This document shows positions 1 to 64,000 of a stretch of 64,000 nucleotides of DNA, in pieces. The notes below the pieces were generated by a model, which made no database searches, was not told the origin of the DNA, and saw nothing but the letters and a program-made list of their open reading frames with translations. Numbering within the stretch: the stretch's first letter is position 1; each line of letters opens with the position of its first letter. Made by a program: the position numbers and the translations under genes. Origin of the DNA: Mariniflexile maritimum (GTDB lineage: Bacteria > Bacteroidota > Bacteroidia > Flavobacteriales > Flavobacteriaceae); contig NZ_WRPN01000002.1 of assembly GCF_009746565.1 (NCBI RefSeq), forward strand, positions 124,001 through 188,000, read 5' to 3'.

Positions 1-1149
1 GAGCACGCTTTATTAAAACGGGTGCACCAATTAAAGAATATTTCAATTTTACCACACCATTTCGCCATCGATTTGGTAACAAACCATCATATTAAAGAAA
101 TTAAATCGGATAAAATATCCTGTTTTGGCGCGTATATTTTTAACCAAAAAACAGGCAATATTTTCACCATTAAAGCAAATGCTACGTTGTTGGCGTCGGG
201 CGGTATTGGCTGTGTTTACGGGCATACCACTAACCCTGTTATTGCCACGGGCGACGGTATTGCGATGGCTTACAGGGCCAAAGCTGCCATAAAAGATATG
301 GAGTTCGTGCAGTTTCACCCAACAGCTTTGTATGAAGCAAAAGGAGAATCGTCGTTCTTGATTTCCGAGGCCGTTAGGGGTTTCGGTGCCTATCTTCGCA
401 ATAAAACTGGTCATCGTTTTATGCTCGATTACGATGAACGTGCCGAATTGGCTTCCCGCGATATTGTGTCGCAAAGCATTGATAATGAATTGAAAAAATC
501 GGGCGATTCGCATGTGTACCTTGATTGCACACATCTAGACATGAGTGCCTTTAAACACCATTTCCCGAATATTTACAATAAATGTTTAGAGCACCATATT
601 AACATAGAAACCGACTGGATTCCGGTGGTTCCAGCGTCGCATTATCTATGTGGTGGCATAGTGGTCGATAAAAATGGCGAGACCACCATCGCCAATTTAT
701 TTGCCTGTGGTGAATGTACCAGAACTGGGTTGCACGGAGCCAACAGGTTAGCCTCAAATTCGTTATTGGAAGCTTTGGTGTATGCCCATAATATTTATAA
801 ATTCCATAGCGCGCACCATTATAAAGCAGCAAATGTGATAATTCCAGACTGGAACGATGAAGGAACAACTATTGCCAAAGAACATATATTAATCCAGCAC
901 AATTTAAAGCAATTGCAAGCTCTTATGCGCGATTATGTGGGCATTGTACGAAGCAATAAACGCTTAAAACGAGCCATTAACCATTTGGATTTAATTTATA
1001 ATGAAGTTGAAGATTTATATAAGGAATCTAAAATAACAACTTCGCTTTGCGAACTGCGAAATATGATTAATGTGGCGCATTTAATCATCAAGCAATCTTT
1101 GGAACGTACTGAAAATAAAGGCGGATACTTTAATATTGATAATGTATAG
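1..1149 (+). CDS. nadB: L-aspartate oxidase, 5'-truncated by window edge
   Basis: This is the C-terminal part of the flavoenzyme that oxidises L-aspartate to iminoaspartate, the first step of de novo NAD synthesis. The frame is open from base 1 (E-H-A-L-L-K-R before the GTG at 22), so the true start lies upstream of the window; about 382 codons of a family usually near 530 are visible. Seen motifs are ATGDGIAMAYRA and MEFVQFHPTALYE in the flavoprotein core, SRDIVSQSI, HYLCGGI, and the flavin-site block GECTRTGLHGANRLASNSL. The last 100 residues form the helical C-terminal domain of the succinate dehydrogenase/aspartate oxidase family. SdhA/FrdA is the main alternative, but the TGLHGANRLASNSLLE block and the short helical tail favour NadB. 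The gene converges with ssb on a shared terminator. Confidence 0.93.
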   Translation, partial: EHALLKRVHQLKNISILPHHFAIDLVTNHHIKEIKSDKISCFGAYIFNQKTGNIFTIKANATLLASGGIGCVYGHTTNPVIATGDGIAMAYRAKAAIKDMEFVQFHPTALYEAKGESSFLISEAVRGFGAYLRNKTGHRFMLDYDERAELASRDIVSQSIDNELKKSGDSHVYLDCTHLDMSAFKHHFPNIYNKCLEHHINIETDWIPVVPASHYLCGGIVVDKNGETTIANLFACGECTRTGLHGANRLASNSLLEALVYAHNIYKFHSAHHYKAANVIIPDWNDEGTTIAKEHILIQHNLKQLQALMRDYVGIVRSNKRLKRAINHLDLIYNEVEDLYKESKITTSLCELRNMINVAHLIIKQSLERTENKGGYFNIDNV

Positions 1150-1155
1150 AACAAA

Positions 1156-1187
1156 AAACGAGGTCCTTAATTTTAAGAACCTCGTTT
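1156..1187. terminator. Bidirectional terminator between nadB and ssb
   Basis: Arms AAACGAGGT (1156-1164) and ACCTCGTTT (1179-1187) pair perfectly, with a further inner CTTAA/TTAAG pairing. A-rich sequence lies on the left and T/A-rich on the right. It sits between the convergent stops of nadB (1149) and ssb (1210), so it can end both transcripts. Confidence 0.8.
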
Positions 1188-1209
1188 AAATGTTTAGAAA
1201 ACTTTTATC

Positions 1210-1542
1210 TTATTTCCCTAACAGCAACAGTTCACTGCAAACCACTTCGGTGATGTAGCGTTTGTTGCCGTCTTTATCGTCATAACTGCGCGATGTTAAT
1301 TTCCCTTCAATTGCCACCTCTTTGCCTTTGGTTACATATTTTTCAATTATTTGGGCTGTTTTCCCCCAAGCCACTACGCTGTGCCATTGGGTGTCTGTAA
1401 TTTTTTCGCCTTTCGCGTTGGTGTAGCTTTCGTTGGTGGCAATATTGAATTTTGCCAACGTTTTTCCAGATTCTAAATTAATGATTTCAGGATCGTTTCC
1501 TAGGTTACCAATCAACTGTACTTTGTTTCTAAGTGTGTTCAT
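1210..1542 (-). CDS. ssb: Single-stranded DNA-binding protein
   Basis: A 110-residue OB-fold protein. The N-terminus MNTLRNKVQLIGNLGNDPE and the block WHSVVAWGKTAQIIEKYV are classic SSB signatures, followed by KGKEVAIEGKLTSRSY and YITEVVC. The protein stops just after the OB fold and lacks the Gly-rich linker and acidic DDDIPF tip of E. coli SSB. That suggests it is the short accessory SSB paralogue common in Bacteroidota rather than the main replication SSB, which I would expect elsewhere; this last point is inference. It is a single gene with its own upstream region and ends at the terminator shared with nadB. Confidence 0.93.
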   Translation of the reverse strand: MNTLRNKVQLIGNLGNDPEIINLESGKTLAKFNIATNESYTNAKGEKITDTQWHSVVAWGKTAQIIEKYVTKGKEVAIEGKLTSRSYDDKDGNKRYITEVVCSELLLLGK

Positions 1543-1762
1543 AATTTTAAATTTTTAATGTTAAACAGTTAATACTATCGAGTTCTTATGTTTCGACAAG
1601 GCAAAGATGCGACGGCGAAATACCTATAATCGGTTAGTAAATGTTTGTGTTCGTTTGTAAATATTTGTAGTCGTTTAAACCGCTTTAAACACACAATATA
1701 ACTGAATTTTATTTTTAATTATTTTTTAAAAAAAATGTATCTTTATAAAAAAAGTATAACTT

Positions 1763-2113
1763 ATGGCCAAAGTTTGTTTAGAATGTAATGAAAAAATTGT
1801 TGGAAGAAGCGATAAAAAATTTTGTAGCGATTATTGCCGAAATGCCTACAACAACACCATAAATAAAGACACTAAAAACCTGATTAGGAACATAAATAAT
1901 AGGTTGCGGAAAAATTGGCGTATTTTAGAAACCTTAAACCCCGACCAAAAAACAAAAACCACGAGAACAAAGCTGGTTCAACATGGTTTTGATTTTAATT
2001 TTTTCACCAGTACCTATACCACCAAGGCAGGTACTGTGTATTATTTTGTGTACGATCAAGGTTATTTACCCTTGGAAGACGAATATTATGCGCTGGTAAA
2101 GCGTGAAAGCTAA
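1763..2113 (+). CDS. Conserved small protein with N-terminal zinc-finger-like motif
   Basis: A 116-residue protein of unknown function. Residues 5-25 hold a CLEC ... CSDYC arrangement (two Cys pairs, C-x2-C and C-x3-C, about 12 residues apart), which looks like a treble-clef or zinc-ribbon metal site. A basic helical stretch follows (NLIRNINNRLRKNW, KTKTTRTKL), and the C-terminal half is Tyr/Phe-rich and ends YALVKRES. The basic part could bind nucleic acid, but that is only inference. It starts 15 bases after a run of A/T and converges with the CBS gene, the stops being only 2 bp apart. I do not recognise a named family. Confidence 0.8.
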   Translation: MAKVCLECNEKIVGRSDKKFCSDYCRNAYNNTINKDTKNLIRNINNRLRKNWRILETLNPDQKTKTTRTKLVQHGFDFNFFTSTYTTKAGTVYYFVYDQGYLPLEDEYYALVKRES

Positions 2114-2115
2114 AC

Positions 2116-2583
2116 TTATTTCCAGGTATGCCCTTTAAGGGCGCGCGCCGCTTTTAAAATATCTTTTTGGCTTATTTGACCAACCAATTTACCGTTTTCA
2201 ACAATAGGAAATCGGCGGTGTCTGGATTCCAAAAATTTATTTGCTGCATCAAAAATGTTCAGGTTGCCATCAATGGTATCAACGGTGGTGATCATGCATT
2301 TTCCAACGGTATTGTTTTCCATAGGTAGGTTGTGGTACCGGCTTTCACTAATTTGTTTGATGCAATCACCTTCAGATATAATACCTATCAATTCGTGTTT
2401 GTCGTTAACAACGGGGCCTCCAGAAATTCTGTGTTTTATTAAGGAATCTATTACTTTCTCAATAAGGTCTTCAGATTTGAAGGTTATCAGTTTTCTCGAC
2501 ATGTAATCGCTTACCTTAATAGGCACGTCATCTGTAAACTTTTGTTGCTTCTTTCTTGAGGCCAAAAAACTTTTAATTCCCAT
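2116..2583 (-). CDS. CBS domain-containing protein
   Basis: A 155-residue cytosolic protein made of two CBS motifs and little else. The first spans about residues 25-80 (VSDYMSRKLITFKSEDL ... SGGPVVNDKHELIGIISEGD) and the second about 90-150 (KCMITTVDTIDG ... RRFPIVENGKLVGQISQKD). Paired CBS motifs bind adenosyl ligands (AMP, ATP, SAM) and usually act as energy or nucleotide sensors. No catalytic domain is attached, so its partner is unknown. A short basic leader (FLASRKKQQK) precedes the first motif. It is convergent with the zinc-finger gene on its left and divergent from the TPR gene on its right. Confidence 0.9.
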   Translation of the reverse strand: MGIKSFLASRKKQQKFTDDVPIKVSDYMSRKLITFKSEDLIEKVIDSLIKHRISGGPVVNDKHELIGIISEGDCIKQISESRYHNLPMENNTVGKCMITTVDTIDGNLNIFDAANKFLESRHRRFPIVENGKLVGQISQKDILKAARALKGHTWK

Positions 2584-2766
2584 AATTTTAAATTTTAATA
2601 ATTTTAAATGTACTTAAAAATTTTAATTATTCCTAAAATATGTAATTATTCATATTAAACAGTGTTGATTTAAGTATTATTGGTGCGCTGTATAAATAAT
2701 TAGCATTCTTTTAAGAAATTAAATGCCTTTTTTTTATAGTTTTAACGCATTAAAATAAATTTACCA

Positions 2767-3480
2767 ATGAAAAAATTAGTTGTACTAGGATTGTTGATTA
2801 GTAGTTACATGTTGCAGGCACAGAGCAACCCAGACTTGCTAAAACATTATGAAGCTTTTTATAAAGAAATGAAAACCCAGGGCGATATCGAGGGCATTAT
2901 AAACGCCATGACCCATTTAAACGTTTTGTCGCCATCGGTAGCCAGAAAAGATACGTTGGCCTACATTTACATGAGCGATGGCAAATACACACAGGCACTA
3001 AACACTATAGGCTACGAGCGGTTGGTTGATGATTCGGATATTGCCATACAAGTGAAAGCCTTGTCGTTAAAATCGCTTAAAGAGCCTGAATTGGCCATAC
3101 CGCAATTTGAGGAAATGTTTAAAAGAAACCCCAATGCCCTGATAGCTTATGAGCTTGCCGAACTTAACTTGCAAACGCAAAAGCTTGCTGAGGCCGATAA
3201 GAACATTGCCTATGGGTTGGCAAATGCCAAAGACGATATGAAAAAGGCCTATTACGAAACGCAAACACCTTATGAGGTTTCGTTAAAAACGGCTTTTATG
3301 TACCTAAATGCCCTTTCGGTTTACAACAAGGACAAAAAAGCGAATATTGATGCGGCTGTCGATATTTTGGATGCAGCCTTAAAAGCATCGCCCAACTTTA
3401 ACCTAATAAATTTGACCAAAAACGAATTGTTAAGGCAAAAACAGGTCATGCAGGCGCAAGCAGCACAGCCTAAAAATTAG
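2767..3480 (+). CDS. Exported tetratricopeptide-repeat protein
   Basis: A 237-residue protein with a clear signal peptide (MKKLVVLGLLISSYMLQAQS, cleavage after the AQ region), so probably periplasmic. The mature part is all helical with degenerate TPR-like units: KYTQALNTIGYERLV, KEPELAIPQFEEMFKRNPNALIAYELAELN and ADKNIAYGLANAKDD. TPRs mediate protein-protein contacts, but no partner can be read from the neighbours. The protein ends in a Gln/Ala-rich tail. No lipobox and no T9SS sorting domain are visible. Confidence 0.85.
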   Translation: MKKLVVLGLLISSYMLQAQSNPDLLKHYEAFYKEMKTQGDIEGIINAMTHLNVLSPSVARKDTLAYIYMSDGKYTQALNTIGYERLVDDSDIAIQVKALSLKSLKEPELAIPQFEEMFKRNPNALIAYELAELNLQTQKLAEADKNIAYGLANAKDDMKKAYYETQTPYEVSLKTAFMYLNALSVYNKDKKANIDAAVDILDAALKASPNFNLINLTKNELLRQKQVMQAQAAQPKN

Positions 3481-3489
3481 GTTTATAAA

Positions 3490-4467
3490 CTAAAGCACCA
3501 TTAAGTTGCAACCGCGAATATCGGAAGTATCAAACCTTCCTATAATCTCGAACGAGTTGTTTTGGTAAACACGCCCCAGATCTTGCGTAGCAATAAACGA
3601 ACAGGAATTTATGTTGGCTAAATCAATCACATTGATACCGCCCGCTTTTCCTGTTGGCTGCAAAGTTAATGCATCTTCGGTATCACGAGTTACAATACGC
3701 ATCCAATTAGGGCAATTAAAAATACCTTTGCCTTGGGAGTAGGCTTGACTTAACAATTCGGTCATGCCGTATTCGCTATGAATGGCATCTACGCCAAACC
3801 CTTGTTTTAAAATGGCGTGTAGTTCATCGCGAACCAGTTCTTTTCTGCGGCCTTTCATACCGCCAGTTTCCATAATGATGGTGTTTTTTAGTTGAAATTG
3901 ATGTGCTTCAACCAAATCCAACAAGGCGAATGAAACACCTATAAGCAGTACTTTTTTTCCTTGGGAATCTACAGTAGTTAATCTGTCCTTTAATTCCGAA
4001 AGGTTATTCAAATAAAAACCGCTTTCTATGTGGTTCGATTGTTTTATAAAAGCATCAACCATATAAATTAAGGATGATCCGGAACGCTCTAAATACGAGG
4101 GCAACAAGGCTAAAACCACATAATCTTCAATGGCTCCATAAAAATGTTCAAATCCTTTTTTGAAGCTCTCTTCGTAAATTTCCAAATTAGTAACTAAATG
4201 TTTACTCGTGTTGCTACCCGTTGTTCCCGAGCTTGTAAAGGTAGTTTGTACAGATTCCTTGGAACTTAAAACCGAATGGCTTTTAAAAAATTGAATGGGC
4301 AAAAACGGAATGTCTTTTAGTGATTTCACATCGCTTGGGTGGATGTACAACAAATCGCAAAACGATCGATACACCCGGTTGTTTTCAAACTGAAACTTAA
4401 AAATTTGTATAGCCAAATTTTCAAATTCGGTTTCGGTTTGAATGTTAAAAATAGCGTTGGTATCCAT
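3490..4467 (-). CDS. LuxE-like acyl-protein synthetase / acyltransferase
   Basis: A protein of about 325 residues of the LuxE/PaaK-related adenylate-forming superfamily. The phosphate-binding loop FTSSGTTGSNTSKH (about residue 76) and the MTELLSQAY block are visible, as is a C-terminal DLGRVY / GRFDTSDIRGC segment typical of these enzymes. The family activates fatty acids as acyl-adenylates and passes them to a protein thiol; the substrate here is unknown. The frame stays open up to 4506, but I set the start at the ATG at 4467 (MDTNAIFN) because the extension overlaps a terminator hairpin at 4494-4520. LuxE homologues without luciferase are common in flavobacteria. The downstream convergent neighbour is the TPR gene, 9 bp away. 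Confidence 0.82.
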   Translation of the reverse strand: MDTNAIFNIQTETEFENLAIQIFKFQFENNRVYRSFCDLLYIHPSDVKSLKDIPFLPIQFFKSHSVLSSKESVQTTFTSSGTTGSNTSKHLVTNLEIYEESFKKGFEHFYGAIEDYVVLALLPSYLERSGSSLIYMVDAFIKQSNHIESGFYLNNLSELKDRLTTVDSQGKKVLLIGVSFALLDLVEAHQFQLKNTIIMETGGMKGRRKELVRDELHAILKQGFGVDAIHSEYGMTELLSQAYSQGKGIFNCPNWMRIVTRDTEDALTLQPTGKAGGINVIDLANINSCSFIATQDLGRVYQNNSFEIIGRFDTSDIRGCNLMVL

Positions 4468-4493
4468 CATCTGGCAAAAGTAAATAAAATAAA

Positions 4494-4520
4494 AAAGCGT
4501 TACCAAAAAGGCAACGCTTT
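4494..4520 (-). terminator. Terminator of the 639-residue T9SS protein gene
   Basis: Arms AAAGCGTTACC (4494-4504) and GGCAACGCTTT (4510-4520) pair with one mismatch around an AAAAA loop. On the minus strand the hairpin is followed by a T-rich run. It lies just after the T9SS gene stop (4544) and before the LuxE-like start (4467), so the two genes are probably separate transcripts. Confidence 0.7.
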
Positions 4521-4543
4521 AAAATTTATAAAGTAAAAAAAGC

Positions 4544-6463
4544 TTATTTAATGACTAGTTTTTTGGTGATGCTGGCATTGTCCTGCGCAACTTTAAGGAT
4601 ATAAACACCCGCATTTAATTTTGAGGTATTTAATCTGTTATTTTTTATGGTTTCTTTAATCACTTGTTTTCCTAAGATATCAAAAACAGAAACATCCATT
4701 TTCGCATTGTTTTTGCTGGAAATGTTTACATAACCTAAATTGGTTGGGTTAGGGTATATTTTAAAGTTGTTTGTTTCTAATGGATTGGTTGATAGTGTAT
4801 TTGTAGTAACCTGTGCCCAAGATGTACCAATTCTTAATTCATCTATTTGAACGAATCCGGTTTCAGCAGCACTGTCCTGTCTTAAAAAGAAATTATTAAT
4901 ATTTGTTAAGTCGGTACCAGTATGGGAATCTGAAATAGTAGCAGTGGGTTCAGCAGCTCCAATAACTGGGTCAATCCATAAATCTACAATATCGTCGGAT
5001 GTAGTGGTTTCATTAAATCTGTATGCAACAACGATTAAATGTGTTTGTCCGGTTGCAAAAGGACTCGAGGTAAGTGTGGTAGCAGTGCCTGTTGCAGTTC
5101 TTACCTCTATACCTAAATTATAGCTGGTATCATCAACTCTAACCCCCCATAGGGTTGCTCCTAAGTTGGTGGTACCTGCGCTAAACCCAGCAAAATAACC
5201 GCCATTTGTATCGGTAACACCGGCCATGGAACTGATATTCAACAAAAATGAATAGTATAGCGTTCCAGTAGAAGTATCGGTAATGGGTGAAAAAACATCC
5301 ATTCCAGCACCGTCAAATTTAACCGAGTTACCACTAGAAGTTAATCCGGTGTATGTTAAATTTCCTGTTGCTGCCAATATATCATCTCCCGAATTTACAT
5401 TGGTCCATTTTTGCTGGCTGCCTAAAGCACTGCCATTAGCGTAATCAAATCCTTCATAATAGGGTAATGAATTTATAGCTTTACACTCTGGAGCTATTAA
5501 AATTTTGCTCAAATTACAGCCTCCAGAAACAGTTAATTCAATATCTGTGCCTTCTGAAATGCCACTAATTATTATGTTGCCTGTTGCATTTGTTGAAGGG
5601 TTGTCTCCAGAAATTGTTCCAAAGTTAGATGATAAATTATATGTTTGCGTACCACCACCAGTGAAAGGTATTGTAGCGGTATAAGTATCTATGGCACTTG
5701 TTACTGCATCGCAAGCAGTAGAGCCAGAATCTAAAGCAAGGGGGCAAGCAGTTGCGTTAAACCAAGTAGGATATACTCTGTATGCATCAATAATAATATT
5801 CTGTGAAGGATCAAATTGTCTTAAAAAAATGCCCGAAATTGTTGCAGAACCAGAGCCCGAATTTGTAACTTCAGGAGTACCGGCAGCTAATTCAGTGGCG
5901 GGAATTCCGGAAGATTTAATCCACATACTTGTGCTTCCTGTTGCCGATACATCGTATTTCACTATTATTAAATAGGTAGTGTTTAAATCATAGTCGGTTG
6001 TTCCATAAACGGCAGTAGAAGTATTGGAAATACCAAAGTTAATCTTACCAGCAGTAGTTGATGGTTTGTAAAAGATTCTATTGCCAAAGGTTGTGCCAGT
6101 TGTAGTAAATCCAGTAAAATAACCTGTAGCTGCGGCAACTACCTTTACTAGAAAAGTAGAATATAGGGTTCCACTTGTTACTGGTGCTGCAAACGTTCTA
6201 TTAACATCTTCACCTGTATTGTCTAATATAGCAGCATTACCTTCAACAGCAGCGGTAAATCCTGTTGTTCCAGAATATCCTGTGTATGTTAACCCGCTTG
6301 AAACACCCACATCAATGGCGTTTGTGCCCGCACCACTAAAAGCGTTCCAACCATTCGCATTTAATAATTGACTGTCTGGATAATTAAAATCGTCTGAAAA
6401 CGTCTGCCCAATAGAAACAGCCGAAATCAAAAAAGTAAATAACAAAAAGTAAAGTTTTTTCAT
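4544..6463 (-). CDS. Secreted protein with two jelly-roll-like repeats and T9SS sorting domain
   Basis: A 639-residue protein. Residues 1-19 are a Sec signal peptide (MKKLYFLLFTFLISAVSIGQ). Residues about 20-235 and 335-550 are visibly duplicated domains: each starts with a FDY/FNYP motif plus LNANGW or GSQQKW, then LTYTG, GTLYxSF, a YF-GF core, an LIVVxY strand, and ends FLRQ ... IDxxR. They are probably ConA/LamG-like beta sandwiches. Between them is a short Cys-containing beta domain (TACDAVTSAIDTYTA ... GCNLSK). The last 80 residues are a type A T9SS C-terminal domain (NFKIYPNPTNLGYVNIS ... GKQVI ... GVYILKV ... KKLVIK), so the protein should cross the outer membrane and be anchored or released. 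Its target is unknown; adhesion or polysaccharide binding is plausible. Confidence 0.88.
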   Translation of the reverse strand: MKKLYFLLFTFLISAVSIGQTFSDDFNYPDSQLLNANGWNAFSGAGTNAIDVGVSSGLTYTGYSGTTGFTAAVEGNAAILDNTGEDVNRTFAAPVTSGTLYSTFLVKVVAAATGYFTGFTTTGTTFGNRIFYKPSTTAGKINFGISNTSTAVYGTTDYDLNTTYLIIVKYDVSATGSTSMWIKSSGIPATELAAGTPEVTNSGSGSATISGIFLRQFDPSQNIIIDAYRVYPTWFNATACPLALDSGSTACDAVTSAIDTYTATIPFTGGGTQTYNLSSNFGTISGDNPSTNATGNIIISGISEGTDIELTVSGGCNLSKILIAPECKAINSLPYYEGFDYANGSALGSQQKWTNVNSGDDILAATGNLTYTGLTSSGNSVKFDGAGMDVFSPITDTSTGTLYYSFLLNISSMAGVTDTNGGYFAGFSAGTTNLGATLWGVRVDDTSYNLGIEVRTATGTATTLTSSPFATGQTHLIVVAYRFNETTTSDDIVDLWIDPVIGAAEPTATISDSHTGTDLTNINNFFLRQDSAAETGFVQIDELRIGTSWAQVTTNTLSTNPLETNNFKIYPNPTNLGYVNISSKNNAKMDVSVFDILGKQVIKETIKNNRLNTSKLNAGVYILKVAQDNASITKKLVIK

Positions 6464-6525
6464 AATAAGTGAGATTAATTAATTTTATAACCCTAAAAAT
6501 ACTGATATTTTTAAAATAAAACTAA

Positions 6526-6550
6526 AAAAACAGCTCGAATGGCTGTTTTT
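6526..6550 (-). terminator. Terminator of the small sorting-domain gene
   Basis: Arms AAAAACAGC (6526-6534) and GCTGTTTTT (6542-6550) pair perfectly, with T-runs on both strands. It lies 21 bp after the stop of the gene at 6572-6913. Confidence 0.75.
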
Positions 6551-6571
6551 TACTGTAATATAACATGTTGT

Positions 6572-6913
6572 TTACTTAACCACTAATTTTCGGGTTTCGC
6601 TCACATTGTTTTCGGTAACCTTTAAAATATAAACCCCTTTCCCTAAGTTGGAAATATTGAGTTCCTTGCCGGTCAATACGGTTGTATAAAGCTGCTTTCC
6701 TAAAACATCAAAAACCGCAATCTTCTTGGTTAAATTATCTTTAGATGAAATATAAACAAAAACTTTTCCGTTAGTAACAGGGTTTGGGTATATAGACAAG
6801 GCATCTATATTCTGTTCCATAACATTGCCGTTGGCGTTATTTTGACCAACCCCATGTTGGGTAGTAAAAAATGCCAAGGCAACCAATAAAATAAGAAAGT
6901 AGTTTTTGTTCAT
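6572..6913 (-). CDS. Minimal secreted protein consisting of signal peptide plus T9SS sorting domain
   Basis: A 113-residue protein. Residues 1-23 form a signal peptide (MNKNYFLILLVALAFFTTQ ... VGQ). About 15 residues (NNANGNVMEQNIDA) separate it from a complete type A sorting domain: SIYPNPVTNGKVFVYIS, KIAVFDVLGKQLY, KGVYILKV and a terminal TRKLVVK. There is essentially no passenger domain. It may be a genuine small surface protein or the remains of a larger gene whose cargo was deleted; the intact frame and its own terminator favour a real gene. It is transcribed in the same direction as the larger T9SS protein downstream but separated by a terminator. Confidence 0.85.
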   Translation of the reverse strand: MNKNYFLILLVALAFFTTQHGVGQNNANGNVMEQNIDALSIYPNPVTNGKVFVYISSKDNLTKKIAVFDVLGKQLYTTVLTGKELNISNLGKGVYILKVTENNVSETRKLVVK

Positions 6914-7112
6914 ATAAAAATTACTATTAATGCAAAGGTAAATAAATACTACAAATTTGATGCCAAAAAACTGTTAAAGATGCTGCATTTCAACGAAAGT
7001 TTAAACCAACGTAACGCGAATGTTATCTTAACATTATTAATGGCTTAATTAGGGTGAATTTGTGTTATTAATTTTATCTTTACTTAATAAAAATAGATGA
7101 ATTGTTTTTGTA

Positions 7113-7793
7113 ATGAAAAATAAGGATATAAAAATATTATTGGTTGATGATGAGCCCGATATTTTAGAAATAGTTGGCTACAATTTATCAAACGAAGGCT
7201 ACCAAGTAATGACTGCCGAAAACGGAAACAAAGCCGTTAAAAAAGCAAAAAAAGAATTGCCGCATCTTATTATCCTTGATGTGATGATGCCCGAAATGGA
7301 CGGCATTGAAGCCTGCGAGCTCCTTAGGAAAAATCCCGATTTGCAAAACACACTCATCGTTTTTTTAACCGCACGCGGTGAAGATTATTCGCAAATGGCT
7401 GGTTTTGATGCGGGTGCCGACGATTATATTACGAAACCCATTAAACCAAAAATACTGGTAAGCAAGGTGAAGGCGCTGCTAAGGCGTTTTAAGGAAGACG
7501 ATGTGGCCGATACCCTTAAAATAGGAAGTTTGGAAATAAACAGGGAAGCCTACAAAATAACCTCAAAAGGAAAAGAACTTGTTTTGCCCCGTAAAGAATT
7601 TGAATTATTATCTTTATTAGCTTCAAAACCCGGAAAAGTGTTTAAGCGCGAAGAAATTCTCGATACCGTGTGGGGCAACGAGGTTGTTGTAGGCGGCCGA
7701 ACCATAGATGTGCACATTAGGAAATTGCGCGAAAAAATTGGGGATGAAAGCTTCAAAACCATCAAGGGCGTTGGCTATAAGTTTGTAGATTAA
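7113..7793 (+). CDS. OmpR/PhoB-family response regulator
   Basis: A 226-residue DNA-binding response regulator. The receiver domain (residues 5-120) has the acidic pair in LLVDDEPD, the phospho-acceptor Asp in LIILDVMMPEMDG (about D54), the Thr in VFLTARGED and the Lys in DDYITKPI. The C-terminal winged helix (about 130-226) carries VLPRKEFELLSLLASKPG, FKREEILDTVWG and VDVHIRKLREKIG-like text, ending KGVGYKFVD. Its stop overlaps the start of the histidine kinase by one base (TAATG), so the pair is co-translated. The pair resembles PhoB/PhoR of Bacteroidota, but no Pho genes adjoin, so the stimulus is not assigned. Confidence 0.94.
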   Translation: MKNKDIKILLVDDEPDILEIVGYNLSNEGYQVMTAENGNKAVKKAKKELPHLIILDVMMPEMDGIEACELLRKNPDLQNTLIVFLTARGEDYSQMAGFDAGADDYITKPIKPKILVSKVKALLRRFKEDDVADTLKIGSLEINREAYKITSKGKELVLPRKEFELLSLLASKPGKVFKREEILDTVWGNEVVVGGRTIDVHIRKLREKIGDESFKTIKGVGYKFVD

Positions 7794-8836
7794 TGCAGTT
7801 GCAATTTAGAAAATCGTATAAGTTTGCTGCCAAAACAGCATTGTACATCGCCATATTGTTAACGCTTATAACAAGTGTGTTTCTATATGCTTCCAATGCT
7901 ATTTCTTACTGGTTTGCGCTGGTTTTTTTTATGGTTTCCTATGCCATTTCCTTTTTTGTTATCCAACATCGTGCAGAACGCTTTATCTACAAACGGGTTA
8001 AAAAAATATACGACGATTTAACCATTATGGAATCGGCCAACTATACCAAAGGCGCCATTACTACCGATATGCGTACCCTTACCGAAGAGATAGATAAATT
8101 TGCCCGAGACAAAAAAATTGAAATTGAAACGCTTAAAGTCAGGGAAGAGTACAGAAAGGAGTTTTTAGGCAACGTATCGCACGAATTAAAAACGCCACTC
8201 TTTACGGTACAGGGTTATATTTTAACGCTCTTGGACGGTGCCATGAACGACAAGCCCCTACTGGAAAAATACCTGGAACGTGCCAACAAGGCCGTAGAAC
8301 GCCTTGGCTATATAGTTAAGGATTTGGATATGATTACCAAATTGGAAATGGGCGACTTGAGCTTAAATACCGAAGTGTTCGATATTATAGAATTGGTAAA
8401 AAACGTGTTCGACATGTTGGAGATGAAAGCTTCAAAAAAAAACATAACGCTTGCTTTTGATACCAAATATAAAACCCCCATACTTGTTAAGGCTGATAAA
8501 GAACGTGTGCAACAGGTGCTCATAAACCTTATGGTGAACTCCATAAAGTATGGAAGGGAAAAGGGCACTACTGAAATAAGCATAGAAAACCTTGTAAAAA
8601 ACAAAGTAATCGTTCGCGTTACCGATAACGGTGAAGGTATAGAAAAAAAATACTTGGCACGTATATTTGAACGTTTTTACAGGGTTGATAAAAGCGGTTC
8701 CCGAAAAGAGGGCGGTTCGGGTTTAGGACTGGCCATTGTGAAGCATATTATTGAGGCCCACAACGAAAAAATATACGTTGAAAGTGAGTTTGGTGTGGGC
8801 AGCGAGTTTTCATTCACCCTCGAAAAGGCTAAATAA
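7793..8836 (+). CDS. Sensor histidine kinase (PhoR-like)
   Basis: A 347-residue membrane kinase and partner of the preceding response regulator. Two transmembrane helices lie at about residues 15-60 (FAAKTALYIAILLTLITSVF and WFALVFFMVSYAISFFVI) with almost no periplasmic loop, so sensing is probably intramembrane or cytoplasmic. The dimerisation box NVSHELKTPLFTVQGYILTL carries the phosphorylated His (about residue 126). The ATPase domain shows the N box (QQVLINLMVNSIKYG), G1 (VTDNGEGI), F box (IFERFYRVDKSGSR) and G2 (GGSGLGLAIV). Its last 27 bases overlap the end of the convergent glycosyltransferase gene. Confidence 0.94.
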   Translation: MQLQFRKSYKFAAKTALYIAILLTLITSVFLYASNAISYWFALVFFMVSYAISFFVIQHRAERFIYKRVKKIYDDLTIMESANYTKGAITTDMRTLTEEIDKFARDKKIEIETLKVREEYRKEFLGNVSHELKTPLFTVQGYILTLLDGAMNDKPLLEKYLERANKAVERLGYIVKDLDMITKLEMGDLSLNTEVFDIIELVKNVFDMLEMKASKKNITLAFDTKYKTPILVKADKERVQQVLINLMVNSIKYGREKGTTEISIENLVKNKVIVRVTDNGEGIEKKYLARIFERFYRVDKSGSRKEGGSGLGLAIVKHIIEAHNEKIYVESEFGVGSEFSFTLEKAK

Positions 8837-9868
8837 GTCCTTGAAATCTGTTTTAATGCCGGTGCATTTTAAGCCTTTAAAATCGTTTACTGCGGCCAAT
8901 TTATCCAAGGTAAATTCGTCTTGTTGGCAACTGGGTATCAGTTCCAGTTCTGTAAATCGTTTTGCCAAATATTCTTGTTCAAATTGCCCGGGCGTGGGAA
9001 TAAAAAAGGCTTTTTTGTTTAGTTTGGCCAAATCCATCAAGGTAGTATAGCCAGAGCGCGAAATTATTAAGGCACTTTCATTGATGGTTTTTTCCAAAAG
9101 GGCAGAAGTCATAAAATTATAAACTGTCATGGTGCCCATAACCTGAATAACCTGCTCTTTTTCAACAATGCCTTTTACCACTACTACTTTTCCGTTATAA
9201 TCCTTAAAGGTGGCCAGTAACTTTTCTTCAAGTAAAGTACGCTGTGGTTCAGGGCCGGAAAGCAACACCAAAACATCGTGCACAATGCTTAAAGGCTTGC
9301 TTTCAAACCGGCTTAATGGCCCCATGTATTTTGTTGGAATATCAAAGGTATCGGCATGCCCCAATTTGCCGCTTAAATTCATGTCGCCTTCACAATCGGG
9401 TATCCAGCAAACATTAAATTTCTTTATAAATTCATCGTTAATTTTAGTGCTAAACCAGGTGGTGCTTCCGCTTAAAACATTCAATTGGTGGGTAATAATT
9501 ACCGATGGCACTTTTTTATTATAAACGCCCAATCGGTTGTCAGAGATAATACCCGAAATAGCATTGTTTTCTATAATGGCTTTAATGGCTTTTCTTTCTG
9601 CTTTTATAATTTTTAAAATTCGTGGCGAGTCTTTTAGTAATTTCCATTTAAAAAACCGGCCATTTTTTGCATAAGTAACGTTGTACGAAGGCAACTCTAT
9701 GGTCGATAAATTAGGGAACTCTTTTTTTAAAAGCAAAAGCGCATCACCATCGCTGGCAATAACAGGCAAAAACCCGTGCGCAAGCAAAGCGTTTATAATG
9801 GGGATGCAGCGGGTTGCATGCCCCAAACCCCAATTTAATGGTGCAACTAGAATTCTTTTTTTCTTCAT
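8810..9868 (-). CDS. Glycosyltransferase family 28/MurG-like protein
   Basis: A protein of about 352 residues with the GT-B fold of MurG-type UDP-sugar transferases. The N-terminal Gly-rich loop is RILVAPLNWGLGHATRC (nucleotide/acceptor domain); the C-terminal domain has LVLLSGPEPQRT and the donor-binding block ALIISRSGYTTLMDLAKLNKKAFFIPTPGQFEQEYLAKR, whose last part matches the MurG signature around the conserved Glu and Gln. The acceptor is unknown; a surface glycan or lipid is likely. The frame is open to 9889, but I take the ATG at 9868 (MKKKRILV), because the upstream codons are unlike the family. A repeat-like element forms most of its leader. The 3' end overlaps the histidine kinase gene by 27 bp, tail to tail. 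Confidence 0.82.
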   Translation of the reverse strand: MKKKRILVAPLNWGLGHATRCIPIINALLAHGFLPVIASDGDALLLLKKEFPNLSTIELPSYNVTYAKNGRFFKWKLLKDSPRILKIIKAERKAIKAIIENNAISGIISDNRLGVYNKKVPSVIITHQLNVLSGSTTWFSTKINDEFIKKFNVCWIPDCEGDMNLSGKLGHADTFDIPTKYMGPLSRFESKPLSIVHDVLVLLSGPEPQRTLLEEKLLATFKDYNGKVVVVKGIVEKEQVIQVMGTMTVYNFMTSALLEKTINESALIISRSGYTTLMDLAKLNKKAFFIPTPGQFEQEYLAKRFTELELIPSCQQDEFTLDKLAAVNDFKGLKCTGIKTDFKDLFSLFEGE

Positions 9869-9875
9869 GTACTTT

Positions 9876-9960
9876 GGGCGTGCCCACAAGGGTCGGGTTT
9901 TACGTTGTATCTTTTTTGTGAAAAAACAAAAAAGGATGCCACTTCAACCCCTCACGCAAA
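9876..9960. repeat. Putative dispersed intergenic repeat with internal hairpin
   Basis: A GC-richer segment stands out in AT-rich DNA: GGGCGTGCCCACAAGGGTCG at 9876-9895, then a perfect hairpin (CTTTTTTGT 9911-9919 with ACAAAAAAG 9926-9934), then GGATGCC and CAACCCCTCACGCAAA. I recall similar stretches recurring between genes in other Flavobacteriia, but I cannot check this here. It occupies almost all of the 5' leader between the -7 box at 9974-9981 and the glycosyltransferase start at 9868. Confidence 0.45.
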
Positions 9961-9973
9961 TTTTAAGCAAATT

Positions 9974-9981
9974 CAAAGATA
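9974..9981 (-). promoter_or_regulatory. Candidate -7 box for the glycosyltransferase gene
   Basis: On the minus strand this reads TATCTTTG, an exact match to the Bacteroidota TAnnTTTG motif. It would give a leader of about 100 nt. No convincing -33 TTG is seen at normal spacing. Confidence 0.4.
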
Positions 9982-10048
9982 AGAATATAAACGCTCATTT
10001 TTTATTTCCTTAATTTTACCAAATAAAATAAAAAATAGTTAAAAGTAA

Positions 10049-10723
10049 GTGGGAAGTAAGAACAAACTTAGAAGATTTAAGGAAAACGAAACCTTTTCAA
10101 ATGTATTTCAGCCAACACGCGATGATTTGGTTTTTGCCAACTATCCATTAAAGGGAAACTGGAACGCATCGGTTTTTAAGAACAATCATCCGTTGGTGCT
10201 GGAATTGGGCTGTGGCAAAGGCGAATATTCGGTGGCATTGGCAAAAAAATATCCCGATAAAAACTTTATAGGCATCGATATTAAGGGCGCGCGGTTTTGG
10301 CGTGGTGCAAAAACGGCCGTAGAAGAGCAGATACCCAATGTTGCCTTTTTGCGTACCCAAATTGAACTTATCGACCACGCATTTACCCAAAATGAAGTAG
10401 ATGAAATTTGGATAACCTTCCCCGACCCGCAAATAAAATACAAGCGCACCAAACACCGAATGACGAATTCGGAATTTTTAAAGCGCTACAAAGCCATTCT
10501 AAAACCCGATGGCATTGTAAACCTAAAAACCGATAGCGAATTTATGCACGGTTACACACTTGGGCTACTGCATGGTGAAGGGCACGAAGTACTGTACGCC
10601 AACCATAATGTATATAAGCAAGAGGGCAGTCCTGAGGAGGTAACAAGCATCCAAACGTTTTATGAGTCGCAATATTTAGAAAAAAACAAACCAATTACTT
10701 ATATTAGATTTAAAATTAAATAA
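10049..10723 (+). CDS. trmB: tRNA (guanine-N7-)-methyltransferase
   Basis: A 224-residue class I SAM methyltransferase that makes m7G46 in the variable loop of tRNAs. SAM motif I is LVLELGCGKGEYSVALA (about residues 49-65), followed by NFIGIDIKGARFWRGAK; the signature EIWITFPDPQIKYKRTKHRM (about 118-137) matches the conserved catalytic PDP region, and the C-terminus has TDSEFMHGYTL and ETYFE-like SIQTFYESQYL. The start is a GTG at 10049 (GTG GGA AGT AAG), giving the usual MGSKNKLRRF N-terminus of flavobacterial TrmB. It is followed 3 bp later by a LysE-type exporter gene, so the two are probably co-transcribed. Confidence 0.95.
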   Translation: MGSKNKLRRFKENETFSNVFQPTRDDLVFANYPLKGNWNASVFKNNHPLVLELGCGKGEYSVALAKKYPDKNFIGIDIKGARFWRGAKTAVEEQIPNVAFLRTQIELIDHAFTQNEVDEIWITFPDPQIKYKRTKHRMTNSEFLKRYKAILKPDGIVNLKTDSEFMHGYTLGLLHGEGHEVLYANHNVYKQEGSPEEVTSIQTFYESQYLEKNKPITYIRFKIK

Positions 10724-10726
10724 ACT

Positions 10727-11356
10727 TTGAACATAACCGTAATCTTTTTTTTAGGTTTAGTTGTAGCTTTAATTGGGGTTGTACCGCCAGGGCTGTTAAA
10801 TATGACGGCGGCCAAAATAAGCTTAAAAGAAGGCCATGTTCGCGGGGTTATGTTTTCCATAGGCGTTTGTGTGATCGTTATAGCCCAAACCTACCTAGCG
10901 GCCATATTTGCTAGGTATTTAACCAAGCATGTCGAGGTGGTAGATGTGCTTCAGCGGGTAGCCTTCGTTATTTTTGTGCTTATTACCATCTATTTTTTGT
11001 TCATTGCAAAAAAAGTAACGAAAAACGTTAAAGAACCTTCTGTGCGAAGCAAAAAAAGCAGGTTTTTCCAAGGGATGTTTTTATCATCTTTAAACGTGTT
11101 CCCCATTCCTTACCAAGCATACATGACCATTACCTTGGCTTCTTTTGGGTGGTTGGATTTCGGACAGATAAATATCATATCCTATGTTGCGGGAGCCGCT
11201 ATGGGCACCTTTGTCATGCTGTACGTGTATATATTCTTTTTTGATAAGATAAAGGATAAATCGATTAGTTCGCAAAAAAGCATGAACTACTTAATTGGTG
11301 GCATCACGGGCATTATTTCGATAATCACACTTATAAACATCATTAAGGAAATGTAG
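10727..11356 (+). CDS. LysE-family membrane transporter
   Basis: A 209-residue integral membrane protein with about six hydrophobic helices: residues 2-20, 40-60, 70-90 (FVIFVLITIYFLF), 115-135, 145-175 and 190-207. The N-terminal segment VALIGVVPPGLLNMTAAKISLKE is the typical LysE/RhtB opening, with a Pro-Pro-Gly turn followed by a conserved Asn. The family exports amino acids such as lysine, homoserine or threonine; the substrate cannot be told. The start is a TTG at 10727, only 3 bp after trmB. The alkyltransferase-like gene follows after 3 bp, forming a trmB-lysE-atl operon. Confidence 0.85.
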   Translation: MNITVIFFLGLVVALIGVVPPGLLNMTAAKISLKEGHVRGVMFSIGVCVIVIAQTYLAAIFARYLTKHVEVVDVLQRVAFVIFVLITIYFLFIAKKVTKNVKEPSVRSKKSRFFQGMFLSSLNVFPIPYQAYMTITLASFGWLDFGQINIISYVAGAAMGTFVMLYVYIFFFDKIKDKSISSQKSMNYLIGGITGIISIITLINIIKEM

Positions 11357-11359
11357 TTT

Positions 11360-11701
11360 ATGAAACCAGAAGCGCACAGTTTTTTTGATAAAGTGTATGA
11401 AGTTGCAAAAAAAATCCCTTACGGAAGGGTAACCAGTTACGGGGCTATTGCAAATTATTTGGGTGCTGTACGAAGCGCCCGTATGGTTGGTTACGCCATG
11501 AACGGTTCGCATAATAAAGATGTGCCCGCGCATCGTGTGGTAAACAGAAAAGGCTTGCTTACCGGAAAGCATCATTTTGATGGCACTAATTTGATGCAGC
11601 AACTTTTGGAAAGTGAAGGCATTACGGTTATCAACAACCAAATTCAGGATTTTGAAAAAGTGTTTTGGGAACCTTCTAAGGAATTAGAAAGTACAAAATA
11701 G
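11360..11701 (+). CDS. Alkyltransferase-like protein (MGMT family, no catalytic Cys)
   Basis: A 113-residue DNA-binding domain of the O6-alkylguanine-DNA alkyltransferase family. The helix-turn-helix region IPYGRVTSYGAIANYLG and the arginine finger region SARMVGYAMNGS are present. The active-site motif, normally PCHRV, reads PAHRVV here (Ala at residue 57, codon GCG at 11528-11530). Family knowledge: alkyltransferase-like (ATL) proteins without this Cys bind O6-alkylguanine and recruit nucleotide excision repair rather than repairing directly. It therefore should not be annotated as an active methyltransferase. It is the last gene of the trmB operon. Confidence 0.9.
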   Translation: MKPEAHSFFDKVYEVAKKIPYGRVTSYGAIANYLGAVRSARMVGYAMNGSHNKDVPAHRVVNRKGLLTGKHHFDGTNLMQQLLESEGITVINNQIQDFEKVFWEPSKELESTK

Positions 11702-11840
11702 TAACCCTGTAATTTTATCGTATCTAGTTCCTAATTCATCAAAAATCTACAAATGCTTACAAATGTCAAACGATTAAAAGAACACTAAATTAACTGAAAT
11801 CATTTCAACAAAAGCACTTTAAAATCTAAACAATTCAACG

Positions 11841-11848
11841 TATATTTG
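11841..11848 (+). promoter_or_regulatory. Candidate -7 box of the mrp-nifU operon
   Basis: TATATTTG matches TAnnTTTG exactly. It predicts a leader of roughly 100 nt before the mrp start at 11954. The -33 element is not clear. Confidence 0.45.
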
Positions 11849-11953
11849 TAAGGAAGAATGATTCTTAATAATTAATATTTTACAGGAAACAGAAACAAGA
11901 ATGTGTCTTGATTATCTAATCTCTTTTTTCTATTTTCTTTTATCTCTTAAAGC

Positions 11954-13093
11954 ATGAAACTTAACAAGCAAGATATACTAAAAGCACTTGAAACCATTAC
12001 GGTTGCTGGTGAAGGCAAAAACATGGTTGAAAGCGGCGCCGTAACCAACGTGATCACTTTTGGCGATGAGGTTATTGTCGATATTACCATTACCAACCCC
12101 AGTTTACAGGCAAAAAAACGTACCGAAGTCGATATTTTAAAAACCATCCATGAGTTGGTTTACGAAAAAGCGAAAATTACGGTAAATGTAAAAGTTGATG
12201 CGCCTGTAAAACCAAAAGCGAACGTTATAAAGGGCAGCCCCATCCCGGGGATACAAAATATTGTGGCCGTAGCTTCGGGCAAAGGAGGCGTAGGGAAATC
12301 GACCGTAACATCAAATTTGGCGGTAACCTTGGCAAAAATGGGCTTTAAAGTAGGTGTTTTGGATGCCGATATTTATGGGCCTTCCATCCCTATTATGTTT
12401 GATGTTGAAAACGAACGGCCATTAGCAATTAACATGGATGGAAAATCGAAAATGAAACCGGTTGAAAATTACGGGGTAAAGGTTTTGTCCATCGGATTTT
12501 TTACACAACCCGACCAAGCGGTTGTTTGGCGTGGGCCTATGGCGGCAAAAGCACTGAACCAAATGATATTTGATGCGCATTGGGGCGAACTCGATTTTAT
12601 GTTGATTGATCTACCTCCGGGCACGGGCGATATCCATTTAAGCATCATGCAATCCTTACCTATTACAGGAGCCGTTATTGTTAGCACACCTCAAAATGTG
12701 GCACTGGCCGATGCTAAAAAGGGCGTTGCCATGTTTCAACAAGAAAGTATTGATGTGCCTGTGCTAGGTATTATAGAAAATATGGCATACTTTACACCTG
12801 CCGAACTGCCAAACAATAAATATTACATTTTTGGTAAAGAAGGCGCTAAAAATTTAGCAACCGATTTACAAGTGCCTTTTCTAGGCGAATTGCCTTTGGT
12901 ACAAAGCATTCGGGAAGCAGGCGATTTAGGGCGTCCGGCAGCATTACAAATCGCCACCCCTTTAGAAAAAGCCTTTGAAACCTTAGCACAAAACGTAGTG
13001 CAGGAAGTGGTAAGGCGAAATGAAGATTTACCGCCCACCGAAGCGATTAAAATTACAACCATGGCTGGATGTGCCGCCGTAAAAAAGAAATAA
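11954..13093 (+). CDS. Mrp/ApbC-family iron-sulfur carrier P-loop ATPase
   Basis: A 379-residue cytosolic protein. Residues 1-80 are a MIP18/DUF59-type domain (ILKALETITVAGEGKNMV ... VNVKVDAPV). The ATPase follows, with the deviant Walker A KGGVGKSTVTSNLAVTLAK (about residue 109), a switch region VLDADIYGPSIP and the LIDLPPGTGD motif. The C-terminus has MAYF, GEAG-like FGKEGAKNLA and ends GCAAVKKK; the single Cys there replaces the CxxC dimer motif of other Mrp proteins (NMAYFTPAE here lacks it). Family role: scaffold or carrier for [4Fe-4S] cluster delivery. The nifU-domain gene begins at the next base after its stop, which supports a cluster assembly operon. Confidence 0.92.
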   Translation: MKLNKQDILKALETITVAGEGKNMVESGAVTNVITFGDEVIVDITITNPSLQAKKRTEVDILKTIHELVYEKAKITVNVKVDAPVKPKANVIKGSPIPGIQNIVAVASGKGGVGKSTVTSNLAVTLAKMGFKVGVLDADIYGPSIPIMFDVENERPLAINMDGKSKMKPVENYGVKVLSIGFFTQPDQAVVWRGPMAAKALNQMIFDAHWGELDFMLIDLPPGTGDIHLSIMQSLPITGAVIVSTPQNVALADAKKGVAMFQQESIDVPVLGIIENMAYFTPAELPNNKYYIFGKEGAKNLATDLQVPFLGELPLVQSIREAGDLGRPAALQIATPLEKAFETLAQNVVQEVVRRNEDLPPTEAIKITTMAGCAAVKKK

Positions 13094-13339
13094 ATGACCT
13101 CAGAGGAAGTTAGATTAAATGTTGAAAAAGCGCTGGATGAAATTCGCCCCTTTCTGCAAAGTGATGGTGGCGATATTTCATTATTGTCCATTGAAGAAAA
13201 TGATACCTTGGTAAAAGTGCAGTTGCAAGGTGCTTGCGTAGGGTGCAGCGTGAACCAAATGACGCTAAAATCGGGCGTGGAAATGACCATAAAAAAGTAT
13301 GCGCCCCAAATAGAGCAGGTACTTAATATCCAGAACTAA
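13094..13339 (+). CDS. NifU-like C-terminal domain protein (Fe-S carrier)
   Basis: An 81-residue protein equal to the C-terminal NifU domain alone. The cluster-binding motif LQGACVGCSVNQMTLKSGVE contains the CxxC pair (about residues 50-53), and the N-terminal RPFLQSDGGDISLLSI is characteristic. Two subunits bridge one [4Fe-4S] cluster for transfer to target proteins. It starts directly after the mrp stop codon, so the two are translationally linked. The downstream PFOR and ferredoxin genes on the other strand are plausible consumers, but that is only inference from proximity. Confidence 0.95.
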   Translation: MTSEEVRLNVEKALDEIRPFLQSDGGDISLLSIEENDTLVKVQLQGACVGCSVNQMTLKSGVEMTIKKYAPQIEQVLNIQN

Positions 13340-13413
13340 AACTTTAAATTATTAGCTAAATGGTATGGCTAACGATTTGATTTATTTTTTGTTGGTAATG
13401 GATTTTACAATAA

Positions 13414-13788
13414 TCAAATAACCTTTTGTTCCCGCAAAAGGGTGTCCAAACTATTGGCAACATCAAAACAGTGGCTTACTTTCGATACTTCATTGCAATA
13501 TCTTAACTCGGTTCGGTGTATTTTACAGTCAAATTGTGTTAAGTCCACTTTTTTAAAGGCCTTATTTATTCTTACACATTCCTTATAAAGGCTTTCTATG
13601 GTCTTTAATTCGCTTGGTTCTATACCGTTTTTCAACAAATATCCCTTCAGATAATTCTCGATGGCAAATTGCGAGTTCTTGCATACCAAAAAAGATACAA
13701 TATCCTCTTCAGGCTTGTACAGTTCCTGGTTTGCCTGATTTAGTTTCTGTGCTGCTTTTACTAATAATTTATTGGCTCTATCTTCCAT
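13414..13788 (-). CDS. HEPN-domain protein (orphan)
   Basis: A 124-residue all-helical protein. The segment LLVKAAQKLNQANQELYKPEEDIVSFLVCKNSQFAIENYLKGYLL follows the HEPN pattern: an N-terminal helix, then a helix beginning near A-x-E-x-YLKG. The strict RNase motif R-x4-6-H is not evident; the nearest candidate Arg and His (RYCNEVSKVSH) are nine residues apart. It may therefore be a non-catalytic HEPN protein. No nucleotidyltransferase partner is adjacent. It lies downstream of nifJ on the same strand but after a strong terminator, and its own promoter is not obvious. Confidence 0.7.
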   Translation of the reverse strand: MEDRANKLLVKAAQKLNQANQELYKPEEDIVSFLVCKNSQFAIENYLKGYLLKNGIEPSELKTIESLYKECVRINKAFKKVDLTQFDCKIHRTELRYCNEVSKVSHCFDVANSLDTLLREQKVI

Positions 13789-13821
13789 GACAGCTTCATT
13801 TTTATTTGATTTTTAAGTTTT

Positions 13822-13860
13822 AAATTGAGGATTCCAAAACTAATTTGGAATCCCCAATTT
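13822..13860 (-). terminator. Terminator of the pyruvate:ferredoxin oxidoreductase gene
   Basis: A long inverted repeat: AAATTG-A-GGATTCCAAA pairs with TTTGGAATCC-C-CAATTT around ACTAA. It lies 26 bp after the nifJ stop (13886, minus strand) and before the HEPN start (13788). Confidence 0.75.
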
Positions 13861-13885
13861 GTTTTAATGGTTTTAAAAGAAGATT

Positions 13886-16800
13886 TTACATATCTCTGTA
13901 AAGTTCTAAACGTTCCCATTTAGAATGTACTTCGTCTTGAGCTTGATTTAGTAGTTCGGTACCCAATTCGGCATTTTCCTTAACAACTCTGGTAAAACGT
14001 GCTTCGTTGTACATAAAGTCGCTTAAAGGAATACTTGGTGCTTTAGAATCTAAACTAAATCGTTTCCCTTTTGGTTTAGAAGGATCGAACCTAAACAGTG
14101 GCCAATAGCCAGAATCGATGGCTTTTTCTTGTTGGGAAACGGCGTGTTTCAATTCATAACCGTGTTCCCCACAATGGGCATACGCAATAATTAATGAAGG
14201 CCCTGGGTAGGCTGCTGCTTCTTGAATGGCCTTTAAGGATTGCATGTCTTTGGCACCCATGGCAATTTGGGCAACATATACATTTCCATAAGAAATTGCC
14301 TGTAATGCCATGCTTTTCTTGCTGGTTTTTTTACCGCCAATGGTAAATTTAGCACTGGCCCCAAGAGGTGTCGATTTGGAGGCTTGTCCACCTGTGTTTG
14401 AATAAACTTCGGTATCCATTACCAAAATATTAATGTCTTCACCGGTCGATAAAACGTGGTCCACACCACCGTAGCCAATATCATAGGCCCAACCGTCGCC
14501 CCCAAATATCCAAACCGCTTTTTTGCGCAGATATTCGGTTAATTGGTTTAATTTAAGGGCATCTTCACTATTGATGATTTCCAGGGTTTTTTTAAGTTCC
14601 AAAATATCGGCATGTTTTTTTGCTTTTTCAGCTTCCGTTTCTTCCGGATTGTTTAAAATGGCCTCTACAATTTCACTGCCTACCAACAACTCTAACGATT
14701 TTAACAAATCTACCGCGATTTCTTGTTTCTTGGTAAGTGCCAATTTCATGCCCAGACCAAATTCGGCATTATCTTCAAACAGTGAATTTGCCCAAGCTGG
14801 CCCTCTACCAAATTCGTTGGTTTTGTAAGGCGTTGTTGGCAAGTTTCCACCATAAATTGAGGAACATCCTGTGGCATTGGCAATTAAGATACTGTCGCCG
14901 TACAATTGGGAAATCATTTTTATATAAGGTGTTTCGCCACATCCTGAACAAGCGCCAGAGAACTCAAACAACGGTTCAAGGAATTGCGAGCCTTTTAAGT
15001 TGGTGGTTTGCAATGCTGTTCTATCGTAATACGGTAAGGAAAGGAAGTGGTCCCAATTTACATTTTCTTGAGCATCAACCTCAATTTTTTTGTGCATGTT
15101 AATAGCTTTGAAGTTGTCTTTTTCTTTAGAAACCGCTGGACAAACTACCACGCACAAATCGCATCCTGTACAATCTTCGGGCGACACTTGTAAAACATAC
15201 GATTCGTTTTCTTTTGAAAAAGGCCTGCCAATTGCTGGTACGCTTTTTAACGATGTTGGGAAACTAGCTAAATCTTCGTTATTGACAACTTTCGAGCGAA
15301 TGGCTGCATGCGGACAAATAGCGACACATTTGTTGCATTGGGTACATAAATTTTCGTCGTCCCAAACCGGTATAAAATCGGCAATACCGCTTTTTTCGTA
15401 TTGTGAGGTTCCGGTGGGGAAGGTGCCATCAACAGAAAACGCACTTACAGGAAGCTCATCGCCAAAGCCAGCTAAAATTTTCTCCAACACATCGGTAACA
15501 AAGCCATCTGGGGCATTTCTCATGGCCGATGCTAATTGTTTTTCGCTTGAGATTACTTTTGGATAATCAACTTGGAACAAATTTTCTAAGGCCTTATCAA
15601 CCGCATTGAAGTTCATTTTCACCACGCGTTCCCCTTTGTGTGAATACGATTTTACAATGGCATCCTTAATTTTTTGGATGGCCTCTTCGCGTGGTAAAAT
15701 TCCAGAAATGGCGAAGAAACAGGTTTGCAGTACGGTGTTGGCGCGCTTACCTAGTTTTGCGTCGTGGGCCACTTGGGTTGCATCGATTACATAAAACTTG
15801 ATTTCCTTTTTAATGATGCCTTTTTGGATTTGAATGGGCAGTTTGTCCCAAATTTCATCCTTGGAATAAGGCGAGTTCAATAAGAAGGTGCCGCCGCGTT
15901 TTAAATCGGCAATCATATCGAATTTTTCAATAAAATTAAATTTATGACTGGCGATAAAATCTGCTTTATCAACCAAATAGGTTGAATGGATTGGGTTTGG
16001 ACCAAAACGCAAATGCGAGATGGTTTGTGCGCCCGCTTTTTTTGAATCGTAAACAAAGTATCCTTGCACGTAATTATCGGTGGTTTCACCAATAATTTTG
16101 ATGGAATTTTTGTTTGCGCCCACAGTTCCGTCTGATCCCAAACCATAAAACATACAGTTAATGGTAGTGGTTTTGGTTTCGAACGAAGGATCGTAGTATA
16201 AACTTGTAAAAGTGACATCATCATTAATGCCGATAGTGAAATGGTTTTTAGGTTTTTTGTTCAATAATTCGTCATAAATACCTTTAACCATGGCGGGTGT
16301 AAATTCTTTTGAAGATAAACCGTAACGACCTCCAACCACGGTTGGCATTTCCCTGTTGCTTTCAACAAGTGCGCTTACAATATCCAGGTAGAGTGGGTCG
16401 CCAATACTTCCGGGTTCTTTTGTTCTGTCCATAACCGCTATTTTGGTAACGGTTTTTGGTAGTGCATCAACAAAGGCAGCGATTGAAAATGGTTTGAACA
16501 AGCGAACAAAAATAGCGCCTACTTTTTCGCCATCGGCCAACATAACATCCAACGCTTCTTTTACGGGGCCTTCGGCAGAACCCATAATAATGATAACGCG
16601 TTCTGCTTCTGGGTGGCCTATATAATCAAACAAATTATATCTGCGGCCAGTTTGTTTATAGAACTCGTCCATGGTTTCTTGAACCATAGCCGGTACTTTT
16701 TGATAAAACGGATTACAGGCTTCTCTGGCTTGAAAGAATACATCTGGGTTTTGGGTAGTTCCTCTTACCACAGGATTATCAGGGTCTAAGGCCCTTTTTC

Positions 16801-17416
16801 TGTGTGCCATCACTTTATCCTCTGGCATCATTGCTTTAATGACACGGTCTGGAATACCATCGATTTTAGAAATTTCGTGCGAGGTTCTAAACCCATCGAA
16901 AATATTTAAAAATGGTACTCTTGTTTTTAAAGTTGCTACTTGCGAAATCAATGCAAAATCATGTGCTTCTTGTACCGAGCCACCAAATAACATGGAGAAC
17001 CCTGTTTGGCGGCAGGCCATCACATCGGAGTGATCCCCAAAAATAGACAGGGCGTGCGTTGCAACCGTTCTTGCGGCCACGTGTATAACGCAGGGCAATA
17101 ATTCGCCAGCTATTTTATACATATTAGGAATCATTAACAACAACCCCTGTGATGCCGTAAAAGTAGTAGTTAGCGCCCCGGCCTGTAAAGAACCATGAAC
17201 AGCACCTGCAGCACCACCTTCACTTTGCATTTCAACAATTCGGGGAATGTTTTCCCAAATATTTTTTTTCCCTTTTGAACTAAAAAGTTCTGCATGCTCC
17301 CCCATTGGCGAAGAAGGCGTAATGGGGTAAATAGCACAAACCTCGTTGGTTTTGTGTGCTATTCGGGCCACGGCCTCATTGGCGTCGCAAATTAGTTTCT
17401 CAAATTCTTTTTCCAT
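13886..17416 (-). CDS. nifJ: Pyruvate:ferredoxin (flavodoxin) oxidoreductase
   Basis: A 1176-residue single-chain PFOR, the usual length. It converts pyruvate and CoA to acetyl-CoA, CO2 and reduced ferredoxin. Domain order: N-terminal pyrimidine/TPP domain (CAIYPITPSSPMGEHAE, residue 27 on), core domain, gamma-like domain with NCMFYGLGSDGTVGANKN, two ferredoxin clusters (CTQCNKCVAICP and CTGCDLCVVVCP, residues about 690-770), and the C-terminal TPP-pyrophosphate domain (GDGWAYDIGYGGVDHVLSTG and TGGQASKSTP). The proximal cluster Cys residues are in FSGACSGCGETPY and NATGCSSIYGG. All motifs look intact. Its own terminator follows. A ferredoxin gene lies upstream on the same strand, and rnf genes at 62-64 kb could use the reduced ferredoxin. 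Confidence 0.97.
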   Translation of the reverse strand: MEKEFEKLICDANEAVARIAHKTNEVCAIYPITPSSPMGEHAELFSSKGKKNIWENIPRIVEMQSEGGAAGAVHGSLQAGALTTTFTASQGLLLMIPNMYKIAGELLPCVIHVAARTVATHALSIFGDHSDVMACRQTGFSMLFGGSVQEAHDFALISQVATLKTRVPFLNIFDGFRTSHEISKIDGIPDRVIKAMMPEDKVMAHRKRALDPDNPVVRGTTQNPDVFFQAREACNPFYQKVPAMVQETMDEFYKQTGRRYNLFDYIGHPEAERVIIIMGSAEGPVKEALDVMLADGEKVGAIFVRLFKPFSIAAFVDALPKTVTKIAVMDRTKEPGSIGDPLYLDIVSALVESNREMPTVVGGRYGLSSKEFTPAMVKGIYDELLNKKPKNHFTIGINDDVTFTSLYYDPSFETKTTTINCMFYGLGSDGTVGANKNSIKIIGETTDNYVQGYFVYDSKKAGAQTISHLRFGPNPIHSTYLVDKADFIASHKFNFIEKFDMIADLKRGGTFLLNSPYSKDEIWDKLPIQIQKGIIKKEIKFYVIDATQVAHDAKLGKRANTVLQTCFFAISGILPREEAIQKIKDAIVKSYSHKGERVVKMNFNAVDKALENLFQVDYPKVISSEKQLASAMRNAPDGFVTDVLEKILAGFGDELPVSAFSVDGTFPTGTSQYEKSGIADFIPVWDDENLCTQCNKCVAICPHAAIRSKVVNNEDLASFPTSLKSVPAIGRPFSKENESYVLQVSPEDCTGCDLCVVVCPAVSKEKDNFKAINMHKKIEVDAQENVNWDHFLSLPYYDRTALQTTNLKGSQFLEPLFEFSGACSGCGETPYIKMISQLYGDSILIANATGCSSIYGGNLPTTPYKTNEFGRGPAWANSLFEDNAEFGLGMKLALTKKQEIAVDLLKSLELLVGSEIVEAILNNPEETEAEKAKKHADILELKKTLEIINSEDALKLNQLTEYLRKKAVWIFGGDGWAYDIGYGGVDHVLSTGEDINILVMDTEVYSNTGGQASKSTPLGASAKFTIGGKKTSKKSMALQAISYGNVYVAQIAMGAKDMQSLKAIQEAAAYPGPSLIIAYAHCGEHGYELKHAVSQQEKAIDSGYWPLFRFDPSKPKGKRFSLDSKAPSIPLSDFMYNEARFTRVVKENAELGTELLNQAQDEVHSKWERLELYRDM

Positions 17417-17784
17417 AATAAATATGTTAAATTATAATTCACGTATTAATAATTAGTGAATGTGAAATTATAAACAATCCCGCGCTTATTCTATGACTTT
17501 TGTTAGTTAATGAAATTAAATAAAGCGTTTTAACACTCGGTATTTTTTTGAAATGAAGTGGTAGCGCAGATGCAGGTTAATAATTGGGCAGACGCCCTAA
17601 AATGAAGCTAAGGGCAAGCCTACGGTGGCACTTGTTAATTTGTTTTGTTGAAACGTGGCAGATGCCTAATAAAAACAGTGTTTCAAAAACGAAGCTTCCC
17701 TTTTTGTTTATTGATGCGGATAAAAAAAGGAACTATCCGAATAGTTCTCAAATAGTTCCTTTTAAAAAAGTTGGTTAGTATTTT
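17417..17784. other. 368-bp gap between ferredoxin and nifJ: terminator plus unassigned remnant
   Basis: The left part (17417-17530) is AT-rich and should hold the nifJ promoter, though I see no exact TAnnTTTG box. The middle (17545-17690) is GC-richer than its surroundings and holds two small hairpins, GGGC-AGAC-GCCC (about 17586-17597) and GGCAGATGCC (about 17658-17667). A 64-codon frame on the plus strand there has no family resemblance and I do not call it. The right end holds the ferredoxin terminator. Confidence 0.5.
17725..17763 (-). terminator. Terminator of the ferredoxin gene
   Basis: Perfect 12-bp arms AAAAGGAACTAT (17725-17736) and ATAGTTCCTTTT (17752-17763). On the minus strand the hairpin is followed by seven Ts. 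It lies 22 bp past the ferredoxin stop. Confidence 0.85.
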
Positions 17785-18135
17785 TTATTCACCATGCAAC
17801 CACGCTTTCTTTTCAAGTAAAGCAGCCTCGGTTTCAATATGGTTTTCATCGATAATACAACAATCTACTGGACAAACCGAAGCGCATTGTGGCTCGTCGT
17901 GGAACCCTTTACATTCCGTACATTTATCGGGAACAATAAAATAAAATTCATCTGAAATGGGGTCGTTTTGCGCATCGGCATCCACTTCGCCACCGCTAGG
18001 GAGTTTCACGGTGCCGCTTAATGCAGTTTCATCGGCATAAGCCCACTCTTGTGCTGGTTCGTAAATTGCGTTATTTGGACACTCTGAAATGCAGGCATCA
18101 CAGTTAATACATTCGTCTGTTATAATAATGGCCAT
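17785..18135 (-). CDS. 4Fe-4S dicluster ferredoxin
   Basis: A 116-residue soluble ferredoxin. The first cluster motif is CINCDACISECPNNAI (residues 9-24). The second is split by an insertion typical of Alvin/Chromatium-type ferredoxins: CTECKGFHDEPQCASVCPVDCC (about 72-93), with the C-x2-C-x8-C-x3-C spacing. A middle acidic region (DADAQNDPISDEF) separates them and the C-terminus is helical. Likely electron acceptor for the PFOR gene that follows on the same strand after a terminator, and a possible donor to the Rnf complex; both roles are inferred from context. Transcription is probably separate from nifJ. Confidence 0.93.
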   Translation of the reverse strand: MAIIITDECINCDACISECPNNAIYEPAQEWAYADETALSGTVKLPSGGEVDADAQNDPISDEFYFIVPDKCTECKGFHDEPQCASVCPVDCCIIDENHIETEAALLEKKAWLHGE

Positions 18136-18310
18136 AATCTTTATTTTTTATTTAGTGAAGTAAAAGTAATTTCCATTTTGGAAATTAAACATGACTTTTG
18201 TCACGTTTGCCCCATAAAATGAAAAAAGTTATGGAATTAGGCGCGATTCGGCAAAAGAAACCAGCACTATAAAACCAGTTTTTTCGATGTTCTATTCCAC
18301 TAAAAAAAAG

Positions 18311-21073
18311 CTAAACCTCCTTTTCGGTAAATGGCATATTGGGATTGCAAATTTCTAAAATTAGCTGTTTTAATTCTATGGAAAAACTGTTTAGGGTTTC
18401 TGTGGTAATAAGACTCTCTTTTTTTGCGCCGTTGCCCGATTTGTCTTTTTTCGTAAACTTTAAAAAGCCGGCACTTAAATTTTTAAAAGAAACAATACCC
18501 GCTTCAACAGGCAGTTTTATTTGGCCCGAAGCGTGCATCATGTAGGCATAGGTAAGCACTTGAAAACTCTTGCTGTACTTGTTGTAGTTGGTTGTAATGT
18601 CTTCCCAATTTACAATTTCCACTAGGTTTTGGTCCACGCGCCCGGTTTTGTAATCGATAATGCGGGTTATGCCATTGTATGTGTCAACCCTATCGACCTT
18701 TCCAACCAAGGTTACCGGAAAGTTTAATTCTGGAATTTGAATATGTACTTTCAATTCTGCCTCAATATCCATTATTTTTATTTGGTTTCCGGCTTTTAAA
18801 TCGGCTATTTCCAAATCTAAAAAATTGGATACATACCTTTTGGCGATTTCAAAAATGATGAGGTTTTTGCCTTTGGTAATATCGCCTTCTTTATATTCAT
18901 TTTTAAAATGGGCGGTAACTTTGGTGTCAATTTCAGTTTTTAGTTTTTTAATGGTGTCAATGGTTAAATAAGTATTTTTTAGGGGTTTGTAAAAATCTTC
19001 TAGGGTGTTGTGCACCACGGTTCCTAAGGTATTGGCAGCAACGGTTTCCTCAATAATGTCATGTTCCTGGATTTTTAATACTTTTTGGTAATAAAAATCG
19101 ATAGGGTTTCGAATGTAGGCTGTGAGCGATGATGGTGAAAATCCTTTTTCCGCAAGTTTAATAAGTTCGTTTTGAAGGTTTTCTGTTTTTTCAATACTAA
19201 GGGGCGTTGCCACTATGCCGGGTACTACAGGAACTACGATTTGATGGTTTATATGATGAAAATTTTCAATTTCAAGTTGGGTGATAAACCTGCTTTTTTC
19301 GCCACCCGTTAGCACATCGGCCTCGGTATTGTATAAAATATGCACTTGTTTTGCACGTTGTAGCAAATGGTAAAAGTGGTAAGTGTAAACAGCATCTTTT
19401 TCTTTGTAGGTTGGTAAATTGTTTTCTAGTTTCACATCAAAAGGGATGAATGAATTGTTGCTTTTCCCTGATGGCAAAATCCCTTCATTGACCGAAGCAA
19501 TGATAACGGTTTCAAAGTCTAAAACCCGCGATTCCAACATGCCCATAATTTGCAGACCTTGCAACGGTTCGCCCTGAAAGTCGAGTGTTTCGCTGCTTAA
19601 CAATTCTTTGTAAATACTATATAGGGTTGAAATATCCTTAATATGGCCATACTCGGAATTTAAACACGATAGCTCATTGAACAATTCGTTGAACCTAAAA
19701 AGATATTCTAAAGAAAGTAAATGGCTTGTTTTGTGTTCTATTAAACTATTTTTTATGGCGATGATTAAGTTGGTACAATTTTTTAATGCCGATGCAATGG
19801 ATGTATCCCAATTTGAAAATAACAAGGAAATGGAATGCTGAGGCCTTTCAGCTATTTGGTTCAAACGCGCCACCGAAACAAATATGATGTTGTTGTTTTC
19901 TATGGTTTCAATAATTTTTGAAGCATAATCAACCCCATCAACAACCAAAAGAGGCCTGATAAATTGATGCGATACAATGTTTACCACATCTTTATAATAA
20001 AACGTATTTGTAGGGGTTTTGTGCAAATGGAACAAGGCTTCAAACAGCGACGCAAGCGGAATGGACTTTAAGGGAAACCCCATGGTAATATTTAAGGCAT
20101 CGCATTTTTCTGGAAGCGAATTAAGTATGGGTATCAATAGGTTTTCATCGCCCAAAACAATGGCCGTATTCTGTAATGTTTGGTTTTGTTCTTGTAATTT
20201 TTTCAATAAGGAACCTATGTATTTTGCTTGCCCAATATTTTTAGGGATTCCGTAAATATTTATTTGTTTTTTTTCTGCTGAATAGTGGTTAGTTGTCCAT
20301 TGAAACGGGTGATTTTTAAAATAGGGCCATGTAAACTTATGGTGTTTGGCAAATAGTGCGGCACCGTGGTTTTCGTTATTAAAAAAAATGGCATCAATAT
20401 CCCAGTAAATGTTCGCTAAATTGCTTTGAAGCAGTTTTTGGATGATAATTTCCTCACAGGTATTTAAAGCGTTAAAGCCTAAAAAAACATGCTGTTTATG
20501 GGGGTTATTTTGAATATATGCTTCTAAATTTTCAACAGCTTCTCTATAAATCAAGCCTTGGTATCCTAGTTTTTTGCTTTTTAGCAATTTGGTAAAATGG
20601 GTGTAGTATTGCGGTAAGGTTTTCCAAAAAGCGAGGTATTTTTTAACAAATTCGGTTTGATTAATTTCGGCGGCCCAATGTTTTAAGTCCTGAATGTCGC
20701 TTAAATAATTAAATATATTTATTTGGGGGATGCGGTACCTGTCAATTTCATTAAAATCTTGAAGTAATATCTGTGCCCATTTTGAAAATACATCAAAGCT
20801 ATCTGGCTCGCTGTTTTTGGTTACGAAGGTGTAAGTGTTGTAAAATTGAAAAAGCAGTTCGGTGTTTGAAACGGTTTTGAGCTCCGATAAATCTTCAACA
20901 AACTCTTCAATACTGATAATTTGGGGCGAAAACATGGTTACACCGCTTACGTTACTAAGTTGGTGTTTTAAAAAAAGGCCCGCACGTTTGCTGGGTAATA
21001 CAAAGGTAAGTTCGGATAGATTTGCATGGTTGTTTTGCAAGTCTTTTAGAACATCAAAAATAAATGTAGCCAT
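18311..21073 (-). CDS. AddB-like PD-(D/E)XK nuclease/inactivated helicase
   Basis: A 920-residue protein resembling AddB of AddAB double-strand-break repair complexes, in Bacteroidota form. The N-terminal half is a helicase-like fold without a functional Walker A (FVLPSKRAGLFLKHQL at residue 22). The C-terminal nuclease has GTVVHNTLEDFY (catalytic His region), VGKVDRVD and RIIDYKTGRV (the D-x-K residues). In B. subtilis AddB the segment before the nuclease begins with a Cys of a 4Fe-4S cluster (CP-F); here it is YIRNPIDFYY with Asn at residue 656, and no Cys triad appears at the C-terminus. So the iron-sulfur staple seems to be missing. The AddA-like gene lies 1.8 kb upstream on the same strand, with ompA between. 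Confidence 0.85.
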   Translation of the reverse strand: MATFIFDVLKDLQNNHANLSELTFVLPSKRAGLFLKHQLSNVSGVTMFSPQIISIEEFVEDLSELKTVSNTELLFQFYNTYTFVTKNSEPDSFDVFSKWAQILLQDFNEIDRYRIPQINIFNYLSDIQDLKHWAAEINQTEFVKKYLAFWKTLPQYYTHFTKLLKSKKLGYQGLIYREAVENLEAYIQNNPHKQHVFLGFNALNTCEEIIIQKLLQSNLANIYWDIDAIFFNNENHGAALFAKHHKFTWPYFKNHPFQWTTNHYSAEKKQINIYGIPKNIGQAKYIGSLLKKLQEQNQTLQNTAIVLGDENLLIPILNSLPEKCDALNITMGFPLKSIPLASLFEALFHLHKTPTNTFYYKDVVNIVSHQFIRPLLVVDGVDYASKIIETIENNNIIFVSVARLNQIAERPQHSISLLFSNWDTSIASALKNCTNLIIAIKNSLIEHKTSHLLSLEYLFRFNELFNELSCLNSEYGHIKDISTLYSIYKELLSSETLDFQGEPLQGLQIMGMLESRVLDFETVIIASVNEGILPSGKSNNSFIPFDVKLENNLPTYKEKDAVYTYHFYHLLQRAKQVHILYNTEADVLTGGEKSRFITQLEIENFHHINHQIVVPVVPGIVATPLSIEKTENLQNELIKLAEKGFSPSSLTAYIRNPIDFYYQKVLKIQEHDIIEETVAANTLGTVVHNTLEDFYKPLKNTYLTIDTIKKLKTEIDTKVTAHFKNEYKEGDITKGKNLIIFEIAKRYVSNFLDLEIADLKAGNQIKIMDIEAELKVHIQIPELNFPVTLVGKVDRVDTYNGITRIIDYKTGRVDQNLVEIVNWEDITTNYNKYSKSFQVLTYAYMMHASGQIKLPVEAGIVSFKNLSAGFLKFTKKDKSGNGAKKESLITTETLNSFSIELKQLILEICNPNMPFTEKEV

Positions 21074-21086
21074 GGTATAAAAATAA

Positions 21087-21114
21087 AAAACGCTTCGGAT
21101 TTCCGAAGCGTTTT
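21087..21114 (-). terminator. Terminator of ompA
   Basis: Perfect 12-bp arms AAAACGCTTCGG (21087-21098) and CCGAAGCGTTTT (21103-21114) with a four-base ATTT loop and a T-run on the minus strand. It lies between the ompA stop (21146) and the addB-like start (21073), so addB needs readthrough or a promoter within or beyond it. Confidence 0.9.
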
Positions 21115-21145
21115 AAACTTATTTATTTAAAATTAACCAGCTTAA

Positions 21146-22495
21146 TTATTTAGCTAAGTTAATTTCAACACGTCTGTTGTTAGCTCTACCTTTGCTAGTG
21201 TTGTTGGTGTCTATTGGTTTAGACTCACCGTAACCCATTGAAGATAATCTGAAAGCATCAATACCATTATCAATTAAGTATTTTTTAACAGCATCAGCTC
21301 TAGCAGACGATAATTCTTGATTTAATTTATCGCTACCTACACTATCAGTATGGCCTTCAACTGTGAATTTAGAGTTAGGATACTCATTAAGAATTTTAAT
21401 GATATCACCTAAAACAGTTGCAGATTGCTTTTTGATAGTTGATTTACCAGTATCAAATAAAATGGTTTTAGCATAAGCATTTAAAGATTTTTGAACCTCA
21501 TCAGATACTTCTGGGCAACCATTGTTTGCAACAGTACCTTTTACAGAAGGACATTTATCGTCTTTGTCTAATACACCGTCACCATCGGTATCTGGCCAAG
21601 GACAACCTTTGTTTGCAGCAGGACCAGCAGTGTTAGGACATTTATCATCAGCATCAGTTACACCATCGCCGTCAGCATCTGGACAACCAGCTAAAGCTTT
21701 TAAACCAGCAACGGTTGGACATTTGTCATCTTTATCAGCAACACCGTCGCCGTCTGTATCAGGACATCCGTTTAGTTCAGCTAAACCAGCTTCGTTTGGA
21801 CAAGAGTCTTTGCTATCTTCAATACCATCGCCATCTGTGTCAGGGCATCCGTTGAATGCAGCGATACCTTTCACGTCTGGACAAGCATCATCTTTGTCGA
21901 AAATGCCATCACCATCTGTATCAGTACCACCAAATTTGATAGAGATACCAGCAGTATGTTGGAAATGTGTATCTAAATAATCTTCAAACGCATGTTTGTA
22001 AGAAGTTTGTAATGTTAAACCAATGTTGTCGTTAAACCAAATGTTTAAACCTACTGTACCGTTTAAAGTACCAGCACCAATTTCATCAATCCAAGTGTAA
22101 CCACCACCTACACCTAAATAAGGGTCGATAGTTGTTCCTTCTAAAAAGTTGTATTTAATGGTTCCATCAACACCGTAGTAAGATAAATCACCAACGCCTG
22201 TTGTTCCGTTCCAGTTATCAATTTTATTTAAAGAACCTGCTACTCCAAAAGAGAAACCGCTATTCAAATATTTAGACACGGAAATAGATGATAATGAAGG
22301 TAAGATGTTCCAGTGATCGCTCACGTTAAAGAAATCAGAAAAAATACCACCTACTTCATCTGTTGGGTAATTGTCAACCGCGTTTGTGGCAATAGTAATT
22401 TGCCATGGGTTGTTCTTGTCTTGCGCATTAGCGTTGCTATAACCAAGTACAAGCAACATAGCGAACAATAATCTGCTAAGATTTTTCATATTCAA
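21146..22495 (-). CDS. OmpA-family outer-membrane porin with thrombospondin type 3 repeats
   Basis: A 449-residue outer-membrane protein. Residues 1-24 are a signal peptide ([16 protein letters not shown]). Residues about 30-190 form a beta barrel. From about 193 to 325 come five calcium-binding TSP3 repeats, each with a DTDGDGI/V acidic motif and a Cys-Pro (ACPDVKG, SCPNEAG, KCPTVAG, KCPNTAG, KCPSVKG). The C-terminal 115 residues are the OmpA peptidoglycan-binding domain ([46 protein letters not shown]). It links outer membrane and cell wall and is usually very abundant in this family, in line with the strong promoter at 22525-22555 and perfect terminator. Confidence 0.95.
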
Positions 22496-22524
22496 AAGTT
22501 TAATTTTTAAGTGTTAATTGTAAA

Positions 22525-22555
22525 CAAAAGTAAGTTGTTAAATTTTATTAACAAA
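22525..22555 (-). promoter_or_regulatory. Canonical Bacteroidota promoter of ompA
   Basis: Read on the minus strand: TTTG (22555-22552), 19 bp, then TACTTTTG (22532-22525), a full match to TTTG-N19-TAnnTTTG. It predicts a short leader of about 20 nt to the ATG at 22495. The rest of the 343-bp gap up to the AddA-like gene (22556-22838) shows nothing else I can name. Confidence 0.75.
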
Positions 22556-22838
22556 GACAAATATATAAAAAAATTGAATATTTCGTTGTTTCATCAGTAT
22601 TTCAGAATGATTTTACATAATTTCAGTAAAATTTTATATAATATCCATCAATTTATCAACTTACGTCGATGCTAGAAACGCATCATTCTCACATATTCTA
22701 TTGTGTTAGCGCACTTTTTTACACGTATTCTCGTATTTTTTTTCGGGCTTTATACGAATTAGGAAGCCAAAAAACATAAAAACCTTCTTTCAAAAACTAC
22801 GCGATGGGGATTGGGGTTGTTGGGCAATTGCCGTTTGG

Positions 22839-25800
22839 TCACCGTTCTTTTACCAAAACAGCTTCATTTATATACACAAGCATTTTTTTTGTAACGCGAA
22901 TGTTCATATCCAAAAGCACATCTTGGTACGATTGAAGCTGTTGTTCATGGTTCCTGTCTTGCATACCCGTTTTATAGTCAATAATAACCGCTTCATTGTT
23001 GGTTACAAAAACCACTCTGTCGGGTCTTAAAATAAGGCCTTCTTTTGAAATGATGTCCCGTTCATTATAAACCGTTAGGTTTTCGTGGTAATACATGCAA
23101 AGCGCTGGGTGGGTAACAATTTGTGTAACTATTTCCGTTAGCTTTTTGGCTTGATCGGTAGTAATGATGGCGTTGGCCAGATAATCGGTTATTGCAAGTT
23201 CAACATCGTTTTTGGTGATTATTTTTGCCATGATATTATGGATGAGATTTCCTTTTTCAAGCGCTTCTTCTTTACTGGTATCCCATAGCATCGCCGATTT
23301 GGTAACCACCTTTATATTATGGCTTTCTTTTGAAGTGGAAATAAATTCTGTTTGAACCGTAGGTTCCGTGGAAGCTTTTTTTGGTGCATTGGGTCGTTTT
23401 TGGCTTCCGAAGGTGTAGGTGGTTTGCAAATCGTTCCACATCCCTAAGTGTTTAAGATAATTTATTAATAAACCTGAATATTTTTTGAAGGTTACGGTGC
23501 CATTTGAAGCCGTTTCGGTTGATGAAATGATGTAAAGCTGTTCAACGGCACGTGTGAGCACTACATATAATAGGTTGATATTGTCCAGTTCTTGTTCCGA
23601 TTTGTGCGTGTTGAAAATTTCAAGGCCCGCAGCGCCAAAATGTTCAAAATCCTTATTAAAATCCAATAAAGTATGCGAAAACCCATTATATACCTCTTTA
23701 TTTATAGGAAACCATTCCTTGGCCTCCATTTTTTTGTAGATGTCCAAATCGGCATACGGGAAAATAACCACCGGAAACTCCAAGCCTTTCGATTTGTGGA
23801 TGGTCATTATTTGAACGGCATCTTGCCCAATGGGCGATACAATGCTTAAACTGTCTTTTTTCTTATCAAAATAATCTAAAAAACCGGCAATGTCCGAGCC
23901 TTTTTTTTGCGAAAAATCTAAAACAACATCTAAATAAAATTGCACGTAGGCATTCGATTTTTCAACCAAACAAAAACTTCTTACAATGGTTTCGGACAAA
24001 TCAAATAAGGGCAATTGTAATAATTGATGCATATTTACCTGGATTCCAAACGCTTCAAAACTTTTAAATAGTTGCGGTGCTGTTAGGTTTATATGGCTGC
24101 TGAAAAAATCGTGCTTGTTTTCAACATTAAATTTTGAGGCCAAAAAACTTAAAACCGCTATTTTAATTTCATTGTTTTTTGGCTGAATTAACAACGCTAA
24201 AACCTGGGTTACAAACACCACTTCGGGTGCGTTGCAAAGAAGCAGGGTTTCAGAAGAAATAATAGGAATGTTGTTCTGGTTTAAGTAATTGGCAATGGCA
24301 ACGCCTTCCTTTTTTTTGCGAACCAACACGCATATTTCTTGAAGCGAAATACCATTTTCTTTACATTGATGAATGGTATCGAGAACCGACTTGCAGAACG
24401 CGGCATCCCTATCGTCCTCTTTTTCTATATTCAAAAAGGATATTTCAACGTAGCCCTTTTCGGTTTTGCTAATGGTTTGAGGCGCATTTTCATAAAGGTT
24501 TTTGTAGGCATCTTTTCCAAAAACTTGGGAGGCGATAAAGTGAAAGAAGCCATTGTTAAAAGTTACAACTTCTTGAAAGCTTCTAAAGTTAGCTTCTAAA
24601 TTTTCAACAGTGGCTTCCAAAGCGGGGAAAGGGCTCGATTTTTTGTTAAACAAATCGATAAACTGTTCGGCCTTACCACCGCGCCACCGGTAAATAGCTT
24701 GTTTTGCATCGCCTACTAGCATGCTGCTCCCGTTTTCAGAAGCAAGGGAATTATCCAACAAGGGTATTAAATTTTCCCATTGCATCTGTGATGTGTCTTG
24801 AAACTCATCAATAAAATAATGCTTGAATTTTTCGCCTAGGCGTTCGTATATAAAAGGCGTGGGCTGATTTTTTATTTGGTTGCTAATAATGCTGTTGAAT
24901 TCTGAAATAAGCATTTTGTTTTGCTCCATTTTCAGGCTTTGCAATTCGTTGTTAATGGCGTTTAAAACCGAAAGTGGCGTGGTATTTTTGTAAATAGCTT
25001 TTAAAAGTTTAAGATGGAAAACGGCCTGCATGGTTAAGTTGAAAGCCGATGCTATTTGTGGTTGCAACTGTTCGATTGTTGCAGCAATTTGAGGCGATAC
25101 GCGTTTTGGGTACAATGTGCTGTTTTCTAGGTCTTCTTGCCATTTGTTGCCAAAAGTGACCTCAAAATTTTTCTCGGCTAATTTATTGAAGTGTTTTGGT
25201 AAATAGCCTGAAGAAAAATCGTTGAACTCCAATTGGGCTTCTTTAAATAAGTTCAATATGTTTTGCGCGGTTTCAACAATATGGTTTTCCAGCGCCGCCA
25301 TCTCTTTTTTTAGTTGGGTTTTTAGTGCTTTAAAATCGTTTAAGGTCTTATCCTTTAAGGTGTTAATGTATGGAATATCGTTTTCATTGGTAAGCAGTTT
25401 CGCGATTTTGTTAAAATCGAAAGCAACATCCCAACTCTTATCGTCGTCGGCTTTTTCAATAGCAAAATCTACCAATACTTTTGTTAAGGCAGCATCGGTT
25501 CCTGCTTTGGCTATTAGGCTGTCCACGGCTTCGGTTAATAAGGCGTCTTGGTCCAATTCCACTTCAAAATTTAAAGGCAAGCGCAAATCGTGGGCAAAGG
25601 TTCGTATTATTTTATGTGTAAAACCATCAATGGTAGAAATATCAAAGGCAGCATAATTATGTAAAATGGTGTTCAATAAAATGCCCGATTTCTTATGTGC
25701 TTCCTCAGGAGTTATGTTTAATTCGGCACAAATGGTTTCAAACATCGGGTCTTGTTGTACCAAAATAGCCTTATCGGAAAAACTTTTGAGCATCTTGATT

Positions 25801-25976
25801 ATGCGCTCTTTCATTTCGGCCACTGCCTTATTGGTAAAGGTTATGGCCAGAATGCGCTTAAACTGTTCCGTATTGTTGGATTGAAGCAGAATTTTAAGGT
25901 AGGCCTTTACCAGCGTAAAGGTTTTTCCGCTACCAGCAGAAGCATTATAGATTGTAAAAGAGGGCGATTTAAGCAT
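22839..25976 (-). CDS. AddA-like UvrD-family helicase-nuclease
   Basis: A protein of about 1045 residues combining an SF1A helicase and a PD-(D/E)XK nuclease, as in AddA/RecB. Walker A is YNASAGSGKTFTLVKAYL (residue 9 on), motif II IDEFQDTSQMQW, motif III VGDAKQAIYRWRGGKAEQ, motif V MTIHKSKGLEFPVVIFPYAD, motif VI LLYVVLTRAVEQLYI. The nuclease end has EKGNLIHNIM, RPDRVVFV, IIDYKTG and QLQSYQDVL. The frame is open to 26075, but the ATG at 25976 (MLKSPSFTIYNA) puts the P-loop at the usual place, and the extra 33 residues have no family match. Expected to work with the AddB-like protein in end resection. Confidence 0.92.
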   Translation of the reverse strand: MLKSPSFTIYNASAGSGKTFTLVKAYLKILLQSNNTEQFKRILAITFTNKAVAEMKERIIKMLKSFSDKAILVQQDPMFETICAELNITPEEAHKKSGILLNTILHNYAAFDISTIDGFTHKIIRTFAHDLRLPLNFEVELDQDALLTEAVDSLIAKAGTDAALTKVLVDFAIEKADDDKSWDVAFDFNKIAKLLTNENDIPYINTLKDKTLNDFKALKTQLKKEMAALENHIVETAQNILNLFKEAQLEFNDFSSGYLPKHFNKLAEKNFEVTFGNKWQEDLENSTLYPKRVSPQIAATIEQLQPQIASAFNLTMQAVFHLKLLKAIYKNTTPLSVLNAINNELQSLKMEQNKMLISEFNSIISNQIKNQPTPFIYERLGEKFKHYFIDEFQDTSQMQWENLIPLLDNSLASENGSSMLVGDAKQAIYRWRGGKAEQFIDLFNKKSSPFPALEATVENLEANFRSFQEVVTFNNGFFHFIASQVFGKDAYKNLYENAPQTISKTEKGYVEISFLNIEKEDDRDAAFCKSVLDTIHQCKENGISLQEICVLVRKKKEGVAIANYLNQNNIPIISSETLLLCNAPEVVFVTQVLALLIQPKNNEIKIAVLSFLASKFNVENKHDFFSSHINLTAPQLFKSFEAFGIQVNMHQLLQLPLFDLSETIVRSFCLVEKSNAYVQFYLDVVLDFSQKKGSDIAGFLDYFDKKKDSLSIVSPIGQDAVQIMTIHKSKGLEFPVVIFPYADLDIYKKMEAKEWFPINKEVYNGFSHTLLDFNKDFEHFGAAGLEIFNTHKSEQELDNINLLYVVLTRAVEQLYIISSTETASNGTVTFKKYSGLLINYLKHLGMWNDLQTTYTFGSQKRPNAPKKASTEPTVQTEFISTSKESHNIKVVTKSAMLWDTSKEEALEKGNLIHNIMAKIITKNDVELAITDYLANAIITTDQAKKLTEIVTQIVTHPALCMYYHENLTVYNERDIISKEGLILRPDRVVFVTNNEAVIIDYKTGMQDRNHEQQLQSYQDVLLDMNIRVTKKMLVYINEAVLVKER

Positions 25977-26059
25977 ATAATTAAAAATTTCGCATACAAG
26001 ATAAAAACTATTGATGGCTTGATAACTATTAATTATTTTTAATTGAGGGCATTTATGCG

Positions 26060-26067
26060 TAAATTTG
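26060..26067 (+). promoter_or_regulatory. Candidate -7 box of the superoxide dismutase gene
   Basis: TAAATTTG fits TAnnTTTG, about 40 bp before the ATG at 26107. A TTG lies at 26043-26045, but the spacing (14 bp) is shorter than usual. Confidence 0.45.
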
Positions 26068-26106
26068 AAAAACAAATAAATACTAATATATAAAAAACAA
26101 AGAATT

Positions 26107-26715
26107 ATGGCTTTTGAATTACCGAAATTAGGATATGCTTATGATGCCTTAGAGCCTCATATCGACGCGCGCACCATGGAAATACATCATACAAAACACC
26201 ACCAAGGTTATACCAATAATTTGAATACAGCTATAGAAGGAACCGATTTAGACGGAAAATCCATTGAAGCGATTCTTAAAAACCTGGACATGAACAACGC
26301 CGCTGTTAGAAATAATGGTGGAGGATTTTACAACCATTCCTTATTTTGGAACGTAATGAACCCTGAAGGGAAAGGACGGCTTTCGGGCGATTTAAAAGAT
26401 GCTATTGAAGCGGCTTTTGGCTCGGTTGATGCTTTTAAAGAGGCGTTTAGTAAAGCAGCCGCCACACGTTTTGGCTCTGGTTGGGCTTGGTTGTGCGTGC
26501 ACAAAGGCGGAAAGGTAGAAGTTTGCTCGTCGCCAAACCAAGATAACCCGTTAATGCCGGGAGTTGGTTGCGGTGGCACGCCCATTTTGGGTCTTGATGT
26601 ATGGGAACATGCATATTACTTGCACTACCAAAACCGTCGTCCGGATTATATCAGCGCATTTTTTAATGTGATAAACTGGAACGAAGTTGAAAAACGCTAT
26701 GCTGAAGCGAAATAA
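26107..26715 (+). CDS. Superoxide dismutase, Mn-type of the Fe/Mn family
   Basis: A 202-residue cytosolic enzyme that dismutates superoxide to oxygen and peroxide. Metal ligands are visible: His in [15 protein letters not shown] (about 27), His in [14 protein letters not shown] (about 77), and the [11 protein letters not shown] block (Asp and His near 165-169). The outer-sphere Gln sits in PNQDNPLM, the position used by Mn-type enzymes, which points to Mn rather than Fe, though cambialistic behaviour cannot be excluded. No signal peptide. Single-gene unit with its own terminator. Confidence 0.95.
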
Positions 26716-26738
26716 TACGGTTTAGCTTTTTAATAACA

Positions 26739-26771
26739 AATCGTCCGGTTTTCCCTGGGCGATTTTTTTTT
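26739..26771 (+). terminator. Terminator of the superoxide dismutase gene
   Basis: AATCGTCC (26739-26746) pairs with GGGCGATT (26757-26764), one G-T pair, followed by a run of nine Ts. Confidence 0.8.
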
Positions 26772-26797
26772 GGCAAATCCGAAAAGTTTTTTAAATG

Positions 26798-26825
26798 AAA
26801 AAGGTGAACTCTCGTTCACCTTTTT
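26798..26825. terminator. Second hairpin terminator, probably for hepT on the minus strand
   Basis: Perfect 12-bp arms AAAAAGGTGAAC and GTTCACCTTTTT with a TCTC loop. It works on either strand. The rest of the 358-bp gap between sod and hepT (26826-27073) is AT-rich with nothing else recognisable. Confidence 0.7.
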
Positions 26826-27073
26826 GCCCCAAATCTACCATAAACTTAACCTACTTATGTTATGGTGGAACAAATATATGTTGATTGAAAGCTTGTGAAA
26901 AATATTTTAGCCAAACGGCTTATATTTTGGCTTAAGCGGATTTTATGGATTAAAAGCGTGTGAAAACAATATTTTTTTGCACTTTAGTTAGCCTTATAAG
27001 ACAAAACACAGCCATAGGATCCTATAAAATTTTCTTTCGGTATTTTAAAATAGATAGGAGCTTTAATGTGGGC

Positions 27074-27430
27074 TTATTCTATTTTTTCTAAATCTAAAAT
27101 AACTTGAGCTATTTGGACTTTTAATCTTGGAATATCATTAATGGCAGTATCCCATACATTCCCTAGATCTACCCCAAAGTATTCGTGCGAAATAAAATTA
27201 CGCATGCCCCTCATTTCATTCCATTGTATATCAGGATATTTAGATTTTAAAGCATTTGAAATATGATTTGAAGCTTCACCAATAATTTCAAAATTTCTAA
27301 TCATGGCATCTTGCTCAATCCATTTACTTTCAAAATTGGATAATCTTTGAAGTATTACGGTTAATTTGATAATTTTATCTATGCAATCCTGAATATGGTT
27401 TAATCTAAACAAATCTTGGTTAATGGCCAT
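27074..27430 (-). CDS. hepT: HepT-like HEPN toxin (DUF86 family)
   Basis: A 118-residue helical HEPN RNase of the HepT-MntA (type VII) toxin-antitoxin family. The catalytic motif R-x4-H-x-Y is exact: R77, H82 and Y84 in MRGMRNFISHEYFG. The surrounding DIQWNEMRGMRN and GVDLGNVWDTAINDIPRLK are family signatures. Family knowledge: the partner MntA transfers AMP to the Tyr of this motif and silences the RNase. The start overlaps the end of mntA by 11 bp, so translation is coupled and antitoxin comes first. Confidence 0.93.
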   Translation of the reverse strand: MAINQDLFRLNHIQDCIDKIIKLTVILQRLSNFESKWIEQDAMIRNFEIIGEASNHISNALKSKYPDIQWNEMRGMRNFISHEYFGVDLGNVWDTAINDIPRLKVQIAQVILDLEKIE

Positions 27431-27707
27431 AAATTATTTTTAAATCATTAAAAATATGAGGTTTAAGTTTAGGGTGCACATATTTTTCCGAAACTAAATC
27501 AACTTTTATTTTTAAGTTTTGCTCCAAATCATTCTTAATTTTAATTAATTTAAACAAGCCAATAGCCTCCTCAAAAGAATACAAAATATCAATATCACTT
27601 TCATCTGTATTATCACCACGAGAAAATGAGCCAAAAACGCCAATTTTACTTGGTTTAAATGGCTTTAAGGTGTTGATAATGATGTCTATTTGTTGTTGAG
27701 TAATCAT
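27420..27707 (-). CDS. mntA: MntA-like minimal nucleotidyltransferase antitoxin
   Basis: A 95-residue nucleotidyltransferase. The defining motif GS-x10-D-x-D is exact: G26-S27, D38 and D40 in VFGSFSRGDNTDESDIDI. The third acidic residue is probably in LKIKVDLVSE. The protein adenylylates and neutralises HepT in characterised pairs. A TAAATTTG-type -7 box (minus strand, 27712-27719) lies only 5 bp before the ATG, which hints at a leaderless mRNA, though no -33 is seen. Confidence 0.93.
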   Translation of the reverse strand: MITQQQIDIIINTLKPFKPSKIGVFGSFSRGDNTDESDIDILYSFEEAIGLFKLIKIKNDLEQNLKIKVDLVSEKYVHPKLKPHIFNDLKIIYGH

Positions 27708-27761
27708 AAAACAAATTTATGAAAATTTTAATTAGAATGTAGGTGCGGAAAGAATAAAACA

Positions 27762-27793
27762 AAAAATCCTAAAGCGTTCACTTTAGGATTTTT
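27762..27793 (-). terminator. Terminator of tRNA-Val
   Basis: Perfect 13-bp arms AAAAATCCTAAAG (27762-27774) and CTTTAGGATTTTT (27781-27793), directly after the tRNA 3' end on the minus strand. Confidence 0.85.
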
Positions 27794-27794
27794 T

Positions 27795-27872
27795 TGGTGG
27801 GCAATGAGGGATTCGAACCCCCGACCCTCTCGGTGTAAACGAGATGCTCTGAACCAGCTGAGCTAATTGCCC
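27795..27872 (-). tRNA. tRNA-Val (anticodon TAC)
   Basis: The minus strand folds into a standard cloverleaf: acceptor GGGCAAT/ATTGCCC, D arm with AGCTCAGCTGG, anticodon stem TCTCG/CGAGA around loop TTTACAC, and T arm GGGTTCGAATCCC. The discriminator is A and CCA is encoded (27795-27797). The anticodon TAC reads Val codons. Confidence 0.97.
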
Positions 27873-27900
27873 TTTAATAGTGCTGATCACTATCGGGATG

Positions 27901-27930
27901 CAAATATAGGTTAGATTTTTAATCTGCAAA
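27901..27930 (-). promoter_or_regulatory. Promoter of tRNA-Val
   Basis: On the minus strand TTTG (27930-27927), 18 bp, TATATTTG (27908-27901). A good consensus match, about 25 bp upstream of the tRNA 5' end. Confidence 0.75.
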
Positions 27931-27948
27931 AACTTTTTCAATAAAAAA

Positions 27949-29166
27949 TCAAATTATTTCGGCAACTACAAAGGTGCTGCCACCAATGAAAACAAAATCG
28001 TTAACCGAAGCGTTCTTTAAAGCACTTTTATAAGCTTCATTAACAGATGCATAGGCCTTTCCGTTCAATCCATAACCGTTTAAAACCTGTTTCAGTTCCT
28101 GTGCATCCATGCCGCGTGGGATATTAGGTTTGCAAAAATAATAGGTTGCTTTTTTGGGCAATATATCTATTATTGCCGTTAAATCCTTATCATTTACAAC
28201 CCCAAAAACAATATGGAGCACTTCGAACACTTCGCTTGAAAGTTGCTTTATTACATAGTTTAACCCTTCTTTATTATGGCCCGTGTCGCAAACTACTTTG
28301 GGGTTTAGCTGCAAGGTTTGCCAACGCCCCATGAGGCCTGTGTTTTTTACAACATGTAATAAACCTTCTTTAAGGTTGTGCTTTGATATATTAAAACCTT
28401 TTTTTTGTAATTCCTTAACAGCTTGCTGCACCGTAACGATGTTTTTTGATTGGTATATTCCTACTAAATCGGATATATGGTTTTCTGTTTTTTGTTGGTC
28501 TGCAAACACAATTTTAGACTTGTTTTTTTTTGCTAAACCTTTAAAAACAGCCGTGGTTTCTTTTTGGGTTTCACCAATAACCACGGGAATATTCGGTTTT
28601 ATAATGCCTCCTTTTTCAAAAGCAATTAGCTCTAAGGTATCTCCCAAAAACTGTGTATGGTCCAATCCTATATTCGTTATCACAGAAACTTCGGGCGTTA
28701 TAATATTGGTTGAGTCAAACCGTCCGCCCATGCCAACCTCTATAACAGCGATATCAACTTGTTGCTTCGAGAAATAATCGAATGCCATGCCAACGGTCAT
28801 TTCAAAAAAAGACAAGGAATTATTTTCAAAAAAAGGCTTATTTCGCTTTATAAAACCTGTTACGAATGGTTTGCCAACCACCTTGCCATTAATTTTTATC
28901 CGCTCTCTAAAATCTTTTAAATGCGGCGACGTATATAAGCCCACTTTGTAGCCAGCTTCCTGTAAAATAGAGGCGATCATGTGGCTTGTGGAGCCCTTTC
29001 CATTCGTGCCAGCGACATGAATGGATTTGAATTTTTTTTCGGGATGGTTTAGATGTTCGGCTAATTTTAAAGTATTTGATAAATCTTTCCGAAACGCCGA
29101 TGCCCCTTGGCGTTGATACATGGGCAGTTGTGAAAACATCCAATTGAGGGTATCTTGGTACGTCAT
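27949..29166 (-). CDS. folC: Bifunctional folylpolyglutamate synthase/dihydrofolate synthase
   Basis: A 405-residue Mur-ligase-family enzyme that adds glutamate to dihydropteroate or folates. The ATP P-loop is IHVAGTNGKGSTSHMIASIL (about residue 45), followed by VGLYTSPHLKDFRERIKING, VIEVGMGGRFDSTNI (Mg site) and TNIGLDHTQFLGDTLE. The C-terminal domain has LMGRWQTLQ and CDTGHNKEGL. The frame is open to 29283, but I choose ATG 29166 (MTYQDTLNWMFSQLPMYQ), which matches the family N-terminus and lies 2 bp after the tonB stop. It is the last gene of the exbB-exbD-tonB-folC set. Confidence 0.95.
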   Translation of the reverse strand: MTYQDTLNWMFSQLPMYQRQGASAFRKDLSNTLKLAEHLNHPEKKFKSIHVAGTNGKGSTSHMIASILQEAGYKVGLYTSPHLKDFRERIKINGKVVGKPFVTGFIKRNKPFFENNSLSFFEMTVGMAFDYFSKQQVDIAVIEVGMGGRFDSTNIITPEVSVITNIGLDHTQFLGDTLELIAFEKGGIIKPNIPVVIGETQKETTAVFKGLAKKNKSKIVFADQQKTENHISDLVGIYQSKNIVTVQQAVKELQKKGFNISKHNLKEGLLHVVKNTGLMGRWQTLQLNPKVVCDTGHNKEGLNYVIKQLSSEVFEVLHIVFGVVNDKDLTAIIDILPKKATYYFCKPNIPRGMDAQELKQVLNGYGLNGKAYASVNEAYKSALKNASVNDFVFIGGSTFVVAEII

Positions 29167-29168
29167 TT

Positions 29169-30017
29169 TTATTGCCCTAATTGGAAATTCACTTTTACAA
29201 ATCCTATTTGTTTTGTAGGTGCATTTGGGTCTGGAGCCCATTTGTGCGATAATGCAATTTTCTTTGCGGGTTCTAATAAACATGCTGCGGTATTGGTGGT
29301 ACCTTTTGCTCCAGGCTCAGCCTCAATAACGTTCCCGTTTCTGTTTACTACAATGCGTACGATAACCAAACCAGATTCGTTACAGTCTTGTTTAAGAGTG
29401 CTGTAAGTTGCTTTTCCTCTGCCGTTAAGTCCGTAACCAACCCCACCATTTCCAGAGCCACCAGAACCAAAATAACTGGGTGCATACGGGTCGCCATCCA
29501 GTTGCCCTTTGTCGCCCGCTTTGTTATCGTTGCCTTCACCGCCTTTTGCCGTACCATCCGATTTGCTAACGCCGCCAATTAAGGCATCCAGTTTTTTCTT
29601 TTTCTCAGCCAGTTCTCGCTGTTCCTTGGCGAGCCTATCGGCTTCTGCCTTGGCTTTGGCATCGGCAATGGCTTTTGCTTTGGTTTCGGCGGCTTTTTGT
29701 TTTTTTATGGCTATTTCTTCTGCATTTTCGGTCGTTAATACGTCTTCTTTACTTTCGGCTGCCTTGGCTGGTTCTGCTTTTGTGGGTTGTACTTCAGCAG
29801 GTTTGTTGATGTTTACAGGTTCCGATTTTATGGGTTTTAAGGGTTGTACATCGCCTTGGCCAAATTCAGTGGTGCCAAAATTTACCGCCACGCCAAATTC
29901 TTCTGGCGGATCCATATAGGTCTTGCCCATAACAAAAAGCAACATAACCAAAATAACAGTTATTAAGGCTGTTAGTTTGGCCGAATCTCTTTCATGTTTG
30001 GTTTCCAAATACTTCAT
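29169..30017 (-). CDS. TonB-family energy transducer
   Basis: A 282-residue periplasm-spanning protein. One transmembrane helix lies at residues 15-35 (LTALITVILVMLLFVMGK), followed by a Pro/Lys/Glu spacer (QPLKPIKSEPVNINKP), an Ala-Lys coiled region (KAKAIADAKAKAEADR) and a Gly-rich hinge (GSGGSGNGGVGYGLNGRG). The C-terminal domain (about 205-282) is TonB-like: GLVIVRIVVNRNGNV, ALSHKWAPDP and VKVNFQLGQ. Together with ExbB and ExbD it transmits proton-motive force to outer-membrane transporters. It starts 61 bp after exbD. Confidence 0.9.
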   Translation of the reverse strand: MKYLETKHERDSAKLTALITVILVMLLFVMGKTYMDPPEEFGVAVNFGTTEFGQGDVQPLKPIKSEPVNINKPAEVQPTKAEPAKAAESKEDVLTTENAEEIAIKKQKAAETKAKAIADAKAKAEADRLAKEQRELAEKKKKLDALIGGVSKSDGTAKGGEGNDNKAGDKGQLDGDPYAPSYFGSGGSGNGGVGYGLNGRGKATYSTLKQDCNESGLVIVRIVVNRNGNVIEAEPGAKGTTNTAACLLEPAKKIALSHKWAPDPNAPTKQIGFVKVNFQLGQ

Positions 30018-30078
30018 GGCAAGTTGAGGGTTTTTATTTAAAACCGAATAAAATCGAGCTGGTTTCCGCGAAAGCGAG

Positions 30079-30471
30079 CTAATTGGGCTTTACTGCTAAA
30101 ATGACTTTAAACTTATTTCGGTTGGCAATATCCATTACCTTTACGACGTTTTCAACAGGCACCGATTTTTCGGCCCTTAACACAATGGTTGGTTTGTCTT
30201 GGGTGGCTAGAGCTGCTAATAATTCATTTTCCAGAACACTTTCGCCCACGCGCTTTTGGTCGATATAATATGTTAAATCGGCTTTAATGCTAACAGCAAT
30301 CGATTTCTTGTTCTCGGTTTTGCCGCTGGCTTTTGGGAGCAAAATATCTATGGCGTTTGTGGTGACCAAGGTTGATGCCAACATGAAAAAAATGAGCAAC
30401 AGGAACACAATATCTGTCATGGAAGCCATACTGAATTCTGGCGTTATTTTATTTCTTCCTTTTAAGTTCAT
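30079..30471 (-). CDS. exbD: ExbD/TolR-family biopolymer transport protein
   Basis: A 130-residue protein with one transmembrane helix after a short cytosolic N-terminus: residues 15-38 (SMASMTDIVFLLLIFFMLAS). The Asp in MTDIVF is the conserved proton-path residue. The periplasmic domain has VSIKADLTYYIDQKRV and RAEKSVPVENVVKVMDIANR. It partners ExbB; their frames are separated by 2 bp. Confidence 0.93.
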   Translation of the reverse strand: MNLKGRNKITPEFSMASMTDIVFLLLIFFMLASTLVTTNAIDILLPKASGKTENKKSIAVSIKADLTYYIDQKRVGESVLENELLAALATQDKPTIVLRAEKSVPVENVVKVMDIANRNKFKVILAVKPN

Positions 30472-30473
30472 TT

Positions 30474-31178
30474 TTAGATAGGTTCATTTAAATGATCTAA
30501 AAACTCCAACGAGTTGGCTTCCATTTGATATACGACCTTATCGGTTTTTACCACCAAGTGGTTGTATGCCATATAGGCCACAATACCAACTATTAAACCT
30601 GCAACGGTAGTGGTCATGGCGGTATATAAACCATCGGCCAAAAGTTTTATATCAATTTGCCCACCAGAATTTGCTATTTCGAATATGGACAAAATCATCC
30701 CGATAACCGTACCAAGAAACCCAATCATGGGAGCCGCTCCAGAGATGGTTGCCAAAATGCTTACATTTTTTTCCAGACCATACACTTCCAACCTGCCGGC
30801 GTTTTCAATAGCGGTATTAATATCTGCCAACGGTTTTCCAATTCTTGAAATTCCTTTGCCTATTAACCGCGATACAGGCGTATTAACCTGGGCACAAAGT
30901 ATTTGGGCAGCATCGGTTTTACCATGCGATACATGGTCTTTAATTTGATTCATGAAATTTGAATCTACTTTTGAAGCGGCCTTAATGGCAAACAATCGTT
31001 CAAAGTAAATATAAATGGCGCCTACCAGCATTAAAAACAGTACGGCAATAATAACTTGGCCTGCAACGCCACCACTGCTAATTAATTCAATGATAGATAG
31101 TGTTTTTTCAACGGGTTGCGCCTCAGTAAGCACCTCTGTGGCTTCTTGTGTTGTTTGTAATAATAAGATATTTAACAT
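30474..31178 (-). CDS. exbB: MotA/TolQ/ExbB proton-channel protein
   Basis: A 234-residue inner-membrane protein with three transmembrane helices: about residues 30-60 (GGVAGQVIIAVLFLMLVGAIYIYFE), 145-170 (LATISGAAPMIGFLGTVIGMILSIF) and 185-215 (LYTAMTTTVAGLIVGIVAYM). The APMIGFLGTVIGM and TAMTTTVAGL blocks are the ExbB/TolQ/MotA signatures, with the Thr residues that line the proton path. It is the first gene of the operon and has an N-terminal 25-residue leader that may be a short periplasmic segment. Confidence 0.94.
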   Translation of the reverse strand: MLNILLLQTTQEATEVLTEAQPVEKTLSIIELISSGGVAGQVIIAVLFLMLVGAIYIYFERLFAIKAASKVDSNFMNQIKDHVSHGKTDAAQILCAQVNTPVSRLIGKGISRIGKPLADINTAIENAGRLEVYGLEKNVSILATISGAAPMIGFLGTVIGMILSIFEIANSGGQIDIKLLADGLYTAMTTTVAGLIVGIVAYMAYNHLVVKTDKVVYQMEANSLEFLDHLNEPI

Positions 31179-31229
31179 AAAATATATATTTCTTGAACTG
31201 TATAACGTTTCTTTTTTTATTAAAGTATA

Positions 31230-32627
31230 TTAAAATAGGGTTCTTGTTACCATAAAGGCTGCCGACCCAACCAAGAAACCTATGGTTGCCAACCATGAAA
31301 TCTTTTTTAGGTACCAGAAAAAATCGATTTTTTCCATACCCATCGCCACAACGCCCGCTGCCGAACCAATAATTAACATACTACCACCTGTTCCTGCAGA
31401 AAAAGCTATAAAATGCCAAAGTTCATTATCGGTTGCTTCGTGAAACATTCCTAAACTGGCGGCTACCAAGGGCACATTATCAATAACTGCAGAACCTAGG
31501 CCTAATAGCAGCACCACTAAATCGGATACACCTTCGCCCGCATGTATTTCTGTACCTAACATGGGCATAGTGGTTTGAAGCGATTCTGCAAAACCGAACA
31601 AGGTCCCCAACGATTCTAAAGCAGCTACGGCCATTAAAATACCTAAAAAGAACAAGATACTTGGCAATTCAATTTTTGATAGGGAATGGTGCACGGGGCT
31701 ATGATGTGAACTTGTATGGCTTTGTTCAGATTCATTATAATCGGTCATACTAAATTTTGAGGAACTGTACATTTCGGCAAAAATGGCAACAACGCCAAGC
31801 GAAAGCATCATGCCAACATACGGCGGTAAGTGTGTTACCATTTTAAAAATAGGCACAAACACGATAGCGCCAAGACCGAGATAAAGCATGGTGCCGCTAA
31901 ATTTTGATTTCTTTTTTTCCTCTATAACCTCAATTTCCAGATCTCCTTTAAAAATGGGCAAAAAGGAAGCGATGAAAGCAGGCACTGCCATACACAAGAA
32001 CGAAGGCAAGAACAAGTAGCCCATTAAGTGGCCTGTGGTTACTTTATTTCCAATCCACAACATGGTTGTTGTAACATCGCCAATGGGTGAAAATGCACCA
32101 CCGGCGTTGGCTGCAATAATGATCAAACCTGCATAATATAAACGAACATCCCTGTCTTTTACAATTTTTTGAAGGATGGAAATCAAAACGATGGTGGCAG
32201 TAAGGTTGTCTATAATGGCCGATAAAGAGAATGCCAAAATGGAGAAAATCCATAATATTTTTACTTTGTTTTTTGTTTTTACAAAGTCTTTTATGGTTGA
32301 AAACCCATCAAAATAATCAATAATCTCTACAATGGTCATAGCTCCCAAAAGAAACACCAATATTTCGGCCGTTTTACCCAAATGGTGCAGCAAGGTTTCT
32401 TCCATTAAGTGTAGTTTTTGCTCGGGTTGGAAATCTCCAAAACCTTCAATTAGGGCATGTTTTGAGGAGTCGAACCAATTTGGGAAGCTTTCTATGCCCA
32501 AGGCAATTAAGGCCCAACAAATGGCCATCATTATCAGTGCGGGTATAAGTTTGTCAACTTTTAGATTGTGTTCGAGCGTTATGGCCAAATAGCCCATTAC
32601 AAATACTAAAATTACTGCTGCTTCCAT
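31230..32627 (-). CDS. nhaD: Na+/H+ antiporter NhaD
   Basis: A 465-residue inner-membrane antiporter of the NhaD/arsenite-permease superfamily, with about 11-12 helices. Seen blocks are LGAMTIVEIIDYFDGF, FSLSAIIDNLTATIVLISIL (the conserved Asp-Asn-Leu-Thr core), NAGGAFSPIGDVTTTMLWIG and the repeat-half counterpart GLGSAVIDNVPLVAASLGMF with GTGGSMLIIGSAAGVV. A His-rich loop (SHTSSHHSPVHH) sits in the middle cytosolic region. Suited to a salt-exposed lifestyle. Candidate -7 box CAAATATA lies on the plus strand at 32711-32718. Confidence 0.93.
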   Translation of the reverse strand: MEAAVILVFVMGYLAITLEHNLKVDKLIPALIMMAICWALIALGIESFPNWFDSSKHALIEGFGDFQPEQKLHLMEETLLHHLGKTAEILVFLLGAMTIVEIIDYFDGFSTIKDFVKTKNKVKILWIFSILAFSLSAIIDNLTATIVLISILQKIVKDRDVRLYYAGLIIIAANAGGAFSPIGDVTTTMLWIGNKVTTGHLMGYLFLPSFLCMAVPAFIASFLPIFKGDLEIEVIEEKKKSKFSGTMLYLGLGAIVFVPIFKMVTHLPPYVGMMLSLGVVAIFAEMYSSSKFSMTDYNESEQSHTSSHHSPVHHSLSKIELPSILFFLGILMAVAALESLGTLFGFAESLQTTMPMLGTEIHAGEGVSDLVVLLLGLGSAVIDNVPLVAASLGMFHEATDNELWHFIAFSAGTGGSMLIIGSAAGVVAMGMEKIDFFWYLKKISWLATIGFLVGSAAFMVTRTLF

Positions 32628-33066
32628 AAATTATAATTAGGTAGGTTTCATGCGATTTTTAAGGATGTTTCGCTTTTATTGATTTGAATTGGTTTTTACT
32701 AATAAAGCAACAAATATAAAAAACTAAAAACTGCCAAAGTTGATTTTATGTTATTTTTTAAGACGGTCGAATTTTCAAGAACGATGGTTCTTAATTTGAA
32801 GGAAACGCTTTTTTAGGGAAATACCTTCGTTTTAAGATTTAGAACGCCCAAAAAATACTCGGTTTTATATTCAAAGTCGGTACCTGTTATTTGTTTAGGC
32901 TAACAAACCGCCATCTTTTTAACTGTTTTGTTATATATACAAACATTACATGGTTATAGGTTTCTTTATTTTATTGCACACAAAAACACCGTGCTATTGA
33001 AAATATATCATTTAAAAGCTATATTTTTGTATAATTCTTATCAAATCAACAATTAATTTAAATAAT
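32628..33066. promoter_or_regulatory. Divergent promoter region of nhaD and the acyl-CoA dehydrogenase gene
   Basis: 439 bp with no gene. Towards nhaD, minus-strand TATATTTG at 32718-32711 with TTTG at 32738-32735 (16 bp apart). Towards the dehydrogenase, TTG 32997-32999, 22 bp, TATTTTTG 33022-33029, leaving a leader of about 30 nt. The middle (32740-32990) shows no repeat or hairpin I can support. Confidence 0.6.
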
Positions 33067-34209
33067 ATGGATTTTAATCTTACCGAGGAGCATGTGATGA
33101 TACGCGATGCCGCACGCGAATTTGCCCAAACCGAGTTACTACCGGGTGTTATAGAACGTGATGAAAAACAGCATTTTCCCGATAGTTTAGTTAAAAAGAT
33201 GGGCGACCTGGGTTTTCTTGGGCTTATGGTGGCCCCAGAATACGGAGGCAGTGGTATGGATACCATTTCGTATGTGCTGGTTATGGAAGAATTATCAAAA
33301 ATTGATGCTTCCGCTTCGGTAATCGTTTCTGTAAACAACTCGTTGGTTTGTTATGGTCTGGAAGCATTTGGTTCGGAAGCCCAAAAACAAAAATATTTAA
33401 GCAAATTGGCAACTGGTGAGTTTCTGGGCGCTTTTTGTTTAAGCGAACCCGAAGCCGGTAGCGATGCAACCTCCCAAAAAACCTCGGCCATTGATAAAGG
33501 CGACCATTACTTAATTAATGGCACCAAAAACTGGATTACCAACGGTGGTCGTGCCGATGTATATTTAGTAATTGCCCAAACCGATAGGCACAAAGGCTCA
33601 CATGGCATCAACGCTTTTATTGTTGAAAAAGGCACGGAAGGATTCCACATTGGGCCGAAAGAAAATAAATTGGGCATCCGCGGAAGCGATACCCACACCT
33701 TGCAGTTTAATGATGTAAAAGTGCCCAAGGAAAACCGTATAGGTGAAGATGGTTCGGGGTTTCGGTTTGCCATGAGAACCCTTTCTGGTGGGCGTATAGG
33801 CATAGCTTCTCAAGCTTTGGGTATCGCCTCTGGAGCGTATGAACTGGCTTTAAAATACGCGAAAGAACGCAAAGCTTTTGGTACCGAAATTTGCAACCAC
33901 CAAGCCATCGCCTTTAAATTGGCCGATATGTACACCAATATTGAAGCGGCGCGCCATTTGGTTATGAAGGCTGCCTGGGATAAAGACCAAGGAAACAATT
34001 ATGATGTTTCTAGTGCCATGGCAAAATTGTACGCATCAAAAGTAGCGATGGAACATACCGTTGAAGCGGTTCAGATTCATGGTGGCAACGGTTTTGTAAA
34101 AGATTACCATGTAGAACGCTTGATGCGCGACGCCAAAATCACACAAATTTATGAAGGCACTTCCGAAATTCAAAAAATTGTGATTTCCAGGAATTTGATA
34201 AGAGGGTAA
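33067..34209 (+). CDS. Acyl-CoA dehydrogenase (short/branched-chain type)
   Basis: A 380-residue FAD enzyme that makes trans-2-enoyl-CoA from acyl-CoA in beta-oxidation or branched-chain catabolism. N-terminal helical domain, then GAFCLSEPEAGSDA and NGTKNWITNGGRADVY (FAD/substrate loops, about residues 125-160), and C-terminal RKAFGTEICNHQAIAFKLADM with QIHGGNGFVKDYHVER (about 330) and the catalytic Glu in IYEGTSEIQKIV. The enzyme is complete and of normal length. No beta-oxidation partner genes adjoin. A terminator follows, so it is a separate unit from the arsenosugar cluster downstream. Confidence 0.94.
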   Translation: MDFNLTEEHVMIRDAAREFAQTELLPGVIERDEKQHFPDSLVKKMGDLGFLGLMVAPEYGGSGMDTISYVLVMEELSKIDASASVIVSVNNSLVCYGLEAFGSEAQKQKYLSKLATGEFLGAFCLSEPEAGSDATSQKTSAIDKGDHYLINGTKNWITNGGRADVYLVIAQTDRHKGSHGINAFIVEKGTEGFHIGPKENKLGIRGSDTHTLQFNDVKVPKENRIGEDGSGFRFAMRTLSGGRIGIASQALGIASGAYELALKYAKERKAFGTEICNHQAIAFKLADMYTNIEAARHLVMKAAWDKDQGNNYDVSSAMAKLYASKVAMEHTVEAVQIHGGNGFVKDYHVERLMRDAKITQIYEGTSEIQKIVISRNLIRG

Positions 34210-34255
34210 TGTATCCCTAAATTCATAAAAAAGTACCTTAACTTCCCAATACATA

Positions 34256-34296
34256 AAACTGAGGTGGTGTTTCTAAGTAAATAGCACCTCGGTTTT
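34256..34296 (+). terminator. Terminator of the acyl-CoA dehydrogenase gene
   Basis: AAACTGAGGTG (34256-34266) pairs with CACCTCGGTTT (34285-34295), with one G-T pair, around an 18-base loop, with a T-run after. Confidence 0.65.
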
Positions 34297-34362
34297 GTTA
34301 TGAAACGGCAAAGTTTCCGACTTTATTCAAAATAGATTTATATTTACTGAAAAACACATTTT

Positions 34363-34698
34363 ATGCAAAAAACGTATTACGACCCCGCCGATTTAAAGAA
34401 ATTTGGAAAAATATCCGACTGGAACGAAGCATTAGGTGCTAAATTTTTCGATTACTACGGAAAGGTTTTTGAAGCAGGCGCGCTTACCGAAAGAGAAAAA
34501 TCGTTAATAGCTTTGGCGGTGGCACACACCATTCAATGTCCGTATTGCATTGATGCCTATACCGGCGATGGTTTGCAACGTGGCATTACCAAAGAAGAAA
34601 TGATGGAGGCACTGCATGTGGCCGCGGCTATTCGTGGTGGCGCATCGTTGGTTCATGGTGTGCAAATGATGAACAAGGTAAATAAATTGGACATGTGA
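34363..34698 (+). CDS. Arsenosugar biosynthesis-associated peroxidase-like protein (CMD family)
   Basis: A 111-residue carboxymuconolactone decarboxylase/AhpD-like protein. The redox motif CPYCIDAY (Cys pair near residues 59-62) and the nearby HTIQ/AVAH helix are the family hallmark, as is the following GITKEEMMEALHVAAAIRGGASLVHG. AhpD-type CxxC proteins reduce peroxides or thiol partners. NCBI names this subfamily for its steady co-occurrence with ArsS, and here it precedes arsS by 92 bp. Its exact role is unknown. It is probably the first gene of the eight-gene plus-strand cluster. Confidence 0.88.
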   Translation: MQKTYYDPADLKKFGKISDWNEALGAKFFDYYGKVFEAGALTEREKSLIALAVAHTIQCPYCIDAYTGDGLQRGITKEEMMEALHVAAAIRGGASLVHGVQMMNKVNKLDM

Positions 34699-34741
34699 AT
34701 TTGATTTATGGTTTTTGAATTACGAATTGCGATGGTTAAAG

Positions 34742-34778
34742 TCGTACTTCGTGCCTCGTAAATCGTACCTCATAAATC
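34742..34778. repeat. Short direct repeats between the peroxidase-like gene and arsS
   Basis: Three imperfect 11-14 bp units of the pattern TCGTAC(T/C)TCGT / TGCCTCGTAAA / TCGTACCTCATAAA in tandem. Non-coding, of unknown function. Confidence 0.45.
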
Positions 34779-34790
34779 TAAAATAAAAGC

Positions 34791-35843
34791 ATGATTACAT
34801 CCCTACATAAACGCGAAAGCGAATTAGCAAATAGCAAACGACAATTAGAAATTTTATCAAACGGCATCTTCAAACAAGGCGAATTGCCCACCTTTAAACA
34901 GAAAATATCCGAAACGGGCCAATTTCCTTTAAGGGCAAAAAAATTAGAGATTTTACAAATAAATCTAGGTTACATGTGCAATCAGGTTTGCGAACATTGC
35001 CATGTAGATGCAGGTCCCGACCGTAAAGAGATTATGACCCCAGAAACCATGCTGCAATGTTTGGAGGTTATAAAAAGTACGGGGGCACATACGCTCGATT
35101 TAACGGGTGGCGCCCCCGAAATGAACCCAAATTTTCGTTGGTTTGTAGATGAAGCTTATAAAGCAGGCATCAAAGATTTTATTGTACGTTCCAATTTAAC
35201 CATTTTGCAGACCAATAAAAAGTACCATGATTTACCAGGGTTTTTTAAAAAACACAATATCCATGTGGTAAGCTCGATGCCCCATTGGACCCGTGGAAAA
35301 ACCGATAAGCAGCGTGGTGATGGCGTTTTCGACAAATCCATAAAAGCATTAAAAGAACTTAACGCCATAGGATACGGCATGCCAGATAGCCCATTGCGCT
35401 TGGATTTGGTTTACAATCCTTCGGGGGCGTTTTTACCCAGCAATCAAAAATCATTGGAAAAAGACTTTAAAAAAGCATTATTTGACGATTTTAACATTCA
35501 TTTCCACCATTTATTCGCCATTACAAATTTACCCATTAGCAGGTTTTTGGATTATTTGATTGCTTCCGAAAACTATGAAGATTATATGTGTGCCTTGGTA
35601 GAAGCCTACAATCCTTCCGCAGTAAAAAACGTGATGTGCACCAATACCCTTTCGGTAAGTTGGGACGGTTTTCTGTACGATTGCGATTTCAACCAAATGT
35701 TGCAGCTGCCCGTTAATAGCAAGGTAAAGCACATTTCTGAATATAACGAACACTTACTGGAAGGCCGCACCATAGTAACCTCGCAACATTGCTATGGGTG
35801 TACCGCAGGTGCAGGCAGTAGTTGCCAAGGCACGCTTGCTTAA
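34791..35843 (+). CDS. arsS: Arsenosugar biosynthesis radical SAM protein ArsS
   Basis: A 350-residue radical SAM enzyme. The [4Fe-4S] motif CNQVCEHC (C63, C67, C70) sits after LEILQINLGYM, with the SAM GGAPEMNP motif near residue 107. C283, C298 (CTNTLSVSWDGFLYDC) and the C-terminal CYGC-x7-C (C334, C337, C345) form a SPASM/twitch-like auxiliary site. Established for ArsS: it transfers the 5'-deoxyadenosyl group of SAM to dimethylarsenite, giving 5'-deoxy-5'-dimethylarsinoyl-adenosine. Some family members are selenoproteins; I see only Cys codons and no in-frame TGA. Its 3' end abuts the rhodanese gene (13 bp gap). Confidence 0.9.
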   Translation: MITSLHKRESELANSKRQLEILSNGIFKQGELPTFKQKISETGQFPLRAKKLEILQINLGYMCNQVCEHCHVDAGPDRKEIMTPETMLQCLEVIKSTGAHTLDLTGGAPEMNPNFRWFVDEAYKAGIKDFIVRSNLTILQTNKKYHDLPGFFKKHNIHVVSSMPHWTRGKTDKQRGDGVFDKSIKALKELNAIGYGMPDSPLRLDLVYNPSGAFLPSNQKSLEKDFKKALFDDFNIHFHHLFAITNLPISRFLDYLIASENYEDYMCALVEAYNPSAVKNVMCTNTLSVSWDGFLYDCDFNQMLQLPVNSKVKHISEYNEHLLEGRTIVTSQHCYGCTAGAGSSCQGTLA

Positions 35844-35856
35844 AAGGAATGGTTCC

Positions 35857-36351
35857 ATGAAAAAAACAGCACTTTACATCGCACTTTTAATAACAACCGT
35901 TGGGTTTTCACAACAGTCGTTATCGCAGCTTTTAAAAAAGTACAACACCGGGGCCGTTCCCTATATTTCGGCTGAAGATTTATCACGGCTCGAAAACAAC
36001 GTTGTTCTTTTAGATGCCAGAGAACCCAAGGAATATAAAGTGAGCCATTTAAAAAACGCGCTGCACGTAGGGTATGATGATTTTGATATCGCTTTGGTAA
36101 AAAAACAAGTTCCCAATAAAAAGCAAAAAATAATCGTGTATTGTTCATTGGGTGTTCGCTCGGAAGTTGTTGGCATGAAACTAAAAGCAGCCGGATATAC
36201 CAATATACAAAACCTATACGGCGGAATTTTTGAATGGAAAAACCAAAACTTTAAGGTCTATGATGCTTCCGAAAAGGAAACGGAAAACATCCACGCTTAC
36301 TCTAAAAGCTGGAGCAAATGGCTTTTAAAGGGCACAAAGGTTTATAATTAA
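35857..36351 (+). CDS. Exported rhodanese-like protein
   Basis: A 164-residue protein with a signal peptide (MKKTALYIALLITTVGFSQQ). The rhodanese domain has NVVLLDAREPKEYKVSHLKNA and the active-site loop VYCSLGVRS, which keeps the catalytic Cys and Arg. It would transfer sulfur in the periplasm or on the outer membrane. The frame is open to 35794, overlapping arsS, but I choose the ATG at 35857, because it creates the signal peptide. Rhodanese genes recur next to arsS in such loci; a thiol/arsenic chemistry role is inference. The glycosyltransferase starts 20 bp later. Confidence 0.85.
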   Translation: MKKTALYIALLITTVGFSQQSLSQLLKKYNTGAVPYISAEDLSRLENNVVLLDAREPKEYKVSHLKNALHVGYDDFDIALVKKQVPNKKQKIIVYCSLGVRSEVVGMKLKAAGYTNIQNLYGGIFEWKNQNFKVYDASEKETENIHAYSKSWSKWLLKGTKVYN

Positions 36352-36371
36352 CACAACAAAACGAGGTATGT

Positions 36372-37055
36372 ATGGGACTTTTTAATACCAAGGACACCAA
36401 TGATGATAACGAGGCCGTTTTCGATTTTCATTTTCCAACTTCCAAAAAAGCCATAATTATTTTTGTGCGAAACCCCGAATTGGGCACCTGCAAAACCCGT
36501 TTGGCTAAAACCATAGGCAATGAGGCAGCCTTACATATTTATAAATTCCTGCTTCAGCACACGGCCACGGTTACGGCATCATTAAGTGCCGATAAATATG
36601 TGTTTTATTCGGAAAAAATAAAAAAAAACGACCTTTGGGATGATGCGGTGTTTATAAAAAAACTTCAAACCGGTGCCAATTTGGGCGTTCGAATGGAAAA
36701 TGCTTTCATCGATCTTTTTCAGTTGGGATACCAGAAAGTCGTTATCATAGGCAGCGATTTACTGGATCTTGAACCCAATCACTTAAATCAGGCTTTCGAT
36801 AAATTAAATGAGTACGATGTGGTTATCGGGCCCGCAAAAGATGGAGGTTATTACCTTTTGGGCCTATCAAAACCAACGGCCTGTTTGTTTCAAAACAAGC
36901 CCTGGAGCGAACCCCGTTTATTGGAAGTAACATTGAAGGAATTAAGCCAAAAAAACGTATCTTTCAGCCTGCTTGAGGTATTAAACGACCTTGATACTTT
37001 TGAAGATATAAAACACTATCCCCAACTTAAAAAATTCTACACTCAACATGATTAA
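36372..37055 (+). CDS. DUF2064/CofC-like glycosyltransferase of arsenosugar loci
   Basis: A 227-residue GT-A-like nucleotidyl/glycosyltransferase. The N-terminal nucleotide loop is IIFVRNPELGTCKTRLAKTIG (about residue 32), and the core has IIGSDLLDLEPNHLNQAF (metal-site Asp) and IGPAKDGGYYLLGL, both signatures of the DUF2064 family (NCBI TIGR04282-type). These proteins occur in arsenosugar clusters and are presumed to act on the sugar part. The last 8 bases overlap the start of the nucleoside phosphorylase, so they are translationally coupled. Confidence 0.87.
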   Translation: MGLFNTKDTNDDNEAVFDFHFPTSKKAIIIFVRNPELGTCKTRLAKTIGNEAALHIYKFLLQHTATVTASLSADKYVFYSEKIKKNDLWDDAVFIKKLQTGANLGVRMENAFIDLFQLGYQKVVIIGSDLLDLEPNHLNQAFDKLNEYDVVIGPAKDGGYYLLGLSKPTACLFQNKPWSEPRLLEVTLKELSQKNVSFSLLEVLNDLDTFEDIKHYPQLKKFYTQHD

Positions 37056-37860
37056 AGAAATTGAAGAAACTGTAAGCTACCTGCAACATAAAGGATTTGA
37101 AAACCCCAAAATTGGCATCATTTTAGGTACAGGCCTCGAACAACTTGTTGAAGAAATAACCATACAGCACGAAGTAAGTTATAACCACATCCCAAATTTC
37201 CCAACGGCCACGGTTGAGTTCCACAAGGGAAAATTGATCTACGGCATTTTAGAAGGGAAAAAGGTTGTTGTAATGCAAGGGCGCTTTCACCTATACGAAG
37301 GGTACTCGTTGCAAGACGTTACCTACCCCGTTCGAATCATGGAAAAATTGGGCATCAAAACATTACTGGTATCCAATGCTGCCGGTGCCATAAACCTCAA
37401 CTTTAAAAAAGGGGAACTCATGCTTATTGACGATCACATCAATTTGCAAGGAAGTTCGCCTCTGGCATTTAAAGGCGTTGAGTTTTTGGGCGAACGTTTT
37501 ACCGATATGAGTGCGCCTTATGATGCCGAAATAAATTCAAAATTCAAAGCCATTGCAAAAAACCACCACATTACCTTGCACCAGGGCGTTTATGCCAGCG
37601 TAGTAGGCCCACAATTGGAAACCCGTGCAGAATACCGCATGCTAAAAACCATGGGTGCCGATGCAGTGGGCATGAGTACCGTACCGGAAATTATTGTGGC
37701 AAACCACCTAAAACTATGTGTGGCCGCTGTGTCTGTTTTAACTGATGAGTGCGACCCCAACCATTTAAAGCCCGTTGATATCAATGAAATTATTGCCATG
37801 GCAAAAAAAGCAGAACCCGATATGATTACGCTCTTTAAAGAATTAATAAAACTGTTGTAA
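37048..37860 (+). CDS. Purine nucleoside phosphorylase with Asp at the base-selecting position
   Basis: A 270-residue phosphorylase of the trimeric PNP/MTAP family. The phosphate and ribose residues are visible in GRFHLYEGYSL (residue 78), VSNAAGAINLNFKKG, GPQLETRAEYR (E191) and GMSTVPE. The residue equal to human PNP Asn243 is Asp here (D233 in VLTDECDP, codon at 37744). Human N243D, and MTAP by nature, accept 6-aminopurines, so adenine nucleosides are likely substrates. In context I infer phosphorolysis of the dimethylarsinoyl-adenosine made by ArsS. It overlaps the upstream gene by 8 bp. Confidence 0.88.
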   Translation: MIKEIEETVSYLQHKGFENPKIGIILGTGLEQLVEEITIQHEVSYNHIPNFPTATVEFHKGKLIYGILEGKKVVVMQGRFHLYEGYSLQDVTYPVRIMEKLGIKTLLVSNAAGAINLNFKKGELMLIDDHINLQGSSPLAFKGVEFLGERFTDMSAPYDAEINSKFKAIAKNHHITLHQGVYASVVGPQLETRAEYRMLKTMGADAVGMSTVPEIIVANHLKLCVAAVSVLTDECDPNHLKPVDINEIIAMAKKAEPDMITLFKELIKLL

Positions 37861-37863
37861 AAC

Positions 37864-38766
37864 TTGGAAAAATACATTGAAGTTATAAAAAAATCCTATT
37901 CTGGCTATTGGAACTACCTAAAGCACGAGCTAATCTCAATCAACCATTGGGATAATTTCTTTTATGGCCTAATCGTTATATCCTTCATTGTTTGGTTTTT
38001 GGAAATTATTTTTCCGTGGCGTAAGCAACAATCCATTTTCAGGAAAGATTTTTGGCTCGATACGTTCTATATGTTTTTTAATTTCTTTATATTGAATTTA
38101 ATTGTGTTGATCGCCCTATCCAATACGGCTTCGGAACTATTTAAAGATGCTTTAAAAACTATTGGAATATCCTTTTCAAGCCTCCAATTATTTGATGTGG
38201 ACGATTTACCAAAATGGCTGGGGCTGTTCGTTTTCTTCATCGTAACAGATTTTATACAATGGAACACCCACCGCTTATTGCACCGCATCCCTTTTTTATG
38301 GAATTTCCATAAGGTACACCATTCTGTAAAAGAAATGGGTTTTGCGGCCCACCTGCGCTACCATTGGATGGAACCCATAGTCTATAAATCGCTTTTGTAC
38401 ATACCCATAGCCGTTATTGGCGGTTTTGATGCGCAAGATGTGGCCATGGTGCACTTTTTCGCCTTAACCGTGGGCCATTTAAACCATGCCAACCTAGGTT
38501 GGGATTATGGCATTTTAAAATACGTGTTCAATAACCCAAAAATGCATATTTGGCATCATGTAAAAGAACTTCCCAAAAACAAGAAGTTTGGGATAAACTA
38601 CGGATTGACCTTGAGTATCTGGGATTATATTTTTAAAACAAACCATGTTCCGTACAACGGAAGGGATATTGAACTGGGATTTGAAGGCGATGAAACCTTT
38701 CCAAGCGATTTTATAGCTCAAGAATTATATCCATGGAACAAGCATGGCTTCAATAAAAAAGCATGA
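37864..38766 (+). CDS. Sterol desaturase/fatty-acid hydroxylase family membrane protein
   Basis: A 300-residue integral membrane protein with about four to five helices: residues 30-55, 75-95, 115-135 and 190-220. The di-iron His boxes are HRLLH (about 138), HKVHH (about 150), HFFALTVGHLNH (about 203) and HIWHH (about 231), in normal order for the family. Such enzymes hydroxylate or desaturate lipids. The start is a TTG at 37864, 3 bp after the phosphorylase. Its presence in the arsenosugar cluster could mean an arsenolipid or a membrane-bound oxidation; unproven. Confidence 0.9.
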   Translation: MEKYIEVIKKSYSGYWNYLKHELISINHWDNFFYGLIVISFIVWFLEIIFPWRKQQSIFRKDFWLDTFYMFFNFFILNLIVLIALSNTASELFKDALKTIGISFSSLQLFDVDDLPKWLGLFVFFIVTDFIQWNTHRLLHRIPFLWNFHKVHHSVKEMGFAAHLRYHWMEPIVYKSLLYIPIAVIGGFDAQDVAMVHFFALTVGHLNHANLGWDYGILKYVFNNPKMHIWHHVKELPKNKKFGINYGLTLSIWDYIFKTNHVPYNGRDIELGFEGDETFPSDFIAQELYPWNKHGFNKKA

Positions 38767-39641
38767 AAAACTTCAAGCATAGTGCTATCTTCTTAGTAAT
38801 TGCAGCGTGTTTGTGCACTGAAGGTGTTATTGCAACTGCTTTTGTAAAATGCGATGATAAAGCCGAAAAAGATACCGTTACAATAACTATTGATAACGTT
38901 GAAGCTTTTGGAGAAAAAAGCACTTTTAAAATAAGTATTTTGGAAGATAACATTCCAACCGAAGGGTTTAATCAAACAACGAAACGGGTTGTTGAAACGC
39001 ACCAACTTTGGAACGAATTGCTGCAAAACCATGTTTCCAACAACGGGATTGTTAATTACAGGTCGTTTAAAACGGAGCACAAAAAATTGCGCGATTACAT
39101 GTATGCTTTAAGTTTGTTTAAATCGAACGAAGGGTTTCAATCTATTTCAAGAGAAGAAACATTGGCCTTTTGGATAAACGCCTACAATGCCTTGACCATC
39201 GACTTGATTTTACGAAATTATCCCTTAAAAAGTATTAAGGATATTAAAGAGCCTTGGGGCCAACGTTTATGGAAATTAGGCGAAACTTGGTATGATTTGA
39301 ATGAAATCGAACACCAAATTCTTCGTAAAATGGATGAACCACGTATTCATTTTGCCATTGTTTGCGCTTCGGTTTCTTGTCCTAAATTATTAAATGAGGC
39401 ATATACCGCCAAAAACTTAGAGTTCCAACTTACAAAAGCCACTAAAGATTTTTTAAGTGAGAAGGAAAGGAATATAATTACGCCCAACGCCATTCAGATA
39501 TCAAAAATATTTCAATGGTTTGCCAAAGATTTTAAACAAAACGGCGGTATCATTGATTTTATAAACCAATATACTGAAGTTAAGATTTTTAAAAACGCCA
39601 AAAAAAGTTATAAAGACTATAATTGGGATTTGAATGAGTAA
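38763..39641 (+). CDS. DUF547-domain exported protein
   Basis: A 292-residue protein with an N-terminal hydrophobic leader (HSAIFLVIAACLCTEGVIATAF), probably exported. Residues about 90-290 are a DUF547 domain: ETLAFWINAYNALTIDLIL, WYDLNEIEHQILR, HFAIVCASVSCPKLLNEAY and IFQWFAKDFK. The Cys and His of the VCASVSCP segment suggest a transglutaminase/papain-like fold, but function is unknown. It overlaps the desaturase gene by 4 bp (ATGA) and the next glycosyltransferase by 8 bp. Confidence 0.88.
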   Translation: MKNFKHSAIFLVIAACLCTEGVIATAFVKCDDKAEKDTVTITIDNVEAFGEKSTFKISILEDNIPTEGFNQTTKRVVETHQLWNELLQNHVSNNGIVNYRSFKTEHKKLRDYMYALSLFKSNEGFQSISREETLAFWINAYNALTIDLILRNYPLKSIKDIKEPWGQRLWKLGETWYDLNEIEHQILRKMDEPRIHFAIVCASVSCPKLLNEAYTAKNLEFQLTKATKDFLSEKERNIITPNAIQISKIFQWFAKDFKQNGGIIDFINQYTEVKIFKNAKKSYKDYNWDLNE

Positions 39642-40383
39642 TATTTCCGTTATCATACCCATTCTTAATGAAGCGCAAACAATAGGGACTTTGCTCAACC
39701 ATATTTTGGAAACTGCTTCAAACGACAACATTCTGGAAATTATTGTAGTGGACGGCGGAAGCACTGATGGTTCGATAAAAAGCGTTAAAACCTTTGCATC
39801 GCGGTATAACAAGTTGCAGCGTATCGAAACACCTTCGGATACACTAAAAGCGATTCAGATAAGGTGCATCCTTTCTGAAAAGGGAAGGGCCAAACAAATG
39901 AATTTTGGTGCCCAACATGCTCATGGAACCATTCTTTATTTTTTGCACGCCGATTCTTTTCCGCCTAAAAATTTTGATAAGTACATTTTGGAAGTAGTCG
40001 AAAAAGGCAGAGAAGCAGGTTGTTTTATCATGAAATTTGATAGCCAACATTGGTGGTTAACATTGGCTGGGTTTTTAACCAAATTAAACTGGAAAGCGTG
40101 CAGGGGTGGCGACCAAAGTTTGTTCATTACCAAAGCATTGTTCAACAAAATAGGGGGTTACAACGAGAGTTTTACTATTTACGAAGATAACGACTTAATA
40201 GCCAAATTATATAAAATCAAGCAATTTACGGTCATTCAAAGATGGCTTACCACTTCGGCCCGTCGTTACCAAATAAATGGTGTTTGGAAATTGCAATATC
40301 ATTTCATGGTCATCCATATCAAGAAAAGTTTGGGCGCTTCCCCCAGTAGTTTAACGGCCTACTATAAAAAACACATCGTTTGA
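39634..40383 (+). CDS. Arsenosugar biosynthesis glycosyltransferase, MftF-like (GT2)
   Basis: A 249-residue GT2-type glycosyltransferase. The N-terminal SVIIPILNEAQTIGTLL and IVVDGGSTDGSI (nucleotide-sugar binding) and the DxD-like LHADSFPP are visible, and the C-terminal YEDNDLIAKLY block supplies the ED acidic pair. This matches the TIGR04283-type family named for its place next to ArsS. The segment RIETPSDTLKAIQIRCILSE around residues 70-90 looks like an insertion before GRAKQMNFGAQHA. It ends the cluster; a terminator follows at 40475-40506. Confidence 0.88.
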   Translation: MSNISVIIPILNEAQTIGTLLNHILETASNDNILEIIVVDGGSTDGSIKSVKTFASRYNKLQRIETPSDTLKAIQIRCILSEKGRAKQMNFGAQHAHGTILYFLHADSFPPKNFDKYILEVVEKGREAGCFIMKFDSQHWWLTLAGFLTKLNWKACRGGDQSLFITKALFNKIGGYNESFTIYEDNDLIAKLYKIKQFTVIQRWLTTSARRYQINGVWKLQYHFMVIHIKKSLGASPSSLTAYYKKHIV

Positions 40384-40474
40384 CCGCCAAAACAGCTGCT
40401 GTTTTCACAACTTCTTTCAGAATATATTACAAGTGTAGCTTAACTAACTTTACTATTTTTTATCGATAAAAAAA

Positions 40475-40506
40475 CCCTTAAACAATTGGTTTTAATTGTT
40501 TAAGGG
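40475..40506. terminator. Terminator of tRNA-Leu and possible end of the arsenosugar cluster
   Basis: Perfect 13-bp arms CCCTTAAACAATT (40475-40487) and AATTGTTTAAGGG (40494-40506). On the minus strand it is followed by seven Ts, placing it after the tRNA; it can also stop the plus-strand operon. Confidence 0.8.
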
Positions 40507-40513
40507 CTAAAAG

Positions 40514-40593
40514 TACTCAAGGTGGGAATCGAACCCACACTCCGAAGAACCGGATTTTGAATCCGGCGCGTCTACCAATTCCGCCACTTGAGC
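40514..40593 (-). tRNA. tRNA-Leu (anticodon CAA)
   Basis: The minus strand folds as a class II tRNA: acceptor GCTCAAG with CTTGAGT (G1-T72 wobble), D arm AATTGGTAGAC, anticodon stem CCGGA/TCCGG with loop TTCAAAA, variable arm TTCTTCGGAGT and T arm GTGGGTTCGATTCCCAC. CCA is not encoded. CAA reads the Leu codon TTG. Confidence 0.96.
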
Positions 40594-40606
40594 TTGTTTC
40601 GGACAG

Positions 40607-40636
40607 CAAAAATATATATTTTTTCTATATTTTCAA
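40607..40636 (-). promoter_or_regulatory. Promoter of tRNA-Leu
   Basis: Minus strand TTG (40636-40634), 19 bp, TATTTTTG (40614-40607), 14 bp before the tRNA 5' end. A good consensus match. Confidence 0.75.
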
Positions 40637-40679
40637 TAAAAATACTCAGTAATATACTTTTTAGGTTGAAATAAATGTA

Positions 40680-40687
40680 TAAATTTG
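40680..40687 (+). promoter_or_regulatory. Candidate -7 box of prs
   Basis: TAAATTTG, about 53 bp before the prs start. No clear -33 at the usual spacing. Confidence 0.4.
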
Positions 40688-40740
40688 CACCTCGTTAAAA
40701 CGAAGCGTATCCTTTTGTACTCTAAAACAACACGTTAACT

Positions 40741-41682
40741 ATGCCAATTGTTATTACCGAAGCTAAAATTTTTGCATGCACGCAAAGCAAGGCACTTGGT
40801 GAAAGAATAGCCAAAGCTTTTGGTGCCGAATTGGGCAACGTTATTACCTCTACTTATAGCGATGGCGAATTTCAGCCTTCGTATGAAGAATCGATTAGGG
40901 GAACACGTATTTTTATTATCGGCTCCACAAATCCTGGGCCAGAAAACTTAATGGAAATGCTGTTGATGATTGATGCTGCAAAACGCGCCTCGGCAAGACA
41001 TATTACCGCCGTTTTACCTTATTTTGGGTGGGCAAGACAAGACAGAAAAGATAAACCACGCGTACCTATTGCCGCAAAACTGGTAGCAAAAATGTTGGAA
41101 GCCGCAGGGGCAACCCGCATTATTACCATGGATTTGCACGCAGACCAAATTCAAGGGTTTTTTGAAAAACCAGTAGATCATTTATTTGCATCTACCATTT
41201 TCTTGCCTTACTTGCAAAACCTGAACTTGGATAACTTAACCATTGCATCGCCGGATATGGGAGGTTCAAAAAGGGCTTATGCTTATTCTAAAGCTTTGGA
41301 ATGTGATGTGGTAATATGCTATAAGCAACGCGCAAAGGCCAACATCATTTCGCACATGGAATTGATTGGCGATGTTACCGGAAAAAATGTGGTTTTGGTT
41401 GACGACATGGTTGATACTGCCGGTACTTTAACAAAAGCAGCCGACTTAATGATGGAGCGCGGAGCACTAAGCGTTAGGGCCATTTGTACCCACCCCATTT
41501 TGTCTGGCAATGCGTATGAAAATTTAAAAAAATCGAAATTAGAAGAACTTATCGTAACCGATTCCATACCCGTTAAACCATTAAGCGATAAAATAAAGGT
41601 GTTAACCTGCGCCAATTTATTTGCCGAGGTTATGGAAAAGGTTCATAATAACAAATCAATCAGTTCGCAATTTGTGATGTAA
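40741..41682 (+). CDS. prs: Ribose-phosphate pyrophosphokinase
   Basis: A 313-residue class I PRPP synthase: ribose 5-phosphate plus ATP to PRPP, feeding nucleotides, NAD, His and Trp. Signatures: YSDGEFQPSYEESIRGT (about 39), PYFGWARQDRKDKPRVPIAAK (ATP flap region, about 95), MDLHADQIQGFF, the PRPP loop VLVDDMVDTAGTLTKAAD (about 219) and ISHMELIGDV. All catalytic blocks are intact. It precedes rplY by 73 bp; an adjacent prs-rplY-pth gene order is typical. Confidence 0.97.
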   Translation: MPIVITEAKIFACTQSKALGERIAKAFGAELGNVITSTYSDGEFQPSYEESIRGTRIFIIGSTNPGPENLMEMLLMIDAAKRASARHITAVLPYFGWARQDRKDKPRVPIAAKLVAKMLEAAGATRIITMDLHADQIQGFFEKPVDHLFASTIFLPYLQNLNLDNLTIASPDMGGSKRAYAYSKALECDVVICYKQRAKANIISHMELIGDVTGKNVVLVDDMVDTAGTLTKAADLMMERGALSVRAICTHPILSGNAYENLKKSKLEELIVTDSIPVKPLSDKIKVLTCANLFAEVMEKVHNNKSISSQFVM

Positions 41683-41755
41683 AAGCCCCCTTCCAGCATC
41701 GCCAAAAGGGTAGAAAAAAAAGGAATATTATTAATAATCAATAAATAAATTTTAA

Positions 41756-42382
41756 ATGAAATCAATTACAATCAACGGATCTCAAAGAGAAAGCGTGGGC
41801 AAAAAAGCAACAAAAGCCTTGCGTAATGCTGGTCAGGTTCCTTGCGTATTATACGGAGGAGATAAGCCAGTTCATTTTTATGCAGAAGAACTTAGCTTCT
41901 CAAACCTAGTATATACACCAAATGCGCACACAGTTGTAATTGCGTTAAACACGGGTGAAAAGTACAGTGCCATTTTGCAAGACATCCAGTTTCATCCGGT
42001 AACCGATAAAATTTTACACGTAGATTTTTACCAACTGTTCGATGATAAAGAAATTACCATGGAAATCCCAATCAGTTTTATTGGAAACTCCCGTGGTGTT
42101 AAAAACGGTGGTGTATTGCGTAAAAACCGTCGTAGTTTGCGTGTTAAGGCATTACCTGCAAACCTGCCCGATTTTATTGAAGCCGATATCACGCCACTTA
42201 AAATTGGTAGCAAACTTTATATCACGGCATTGCAGAACGATGCCTACAGATTCATGCACCCAGACAACACGGTTGTGTGTCTCGTAAGACGTTCAAGAGC
42301 TTCGGTGGATGCATTTGATGAAGAAGAAGAAGAGGCAGCAGCAGAAGCAGCAGCAGCCGAGGAAGCAGCCGCTCAAGAATAA
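41756..42382 (+). CDS. rplY: Ribosomal protein bL25 (general stress Ctc type)
   Basis: A 208-residue 5S-rRNA-binding ribosomal protein. The N-terminal L25 domain ([47 protein letters not shown]) is followed by the Ctc TL5 domain ([23 protein letters not shown]-type text, [11 protein letters not shown]). The protein ends in an acidic/alanine tail coded by a GAAGAAGAA...GCAGCAGCA tract, common in this family. It is followed by its own terminator and then pth. Confidence 0.95.
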
Positions 42383-42405
42383 AACGCTTTTAAATTAAAT
42401 ATAGG

Positions 42406-42436
42406 AAGCATTCTGATTAATTCAGGATGCTTTTTT
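42406..42436 (+). terminator. Terminator of rplY
   Basis: AAGCATTCTGA (42406-42416) pairs with TCAGGATGCTT (42422-42432), one G-T pair, then a T-run. Confidence 0.8.
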
Positions 42437-42461
42437 ATTTTTACCAAAAAAAGACATACAA

Positions 42462-43085
42462 ATGGTAAGGTTTTTAGAATTTTTGTTTAAAAGGAAAACT
42501 GCCGTACCAAATACCACCATGAAAAAGTACTTAATAGTTGGGTTGGGCAATATTGGCGAACAATATGCACAAACGCGCCACAATATAGGGTTTAAAATAT
42601 TGGACTATTTTGCGGCACAAGAACATCTTACATTTGAAACCCAAAAATTGGGTGATGTGGCTACGTTTAAACTTAAAGGAAGAACCTTTGTATTCTTAAA
42701 ACCAAGTACCTACATGAATTTAAGCGGAAAGGCCGTTGTTTATTGGTTAACAAAAGAAAACATCCCTTTAGAAAATATGCTCGTAATTACCGACGATTTG
42801 AATCTGCCATTTGGGAATATCCGCGTAAAGACCAAAGGAAGCGATGGCGGGCACAATGGACTAAAAGACATACAGGAAAAATTAAACACCACCTTATATA
42901 ACCGTTTCCGGTTTGGTATAAGCGATGTGTTTAGTAAAGGGCAACAGGTTGATTACGTGTTGGGTAAATGGACTGCCGAAGAAAACGAAAAACTTAAAGA
43001 ACGTTTAGATAAATCTGTGGAACTTATTAAATCGTTTGGTCTGGCAGGCATCAGCATGACCATGAATGCCTTTAACGGAAAATAG
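42462..43085 (+). CDS. pth: Peptidyl-tRNA hydrolase
   Basis: A 207-residue enzyme that frees peptides from tRNA after abortive translation. Signatures: LIVGLGNIGEQYAQTRHNIGF (catalytic His and Asn near 38-40), FLKPSTYMNLSGKAV and ITDDLNLPFGNIRVKTKGSDGGHNGLKDI. The core starts at residue 20 (MKKYLIVG, ATG 42519), so the first 19 residues are an extension; extensions of this kind are common in flavobacterial Pth annotations, and I keep the longer start, with the shorter as the alternative. It ends at a terminator shared with nrdA. Confidence 0.95.
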   Translation: MVRFLEFLFKRKTAVPNTTMKKYLIVGLGNIGEQYAQTRHNIGFKILDYFAAQEHLTFETQKLGDVATFKLKGRTFVFLKPSTYMNLSGKAVVYWLTKENIPLENMLVITDDLNLPFGNIRVKTKGSDGGHNGLKDIQEKLNTTLYNRFRFGISDVFSKGQQVDYVLGKWTAEENEKLKERLDKSVELIKSFGLAGISMTMNAFNGK

Positions 43086-43110
43086 TAGGCCAATAACGGA
43101 ATGTTATAGC

Positions 43111-43150
43111 AAAAACGCTCTCCATTTTTTAAAAGAAGGAGAGCGTTTTT
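43111..43150. terminator. Bidirectional terminator between pth and nrdA
   Basis: Perfect 13-bp arms AAAAACGCTCTCC (43111-43123) and GGAGAGCGTTTTT (43138-43150), with T-runs on both strands. Confidence 0.85.
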
Positions 43151-43167
43151 TTTATTTTTCAAATGTA

Positions 43168-45648
43168 TTATGAACCGCACATGATGCAATCGTCGCCTTC
43201 AGTAGCTTTTGCCTGGGCTATTAACGCTTTCATTTCATCGGCAGTCATGGGCTCTATTTCTTGTGTAGGTTGTTTGTTTGCAAATTTAGCGGCGTTTGCT
43301 TCCGCAATCTGTTTTTTTTGTTCCCGAACCACATTTTGATTGGTCGTTTCTAAGGCTTCGGCCACTGGTTCTTCCTTTTTGGTGGTTTGTAGGGTAAACT
43401 TAATGGCATCAACCGCACTTTTGGTTCGCAGGTAGTACATGCCCGTTTTCAGGCCACTTTTCCATGCATAAAAATGCATAGAGGTTAGTTTTGCCATGGT
43501 GGCACCTTCCAAGAACAGATTTAAAGATTGCGACTGGTCTATAAAATAACCACGTTGGCGCGACATATCAATAATATCTTTCATGCTTAGTTCCCAAACG
43601 GTTTTATAAAGTTCTTTGATATGTTGCGGAATGGCATCGATACCCTGTACAGATCCATTGGCGCGCATAATTTCCTGTTTTAAACCATCGTTCCATAAAC
43701 CTAGTTCAACCAAATCTTCCAGCAAGTGCTTGTTCACGATAATAAACTCGCCTGATAAAACCCTGCGCGTATAAATATTGGAGGTGTAAGGTTCAAAACA
43801 TTCGTTGTTACCTAAAATTTGAGAGGTTGAAGCGGTTGGCATAGGGGCTACCAAAAGCGAGTTGCGAACCCCGTGCATTAAAACTTGTTTGCGCAGTTTG
43901 TCCCATTCCCACATGCCACTTAGGTCGTCATCGTTTAAGCCCCAAAGGTTGTATTGAAATTCGCCTTTGCTTATAGGCGAGCCTTTATAACTTTGGTAGG
44001 GTCCATCGGCCTTTGCTTCTTCCATACTGGCAGTAACCGCCGCAAAATAAAGCGTTTCAAATATATCTTGATTTAACTTTTTGGCTTCATCGCTTGTAAA
44101 TGGCAGGCGCAATTGAATAAACGTATCAGCCAAACCTTGAACGCCTAAACCTATGGGGCGATGGCGTAGGTTGGAGTTTTCGGCTTCTTTTACAGGATAA
44201 TAATTTCTATCAATAACACGGTTTAAGTTTTTGGTCACGCGTTTTGTAATGCGGAAAAGCTCTTTATGGTCGAACTCGCCATTTTTCACGAACATGGGCA
44301 ATGCGATGGAAGCCAGATTGCAAACAGCCACTTCATCGGGCGAGGTGTATTCTAAAATTTCGGTGCATAAATTTGACGATCGGATGGTGCCTAAATTTTG
44401 TTGGTTCGATTTGCGGTTTGCTGCATCTTTGTACAACATATAAGGCGTACCGGTTTCAATTTGCGATTCAACAATTTTCTCCCAAAGTTCGCGTGCCTTT
44501 ATGGTTTTTCGGCCCTTGCCTTCGGTTTCATATTTAGTGTATAGGGCTTCAAAGGTTTCGCTGTGCACTTCGTCCAATCCGGGGCATTCGTTAGGGCACA
44601 TCAACGTCCAGGTGCCATCGGTTTCAACGCGTTTCATAAATAAATCGGAAATCCACATGGCATAAAATAAATCGCGTGCACGCATTTCTTCCTTTCCGTG
44701 GTTTTTCTTCAAATCTAAAAACTCAAAAATATCGGCGTGCCATGTTTCAATATAAATGGCGAAGCTACCTTTACGTTTTCCGCCACCTTGATCCACATAG
44801 CGAGCGGTATCATTAAACACTTGTAGCATAGGCACAATACCGTTGCTGGTGCCATTGGTGCCGCCAATGTAGCTGCCCGTTGCCCGTATATTATGTATTG
44901 CCAAACCAATACCACCGGCAGATTGCGATATTTTTGCTGTTTGTTTTAAGGTGTCGTAAATACCGTCAATACTGTCTTCTTTCATGGTTAATAAAAAACA
45001 GGATGACATTTGCGGTTTTGGCGTGCCCGCATTAAAAAGTGTAGGCGTTGCGTGCGTGAAGTACTTTTTGGACATGAGCTCATAGGTTTCGATAACCGAT
45101 TCCAAATCGTTTAAATGGATGCCAACAGCTACACGCATCAGCATGTGTTGCGGCCGTTCGGCAATGGCGCCATTTAGTTTTAAAAGGTAGGAGCGCTCGA
45201 GGGTTTTAAACCCAAAATAATCGTAACTAAAGTCGCGGTTGTAAATAATGGTAGAGTCTAGTACATCTTTATTTTTCATAATAACCTCATACACATCATC
45301 GGCTAGGAGCGGAGCATTTTTGCCTGTTCTTGGGTTGATATAGGTGTGTAAATCGTGCATGACCTCGCTAAACGATTTTTTGGTATTTTTATGAAGGTTA
45401 GATACCGAGATGCGTGCGGCCAAACGGGCATAGTCGGGGTGTGTAGTGGTCATGGTTGCAGCAATTTCAGCAGCTAAATTGTCAAGTTCGCTGGTTGTTA
45501 CGCCATCGTACAAACCTTCAATAACGCGCATGGTTACTCGTAATGGATCGACCAATTCGTTTAATCCATAACATAATTTTCGTACCCTTGCGGTAATTTT
45601 GTCGAACATTACCTGTTCTTTTCTGCCGTCTCTTTTTACTACATACAT
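43168..45648 (-). CDS. nrdA: Ribonucleoside-diphosphate reductase, large subunit
   Basis: An 826-residue class Ia reductase alpha chain making dNDPs. The N-terminal ATP cone ([20 protein letters not shown]) is followed by the barrel with [32 protein letters not shown] and [16 protein letters not shown] (catalytic Cys set), QNLG, and the C-terminal redox pair in CIMCGS. The text at both ends resembles eukaryotic R1 (human ends CLMCGS) more than E. coli NrdA. It lies 180 bp after nrdB on the same strand. Confidence 0.96.
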
Positions 45649-45828
45649 ACTTTTGAGCGTTTTTATTTCCTGATACGCCTTCAGAAAATGGGTTAATGAA
45701 TTATTTTAAGTAGTTTATTTATTTTTAAACAGATACTTAGTTTGATATTTTGATGGTTTTTTTGCTGCCATGGACATTTTTTGAGTGCTTTTCACGAAAA
45801 ACTTCTTTTTTACTGGTTGAATTCCCTG

Positions 45829-46809
45829 TTAAAAATCGGCATCAAAGGTAAATTTGTCCTTTTCTTCTTCTTTGTTTAGAACGCCTGCTTTTTGATATTC
45901 GGACACCCGTTTTTCAAAGAAATTGGTTTTTCCTTGAAGAGAGATCATGTCCATAAAATCGAACGGATTGGTGGTATTGTACGCTTTCTCGCAATTTAAT
46001 TCAGTTAGCAATCTATCGGTTACAAACTCTAAATACTGCGCCATAAGTTTAGCGTTCATGCCAATTAAACTTGCCGGTAACGATTCTGTAATAAACTCAC
46101 GTTCAATGTTTAAGGCCTCGACCAAAATTTCCCTAATTCTGGCTTTAGGTACTTTGTTTACCAAATGGTTGTTGTGCAAATGCACTGCAAAATCGGCATG
46201 TACGCCTTCATCGCGTGAAATTAACTCGTTGGAAAACGTTAATCCGGGCATCAACCCCCGTTTTTTCAACCAAAAAATCGAACAAAATGCACCTGAAAAG
46301 AAAATGCCCTCAACCGCGGCAAAGGCAATTAAGCGTTCTGCAAAACTGGGCGATTTTATCCATTTTAAAGCCCAATCGGCTTTTTTCTTGATAGCAGGAA
46401 AATTGTCGATGGCGTTGAACAGTAAATCTTTTTCCTTTTCGTCATTAACGTAAGTATCGATTAAAAGGGAATAGGTTTCACTGTGGATATTCTCCATCAT
46501 GATTTGAAAGCCGTAAAAAAACTTGGCTTCGCTATATTGCACTTCATTTACAAAATTTTCGGCTAAATTTTCGTTCACGATGCCATCACTGGCTGCAAAA
46601 AAGGCCAAAATATGTTTGATGAAATAACGCTCGTCGTCATTCAATTTGTTTTTCCAGTCTGCTAGGTCTTGGTGTAAATCGATTTCTTCAGCAGTCCAAA
46701 AACTGGCCTCCGATTTTTTGTACCATTCCCAAATATCATGATGTTGGATGGGGAAAATAACAAAACGATCTTTGTTTTCTTGTAAAATGGGTTCGACTTG
46801 CTGAGACAT
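45829..46809 (-). CDS. nrdB: Ribonucleoside-diphosphate reductase, small subunit
   Basis: A 326-residue di-iron tyrosyl-radical subunit. Metal and radical blocks: [47 protein letters not shown] (the radical Tyr is in FFYGF, as in eukaryotic R2), then [17 protein letters not shown], and the C-terminal FTFDADF that docks on NrdA. The frame is open to 46851, but ATG 46809 ([16 protein letters not shown]) starts the family text. It precedes nrdA by 180 bp. Confidence 0.96.
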
Positions 46810-47058
46810 TGAGGTGTTTTTTAAAATGAAGGTTAAACAAAAAAGTATCACTTAGTGAAGCAACAAAGATTCAAAAATGATGTTAGAAATGAAAGGTTTA
46901 GTTATAAACATTGTCGAGAAGTTTTTAACAATTATTAAAAACACTCAGTATGAGAAGTTTACAAAATGTTTAGGTTAAATAATTGAAAAACAGAAATATA
47001 ACGTTTTAAGAAAAGAAAAAAGTTTACAGAAAAAATACAGTTTTTAACTATAAAACCC

Positions 47059-47658
47059 TTATTTTATACGAGGTTTAGAGCTTTTTTTTTCAATTAACAA
47101 GTTGTTTGCCACCTGTTCCAATTCGGTGTACCAAGCTTCGCCAAACTTTCTAATTAAGGCTTCCTTTACAAACTTATAAATAGGAACTTGCAGTTCTTTG
47201 CCCAATGCGCAAGCATCATCGCAAATTTCCCATTTATGGTAATTGACTGCTGAAAACTCGCTATAATCTTGCACGCGAATGGGATACAAATGGCAAGAAA
47301 CGGGTTTTTTCCAAGAAATCTCACCTTGGTTGTAGGCTTCCTCAATGGCACAAAGCGCCACGTTGTTTTTATCGAAAATAACATAAGCGCAATCGGCACC
47401 ATCAATTAGCGGCGTTTGCAATTCGCCTTCTTCAGAAGTTACAAAAACCCCTTGTGCTTCTATGGCCTTGATGCCTTTTTTGCGCAAAAACGGCTTAACT
47501 TTTGGATAAATGGCTTTCAAAATTTCCACTTCTTCGGTTTCCAAAGGCGCACCCGCATCGCCATCAATACAACAAGCGCCCTTGCAAGCGGAGAGGTTGC
47601 ATAGAAAATCCTTTTTTATTATGTCTTCTGAAACGATGGTTTTGCCTAATTGAAACAT
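47059..47658 (-). CDS. DUF3109 family protein
   Basis: A 199-residue cytosolic protein. Cys residues are arranged as CNLSACKGACCID (residues 21-33), ADCAYV, VALCAIEEAY, CHLYPI and CDDACALGK, the pattern of the DUF3109 (YkgJ-like) family, which probably binds an Fe-S cluster or zinc. No reaction is known. It is a single gene; the region of 249 bp upstream of nrdB separates them and marC is divergent. Confidence 0.85.
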   Translation of the reverse strand: MFQLGKTIVSEDIIKKDFLCNLSACKGACCIDGDAGAPLETEEVEILKAIYPKVKPFLRKKGIKAIEAQGVFVTSEEGELQTPLIDGADCAYVIFDKNNVALCAIEEAYNQGEISWKKPVSCHLYPIRVQDYSEFSAVNYHKWEICDDACALGKELQVPIYKFVKEALIRKFGEAWYTELEQVANNLLIEKKSSKPRIK

Positions 47659-47732
47659 ATTTTAAGTGTGTAGGAGTTGACAAAAATAATGAAACTTTAG
47701 CGTTTAACCCCATACATATTAACTACAATGCC

Positions 47733-47740
47733 TACTTTTG
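47733..47740 (+). promoter_or_regulatory. Candidate -7 box of marC
   Basis: TACTTTTG, 26 bp before the ATG at 47766. The -33 is weak. Confidence 0.4.
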
Positions 47741-47765
47741 TAGCGAAAGTGTAAAACGCAAACCT

Positions 47766-48353
47766 ATGCAACTTAATTTAAGAGAAATATTTACGGCCTT
47801 TATGATATTGTTTGCCGTGGTTGACATTGTTGGCAATATTCCCATTGTAATAGATTTAAGGAAAAAAGTAGGCAACATAAACAGCAGGAAAGCGGCCATT
47901 ATTTCTGGGGTTATCATGATTTCTTTTTTGTTTTTGGGCAAAAGCATTTTAACCCTTATTGGTATTGACGTTAACTCGTTTGCGGTGGCGGGGGCATTTA
48001 TTTTGTTTTTTATTGCCTTAGAGATGATTTTAGGAATTACTCTTTACAAGCATGAAGAACACACCTCAAATACAGCTTCGGTGTTCCCATTGGCATTTCC
48101 GCTCATTGCAGGCCCCGGAAGTTTAACAACCTTACTTTCATTAAGGGCCGAATTTAAAACGGAAAACATTATAGTAGCCATTATATTAAACGTTATTGTT
48201 ATTTTTATTGTTTTAAAAACATCGCGAACCATTGAACGTTTTTTGGGGCCAAATGGCATCAGCATAGTTAGAAAAGTATTTGGTGTGGTTTTATTGGCCA
48301 TTGCCGTTAAGCTGTTTGCACATAATATAAAAGCCTTATTTGAAATTATATAA
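47766..48353 (+). CDS. MarC family integral membrane protein
   Basis: A 195-residue six-helix membrane protein. The opening MQLNLREIFTAFMILFAVVDIVGNIPIVI and the mid block PLAFPLIAGPGSLTTLLSL are MarC signatures. Function is unsettled; the original antibiotic-resistance link was withdrawn. The frame stays open to 47502, but that stretch lies antisense to the DUF3109 gene; the ATG at 47766 gives the family N-terminus. It is followed by a small membrane gene and an FAD gene in a tight operon. Confidence 0.9.
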   Translation: MQLNLREIFTAFMILFAVVDIVGNIPIVIDLRKKVGNINSRKAAIISGVIMISFLFLGKSILTLIGIDVNSFAVAGAFILFFIALEMILGITLYKHEEHTSNTASVFPLAFPLIAGPGSLTTLLSLRAEFKTENIIVAIILNVIVIFIVLKTSRTIERFLGPNGISIVRKVFGVVLLAIAVKLFAHNIKALFEII

Positions 48354-48365
48354 ACCAAATTATCC

Positions 48366-48569
48366 ATGAAAATTTTAACCATTATAATGAGCCTGCTCGC
48401 TTTGGCACTCATCATTTTCAACTTTACAAAGATAAATTTTGAAGCACCTTTTAAGGGCGAAAGCGCTGTTGCATTGATAACCATTTTAGCATCGCTTTGT
48501 GCGGTACTTATTTTGGCGATTTTAACCATATCAAAGCGAATTGAACAGAAAGTAAAAGAGCGTCGTTAA
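48366..48569 (+). CDS. Small two-helix membrane protein
   Basis: A 67-residue protein with two transmembrane helices (residues 4-20 and 35-55, ITILASLCAVLILAILTI) and a basic tail KRIEQKVKERR. No named family is recognised. It starts 12 bp after marC and its TAATG overlaps the next start by one base, so it is a real gene by context. Confidence 0.75.
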   Translation: MKILTIIMSLLALALIIFNFTKINFEAPFKGESAVALITILASLCAVLILAILTISKRIEQKVKERR

Positions 48570-49171
48570 TGTTTGATGCGTTAATAATAGGCGGTGGAGC
48601 AGCGGGTTTGCAATGCGCATTGGTTTTAGGATCTGCGGGAAATAAGCCGTTTGCCGCAAACAAGCGTATAGGTATTGTTGTTCATCAAAAAACATCGCAT
48701 TTACAGACCGCACTATTTAACAATGTGCTAGGGTTGGAACCCGGAACTACGGGCACATCGATATTAAAAAAAGGAAAGCAACAATTAAAAGCCTTATATC
48801 CGCAGGTTGAACAGATTGAAAACGAAAAGGTTTTGAAACTTTCAAAACATGAAGGTGTTTTTAGTGTTGCAACCAATAAGCATGAGTACAATGCTGAAAT
48901 AGTGGTTGTTGCTGTTGGCTATACCAACTTAATGACCATAAAAGGGTTGGAGCAGTATGTGGCGCCCCACCCCAGAGCCGAGCTTGAAAAAGACCGCATT
49001 TGGTTAAAGAACACCAATCATTTAGTTGAGAACAACCTGTATGTTGCTGGTTCGTTAGCGGGTTGGCGCAGCCAGTTTGCCGTATGTTCGGGTAGTGGCG
49101 CACAGGTGGCTACCGATATTTTAACACTTTGGAACAATGGAAAACATGTGAAGGTGCATGATAAGATTTGA
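48569..49171 (+). CDS. Single-domain FAD-dependent oxidoreductase
   Basis: A 200-residue flavoprotein resembling the FAD half of thioredoxin reductase. The dinucleotide loop is ALIIGGGAAGLQCALVLG, followed by GLEPGTTG and VVVAVGYTNLM, and the C-terminal block NLYVAGSLAGWRSQFAVCSGSGAQVA. The separate NAD(P)H domain of classic reductases is missing, and this short length recurs in the family, so it is not obviously truncated. The partner is unknown; linked to marC by operon. Confidence 0.85.
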   Translation: MFDALIIGGGAAGLQCALVLGSAGNKPFAANKRIGIVVHQKTSHLQTALFNNVLGLEPGTTGTSILKKGKQQLKALYPQVEQIENEKVLKLSKHEGVFSVATNKHEYNAEIVVVAVGYTNLMTIKGLEQYVAPHPRAELEKDRIWLKNTNHLVENNLYVAGSLAGWRSQFAVCSGSGAQVATDILTLWNNGKHVKVHDKI

Positions 49172-49289
49172 TTCTGTTTTGTCTTGCAAAGGTTTGAAGA
49201 AAAAAGGGGCTTTCAAATGTTCAGGGGGTTTTCAAGGAACCATGTAGAGATTTTTCAGGTGTTTCCGAAAACGGATACAGCTTTTAAAA

Positions 49290-50879
49290 CTATTTCCTTT
49301 CACTCAACTTAATAACCTCTTCAATCATGATGTCGCTTTTGTTTAAAACCTCATCAAAGGAGCCGTTGCCGTAAAGTTGGTCTGCCAAAGTAGCTTTTAT
49401 ATATTCCTTTACTTCATCTTGGTAGGCTACAAAGGTTATTTTGGCTTCGGTTCTTAAATTCAAATAATCTTGGAAAGCGTACACCATATCTGTGGGAACT
49501 TCAAAAGAATCAATAAAATCTTGTCTGGCAATACCTTCATACATTTTTCTGTTTTTATCCAATGTTTCAAAAACAAAATTTCCAATATACCCATAGTTTT
49601 GCAAGAAAGTAAGCGTTTGGTTTTGCATGGCATCGTCAATAGGCACAAAAACATCGGGTATGATGCCGCCGCCGCCATATACAATTTTGCCTTTTGGGGT
49701 TTTGTATTTTAAAGAATCGGCCACTTTTATTTTATCTGGGTCCAATAACTCGCCGCTATCCAACCGTTCGAAATACTCGTCGTAATAATCCTTATTGCCT
49801 TTGCTGTAAGGGCGTTGTATGGAGCGTCCTGTGGGGGTGTAGTATCGTGAAACCGTTAAGCGAACGGCACTGCCGTCGCCCAAGTCCATTTCGCGTTGTA
49901 CCAAGCCTTTGCCATACGACCTGCGACCAACAATGGTGCCTCTATCATTATCCTGTAACGCACCGGCAACAATTTCGCTCGCCGATGCGGAGTTTTCGTT
50001 TATAAGTACAAAAATGGTACCGCGTTCAAAATCGCCTTTGCTTGTGGCATAGTTTTTTTCGATACTGCCATGTTTGTTTTTGGTAAACAGGATGAGTTTG
50101 TCATCTTCTAAAAACTCATCTACAATTTGTTCGGCAATGCTTAAAAACCCACCAGGGTTATCGCGCAAATCGAGAACCATTTCGGTGGCACCAGCAGCCA
50201 GTAGTTTATCGAGCCCTTTTTTAAATTCTTTATAAGTGGTTTCGGCAAATCGGTTCACTTTTATATAGCCTAATTTATGGGTAAGCATGTAAGCCGCATC
50301 TACACTTTTAATAGGAATGTGTGAACGCTTTATGGTGAAATTAAGCAATTTTGGCTCGCCCTTTCTGAACACCTTTAGGCGCACCTTGCTATCTAAAGGG
50401 CCTTTTAGTTTTTTTACCAAATCGCCATCTTTAAATTTGTTTCCATAGAGGGTATCGCCATCGGCAATCAAAATTCGGTCGCCTCCCTTTATGCCTGCCT
50501 TGTCGCTAGGGCCATTTTCGATGGCTCTAATAACGGCAATAGAATCGCGATACGGATAAAAGCTTACGCCAATACCCACAAAATCGCCTTTCATGTTTTC
50601 GGCTACACTTTGCATTTCTTCCTTGGTAATGTAAACCGAATGTGGATCGAGGTTCTCCAAAATACCGTTTACCGTAACATCAACGATGCTATCGGTATTT
50701 ACATTGTCAACATAGTCGTAATCAATATAGTCTATAAGTCTGTTGAGCTTGTCTTTTTTGCTGTTTTTGGAAAATAGTTTATCGGAAGAATCGCTAAAGT
50801 TTAATTTTCCGCCAATAAAAATGCCCGCTGCTACGGCAACGCCTATAATTAATGGCAAATATTTCTTTTTATATGGCAT
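49290..50879 (-). CDS. S41 family C-terminal processing peptidase
   Basis: A 529-residue periplasmic protease. An N-terminal signal anchor (LPLIIGVAVAAGIFIGG), then a PDZ domain (about 80-170, VGIGVSFYPYRDSIAVIRAI, GPSDKAGIKGGDRIL), then the S41 catalytic domain with Ser in NENSASASEIVAGAL and Lys in VGRRSYGKGLVQ. The C-terminus is a helical extension of about 100 residues. Tail-specific proteases of this type remove tagged or misfolded envelope proteins. It overlaps the dCMP deaminase gene by one base. Confidence 0.93.
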   Translation of the reverse strand: MPYKKKYLPLIIGVAVAAGIFIGGKLNFSDSSDKLFSKNSKKDKLNRLIDYIDYDYVDNVNTDSIVDVTVNGILENLDPHSVYITKEEMQSVAENMKGDFVGIGVSFYPYRDSIAVIRAIENGPSDKAGIKGGDRILIADGDTLYGNKFKDGDLVKKLKGPLDSKVRLKVFRKGEPKLLNFTIKRSHIPIKSVDAAYMLTHKLGYIKVNRFAETTYKEFKKGLDKLLAAGATEMVLDLRDNPGGFLSIAEQIVDEFLEDDKLILFTKNKHGSIEKNYATSKGDFERGTIFVLINENSASASEIVAGALQDNDRGTIVGRRSYGKGLVQREMDLGDGSAVRLTVSRYYTPTGRSIQRPYSKGNKDYYDEYFERLDSGELLDPDKIKVADSLKYKTPKGKIVYGGGGIIPDVFVPIDDAMQNQTLTFLQNYGYIGNFVFETLDKNRKMYEGIARQDFIDSFEVPTDMVYAFQDYLNLRTEAKITFVAYQDEVKEYIKATLADQLYGNGSFDEVLNKSDIMIEEVIKLSERK

Positions 50880-51310
50880 TATGCTTTTAAGTCTTCTATT
50901 AATTTTAATTCTATACCTGCTTTTTCAAGGAATTTTAATCCGGAATCGTCTTTGTAGGCTTCATGGTACACCACTTTTACGATACCGGCTTGATGGATTA
51001 ACTTGCTACACTCCTTGCAAGGAGACATGGTTATATAAAGCGTTGCGCCTTTGCAGGATTGGGTTGATGCGGCGACTTTTAAAATGGCGTTGGCTTCGGC
51101 ATGTAGCACGTACCATTTTGTGTAGCCTGCTTCGTCTTCACAAAAATTCTCAAACCCCGATGGCGTACCGTTATAGCCATCAGAAATAATCATGCGGTCC
51201 TTAACAATAAGCGCACCAACTTGCCGGCGTTTGCAGTAGGATAGTTTGCCCCATTCCTGGGCAATTCGTAAGTAGGCTTTGTCGTACTTAAGTTGTTTAT
51301 GGTCTGGCAT
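50879..51310 (-). CDS. dCMP deaminase family protein
   Basis: A 143-residue zinc hydrolase. The zinc and catalytic residues are in LHAEANAILK (His and Glu) and SPCKECSKLI (two Cys). The NGTPSGF substrate loop is also present. dCMP deaminases make dUMP for thymidylate synthesis; a ComE-type role in competence is a close alternative for the family. It is co-transcribed with the S41 protease (1-bp overlap). Upstream -7 box candidate CAAAATTA (51355-51362, plus strand). Confidence 0.9.
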   Translation of the reverse strand: MPDHKQLKYDKAYLRIAQEWGKLSYCKRRQVGALIVKDRMIISDGYNGTPSGFENFCEDEAGYTKWYVLHAEANAILKVAASTQSCKGATLYITMSPCKECSKLIHQAGIVKVVYHEAYKDDSGLKFLEKAGIELKLIEDLKA

Positions 51311-51602
51311 TTATTTTAATTATAATTTGGGTGTTACCCTCATTGGAAAACGTGCAAAATTAAAAAAAACTTTACAGTAATTCGTATTGGGCTTTTCGTT
51401 GCAATCTTTTGCTAAAAAGCAAAAGGGTTTTTACTTTAAATGTGTAACATTCACGAATTCCTTATTTTAAAAATAGTCATCAATGAGAAATCCTTAACGC
51501 AAACAATATAACGAATATACTGGGTTCGTATTTTAATTACAACGCAAGTTCGTTAAAGTTTTATGAAAGTTTGTGTAAATGGAACGGTTAATTTGGGTTT
51601 TT

Positions 51603-52192
51603 TAAAGAACACCCCTAAAGTCCCCTCAAGGGGACAACTTGATTGATGGGTTTTTGTGGGTAGTTTGGATTGAAAGGAATTGAAAAGATTGAGTTTGCCC
51701 ATTTTAAAAAGCACACCCCTGAAGTCCCCTCAAGGGGACAACTTGATTGATGGGTTTTTGTGGGTAGTTTAGATTGTAAGGAATTGAAAAGGTTGAGTTT
51801 GCCCATTTTAAAAAGCACACCCCTGAAGTCCCCTCGAGGGGACAACTTGTTTGATGGGTTTTTGTGGGTAGTTTGGATTGAAAGGAATTGAAAAGGTTGA
51901 GTTTGCCCATTTTAAAAAGCACACCCCTAAAGTCCCCTCAAGGGGACAACTTGATTGATGGGTTTTTGTGGGTAGTTTAGATTGAAAGGAATTGAAAAGA
52001 TTGAGTTTGCCCATTTTAAAAAGCACACCCCTGAAGTCCCCTCGAGGGGACAACTTGTTTGATGGGTTTTTGTGGGTAGTTTAGATTGAAAGGAATTGAA
52101 AAGGTTGAGTTTGCCCATTTTAAAAAGCACACCCCTGAAGTCCCCTCAAGGGGACAACTTGGTTGATAGGTTTTTGTGGGTAGTTTGAATGG
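51603..52192. repeat. Six-copy 104-bp tandem repeat array with conserved hairpins
   Basis: Six units in head-to-tail order; the marker TCCCCT starts at 51621, 51725, 51829, 51933, 52037 and 52141, a constant 104 bp. Each unit has a perfect stem GTCCCC/GGGGAC with a TCAA or TCGA tetraloop (copies 3 and 5 TCGA), then AACTTG-TTGATGG, GTTTTTGTGGGTAG, and an AAAAAGC-like end. The first and last are partial. Open frames on the minus strand are by-products: 104 is not a multiple of three and each copy shifts frame. The 51311-51602 stretch before it shows nothing I can identify. Confidence 0.9.
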
Positions 52193-52215
52193 AAAATAAG
52201 ATAATTTCAACTAAA

Positions 52216-52812
52216 TCACGTTAAAAACGGGCTATTCAATATCATAGGAATGACTAAGCCAACCACAATGGCAGATATTACCAATATCCAATCTCGTTTG
52301 TTAAACCTGAAAATGGTTTGCATGATATAGCCTAAAAGCAAAACGGCAAATACGATGATTATTTGGGCCAGTTCGATACCTACTGCAAATTCCAATAATA
52401 ACATTAATTTACTGTCTGAGTCGCCCAACAGCATTTTAAACTCGCGCGCAAACCCTAGCCCGTGAATTAAGCCAAAGAACAAAGTGGATAAAAACAGAAC
52501 CCCTATTTTTTCCTTTTGTGCGCCTTTGCCCGAAGTAAAAACATTAAAAAGTGCCACAATAAGGATGGTAATTGGTATTAGAAATTCTACCAGAGTCGCT
52601 TTTACGGTTACTACGCCATAAACCGCTAAAACAAGCGAAAGGCTGTGCCCTAGAGTAAACATGGTTACTAATAGCAACACGCGCTTCCAGTCTTTGAAAA
52701 GGTAAGGTACGGTTAAAACGATAAGAAACAACACATGGTCGTAGGCCTTAATATCAAGTACATGGTGGATGCCATATTGCACATTGAACCAAAAATTTTC
52801 AAGCATAATCAT
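52216..52812 (-). CDS. HupE/UreJ family membrane protein
   Basis: A 198-residue membrane protein with about six helices (residues 22-40, 45-65, 75-95, 110-130, 140-160, 175-197). The N-terminal GIHHVLDIKAYDHVLFL and the block LFFGLIHGLGFAREFK carry the His-x-x-x-Asp metal-like sites of the HupE/UreJ nickel-transport family; the substrate here is uncertain. The start may be ATG 52812 or ATG 52806 (third codon). No hydrogenase or urease genes adjoin. Confidence 0.85.
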   Translation of the reverse strand: MIMLENFWFNVQYGIHHVLDIKAYDHVLFLIVLTVPYLFKDWKRVLLLVTMFTLGHSLSLVLAVYGVVTVKATLVEFLIPITILIVALFNVFTSGKGAQKEKIGVLFLSTLFFGLIHGLGFAREFKMLLGDSDSKLMLLLEFAVGIELAQIIIVFAVLLLGYIMQTIFRFNKRDWILVISAIVVGLVIPMILNSPFLT

Positions 52813-52838
52813 TCAATTTAGGGAAACCAAATATACAA

Positions 52839-53810
52839 TTAATTAGAGTTTTCTGTGGGTTGGTTGTACTTTTTGTCGAGTTGCAAAAGCATTTCGTTTG
52901 TAATGGCCTCTAGGTTAAATTGGTGTTTCCATTTCCAATCTTGCCGTGCGTACGAATCGTTTATGTTTTTAGGCCAACTGTTGGCAATTTCCTGACGGTA
53001 ATCGGGGGCATAGGTTATTTTAAAATCGGGCATCTGTGCTTTTATGGATTCTGCAATCTGTTTTGGTGTAAAACTTATGGCAGACAAATTGTAGGACGAC
53101 CTGATTTTAACAGCATCCTTGGGTGCTTTCATAATATCAACCGTTGCTTTAATGGCATCGTCCATAAACATCATGGGGAGCTCGGTATCTTCAGCTAAAA
53201 AACATTCATAGTTACCATGGGTAATGGCTTTATGGTAAATTTCAACGGCATAATCGGTGGTGCCGCCACCTGGTAATGTTTTCCAACTTATAATGCCCGG
53301 GTAGCGCAAACTCCGCACATCAACACCATATTTTTTATTGTAGTATTCGCACCAGCGTTCGCCCACTTGTTTGGTAATGCCATATACCGTGGTAGGTTCC
53401 ATAATGGTGTATTGAGGCGTAAATTCTTTAGGTGTTGTAGGCCCAAAAACGGCAATACTTGAAGGCCAGAATATTTTTTTTACAAATTTGGCTCGCCCTA
53501 AATTTAGTACATGAAAAAGCGATTCCACATTTAAGTCCCAAGCTTTCATGGGGTATTTTTCTCCAGTGGCACTTAACATAGCGGCCATGAGGTAGATGGT
53601 ATCTATCTTATGTTTTTCAACACAACTTTTTATGCTTTCATAGTTTTGTGCATCTACTATTTCGAAAATACCGGCATTTACAATTTCTAAATTACTGTAG
53701 TTAATATCGCTTGCAATAACATTGGCATCACCATAAAGCGCTCTTAATTTGAATGTTAATTCGGAACCTATTTGACCACAGGCACCAATTATTAATATTT
53801 TTGACTTCAT
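52839..53810 (-). CDS. L-threonine dehydrogenase-like SDR (NAD-dependent epimerase family)
   Basis: A 323-residue extended short-chain dehydrogenase. The NAD loop is KILIIGACGQIGSELTFKLR, the active-site Tyr/Lys is in TTVYGITKQVGERW, and the middle has LRYPGIISWKTLPGGGTTDYAVEIYH, text typical of the UDP-galactose-4-epimerase-like L-threonine 3-dehydrogenases of Bacteroidota. It would convert L-threonine to 2-amino-3-oxobutanoate; no glycine C-acetyltransferase adjoins. Galactose epimerase is the alternative, less favoured by the GGGTTDYAVEI block. Confidence 0.85.
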   Translation of the reverse strand: MKSKILIIGACGQIGSELTFKLRALYGDANVIASDINYSNLEIVNAGIFEIVDAQNYESIKSCVEKHKIDTIYLMAAMLSATGEKYPMKAWDLNVESLFHVLNLGRAKFVKKIFWPSSIAVFGPTTPKEFTPQYTIMEPTTVYGITKQVGERWCEYYNKKYGVDVRSLRYPGIISWKTLPGGGTTDYAVEIYHKAITHGNYECFLAEDTELPMMFMDDAIKATVDIMKAPKDAVKIRSSYNLSAISFTPKQIAESIKAQMPDFKITYAPDYRQEIANSWPKNINDSYARQDWKWKHQFNLEAITNEMLLQLDKKYNQPTENSN

Positions 53811-53933
53811 TAAAAAGCATTGTTTAAATAGTTTTCAAAAATAACAAGTTTTTATTGATAATAATATATTTTTTAAAATGAAATATTGTTAATTTGATGG
53901 TGTTCCTTCTGCTTAAAAAAGAACGGAAACTTA

Positions 53934-53941
53934 TATATTTG
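53934..53941 (+). promoter_or_regulatory. Candidate -7 box of the lipoprotein gene
   Basis: TATATTTG, 27 bp before the ATG. No -33 at the usual spacing. Confidence 0.4.
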
Positions 53942-53967
53942 TGTAAATAATTTTATATGGATTAGTT

Positions 53968-54486
53968 ATGAAACTTAAATTTTTAGGGATTGTGTGGGTG
54001 CTGTTGTTTTTTGTTTCTTGTAAGAAAAAACAAGATGATGCCGCTTTGGTTGTTGAGAAGCCTGTTGAAAGTCAGGTAATTAAAGTAAAAGATGTTGCTA
54101 AAATTAAATACACCGATTATATTTTGGATTCGAGAGCCGAAGATTCCATTGTAAATTGGATGGCCTACAAGCAACTTGATGAGGTTGTAAATAATTTAAA
54201 AAAAGCAGATCTAAATTTTTTTAAGGCCAACGAAAAAAACGTTAAAGAGTTGGTTAGAAACTTGAAGCAAACAATTCCTGCGGAAATTAACAACAATGCC
54301 ATTACAGCGCGCATTACAGCTTTGGAAACACAACTTTTAAAACTGGAAAGCCTTTACAATTTATCAACCACAACCAAACCGGAACTTCTTGAAAATATAC
54401 GCGCCTTTTTGGTGGCCTTTTCAAACTTGAATTTACAAATGAACAAAAAGATTGAAGCCGACAATATCATTATCGAAAGGCCTTAA
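53968..54486 (+). CDS. Predicted lipoprotein of unknown function
   Basis: A 172-residue protein. A signal peptide with lipobox (WVLLFFVSC-KKK) gives a lipid-modified Cys near residue 18; the following Lys and Asp residues do not tell inner from outer membrane. The mature part is mostly helical and charged (VNNLKKADLNFFKANEKNVKELVRNLKQ; LETQLLKLESLY) and may be coiled coil. No family is recognised. It ends at a terminator shared with tyrS. Confidence 0.8.
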   Translation: MKLKFLGIVWVLLFFVSCKKKQDDAALVVEKPVESQVIKVKDVAKIKYTDYILDSRAEDSIVNWMAYKQLDEVVNNLKKADLNFFKANEKNVKELVRNLKQTIPAEINNNAITARITALETQLLKLESLYNLSTTTKPELLENIRAFLVAFSNLNLQMNKKIEADNIIIERP

Positions 54487-54582
54487 AAAACATAGCGTTA
54501 AGTTGTAAGTTTTAAAATTCACTTACGACCAATACAAAACTATGAAAAAGAAAGATTGATTTTTTTAGTTGGTTGGTTAGCA

Positions 54583-54610
54583 ACAAGCCCGATTTTATAA
54601 TCGGGCTTGT
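54583..54610. terminator. Bidirectional terminator between lipoprotein gene and tyrS
   Basis: Perfect 12-bp arms ACAAGCCCGATT and AATCGGGCTTGT with a TTAT loop, with T/A-rich flanks. It serves convergent genes. Confidence 0.9.
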
Positions 54611-54616
54611 TTATTT

Positions 54617-55909
54617 TTACACCATGCGCAAAACGAAGTAATTTTTTTTACCGCGCTGCAATAAAATAAATTTATTGTTTATCAAGTCGTTATGGGTAAG
54701 CATGTAGCCTTCGCCAACTTTTTCTTTATTTACCGAAACGGCATTTTCCTTTAAAGCACGACGCGCTTCGCCATTCGATTTTAAAAATCCGCCTTTTTCG
54801 GCCAAAGCGGCAATGATGTCCAAGCCGTTTTCTAACTCGCTTTTATAGATTTCAGTAAGTGGTACACCATCAAAAACATCTAAAAAAGTTTGCTCATTCA
54901 GCTTTTTTAAATCGCTTCCTGTTGAATTTCCAAATAGGATTTCGCTTGCTTTTATAGCATTTTCCAACTCGTCGCTTGAATGGACCATGGTGGTAATTTC
55001 TTCTGCCAATCGTTTTTGTAAAGCTCGTAAATGGGGCGCTTCTTGATGTGTAGCTATTAGGTTCTCTATTTCGGTTTTCGATAAAAACGTGAATATTTTA
55101 ATGTACTTTTCTGCATCAACATCACTGGTATTTAACCAATATTGATAAAATTTATAGGGTGATGTTCTGTTGGCATCCAACCAAATATTGCCACCTTCGG
55201 TTTTTCCAAATTTGGTGCCATCGGCTTTTGTAATTAACGGCCATGTTAGCGCAAAGCCTTTGCCGGCATCAACTCGTCGTATCAGTTCGGTTCCTGTTGT
55301 AATATTTCCCCATTGGTCGCTGCCTCCCATTTGCAAGGTGCATTGTTTGGTGCGGTACAGATGCAAAAAATCGTAACCTTGCACCAATTGATAGGTAAAC
55401 TCGGTGAAGCTCATGCCCACTGCCGATTCGGACGATAACCGTTTTTTAACCGAATCTTTCGCCATCATATAATTAACGGTAATATGTTTGCCTACATCGC
55501 GAATAAATTCCAAGAACGTGAAATTTTTCATCCAATCGTAGTTGTTCACAATAATTGCGGCGTTTTCTGCATCACTGTCAAAATCCAAAAACCGCGATAA
55601 CTGTTCTTTTATCGCGTTTTGATTATGTTTTAGCGTTTCTTCATTCAACAAATTGCGTTCTGCCGATTTTCCTGAAGGATCGCCAATCATACCTGTTGCA
55701 CCACCAACCAGCGCTACCGGTTTATGTCCCGATAATTGAAAGTGCTTAAGCCCCATAACACCCACTAAATGACCAATATGCAGTGAGTCGGCCGTTGGGT
55801 CAATGCCAACATACGCCAACCGCATGGCCTCCATCAAGTGTTCTTCAACCCCCGGCATACTATCTTGTATCATCCCGCGCCAAGTCAATTCCTCAACAAA
55901 ATTTTTCAT
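54617..55909 (-). CDS. tyrS: Tyrosyl-tRNA synthetase
   Basis: A 430-residue class I aminoacyl-tRNA synthetase. The HIGH-like motif is [17 protein letters not shown] (residue 40 on), the amino-acid and ATP sites show [19 protein letters not shown] and [12 protein letters not shown], and the KMSKS-like loop is [14 protein letters not shown]. The C-terminus is an S4-type RNA-binding domain ([19 protein letters not shown]). Start preceded by a -7 box (TATCTTTG, minus strand at 55938-55945). Confidence 0.97.
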
Positions 55910-55959
55910 CTTTTTTTTTGATTTTTTTAAAACTATGCAAAGATAAAAATAAAAACAAA

Positions 55960-56058
55960 GAAAAGCCCCCTAACCCCAACTAGGAACGGATGAAGCTCAA
56001 AAAAAAAAAAATGTCCAAAATATTAGAAGTTCCCCTTTTGGGTGTTAGGGGGCTTTTC
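55960..56058. repeat. Inverted-repeat element with A13 tract
   Basis: GAAAAGCCCCCTAA (55960-55973) is repeated inverted as TTAGGGGGCTTTTC (56045-56058), 14 bp perfect. Between them lie CCCCAACTAGG and AAGTTCCCCTTTTGGG, and a run of 13 As (55999-56011). It sits between divergent tyrS and the SDR gene, so it is unlikely to be a normal terminator. The CCCC/GGGG character recalls the repeat at 51.6 kb. Confidence 0.7.
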
Positions 56059-56072
56059 ACTATTTTCGTTGC

Positions 56073-57080
56073 ATGATTTTAGTAACAGGAGGTACGGGTT
56101 TAGTGGGTGCGCATTTGCTTTTCAAGCTTGCCAGTGCGAATGAAGCCGTTAAAGCTATTTATAGAAGCGAACGCAAATTAGACTTGGTTAAAAATGTTTT
56201 TGCCACCTATACTGAAAACTATAAGGTACTTTTTGATGCTATTGAATGGGTTCAGGCCGATATTTTGGATATTCCGTCACTATCTGAAGCTTTTAAAAAT
56301 GTTACCCACGTGTACCATTGTGCTGCTTTGGTGTCTTTTGAACCCAATAAGTACCATGAATTAAGAAAAACCAATATTGAAGGAACTGCCAATATTGTGA
56401 ATTTTTGCATTGCCCATGGCATAAAAAAACTATGTTATGTAAGTTCCATAGCGACCTTAGGAAAACCACTTAACAGTACGTTTATTACAGAAGATGCCAA
56501 TTGGGACCCGGAAAATGACAACAGCGTGTATGCCATTACAAAATATGGGGCCGAAATGGAAGTTTGGCGCGGCACACAAGAAGGATTGGATGCGGTAATT
56601 GTAAACCCTGGGGTTATTTTAGGGGCCGGTATCTGGAAATTTGGTTCAGGCAGTTTGTTTAAAAAAGCACATAAAGGCCTAAAATATTATACTTCGGGCA
56701 CTATTGGATTGGTAGCCGTTGAAGATGTAGTAAACCTTATGGAAGCCTTAATGAAGGGCAGCATCGTAAACGAACGTTTTGTATTGGTGGCCGAAAATTG
56801 GCTCTACAAACGCTTTTTGCAAACCATGGCACAATCGGTTAATGCCAAAAAACCAGAAAAATTAGCTAGTCCCTTTTTGTTGGGCATTGCATGGAAATGG
56901 GATTGGTTAAGGCACAAGCTGTTGGGTAAACGCAGAAGGTTAACCAAAAGTATCAGCACGTCATTAACTACCGAAACGTTTTACAGTAGCGAAAAAATTA
57001 AAAGTGCCCTAAACTATAATTTTAAGGATATAAACGAAACTATTTATAAAGTGGGGAGTTTTTATCGGATGCAGGACTAA
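56073..57080 (+). CDS. NAD-dependent epimerase/dehydratase family protein
   Basis: A 335-residue extended SDR. The NAD-binding motif is ILVTGGTGLVGAHLLFKLA and the active site is in NSVYAITKYGAEMEV (YxxxK). The N-terminal half also shows CYVSSIATLGKP, typical of dihydroflavonol-reductase/sugar epimerase relatives, but the substrate is unknown. Its 3' end overlaps the convergent DUF4296 gene by 41 bp. Confidence 0.85.
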   Translation: MILVTGGTGLVGAHLLFKLASANEAVKAIYRSERKLDLVKNVFATYTENYKVLFDAIEWVQADILDIPSLSEAFKNVTHVYHCAALVSFEPNKYHELRKTNIEGTANIVNFCIAHGIKKLCYVSSIATLGKPLNSTFITEDANWDPENDNSVYAITKYGAEMEVWRGTQEGLDAVIVNPGVILGAGIWKFGSGSLFKKAHKGLKYYTSGTIGLVAVEDVVNLMEALMKGSIVNERFVLVAENWLYKRFLQTMAQSVNAKKPEKLASPFLLGIAWKWDWLRHKLLGKRRRLTKSISTSLTTETFYSSEKIKSALNYNFKDINETIYKVGSFYRMQD

Positions 57081-57540
57081 TTAAAATGCCTTCCTCGGGG
57101 TTTAATGCCTTTTTAACCAAAACCGCTGCCAACGAATCTTTAGCCGTTACAGCATTTATGGAGTCTGTTTCCTTTTTTTTCTTTTTCTCTTCCTTTAGTT
57201 CTAATTCTTTTAAGGCTACTTTTAAACGCTCCAAACTATCGGTTACCTTGGTGTAAATTTCTTCGTAATCCTTAATTTTATGGGCATAGTACTTGTTGCT
57301 TTCTGCAAATTGCAAACTATCTATGCCATATTTTTCAAAAATGTAGCGGTTAATTTGCACGCCATGGCTCTCTAAAATGCTTTGGTTGGCGCTGGTTGCC
57401 GTTGCCAGTAATTTGGCATCAATTAAAATAGCGACCATGTTTTTTTTGGAAATGAGGTTTTTAGGCTTTTTAGGGCCGCCAAAACCACAGGATGCGACCA
57501 GAGCCATGATGCAGAAAAATGATACAAATTGTTTCAACAT
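57040..57540 (-). CDS. DUF4296 lipoprotein
   Basis: A 166-residue predicted lipoprotein. Lipobox at FFCIMALVASC-GFG (Cys about 18). The mature part has the DUF4296 pattern NLISKKNMVAILIDAKLLATATSANQ and IFEKYGIDSLQFAESNKYYA, then a Lys/Glu coiled coil (KELELKEEKKKKKETDS). Function unknown. The ATG overlaps the dihydroorotase stop by one base. Convergent with the SDR gene. Confidence 0.85.
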   Translation of the reverse strand: MLKQFVSFFCIMALVASCGFGGPKKPKNLISKKNMVAILIDAKLLATATSANQSILESHGVQINRYIFEKYGIDSLQFAESNKYYAHKIKDYEEIYTKVTDSLERLKVALKELELKEEKKKKKETDSINAVTAKDSLAAVLVKKALNPEEGILISPASDKNSPLYK

Positions 57541-58886
57541 TATCTATTAAAAGTTAATCGTTTTGCAGCTTTTACATCGGTAAATTTTGAGTTTTGATAT
57601 ACCAGACTGCCATTTACAAAGGTATGGGTAATTCGTGACTTAAACGTGGTGCCTTCAAACGGCGACCAGCCACATTTGTATAAAATATTATCTTTGGTTA
57701 CCGTCCATGGGTTGTTTAAATCCACCAAAACCAAATCGGCAAAATAGCCTTCCTTTATAAAGCCTCTTTTTTCTATTTCAAATAAAATAGCGGGGTTGTG
57801 GCACATTTTTTCAATAATTTTTTCAATGGAAATGACTCCTCTATGGTACATTTCCAACATGGCGGGTAAAGCATGTTGTACCAAGGGGCCACCCGAAGGC
57901 GCACTGGTATATAGGTTTTTCTTTTCCTCTAAGGTATGGGGTGCATGGTCCGTAGCAATCACATCAATTCTATCATCAAGCAATGCTTCCCATAATTGTA
58001 ATCGGTCTTCTTCTGTTTTTACGGCAGGATTCCATTTAATCAATGTTCCTTTAGATTCATAATCCTTATCGGAAAACCATAAATGATGGATACAAACCTC
58101 GGCCGTAATTTTTTTGTCTTTTAAAGGGATTTTATTGCTGAAAAGGTTGGTTTCCTTTCCTGTTGAAAGATGGAACACATGCAAACGGGCACCTGTTTTT
58201 TGTGCGAGCTTGATGGCTCTGGACGATGATAGATAGCAGGCTTCCTCACTTCTTATAATTGGGTGGTAGCTTATGGGGATGGCATCGCCAAAGGTATCGA
58301 ACTGTTGTTGAAAGTTTTTTTGAATGGTGGCCTCATCTTCACAATGAACGGAAATAAGCAACTTGGTATTTTTGAAGATGTTCTCTAAAACCATGGGGTC
58401 ATCAACCAGCATGTTGCCTGTTGAAGAGCCTAAAAACAATTTCAACCCGGCCACGTTTTTAGCATCGACTTTTAAAATTTCATCCAAATTGTCGTTTGTG
58501 CCGCCAAACATAAACGAATAGTTTGCTGCCGAGGTTCGTGCGGCTATATCGAATTTTTCCTCCAACTTTTCAATGGTTGTTGTTTGCGGGTTGGTGTTGG
58601 GCATTTCAATAAACGACGTAATACCGCCCGCTATGGCTGCTTTCGATTCGGTTTCAATGGTTGCTTTTTGCGTTAGGCCAGGTTCTCTAAAATGTACTTG
58701 ATCATCAATGGCACCGGGCAATAAATATTTTCCTTCTGCATCAATAACGTGCACATTGGATGATTTGGCGCTTATGGATTGGCTAATTTCTTTTATGTAA
58801 TCGCCTTCAATTAATAGGTCGCCGTTAAAAATGCTGCCTTCGTTTACAATGTGGGCGTTTTTTATAAGTATGGTTTTCTGCTTCAT
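57540..58886 (-). CDS. pyrC: Dihydroorotase with Gln replacing the first metal His
   Basis: A 448-residue amidohydrolase of the class I dihydroorotase family, which makes dihydroorotate from N-carbamoyl-aspartate. The metal motif D-H-x-H is read here as GAIDDQVHFREPG: Gln at residue 63 (codon at 58698-58700) stands where His is usual, while H65, the HCEDE (H181), FHLST (H239) and ATDHAPH (D313) sites and GLKLFLGSSTG (carbamylated Lys region) are kept. Such Gln forms seem to recur in Bacteroidota. It starts the pyrC-DUF4296 pair; the mannosyltransferase lies 9 bp upstream. Confidence 0.9.
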   Translation of the reverse strand: MKQKTILIKNAHIVNEGSIFNGDLLIEGDYIKEISQSISAKSSNVHVIDAEGKYLLPGAIDDQVHFREPGLTQKATIETESKAAIAGGITSFIEMPNTNPQTTTIEKLEEKFDIAARTSAANYSFMFGGTNDNLDEILKVDAKNVAGLKLFLGSSTGNMLVDDPMVLENIFKNTKLLISVHCEDEATIQKNFQQQFDTFGDAIPISYHPIIRSEEACYLSSSRAIKLAQKTGARLHVFHLSTGKETNLFSNKIPLKDKKITAEVCIHHLWFSDKDYESKGTLIKWNPAVKTEEDRLQLWEALLDDRIDVIATDHAPHTLEEKKNLYTSAPSGGPLVQHALPAMLEMYHRGVISIEKIIEKMCHNPAILFEIEKRGFIKEGYFADLVLVDLNNPWTVTKDNILYKCGWSPFEGTTFKSRITHTFVNGSLVYQNSKFTDVKAAKRLTFNR

Positions 58887-58895
58887 ATTCGGTCG

Positions 58896-59618
58896 CTACT
58901 TTTTAAATATACTGTTTATTTTCATTGAGATAACGCCAAAAATAGCTTCGGCAATAATGCCAGAGCTTAGTTTTGAGGTTCCCATGGTTCTATCGGTAAA
59001 AATAACGGGTACTTCAATAATCTTGAATTTTTTCAAATAGGTCTTAAATTTCATTTCAATTTGAAAGGCGTATCCAATAAATTTTATTTTATCTAGGTTT
59101 AATGTTTCTAAAACAATGCGTTTATAGCAAATAAAACCTGCTGTTGTATCGTGTATTTTCATGCCCGTAATGAAACGCACGTAGCGCGATGCAAAATACG
59201 AGATCAAAACCCTGCTCATGGGCCAGTTTACAACGTTTACTCCGGTTGCATAGCGCGAGCCAATAGCTAAATCGGCCCCTTCAACATGGCAAGCGTGGTG
59301 TAGTTTTACGAGGTCGTTTGGGTCGTGCGAGAAATCGGCATCCATTTCAAAAATATATTGGTAACTTCTTTGTAAGCACCATTTAAACCCGTGAATGTAG
59401 GCAGTGCCCAGTCCGGATTTTTCTTTTCTAACTTCCAGAAATAACCTATCGGGAAATTTTTTTTGAAGTTCCTTTACTTTCAGGGCCGTTAAATCGGGGG
59501 AATTGTCATCAACAATAAGCAGGTGCACTGCTTCCGATTTAGAAAACACCGCGTTAATTATGGCCTCGATATTCTCAATTTCATTGTAAGTTGGAATGAT
59601 AACAACGGTATCGGTCAT
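58896..59618 (-). CDS. Polyprenol/dolichol-phosphate mannosyltransferase-like GT2
   Basis: A 240-residue GT2 enzyme. The nucleotide site IIPTYNEIENIEAII and LLIVDDNSPDLTALKV, then FEMDADFSHDPNDLV (DxD) and AIGSRYATG are the Dpm1 signatures. It would transfer mannose from GDP-Man to a polyprenyl phosphate. No transmembrane segment after the catalytic part, as in Dpm1-type rather than full-length lipid transferases. Upstream -7 box TACATTTG (minus strand, 59660-59653). Confidence 0.9.
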   Translation of the reverse strand: MTDTVVIIPTYNEIENIEAIINAVFSKSEAVHLLIVDDNSPDLTALKVKELQKKFPDRLFLEVRKEKSGLGTAYIHGFKWCLQRSYQYIFEMDADFSHDPNDLVKLHHACHVEGADLAIGSRYATGVNVVNWPMSRVLISYFASRYVRFITGMKIHDTTAGFICYKRIVLETLNLDKIKFIGYAFQIEMKFKTYLKKFKIIEVPVIFTDRTMGTSKLSSGIIAEAIFGVISMKINSIFKK

Positions 59619-59739
59619 TCGTTAATTTTAAGGGAAACGTATTAATTCATGGCAAATGTACATTATTAGATGTTTATTTATTTTAAATATTCCTTAATAA
59701 TTTAAGGCATCTAATTAAAATTTATAATAATTTTACGGG

Positions 59740-60387
59740 ATGCTAAGGGAGGTTATATCAAATGATTTTTATACTATTATAATTGTTTTAGGGCTTGTTA
59801 TTGTTGCTGTTGCAAAATTAACTTCACCAAAACGGTTCGATGATTTTGTTTCTGTTTTGGTAAATTCAAAGTACTTAAAAGTATATGCACGCGAGCAAAA
59901 ATTTCTGGATAAGTTTGACGCGCTGTTGTTTGCCAATTTGGTAATTTCCATGTCGTTGTTCAGTTTTATCGTATATCGGTTTTTCATGAACACCAAAATT
60001 GTTCCTGTTGATATTATGGTGAAACTTTCGGTGGGTATCTGCCTGTTCATTTTAATAAAAGTGCTTATTGAACGCCTTATTGGAAGCCTTTTGGAGATAG
60101 ACGACATTATCGACCAATATCTGTTCCAAAAAATAAGCTACAAAAACTATTTGGGTATTGTGCTTATCCCTATAAATACTTTTCTGCTGTTTAGTTTTAA
60201 GCCTTCATTGCCTTTTTTTTATGTAAGCGTTATTTTATTAATTATTGTAGTATTAATAGGATTATTTACCTCTTTCAAGGCACATCAAAGTTTTATAAAA
60301 CATAATTTTTTTTATTTTATTTTGTATCTTTGCGCTTTAGAAATTGCACCCTACATTATTTTGTATAAGGTATTTATTTCTAAATAG
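59740..60387 (+). CDS. DUF4271 membrane protein
   Basis: A 215-residue integral membrane protein with about six helices (residues 10-27, 65-85, 92-110, 140-158, 160-180, 190-210). The N-terminal VISNDFYTIIIVLGLVIVAVAK and later LEIDDIIDQYLFQKISYKNYLGIVLIP match DUF4271, a Bacteroidota family of unknown role. It starts an operon with hemD, 21 bp away. A recurrent gene pair, so heme-related function is possible but not shown. Confidence 0.85.
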   Translation: MLREVISNDFYTIIIVLGLVIVAVAKLTSPKRFDDFVSVLVNSKYLKVYAREQKFLDKFDALLFANLVISMSLFSFIVYRFFMNTKIVPVDIMVKLSVGICLFILIKVLIERLIGSLLEIDDIIDQYLFQKISYKNYLGIVLIPINTFLLFSFKPSLPFFYVSVILLIIVVLIGLFTSFKAHQSFIKHNFFYFILYLCALEIAPYIILYKVFISK

Positions 60388-60408
60388 AACGACTAACTAC
60401 TTGTGTAT

Positions 60409-61158
60409 ATGAAAGTGAAAACCATTTTGGTATCCCAGCCTGAACCAAAAATTGAAAATTCGCCTTACTTCGATTTAATTGAAAAACAAAAAGTAAAAAT
60501 TGATTTCAGACCTTTTATACACGTAGAAGGAGTACCAGCAAAGGAAATTAGACAACAAAAAGTTGATTTAAACCACTATACGGCCATAATTTTAACCAGT
60601 AGGAATGCCATTGACCATTATTTTAGGGTAGCCGAGGAAATGCGGTTTAAGGTGCCCGATACCATGAAATATTTCTGCCAGTCTGAAGCCGTTGCATTTT
60701 ATCTGCAAAAGTACGTGGTATATAGAAAACGAAAAATTTATGTTGGAAAACGAACATTTTCCGAGCTTTCGCCCATCATAAAAAAATATAAGGACGAAAA
60801 GTTTTTAATGCCAAATACCGATAAGGTAAAAGATGAAGTGCCAAATACCCTTAATGCCTTAGGCGTTGATTGGAAACAGGCCATTTTTTACAGAACGGTT
60901 ATTAGCGATCTCTCCGATTTGGCCGATGTTTTTTATGATATTTTAGTGTTTTTTAGCCCATCGGGCATTGAATCGCTTTTTCAAAATTTTCCAGGGTTTA
61001 AACAAAACGATACCCGAATAGCAGTATTTGGCGACACCACCATGAAAGCTGCTGAAGAAAGAGGCTTGCGCATTGATATCGCGGCTCCAACTCCAGAAAC
61101 ACCTTCTATGACAATGGCATTGGAGAAATATATTGAGAAAGCGAATAAGAATAAGTAA
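60409..61158 (+). CDS. hemD: Uroporphyrinogen-III synthase
   Basis: A 249-residue two-domain protein that closes hydroxymethylbilane to uroporphyrinogen III. The family is very divergent; supporting text includes LVSQPEPK at the start, TAIILTSRNAIDHYF, LPNT-like FLMPNTDKVKDEV, FYRTVISDL, VFFSPSGIESLF and VFGDTTMKAAEERGLRIDIAAPTPETPSM. The last matches the HemD family. I take the ATG at 60409 over the GTG two codons upstream. It lies after DUF4271. Confidence 0.88.
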   Translation: MKVKTILVSQPEPKIENSPYFDLIEKQKVKIDFRPFIHVEGVPAKEIRQQKVDLNHYTAIILTSRNAIDHYFRVAEEMRFKVPDTMKYFCQSEAVAFYLQKYVVYRKRKIYVGKRTFSELSPIIKKYKDEKFLMPNTDKVKDEVPNTLNALGVDWKQAIFYRTVISDLSDLADVFYDILVFFSPSGIESLFQNFPGFKQNDTRIAVFGDTTMKAAEERGLRIDIAAPTPETPSMTMALEKYIEKANKNK

Positions 61159-61196
61159 ACTCCGCTTGTTTTTAAAGACTTACAGGAGGCATTATC

Positions 61197-61592
61197 TTAT
61201 ATGTATTTTGATTTTATTTTTAAAAAATTGAACAACAATACAACCCATGCCGAAATTAAAAGAAGGCCGCCAATAGGCGTTACAAAACCAATGGTTTTAA
61301 AGTTGAAGGTTGTTAGCGTATTGGTTGCCAACCCATAAATAGACCCCGAGAAAAGCAAAACCCCCAAGAGTGTTAGAAAATAAATCGCTTTTTTTGCTTT
61401 AGGCCTTACCGTTGCATTGGAGCCTACAAAAAACAAAAAAAAGGCGTGGTACATTTGGTATCTAACCCCAGTTTCAAAGCTTTGTTGAGCTTCAATAGGT
61501 ATGAATGCTTTTAGGCCATGAGCGCCAAAAGCTCCCAGAATAATGCCCAATATCCCAAAAAGGGATGCGGTAATGAGTATGGTTTTGTTCAT
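61197..61592 (-). CDS. DUF423 membrane protein
   Basis: A 131-residue protein with four transmembrane helices. N-terminal LFGILGIILGAFGAHGLKAF and the block GVRYQMYHAFFLFFVG are DUF423 signatures. Function unknown. The gene is convergent with hemD (38 bp gap). Confidence 0.88.
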   Translation of the reverse strand: MNKTILITASLFGILGIILGAFGAHGLKAFIPIEAQQSFETGVRYQMYHAFFLFFVGSNATVRPKAKKAIYFLTLLGVLLFSGSIYGLATNTLTTFNFKTIGFVTPIGGLLLISAWVVLLFNFLKIKSKYI

Positions 61593-61723
61593 ATAAAAAG
61601 CGGCTTACATCTAAATAATTGCAAAATTACTTAACAAATCCCATTATATGAAAAATTATTTGTTGGGGCACGTATTTAGTGCTGTTCTTATGTAAATTTC
61701 TACGCGTAATAAACATGTAGGTA

Positions 61724-62299
61724 TTAAACCAAGGCTGTAAACCCTAAAAAAGCTAAAGACAGCAGTCCTGCCACCAACAGATTAATGGGCACGCCTTTCA
61801 TCACTTTTGGCAGGTTGGCAAGTTCCAAGTGTTCCCGTATGCTTGCAAAAACAATCAATGCCAAGGCAAAACCAAGTGAGTTTGAAATGGCAAAAAATAC
61901 GGCCTTTAACAAACTGCCATTTTCAAGTCCCAACGCTAAAATGGCAACCCCCAAAACGGCACAATTGGTTGTGATTAGCGGAAGAAAAACACCCAAGGCC
62001 TGATAAAGTGACGGACTCACTTTTTTAAGGATAATTTCCACCATCTGTACCAAAGCGGCGATGACCAAAATAAACGAAATGGTTCTTAAATAATCCAATC
62101 CTGCCGGAATTAAGACGTATTGATGAAGCAAATAGGTTACTGTTGTGGCAATCGTCATCACAAATAATACGGCCCCAGACATGCCAACGGATGTGGAAAC
62201 CTTATTGGAAACGCCCAAAAACGGACAAATGCCCAAGAATTGCGATAGTACAATGTTGTTTACAAATACGGCAGCTATGAGAATAATTACATAATCCAT
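61724..62299 (-). CDS. rnfA: Rnf complex subunit RnfA
   Basis: A 191-residue membrane protein with six helices. The motifs FVNNIVLSQFLGICPFLGVS and FLPLITTNCAVLGVAIL (Cys in each, which bind the Fe centre in Rnf/Nqr) identify RnfA rather than NqrE by overall text. It begins 3 bp after rnfE, in an rnfD-G-E-A order. The Rnf complex links reduced ferredoxin to NAD+ and pumps Na+ or H+. Confidence 0.93.
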   Translation of the reverse strand: MDYVIILIAAVFVNNIVLSQFLGICPFLGVSNKVSTSVGMSGAVLFVMTIATTVTYLLHQYVLIPAGLDYLRTISFILVIAALVQMVEIILKKVSPSLYQALGVFLPLITTNCAVLGVAILALGLENGSLLKAVFFAISNSLGFALALIVFASIREHLELANLPKVMKGVPINLLVAGLLSLAFLGFTALV

Positions 62300-62302
62300 A
62301 TC

Positions 62303-62908
62303 TTAAAGGGTTTTATTTGTTAGTTTGTTGAAAATAACGGATAAATAGGCCAAAGCAATAAATGCCCCCGGAGGCAAGATGAACAGTATAAAGGTGTTGG
62401 CGTTGTCTGATACAAATTTTAACCCGAACAAGCTGCCACTGCCCAAAATTTCGCGTACCGAGCCTAAAACGGTAAGTGCCAAGGTAAAACCAACACCCAT
62501 ACCTAAGGCATCAATGGCCGAAGAAAGCAGGTTGTTTTTGGAGGCAAAAGCTTCCGCACGACCTAATATGATGCAGTTTACAACAATCAGCGGGATGAAA
62601 ATGCCTAATTGTTCATATAGAAAGGGCACGAAGGCTTCCAAAATCATTTCAACTACCGTTACAAACGATGCGATAATGATGATGAATGCCGGAATACGCA
62701 CCTTTGCGGGAATCACGTTTTTTACCAGCGATACCGCCACGTTCGACATTAACAATACAAACGCCGTAGCAACACCCATGCCCAAGCCATTATAAGCCGA
62801 TGAGGTAACCCCTAGCGTAGGGCACATACCCAAAAGCATTACAAATGTTGGGTTTTCTTTGATAATCCCTTTTAAGAAGTTTTGGGTTTGATTTAGTGGT
62901 TCTGCCAT
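62303..62908 (-). CDS. rnfE: Rnf complex subunit RnfE
   Basis: A 201-residue membrane protein with about six helices. NPTFVMLLGMCPTLGVTSS and PLIVVNCIILGRAEAFA are the RnfE/NqrD signatures, with Cys in paired CP motifs. It begins 5 bp after rnfG, translation probably coupled. Confidence 0.92.
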   Translation of the reverse strand: MAEPLNQTQNFLKGIIKENPTFVMLLGMCPTLGVTSSAYNGLGMGVATAFVLLMSNVAVSLVKNVIPAKVRIPAFIIIIASFVTVVEMILEAFVPFLYEQLGIFIPLIVVNCIILGRAEAFASKNNLLSSAIDALGMGVGFTLALTVLGSVREILGSGSLFGLKFVSDNANTFILFILPPGAFIALAYLSVIFNKLTNKTL

Positions 62909-62913
62909 AATTC

Positions 62914-63510
62914 TTAATTTTTTAATCCGATTAATGAACCATTGTTTTTTATAAAGGCATCATAAGCCATTTGGGTAGCATCGCAAAATGCCCTGGTTGA
63001 AATGGTGGCGCCCGTTAAGGCATCTACATCGCCTCCATCTTTTTTCACCTTCAATTTATAAGTTGAAATATTGATGCCCTTGAATTGTTGTAAAAATTTA
63101 GCTTCGGTCATTTTGGTACCCAAGCCCGGGGTTTCTTTTTGTTCTAAAACCGCAATATTTTCAATTTCGCCCGAAGGTTTAAAACCTATCATAAGCTTTA
63201 CCAAACCGCTAAAGCCTTTATCGGTGGTGCCAATTACGGCAGCGCCTACAAATTCATTTTTTAAATAGGCAGGGTAAATTTCTATACTATCGGCCACAGT
63301 TTCGGCTTTTGCAAGTTTCATGTCTGCCACGGGGTTGTTGTCAAACGTGGGCAATACTAATTTGAGGGCATTGACTTTTTTTTCCAGCTTCGCCTTTGCT
63401 TTGGGTGCGAGGGTTAAATCGTTTACAAACCCCAATGAAAATCCGGATATAACGGTAATTATCAAAAGTGATAACAACATTCCTAAAAAAGTGGATTCTT
63501 TCTTGCTCAT
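62914..63510 (-). CDS. rnfG: Rnf complex subunit RnfG (covalent FMN)
   Basis: A 198-residue protein with one N-terminal membrane helix (LGMLLSLLIITVISGFSLGFV) and a periplasmic FMN-binding domain. The FMN attachment motif SGATxST reads TGATIST at residues 166-172 (DALTGATISTRA), with Thr169 the probable attachment site. Also HET-like GFKPSGEIENIAVLEQKETPGLG. It overlaps rnfD by 4 bp (ATGA). Confidence 0.93.
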   Translation of the reverse strand: MSKKESTFLGMLLSLLIITVISGFSLGFVNDLTLAPKAKAKLEKKVNALKLVLPTFDNNPVADMKLAKAETVADSIEIYPAYLKNEFVGAAVIGTTDKGFSGLVKLMIGFKPSGEIENIAVLEQKETPGLGTKMTEAKFLQQFKGINISTYKLKVKKDGGDVDALTGATISTRAFCDATQMAYDAFIKNNGSLIGLKN

Positions 63511-64000
63511 AAGGATACGATTTTAGCTTTTATTTTAGCACCAAATCTGCGTGGTTTAAAATAGGTATTGATTAAGGGTACAAAGGCATTCATAATTAAG
63601 ATGGCAAACGAAACGCCTTCTGGATACGCGCCAAATAGCCTGATAACAACGGTAATAACACCAATGCCAATGGCAAAAATAACCATGCCTTTTTTGGTCA
63701 TGGGGCTGGTAACCAAATCGGTTGCCATAAAAAAGGCCCCTAAAATAGCACCACCCGATAAGATATGGATGAGGGGGCTGGCATAATGTTCGGGGTCGAT
63801 AAACCAGAAAATGCCCGTCATAACTACCATGGTAGCCAATACGGTTACGGGAATGTGCCACGAAATCACTTTTCTGTACAGCAAATACAAACCTCCTAGT
63901 AGCAATGCCAATGCCGACATCTCGCCCAACGAACCACCCGTAAACCCAAAAAGCATCTGGGTAGTACTGGGTAATTGAGGGCTTATTTCCGTCATGGTTT
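63507..64000 (-). CDS. rnfD: Rnf complex subunit RnfD, 5'-truncated by window edge
   Basis: The C-terminal half of RnfD; the frame is open to the end of the window, so its start lies beyond 64000. About 164 codons remain of a family near 330. Visible is LFGFTGGSLGEMSALALLLGGLYLLY, FMATDLVTSPMT and PEGVSFAILIMNAFVPLI, all RnfD text, with four or five helices. The FMN-binding DxSGAT motif is upstream and unseen. Partners rnfB and rnfC are expected just outside. Confidence 0.9.
   Translation of the reverse strand, partial: TMTEISPQLPSTTQMLFGFTGGSLGEMSALALLLGGLYLLYRKVISWHIPVTVLATMVVMTGIFWFIDPEHYASPLIHILSGGAILGAFFMATDLVTSPMTKKGMVIFAIGIGVITVVIRLFGAYPEGVSFAILIMNAFVPLINTYFKPRRFGAKIKAKIVSL

Follow-up and report, generated by a model that had tools for sequence, protein, structure and literature searches.

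Three described systems come closest to the locus analysed here. Intrastrand triplex motifs (TM; TM_ECO in E. coli) are hairpins whose purine arm meets a third strand; their stems span 6-15 and their loops 1-6. In E. coli they have been linked to instability, and no mobility functions or genes were reported near TM_ECO motifs (PMC4666352). REPs and REPINs are short tagged palindromes that stand solo or as inverted pairs, by a dedicated gene (PMC3116915, PMC3733652, PMC6006769), and both Pseudomonas REPINs (PMC3116915) and REPs (PMC3733652) form clusters in tandem with flanking DNA. Their CGTC class includes the Rickettsia palindromic elements, and no transposase is known for this class (PMC3733652). 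Thirdly, the DUF559 protein YcjD was placed in the PD-(D/E)XK superfamily with a profile that detects Vsr (PMC1189080).

The array described below is, as far as its sequence tells, a REP-cluster-like structure made of a putative intrastrand triplex motif. With TM/TM_ECO it shares a hairpin, a short loop, a mirror-image tag, intergenic position, some inverted pairs and presence in many genomes, and its copies lie within the stem (≥ 6) and loop (1-6) limits; unlike TM_ECO, it has a shorter stem and another sequence, is tied to a nuclease gene and occurs in tandem arrays. The tagged palindromes, their solo or paired arrangement by a dedicated gene and the tandem clusters that take in flanking DNA recall REP/REPIN-RAYT systems. 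In contrast to these, the partner is a Vsr-like PD-(D/E)XK nuclease rather than an HUH Y1 transposase, the tag is CACCCCT and mirrors the stem instead of belonging to the GTAG or CGTC superfamilies, and the element, unlike a RAYT REPtron, flanks none of the Y1 genes examined. Like the CGTC REPs (PMC3733652), it is also found in frame in genes. The partner protein resembles the Vsr/DUF559 nucleases (YcjD, 3hrl, I-Bth0305I) in fold and conserved acidic residues, whereas the accessible parts of the literature on these enzymes (PMC1189080, PMC12907096) hold no link to palindromic repeats. An association of DUF559 with palindromic repeats was likewise not found in the literature searched, as far as the accessible parts of the sources go, and within that scope the link to triplex motifs is new. 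The sequence GTCATTGCGAG, which we take to be the CGTC-type REP core, was found in none of the DUF559 loci examined.

The array and its element

The window, i.e. the whole 64-kb stretch analysed, is G000:C12:124001-188000 of a 3.66-Mb genome (G000, the host). TRF assigned the array a period of 104 with 5.6 copies, 95% matches, 0% indels and a score of 1068; the next longest period within the window was 81. The hairpins start at 51620, 51724, 51828, 51932, 52036 and 52140, a spacing of exactly 104, and the GTCCCC/GGGGAC stem with a TCAA or TCGA loop is present in all six copies (Table 1), in agreement with an earlier sequence-only reading that had claimed an exact period and a conserved hairpin. 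The 16-mer of the TCGA copies is a complete palindrome. In each unit a single triplex-motif hairpin is accompanied by ~75 bp of tail specific to the locus; unit six is incomplete and diverges in its tail after ~64 bases. Over the first 80 bases, copies 3 and 5 differ at one position, copies 2 and 4 as well as 1 and 4 at two, and copies 2 and 5 at three. Duplication inside the array, proposed in the earlier reading, is plausible, but the differences do not clearly prefer the two-unit block it invoked to one of three units.

The array occupies much of an intergenic interval of 905 bp (51311-52215). Minus-strand frames of 64-81 aa cross it; they translate the repeat in a phase that shifts from unit to unit, 104 being no multiple of 3; the array had been called non-coding, and rightly so. 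It had also been judged not to be a CRISPR array, and this candidate is rejected by near-identical units throughout and the absence of variable spacers. A structural RNA array, which the same reading had entertained, is not supported: shuffled sequences fold as well as a single unit does (z 0.64 for minus-strand RNA and 1.25 for plus-strand DNA), the tails vary from locus to locus, and an Rfam scan of the array gave no family at gathering score. An Rfam Flavo-1 RNA match lies elsewhere in the window, at 9887-9962 on the minus strand. We take the upstream neighbour to encode a HupE/UreJ-like protein and the downstream one a dCMP/cytidine-deaminase-like protein.

Table 1. Features of the array locus (window positions) and exact core copies in the host genome (contig positions).
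Feature	Position	Strand	Basis or remark
104-bp tandem array	51604..52186	.	5.6 units; TRF and unit comparison
Element copy 1	51610..51635	+	Tag CACCCCT-AAA and hairpin GTCCCC-TCAA-GGGGAC; triplex scan match 51611-51634, minus strand
Element copy 2 (TCAA)	51714..51739	+	Core match and triplex scan
Element copy 3 (TCGA)	51818..51843	+	Core match and triplex scan
Element copy 4 (TCAA)	51922..51947	+	Core match and triplex scan
Element copy 5 (TCGA)	52026..52051	+	Core match and triplex scan
Element copy 6 (TCAA), then partial tail	52130..52155	+	Core match and triplex scan
Upstream neighbour, 198 aa	52216..52812	-	ORF; 88-92% identical in five same-genus genomes
Downstream neighbour, 143 aa	50879..51310	-	ORF; adjoins HupE-like gene (assumed name) in G001, G003, G005
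Upstream region of downstream gene	51480..51575, approximate	-	Recognisable by eye in three sister species without the array
Exact core copies (4)	C1:218.8k		
Exact core copies (3)	C1:246.7k		
Exact core copies (6)	C1:257-259k		
Exact core copies (6)	C12		Window array
Exact core copies (3)	C23:256k		
Exact core copies (2)	C23:381k		

We scanned the window for class II triplex motifs under the published limits (6-15 triads, loops of 1-6 nt) and required the purine arm to contain 4 G or more. Exactly six perfect motifs were returned, all on the minus strand and one in each array copy, each with 6 perfect triads and loops of 2 and 4; no other perfect class II motif occurs in the 64-kb window, and five mononucleotide shuffles of it gave 0. 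One strand of the element could, from its sequence, fold into an intrastrand triple helix. The relation of tag to stem was measured on 152 palindromes near DUF559 genes, 56 of which carry a C-run directly 5′ of the stem. In these 56, the tag agreed with the reversed pyrimidine arm at a mean of 0.763, versus 0.516 (sd 0.026) with arms swapped and none of 1000 as high; examples of mirror pairs (arm/tag) are TCCCTCCT/ACCTCCCT, CCCCTCT/ACACCCC and TCCCTTCC/CCAACCCT. A direct-repeat model of the tag (0.572 versus 0.448 permuted, 0/500 as high) fitted more poorly than the mirror model, and across the full set of 152, with or without a tag, the mirror score reached 0.297, versus 0.213 on the other side. 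A third strand that matters would be expected to produce such mirror covariation. A different triplex motif, of 8 triads, lies at L024:976-1005 and suggests a second triplex-motif family in the genome.

A genome search for the unit, suggested earlier as a check, found full-length matches only in the array; what recurs at other loci, and in many genera, is a stretch of 26-30 bases near the unit start. The refutation set in the earlier reading, a unit found at no other locus, thus does not apply to this core, although the remainder of the unit is confined to the array. The core CACCCCT-NNN-GTCCCCTCNAGGGGAC has 24 exact copies at six loci of the genome, with a few mismatched copies at these loci and at three other places, and hairpin and tag in the form CACCCCT-NNN-GTCCCCTCRAGGGGAC lie at five further loci with different intervening DNA and also occur in other Bacteroidota. 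By the ORF lists the array loci are intergenic, so that copy number and position are those of the triplex class; core copies elsewhere adjoin other genes. The DNA between core copies is also repeated, in a sequence that differs by locus, with periods of 104, 141, 205-220, 98, 181, 145 and 101 over the core loci. As the tails differ from locus to locus while the core recurs, the element is common and the tails are local. The loci outside the window were picked for clustering of the element, so the count of seven long-period arrays with the element among eight is biased.

At L022:13952-16091 the element lies inside a 2.8-kb intergenic region rich in short-period repeats such as GGTTATTG. Two copies at L188 share sequence past the element and hence do not define its ends. 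Among the matches listed in other genomes, eight close inverted pairs have their tags outward (L179, L198, L211, L213, L222, L241, L262 and L278), at least five of them from Winogradskyella; their inner spacers are unrelated and measure 26-28 bases in seven pairs and 48 in L213. Unlike these pairs with variable spacers, whose organisation is REPIN-like, the window array is made of direct copies.

DUF559 genes at the palindromes

The exact element is present in at least 119 GTDB genome stretches, in at least 157 copies; genera among the matches listed include Winogradskyella, Algibacter, Flavobacterium and Pontibacter, the last from another class, Cytophagia. Among these matches, 26/157 copies lie within 150 bp of a DUF559 gene, 33/157 within 600 bp and three more within 3 kb, while 121/157 have no DUF559 gene in their stretch; 19/119 stretches contain one. 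The host DUF559 gene (121 aa, C23:380.7k) sits between inverted hairpin copies, an A-for-G variant 15 bp upstream and an exact hairpin 14 bp downstream. The same arrangement occurs in G043, with two exact hairpins, and in the same-genus genome G002, where one of the two is a variant; when G002 was compared with G001 for an empty site of the DUF559 unit, homology stopped at the neighbouring gene's stop. The gene-carrying form is palindrome-tag, DUF559 gene, tag-palindrome, in ~0.5 kb.

To this we add 56 standalone DUF559 loci from family genomes, drawn from the PF04480 matches, of which most but not all strong standalone ones were taken. The set omits L038 (a duplicate of L119) and genes of ≥ 460 bp from domain start to stop, and some of its genes, such as L067, form the end part of a longer frame. 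Tag-hairpin elements lie within 100 bp upstream in 18 cases and downstream in 19, dropping to 0-2 per 100 bp past 300 bp; within 150 bp they were found at 22/56 loci, at 16 on both sides, and the nearest tag points inward in 31/38 and outward in 7/38. Any GC-rich palindrome within 200 bp was counted upstream of 44 genes, downstream of 40 and on both sides of 37 (19/56 lack one on one or both sides), compared with 3, 3 and 0 of 51 in control windows 800-1000 bp away. A triplex motif lies within 250 bp of 26/56 DUF559 genes, on both sides of 16, versus 0/55 Y1 genes (Fisher 6.6e-10); the count is 25/55 without L034, which came via the element search, and 30/56 genes have no perfect motif in this range. 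DUF559 protein and hairpin sequence correlate weakly (Mantel r 0.23, p 0.001, n 47). Among 62 DUF559 loci, terminal inverted repeats scored above the 95% level of cross-locus pairs in 21 cases and above the 99% level in 5, a weak test because the control pairs have the same hairpins.

At the genome level, the element (≤ 1 mismatch) occurs in 14/149 family genomes. All 14 have a DUF559 match, versus 57/135 others (Fisher 1.5e-5), the one in G171 being weak, in a long frame and not standalone; a strong standalone DUF559, from a list of 38 genomes compiled by hand, is present in 13/14 versus 25/135 (p 3.8e-8). Y1 transposases are also commoner in element genomes (11/14 versus 48/135, p 0.002), an enrichment that weighs against the reading we favour, and the host genome has four Y1 matches. 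A Y1 (RAYT) transposase acting in trans might therefore move the elements as REPs, with DUF559 genes as passengers, and the tandem REP clusters with flanking DNA of RAYT systems (PMC3116915, PMC3733652) would fit this. We consider it unlikely. The tag-hairpin was found at 0/26 RAYT-like and 0/29 IS200-like genes, searched up to 1.5 kb on each side with the IS200-like gene ends approximate, as in the triplex count, and two Y1 genes in L309; element and triplex motif being missing at all Y1 genes examined, Y1/RAYT is not supported as a cis partner. Y1 genes were found in 0/119 element stretches among the matches listed, using a profile from 21 mostly IS200-like proteins. Moreover, 10/25 RAYT-like genes have inverted repeats of other sequence above the 99% level of cross-pair controls, as at C23:395296 in the host.

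The RAYT-like genes with inverted repeats of their own (L009, L302, L309, L311, L312, L313, L315, L317, L319 and L320) show types such as GCTAGCGCGAGC...GCTCGTGCC and ACCTCACAGG...CCTGTGAGGT. A small Y1 transposase-like gene at L029:4729-5280 stands between what are presumably cas9-like and cas2/cas1-like genes.

All four of the associated proteins scanned match Pfam DUF559 (PF04480) at 99-102 bits, against a cut-off of 20.6. A structure model (mean pLDDT 83.3) matched the endonuclease-like protein 3hrl (E 2.4e-7) and the I-Bth0305I homing endonuclease domain (E 1e-3), and E. coli Vsr weakly (E 0.39). Residues D55, E66, D68 and H72 are invariant in 11/11 DUF559 proteins, which suggests an active nuclease.

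DUF559 domains also lie in frame inside larger genes, which we take to encode LeuRS, MetH and a dehydratase. The LeuRS-like gene carries the domain at one site in the host (G000:C12:65634-65942, L030), G001, G004 and others; further LeuRS-like loci compared at this site are L062, L063, L065, L066, L071, L074, L078 and L346-L375. The site motif could be read in 22/30 loci, with 8 not parsed. In G002, G003 and G005, of the same genus, this site holds short inserts only, e.g. VIASEAKQS, which we assume to resemble other translated palindromic repeats. The presence and absence of the domain across genomes suggest insertion. A palindrome lies upstream of the in-frame domain at 7/8 LeuRS loci and on both sides at one; our detector found none at the two loci with the domain in MetH-like genes (L080 and L085). 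DUF559 is also fused ahead of a threonine-dehydratase-like protein (L177:3390-4709, L266:6659-7999 and L172:5201-6532). In L177 and L266 the linker contains the window's hairpin sequence, translated as TPLKSPQGD; in L172 the same peptide comes from a variant hairpin.

These contexts bear on a further reading, to which we give little credence: DUF559 could be a host repair or housekeeping nuclease acting on hairpins, which gather near its gene for regulation or by hitch-hiking and spread by other causes. Its predicted Vsr-like fold would suit such a role, as would the SOS response of Caulobacter without a methyltransferase, which needs a DUF559 protein (PMC12907096). Against it stand the varied contexts of DUF559, in LeuRS-like and MetH-like genes and before a dehydratase-like one, and, in other phyla, its position between genes resembling operon partners.

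Outside Bacteroidota, the link of DUF559 to the motif is also seen in some Alphaproteobacteria, a cyanobacterium and Deinococcus, and at ycjD of E. coli. Of 35 plasmid records with a DUF559 match, 12 were analysed (gene ends guessed in the three without annotation). A triplex motif lies within 250 bp at 6/12, on both sides at five, and none was found past 250 bp within 1.5 kb at the 12 loci; the hosts with the motif are Qipengyuania, Sphingomonas, Sinorhizobium meliloti, Pseudanabaena and two Deinococcus. Palindromes with a stem of ≥ 7 were present on one side or both, no more than 200 bp away, at 10/12 plasmid loci versus 4/24 control windows. In E. coli K-12 MG1655, TM_ECO 9 (1351205-1351239; listed in PMC4666352) is 167 bp away from the end of ycjD, which is a DUF559 gene; chance expectation for such proximity is 0.003 for 18 sites, post hoc and at a single locus. 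By eye, a TM-like hairpin lies over the ycjD stop codon, and the interval to TM_ECO 9 repeats part of the ycjD 3′ end.

Origin of the array and its meaning

The interval between the HupE-like and deaminase-like genes (names assumed) holds no array in G001, G003 and G005, which are of the same genus and have the same gene order; it measures 484, 344 and 212 bp respectively, with flanks not alignable to single base against the window. G002 and G004 have a different gene after the HupE-like one and are therefore uninformative. Absence from the three sister species suggests a recent origin of the array. Terminator-like sites number 8 in the array region on both strands, versus 1.7 (sd 1.6) in shuffles, and lie on the gene strand in 4/6 units. 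A role in transcription attenuation, raised by the earlier reading, is possible, and the array may cause weak transcription termination between the neighbour genes; that selection keeps it there as a cis-regulatory attenuator or terminator is nevertheless very doubtful, given the three sister species without it, the other genes that the element adjoins elsewhere, the weak T runs and unit folding no better than shuffles. The array probably has no dedicated function of its own; its best reading is tandem amplification of a REP-like element together with flanking DNA, not an RNA array.

Long-period tandem arrays carrying the element were found in 0/119 GTDB stretches (among the matches listed) and 0/20 stretches of the family genome G129; a 67-bp array with two element copies lies in L238. 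Since the element occurs elsewhere without such arrays, it does not by itself explain tandem build-up, and these counts led us to reject the idea that the element generally builds up in long-period tandem.

The explanation that we favour, and think probable as a whole, combines a REP-like triplex-motif element, mobilisation by DUF559 and tandem copying provoked by folding. The DUF559 nuclease would recognise and nick the folded element ends, and would move gene-less copies in trans. A single copy may have landed between the two neighbour genes; there the folded element would stall replication or be nicked, and re-copying of the element with the adjacent 75 bp would give the 5.6 direct units. 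The same tandem build-up, with other adjacent DNA, could have taken place at other loci of the genome. We put forward more tentatively, and with rather less confidence, the wider proposal that DUF559 proteins are dedicated mobilising nucleases of intrastrand-triplex palindromic repeats across phyla, YcjD/TM_ECO included, and hence a third kind of REP system.

A specific gene family at such palindromes provides a named candidate enzyme. If the proposal is true, a REP system would be driven not by an HUH transposase but by a Vsr-like enzyme recognising triple-helical ends, and a DNA triple helix would be the recognised end structure of a mobile element. Even essential genes could then receive in-frame insertions of the DUF559 system, which could also seed tandem arrays.
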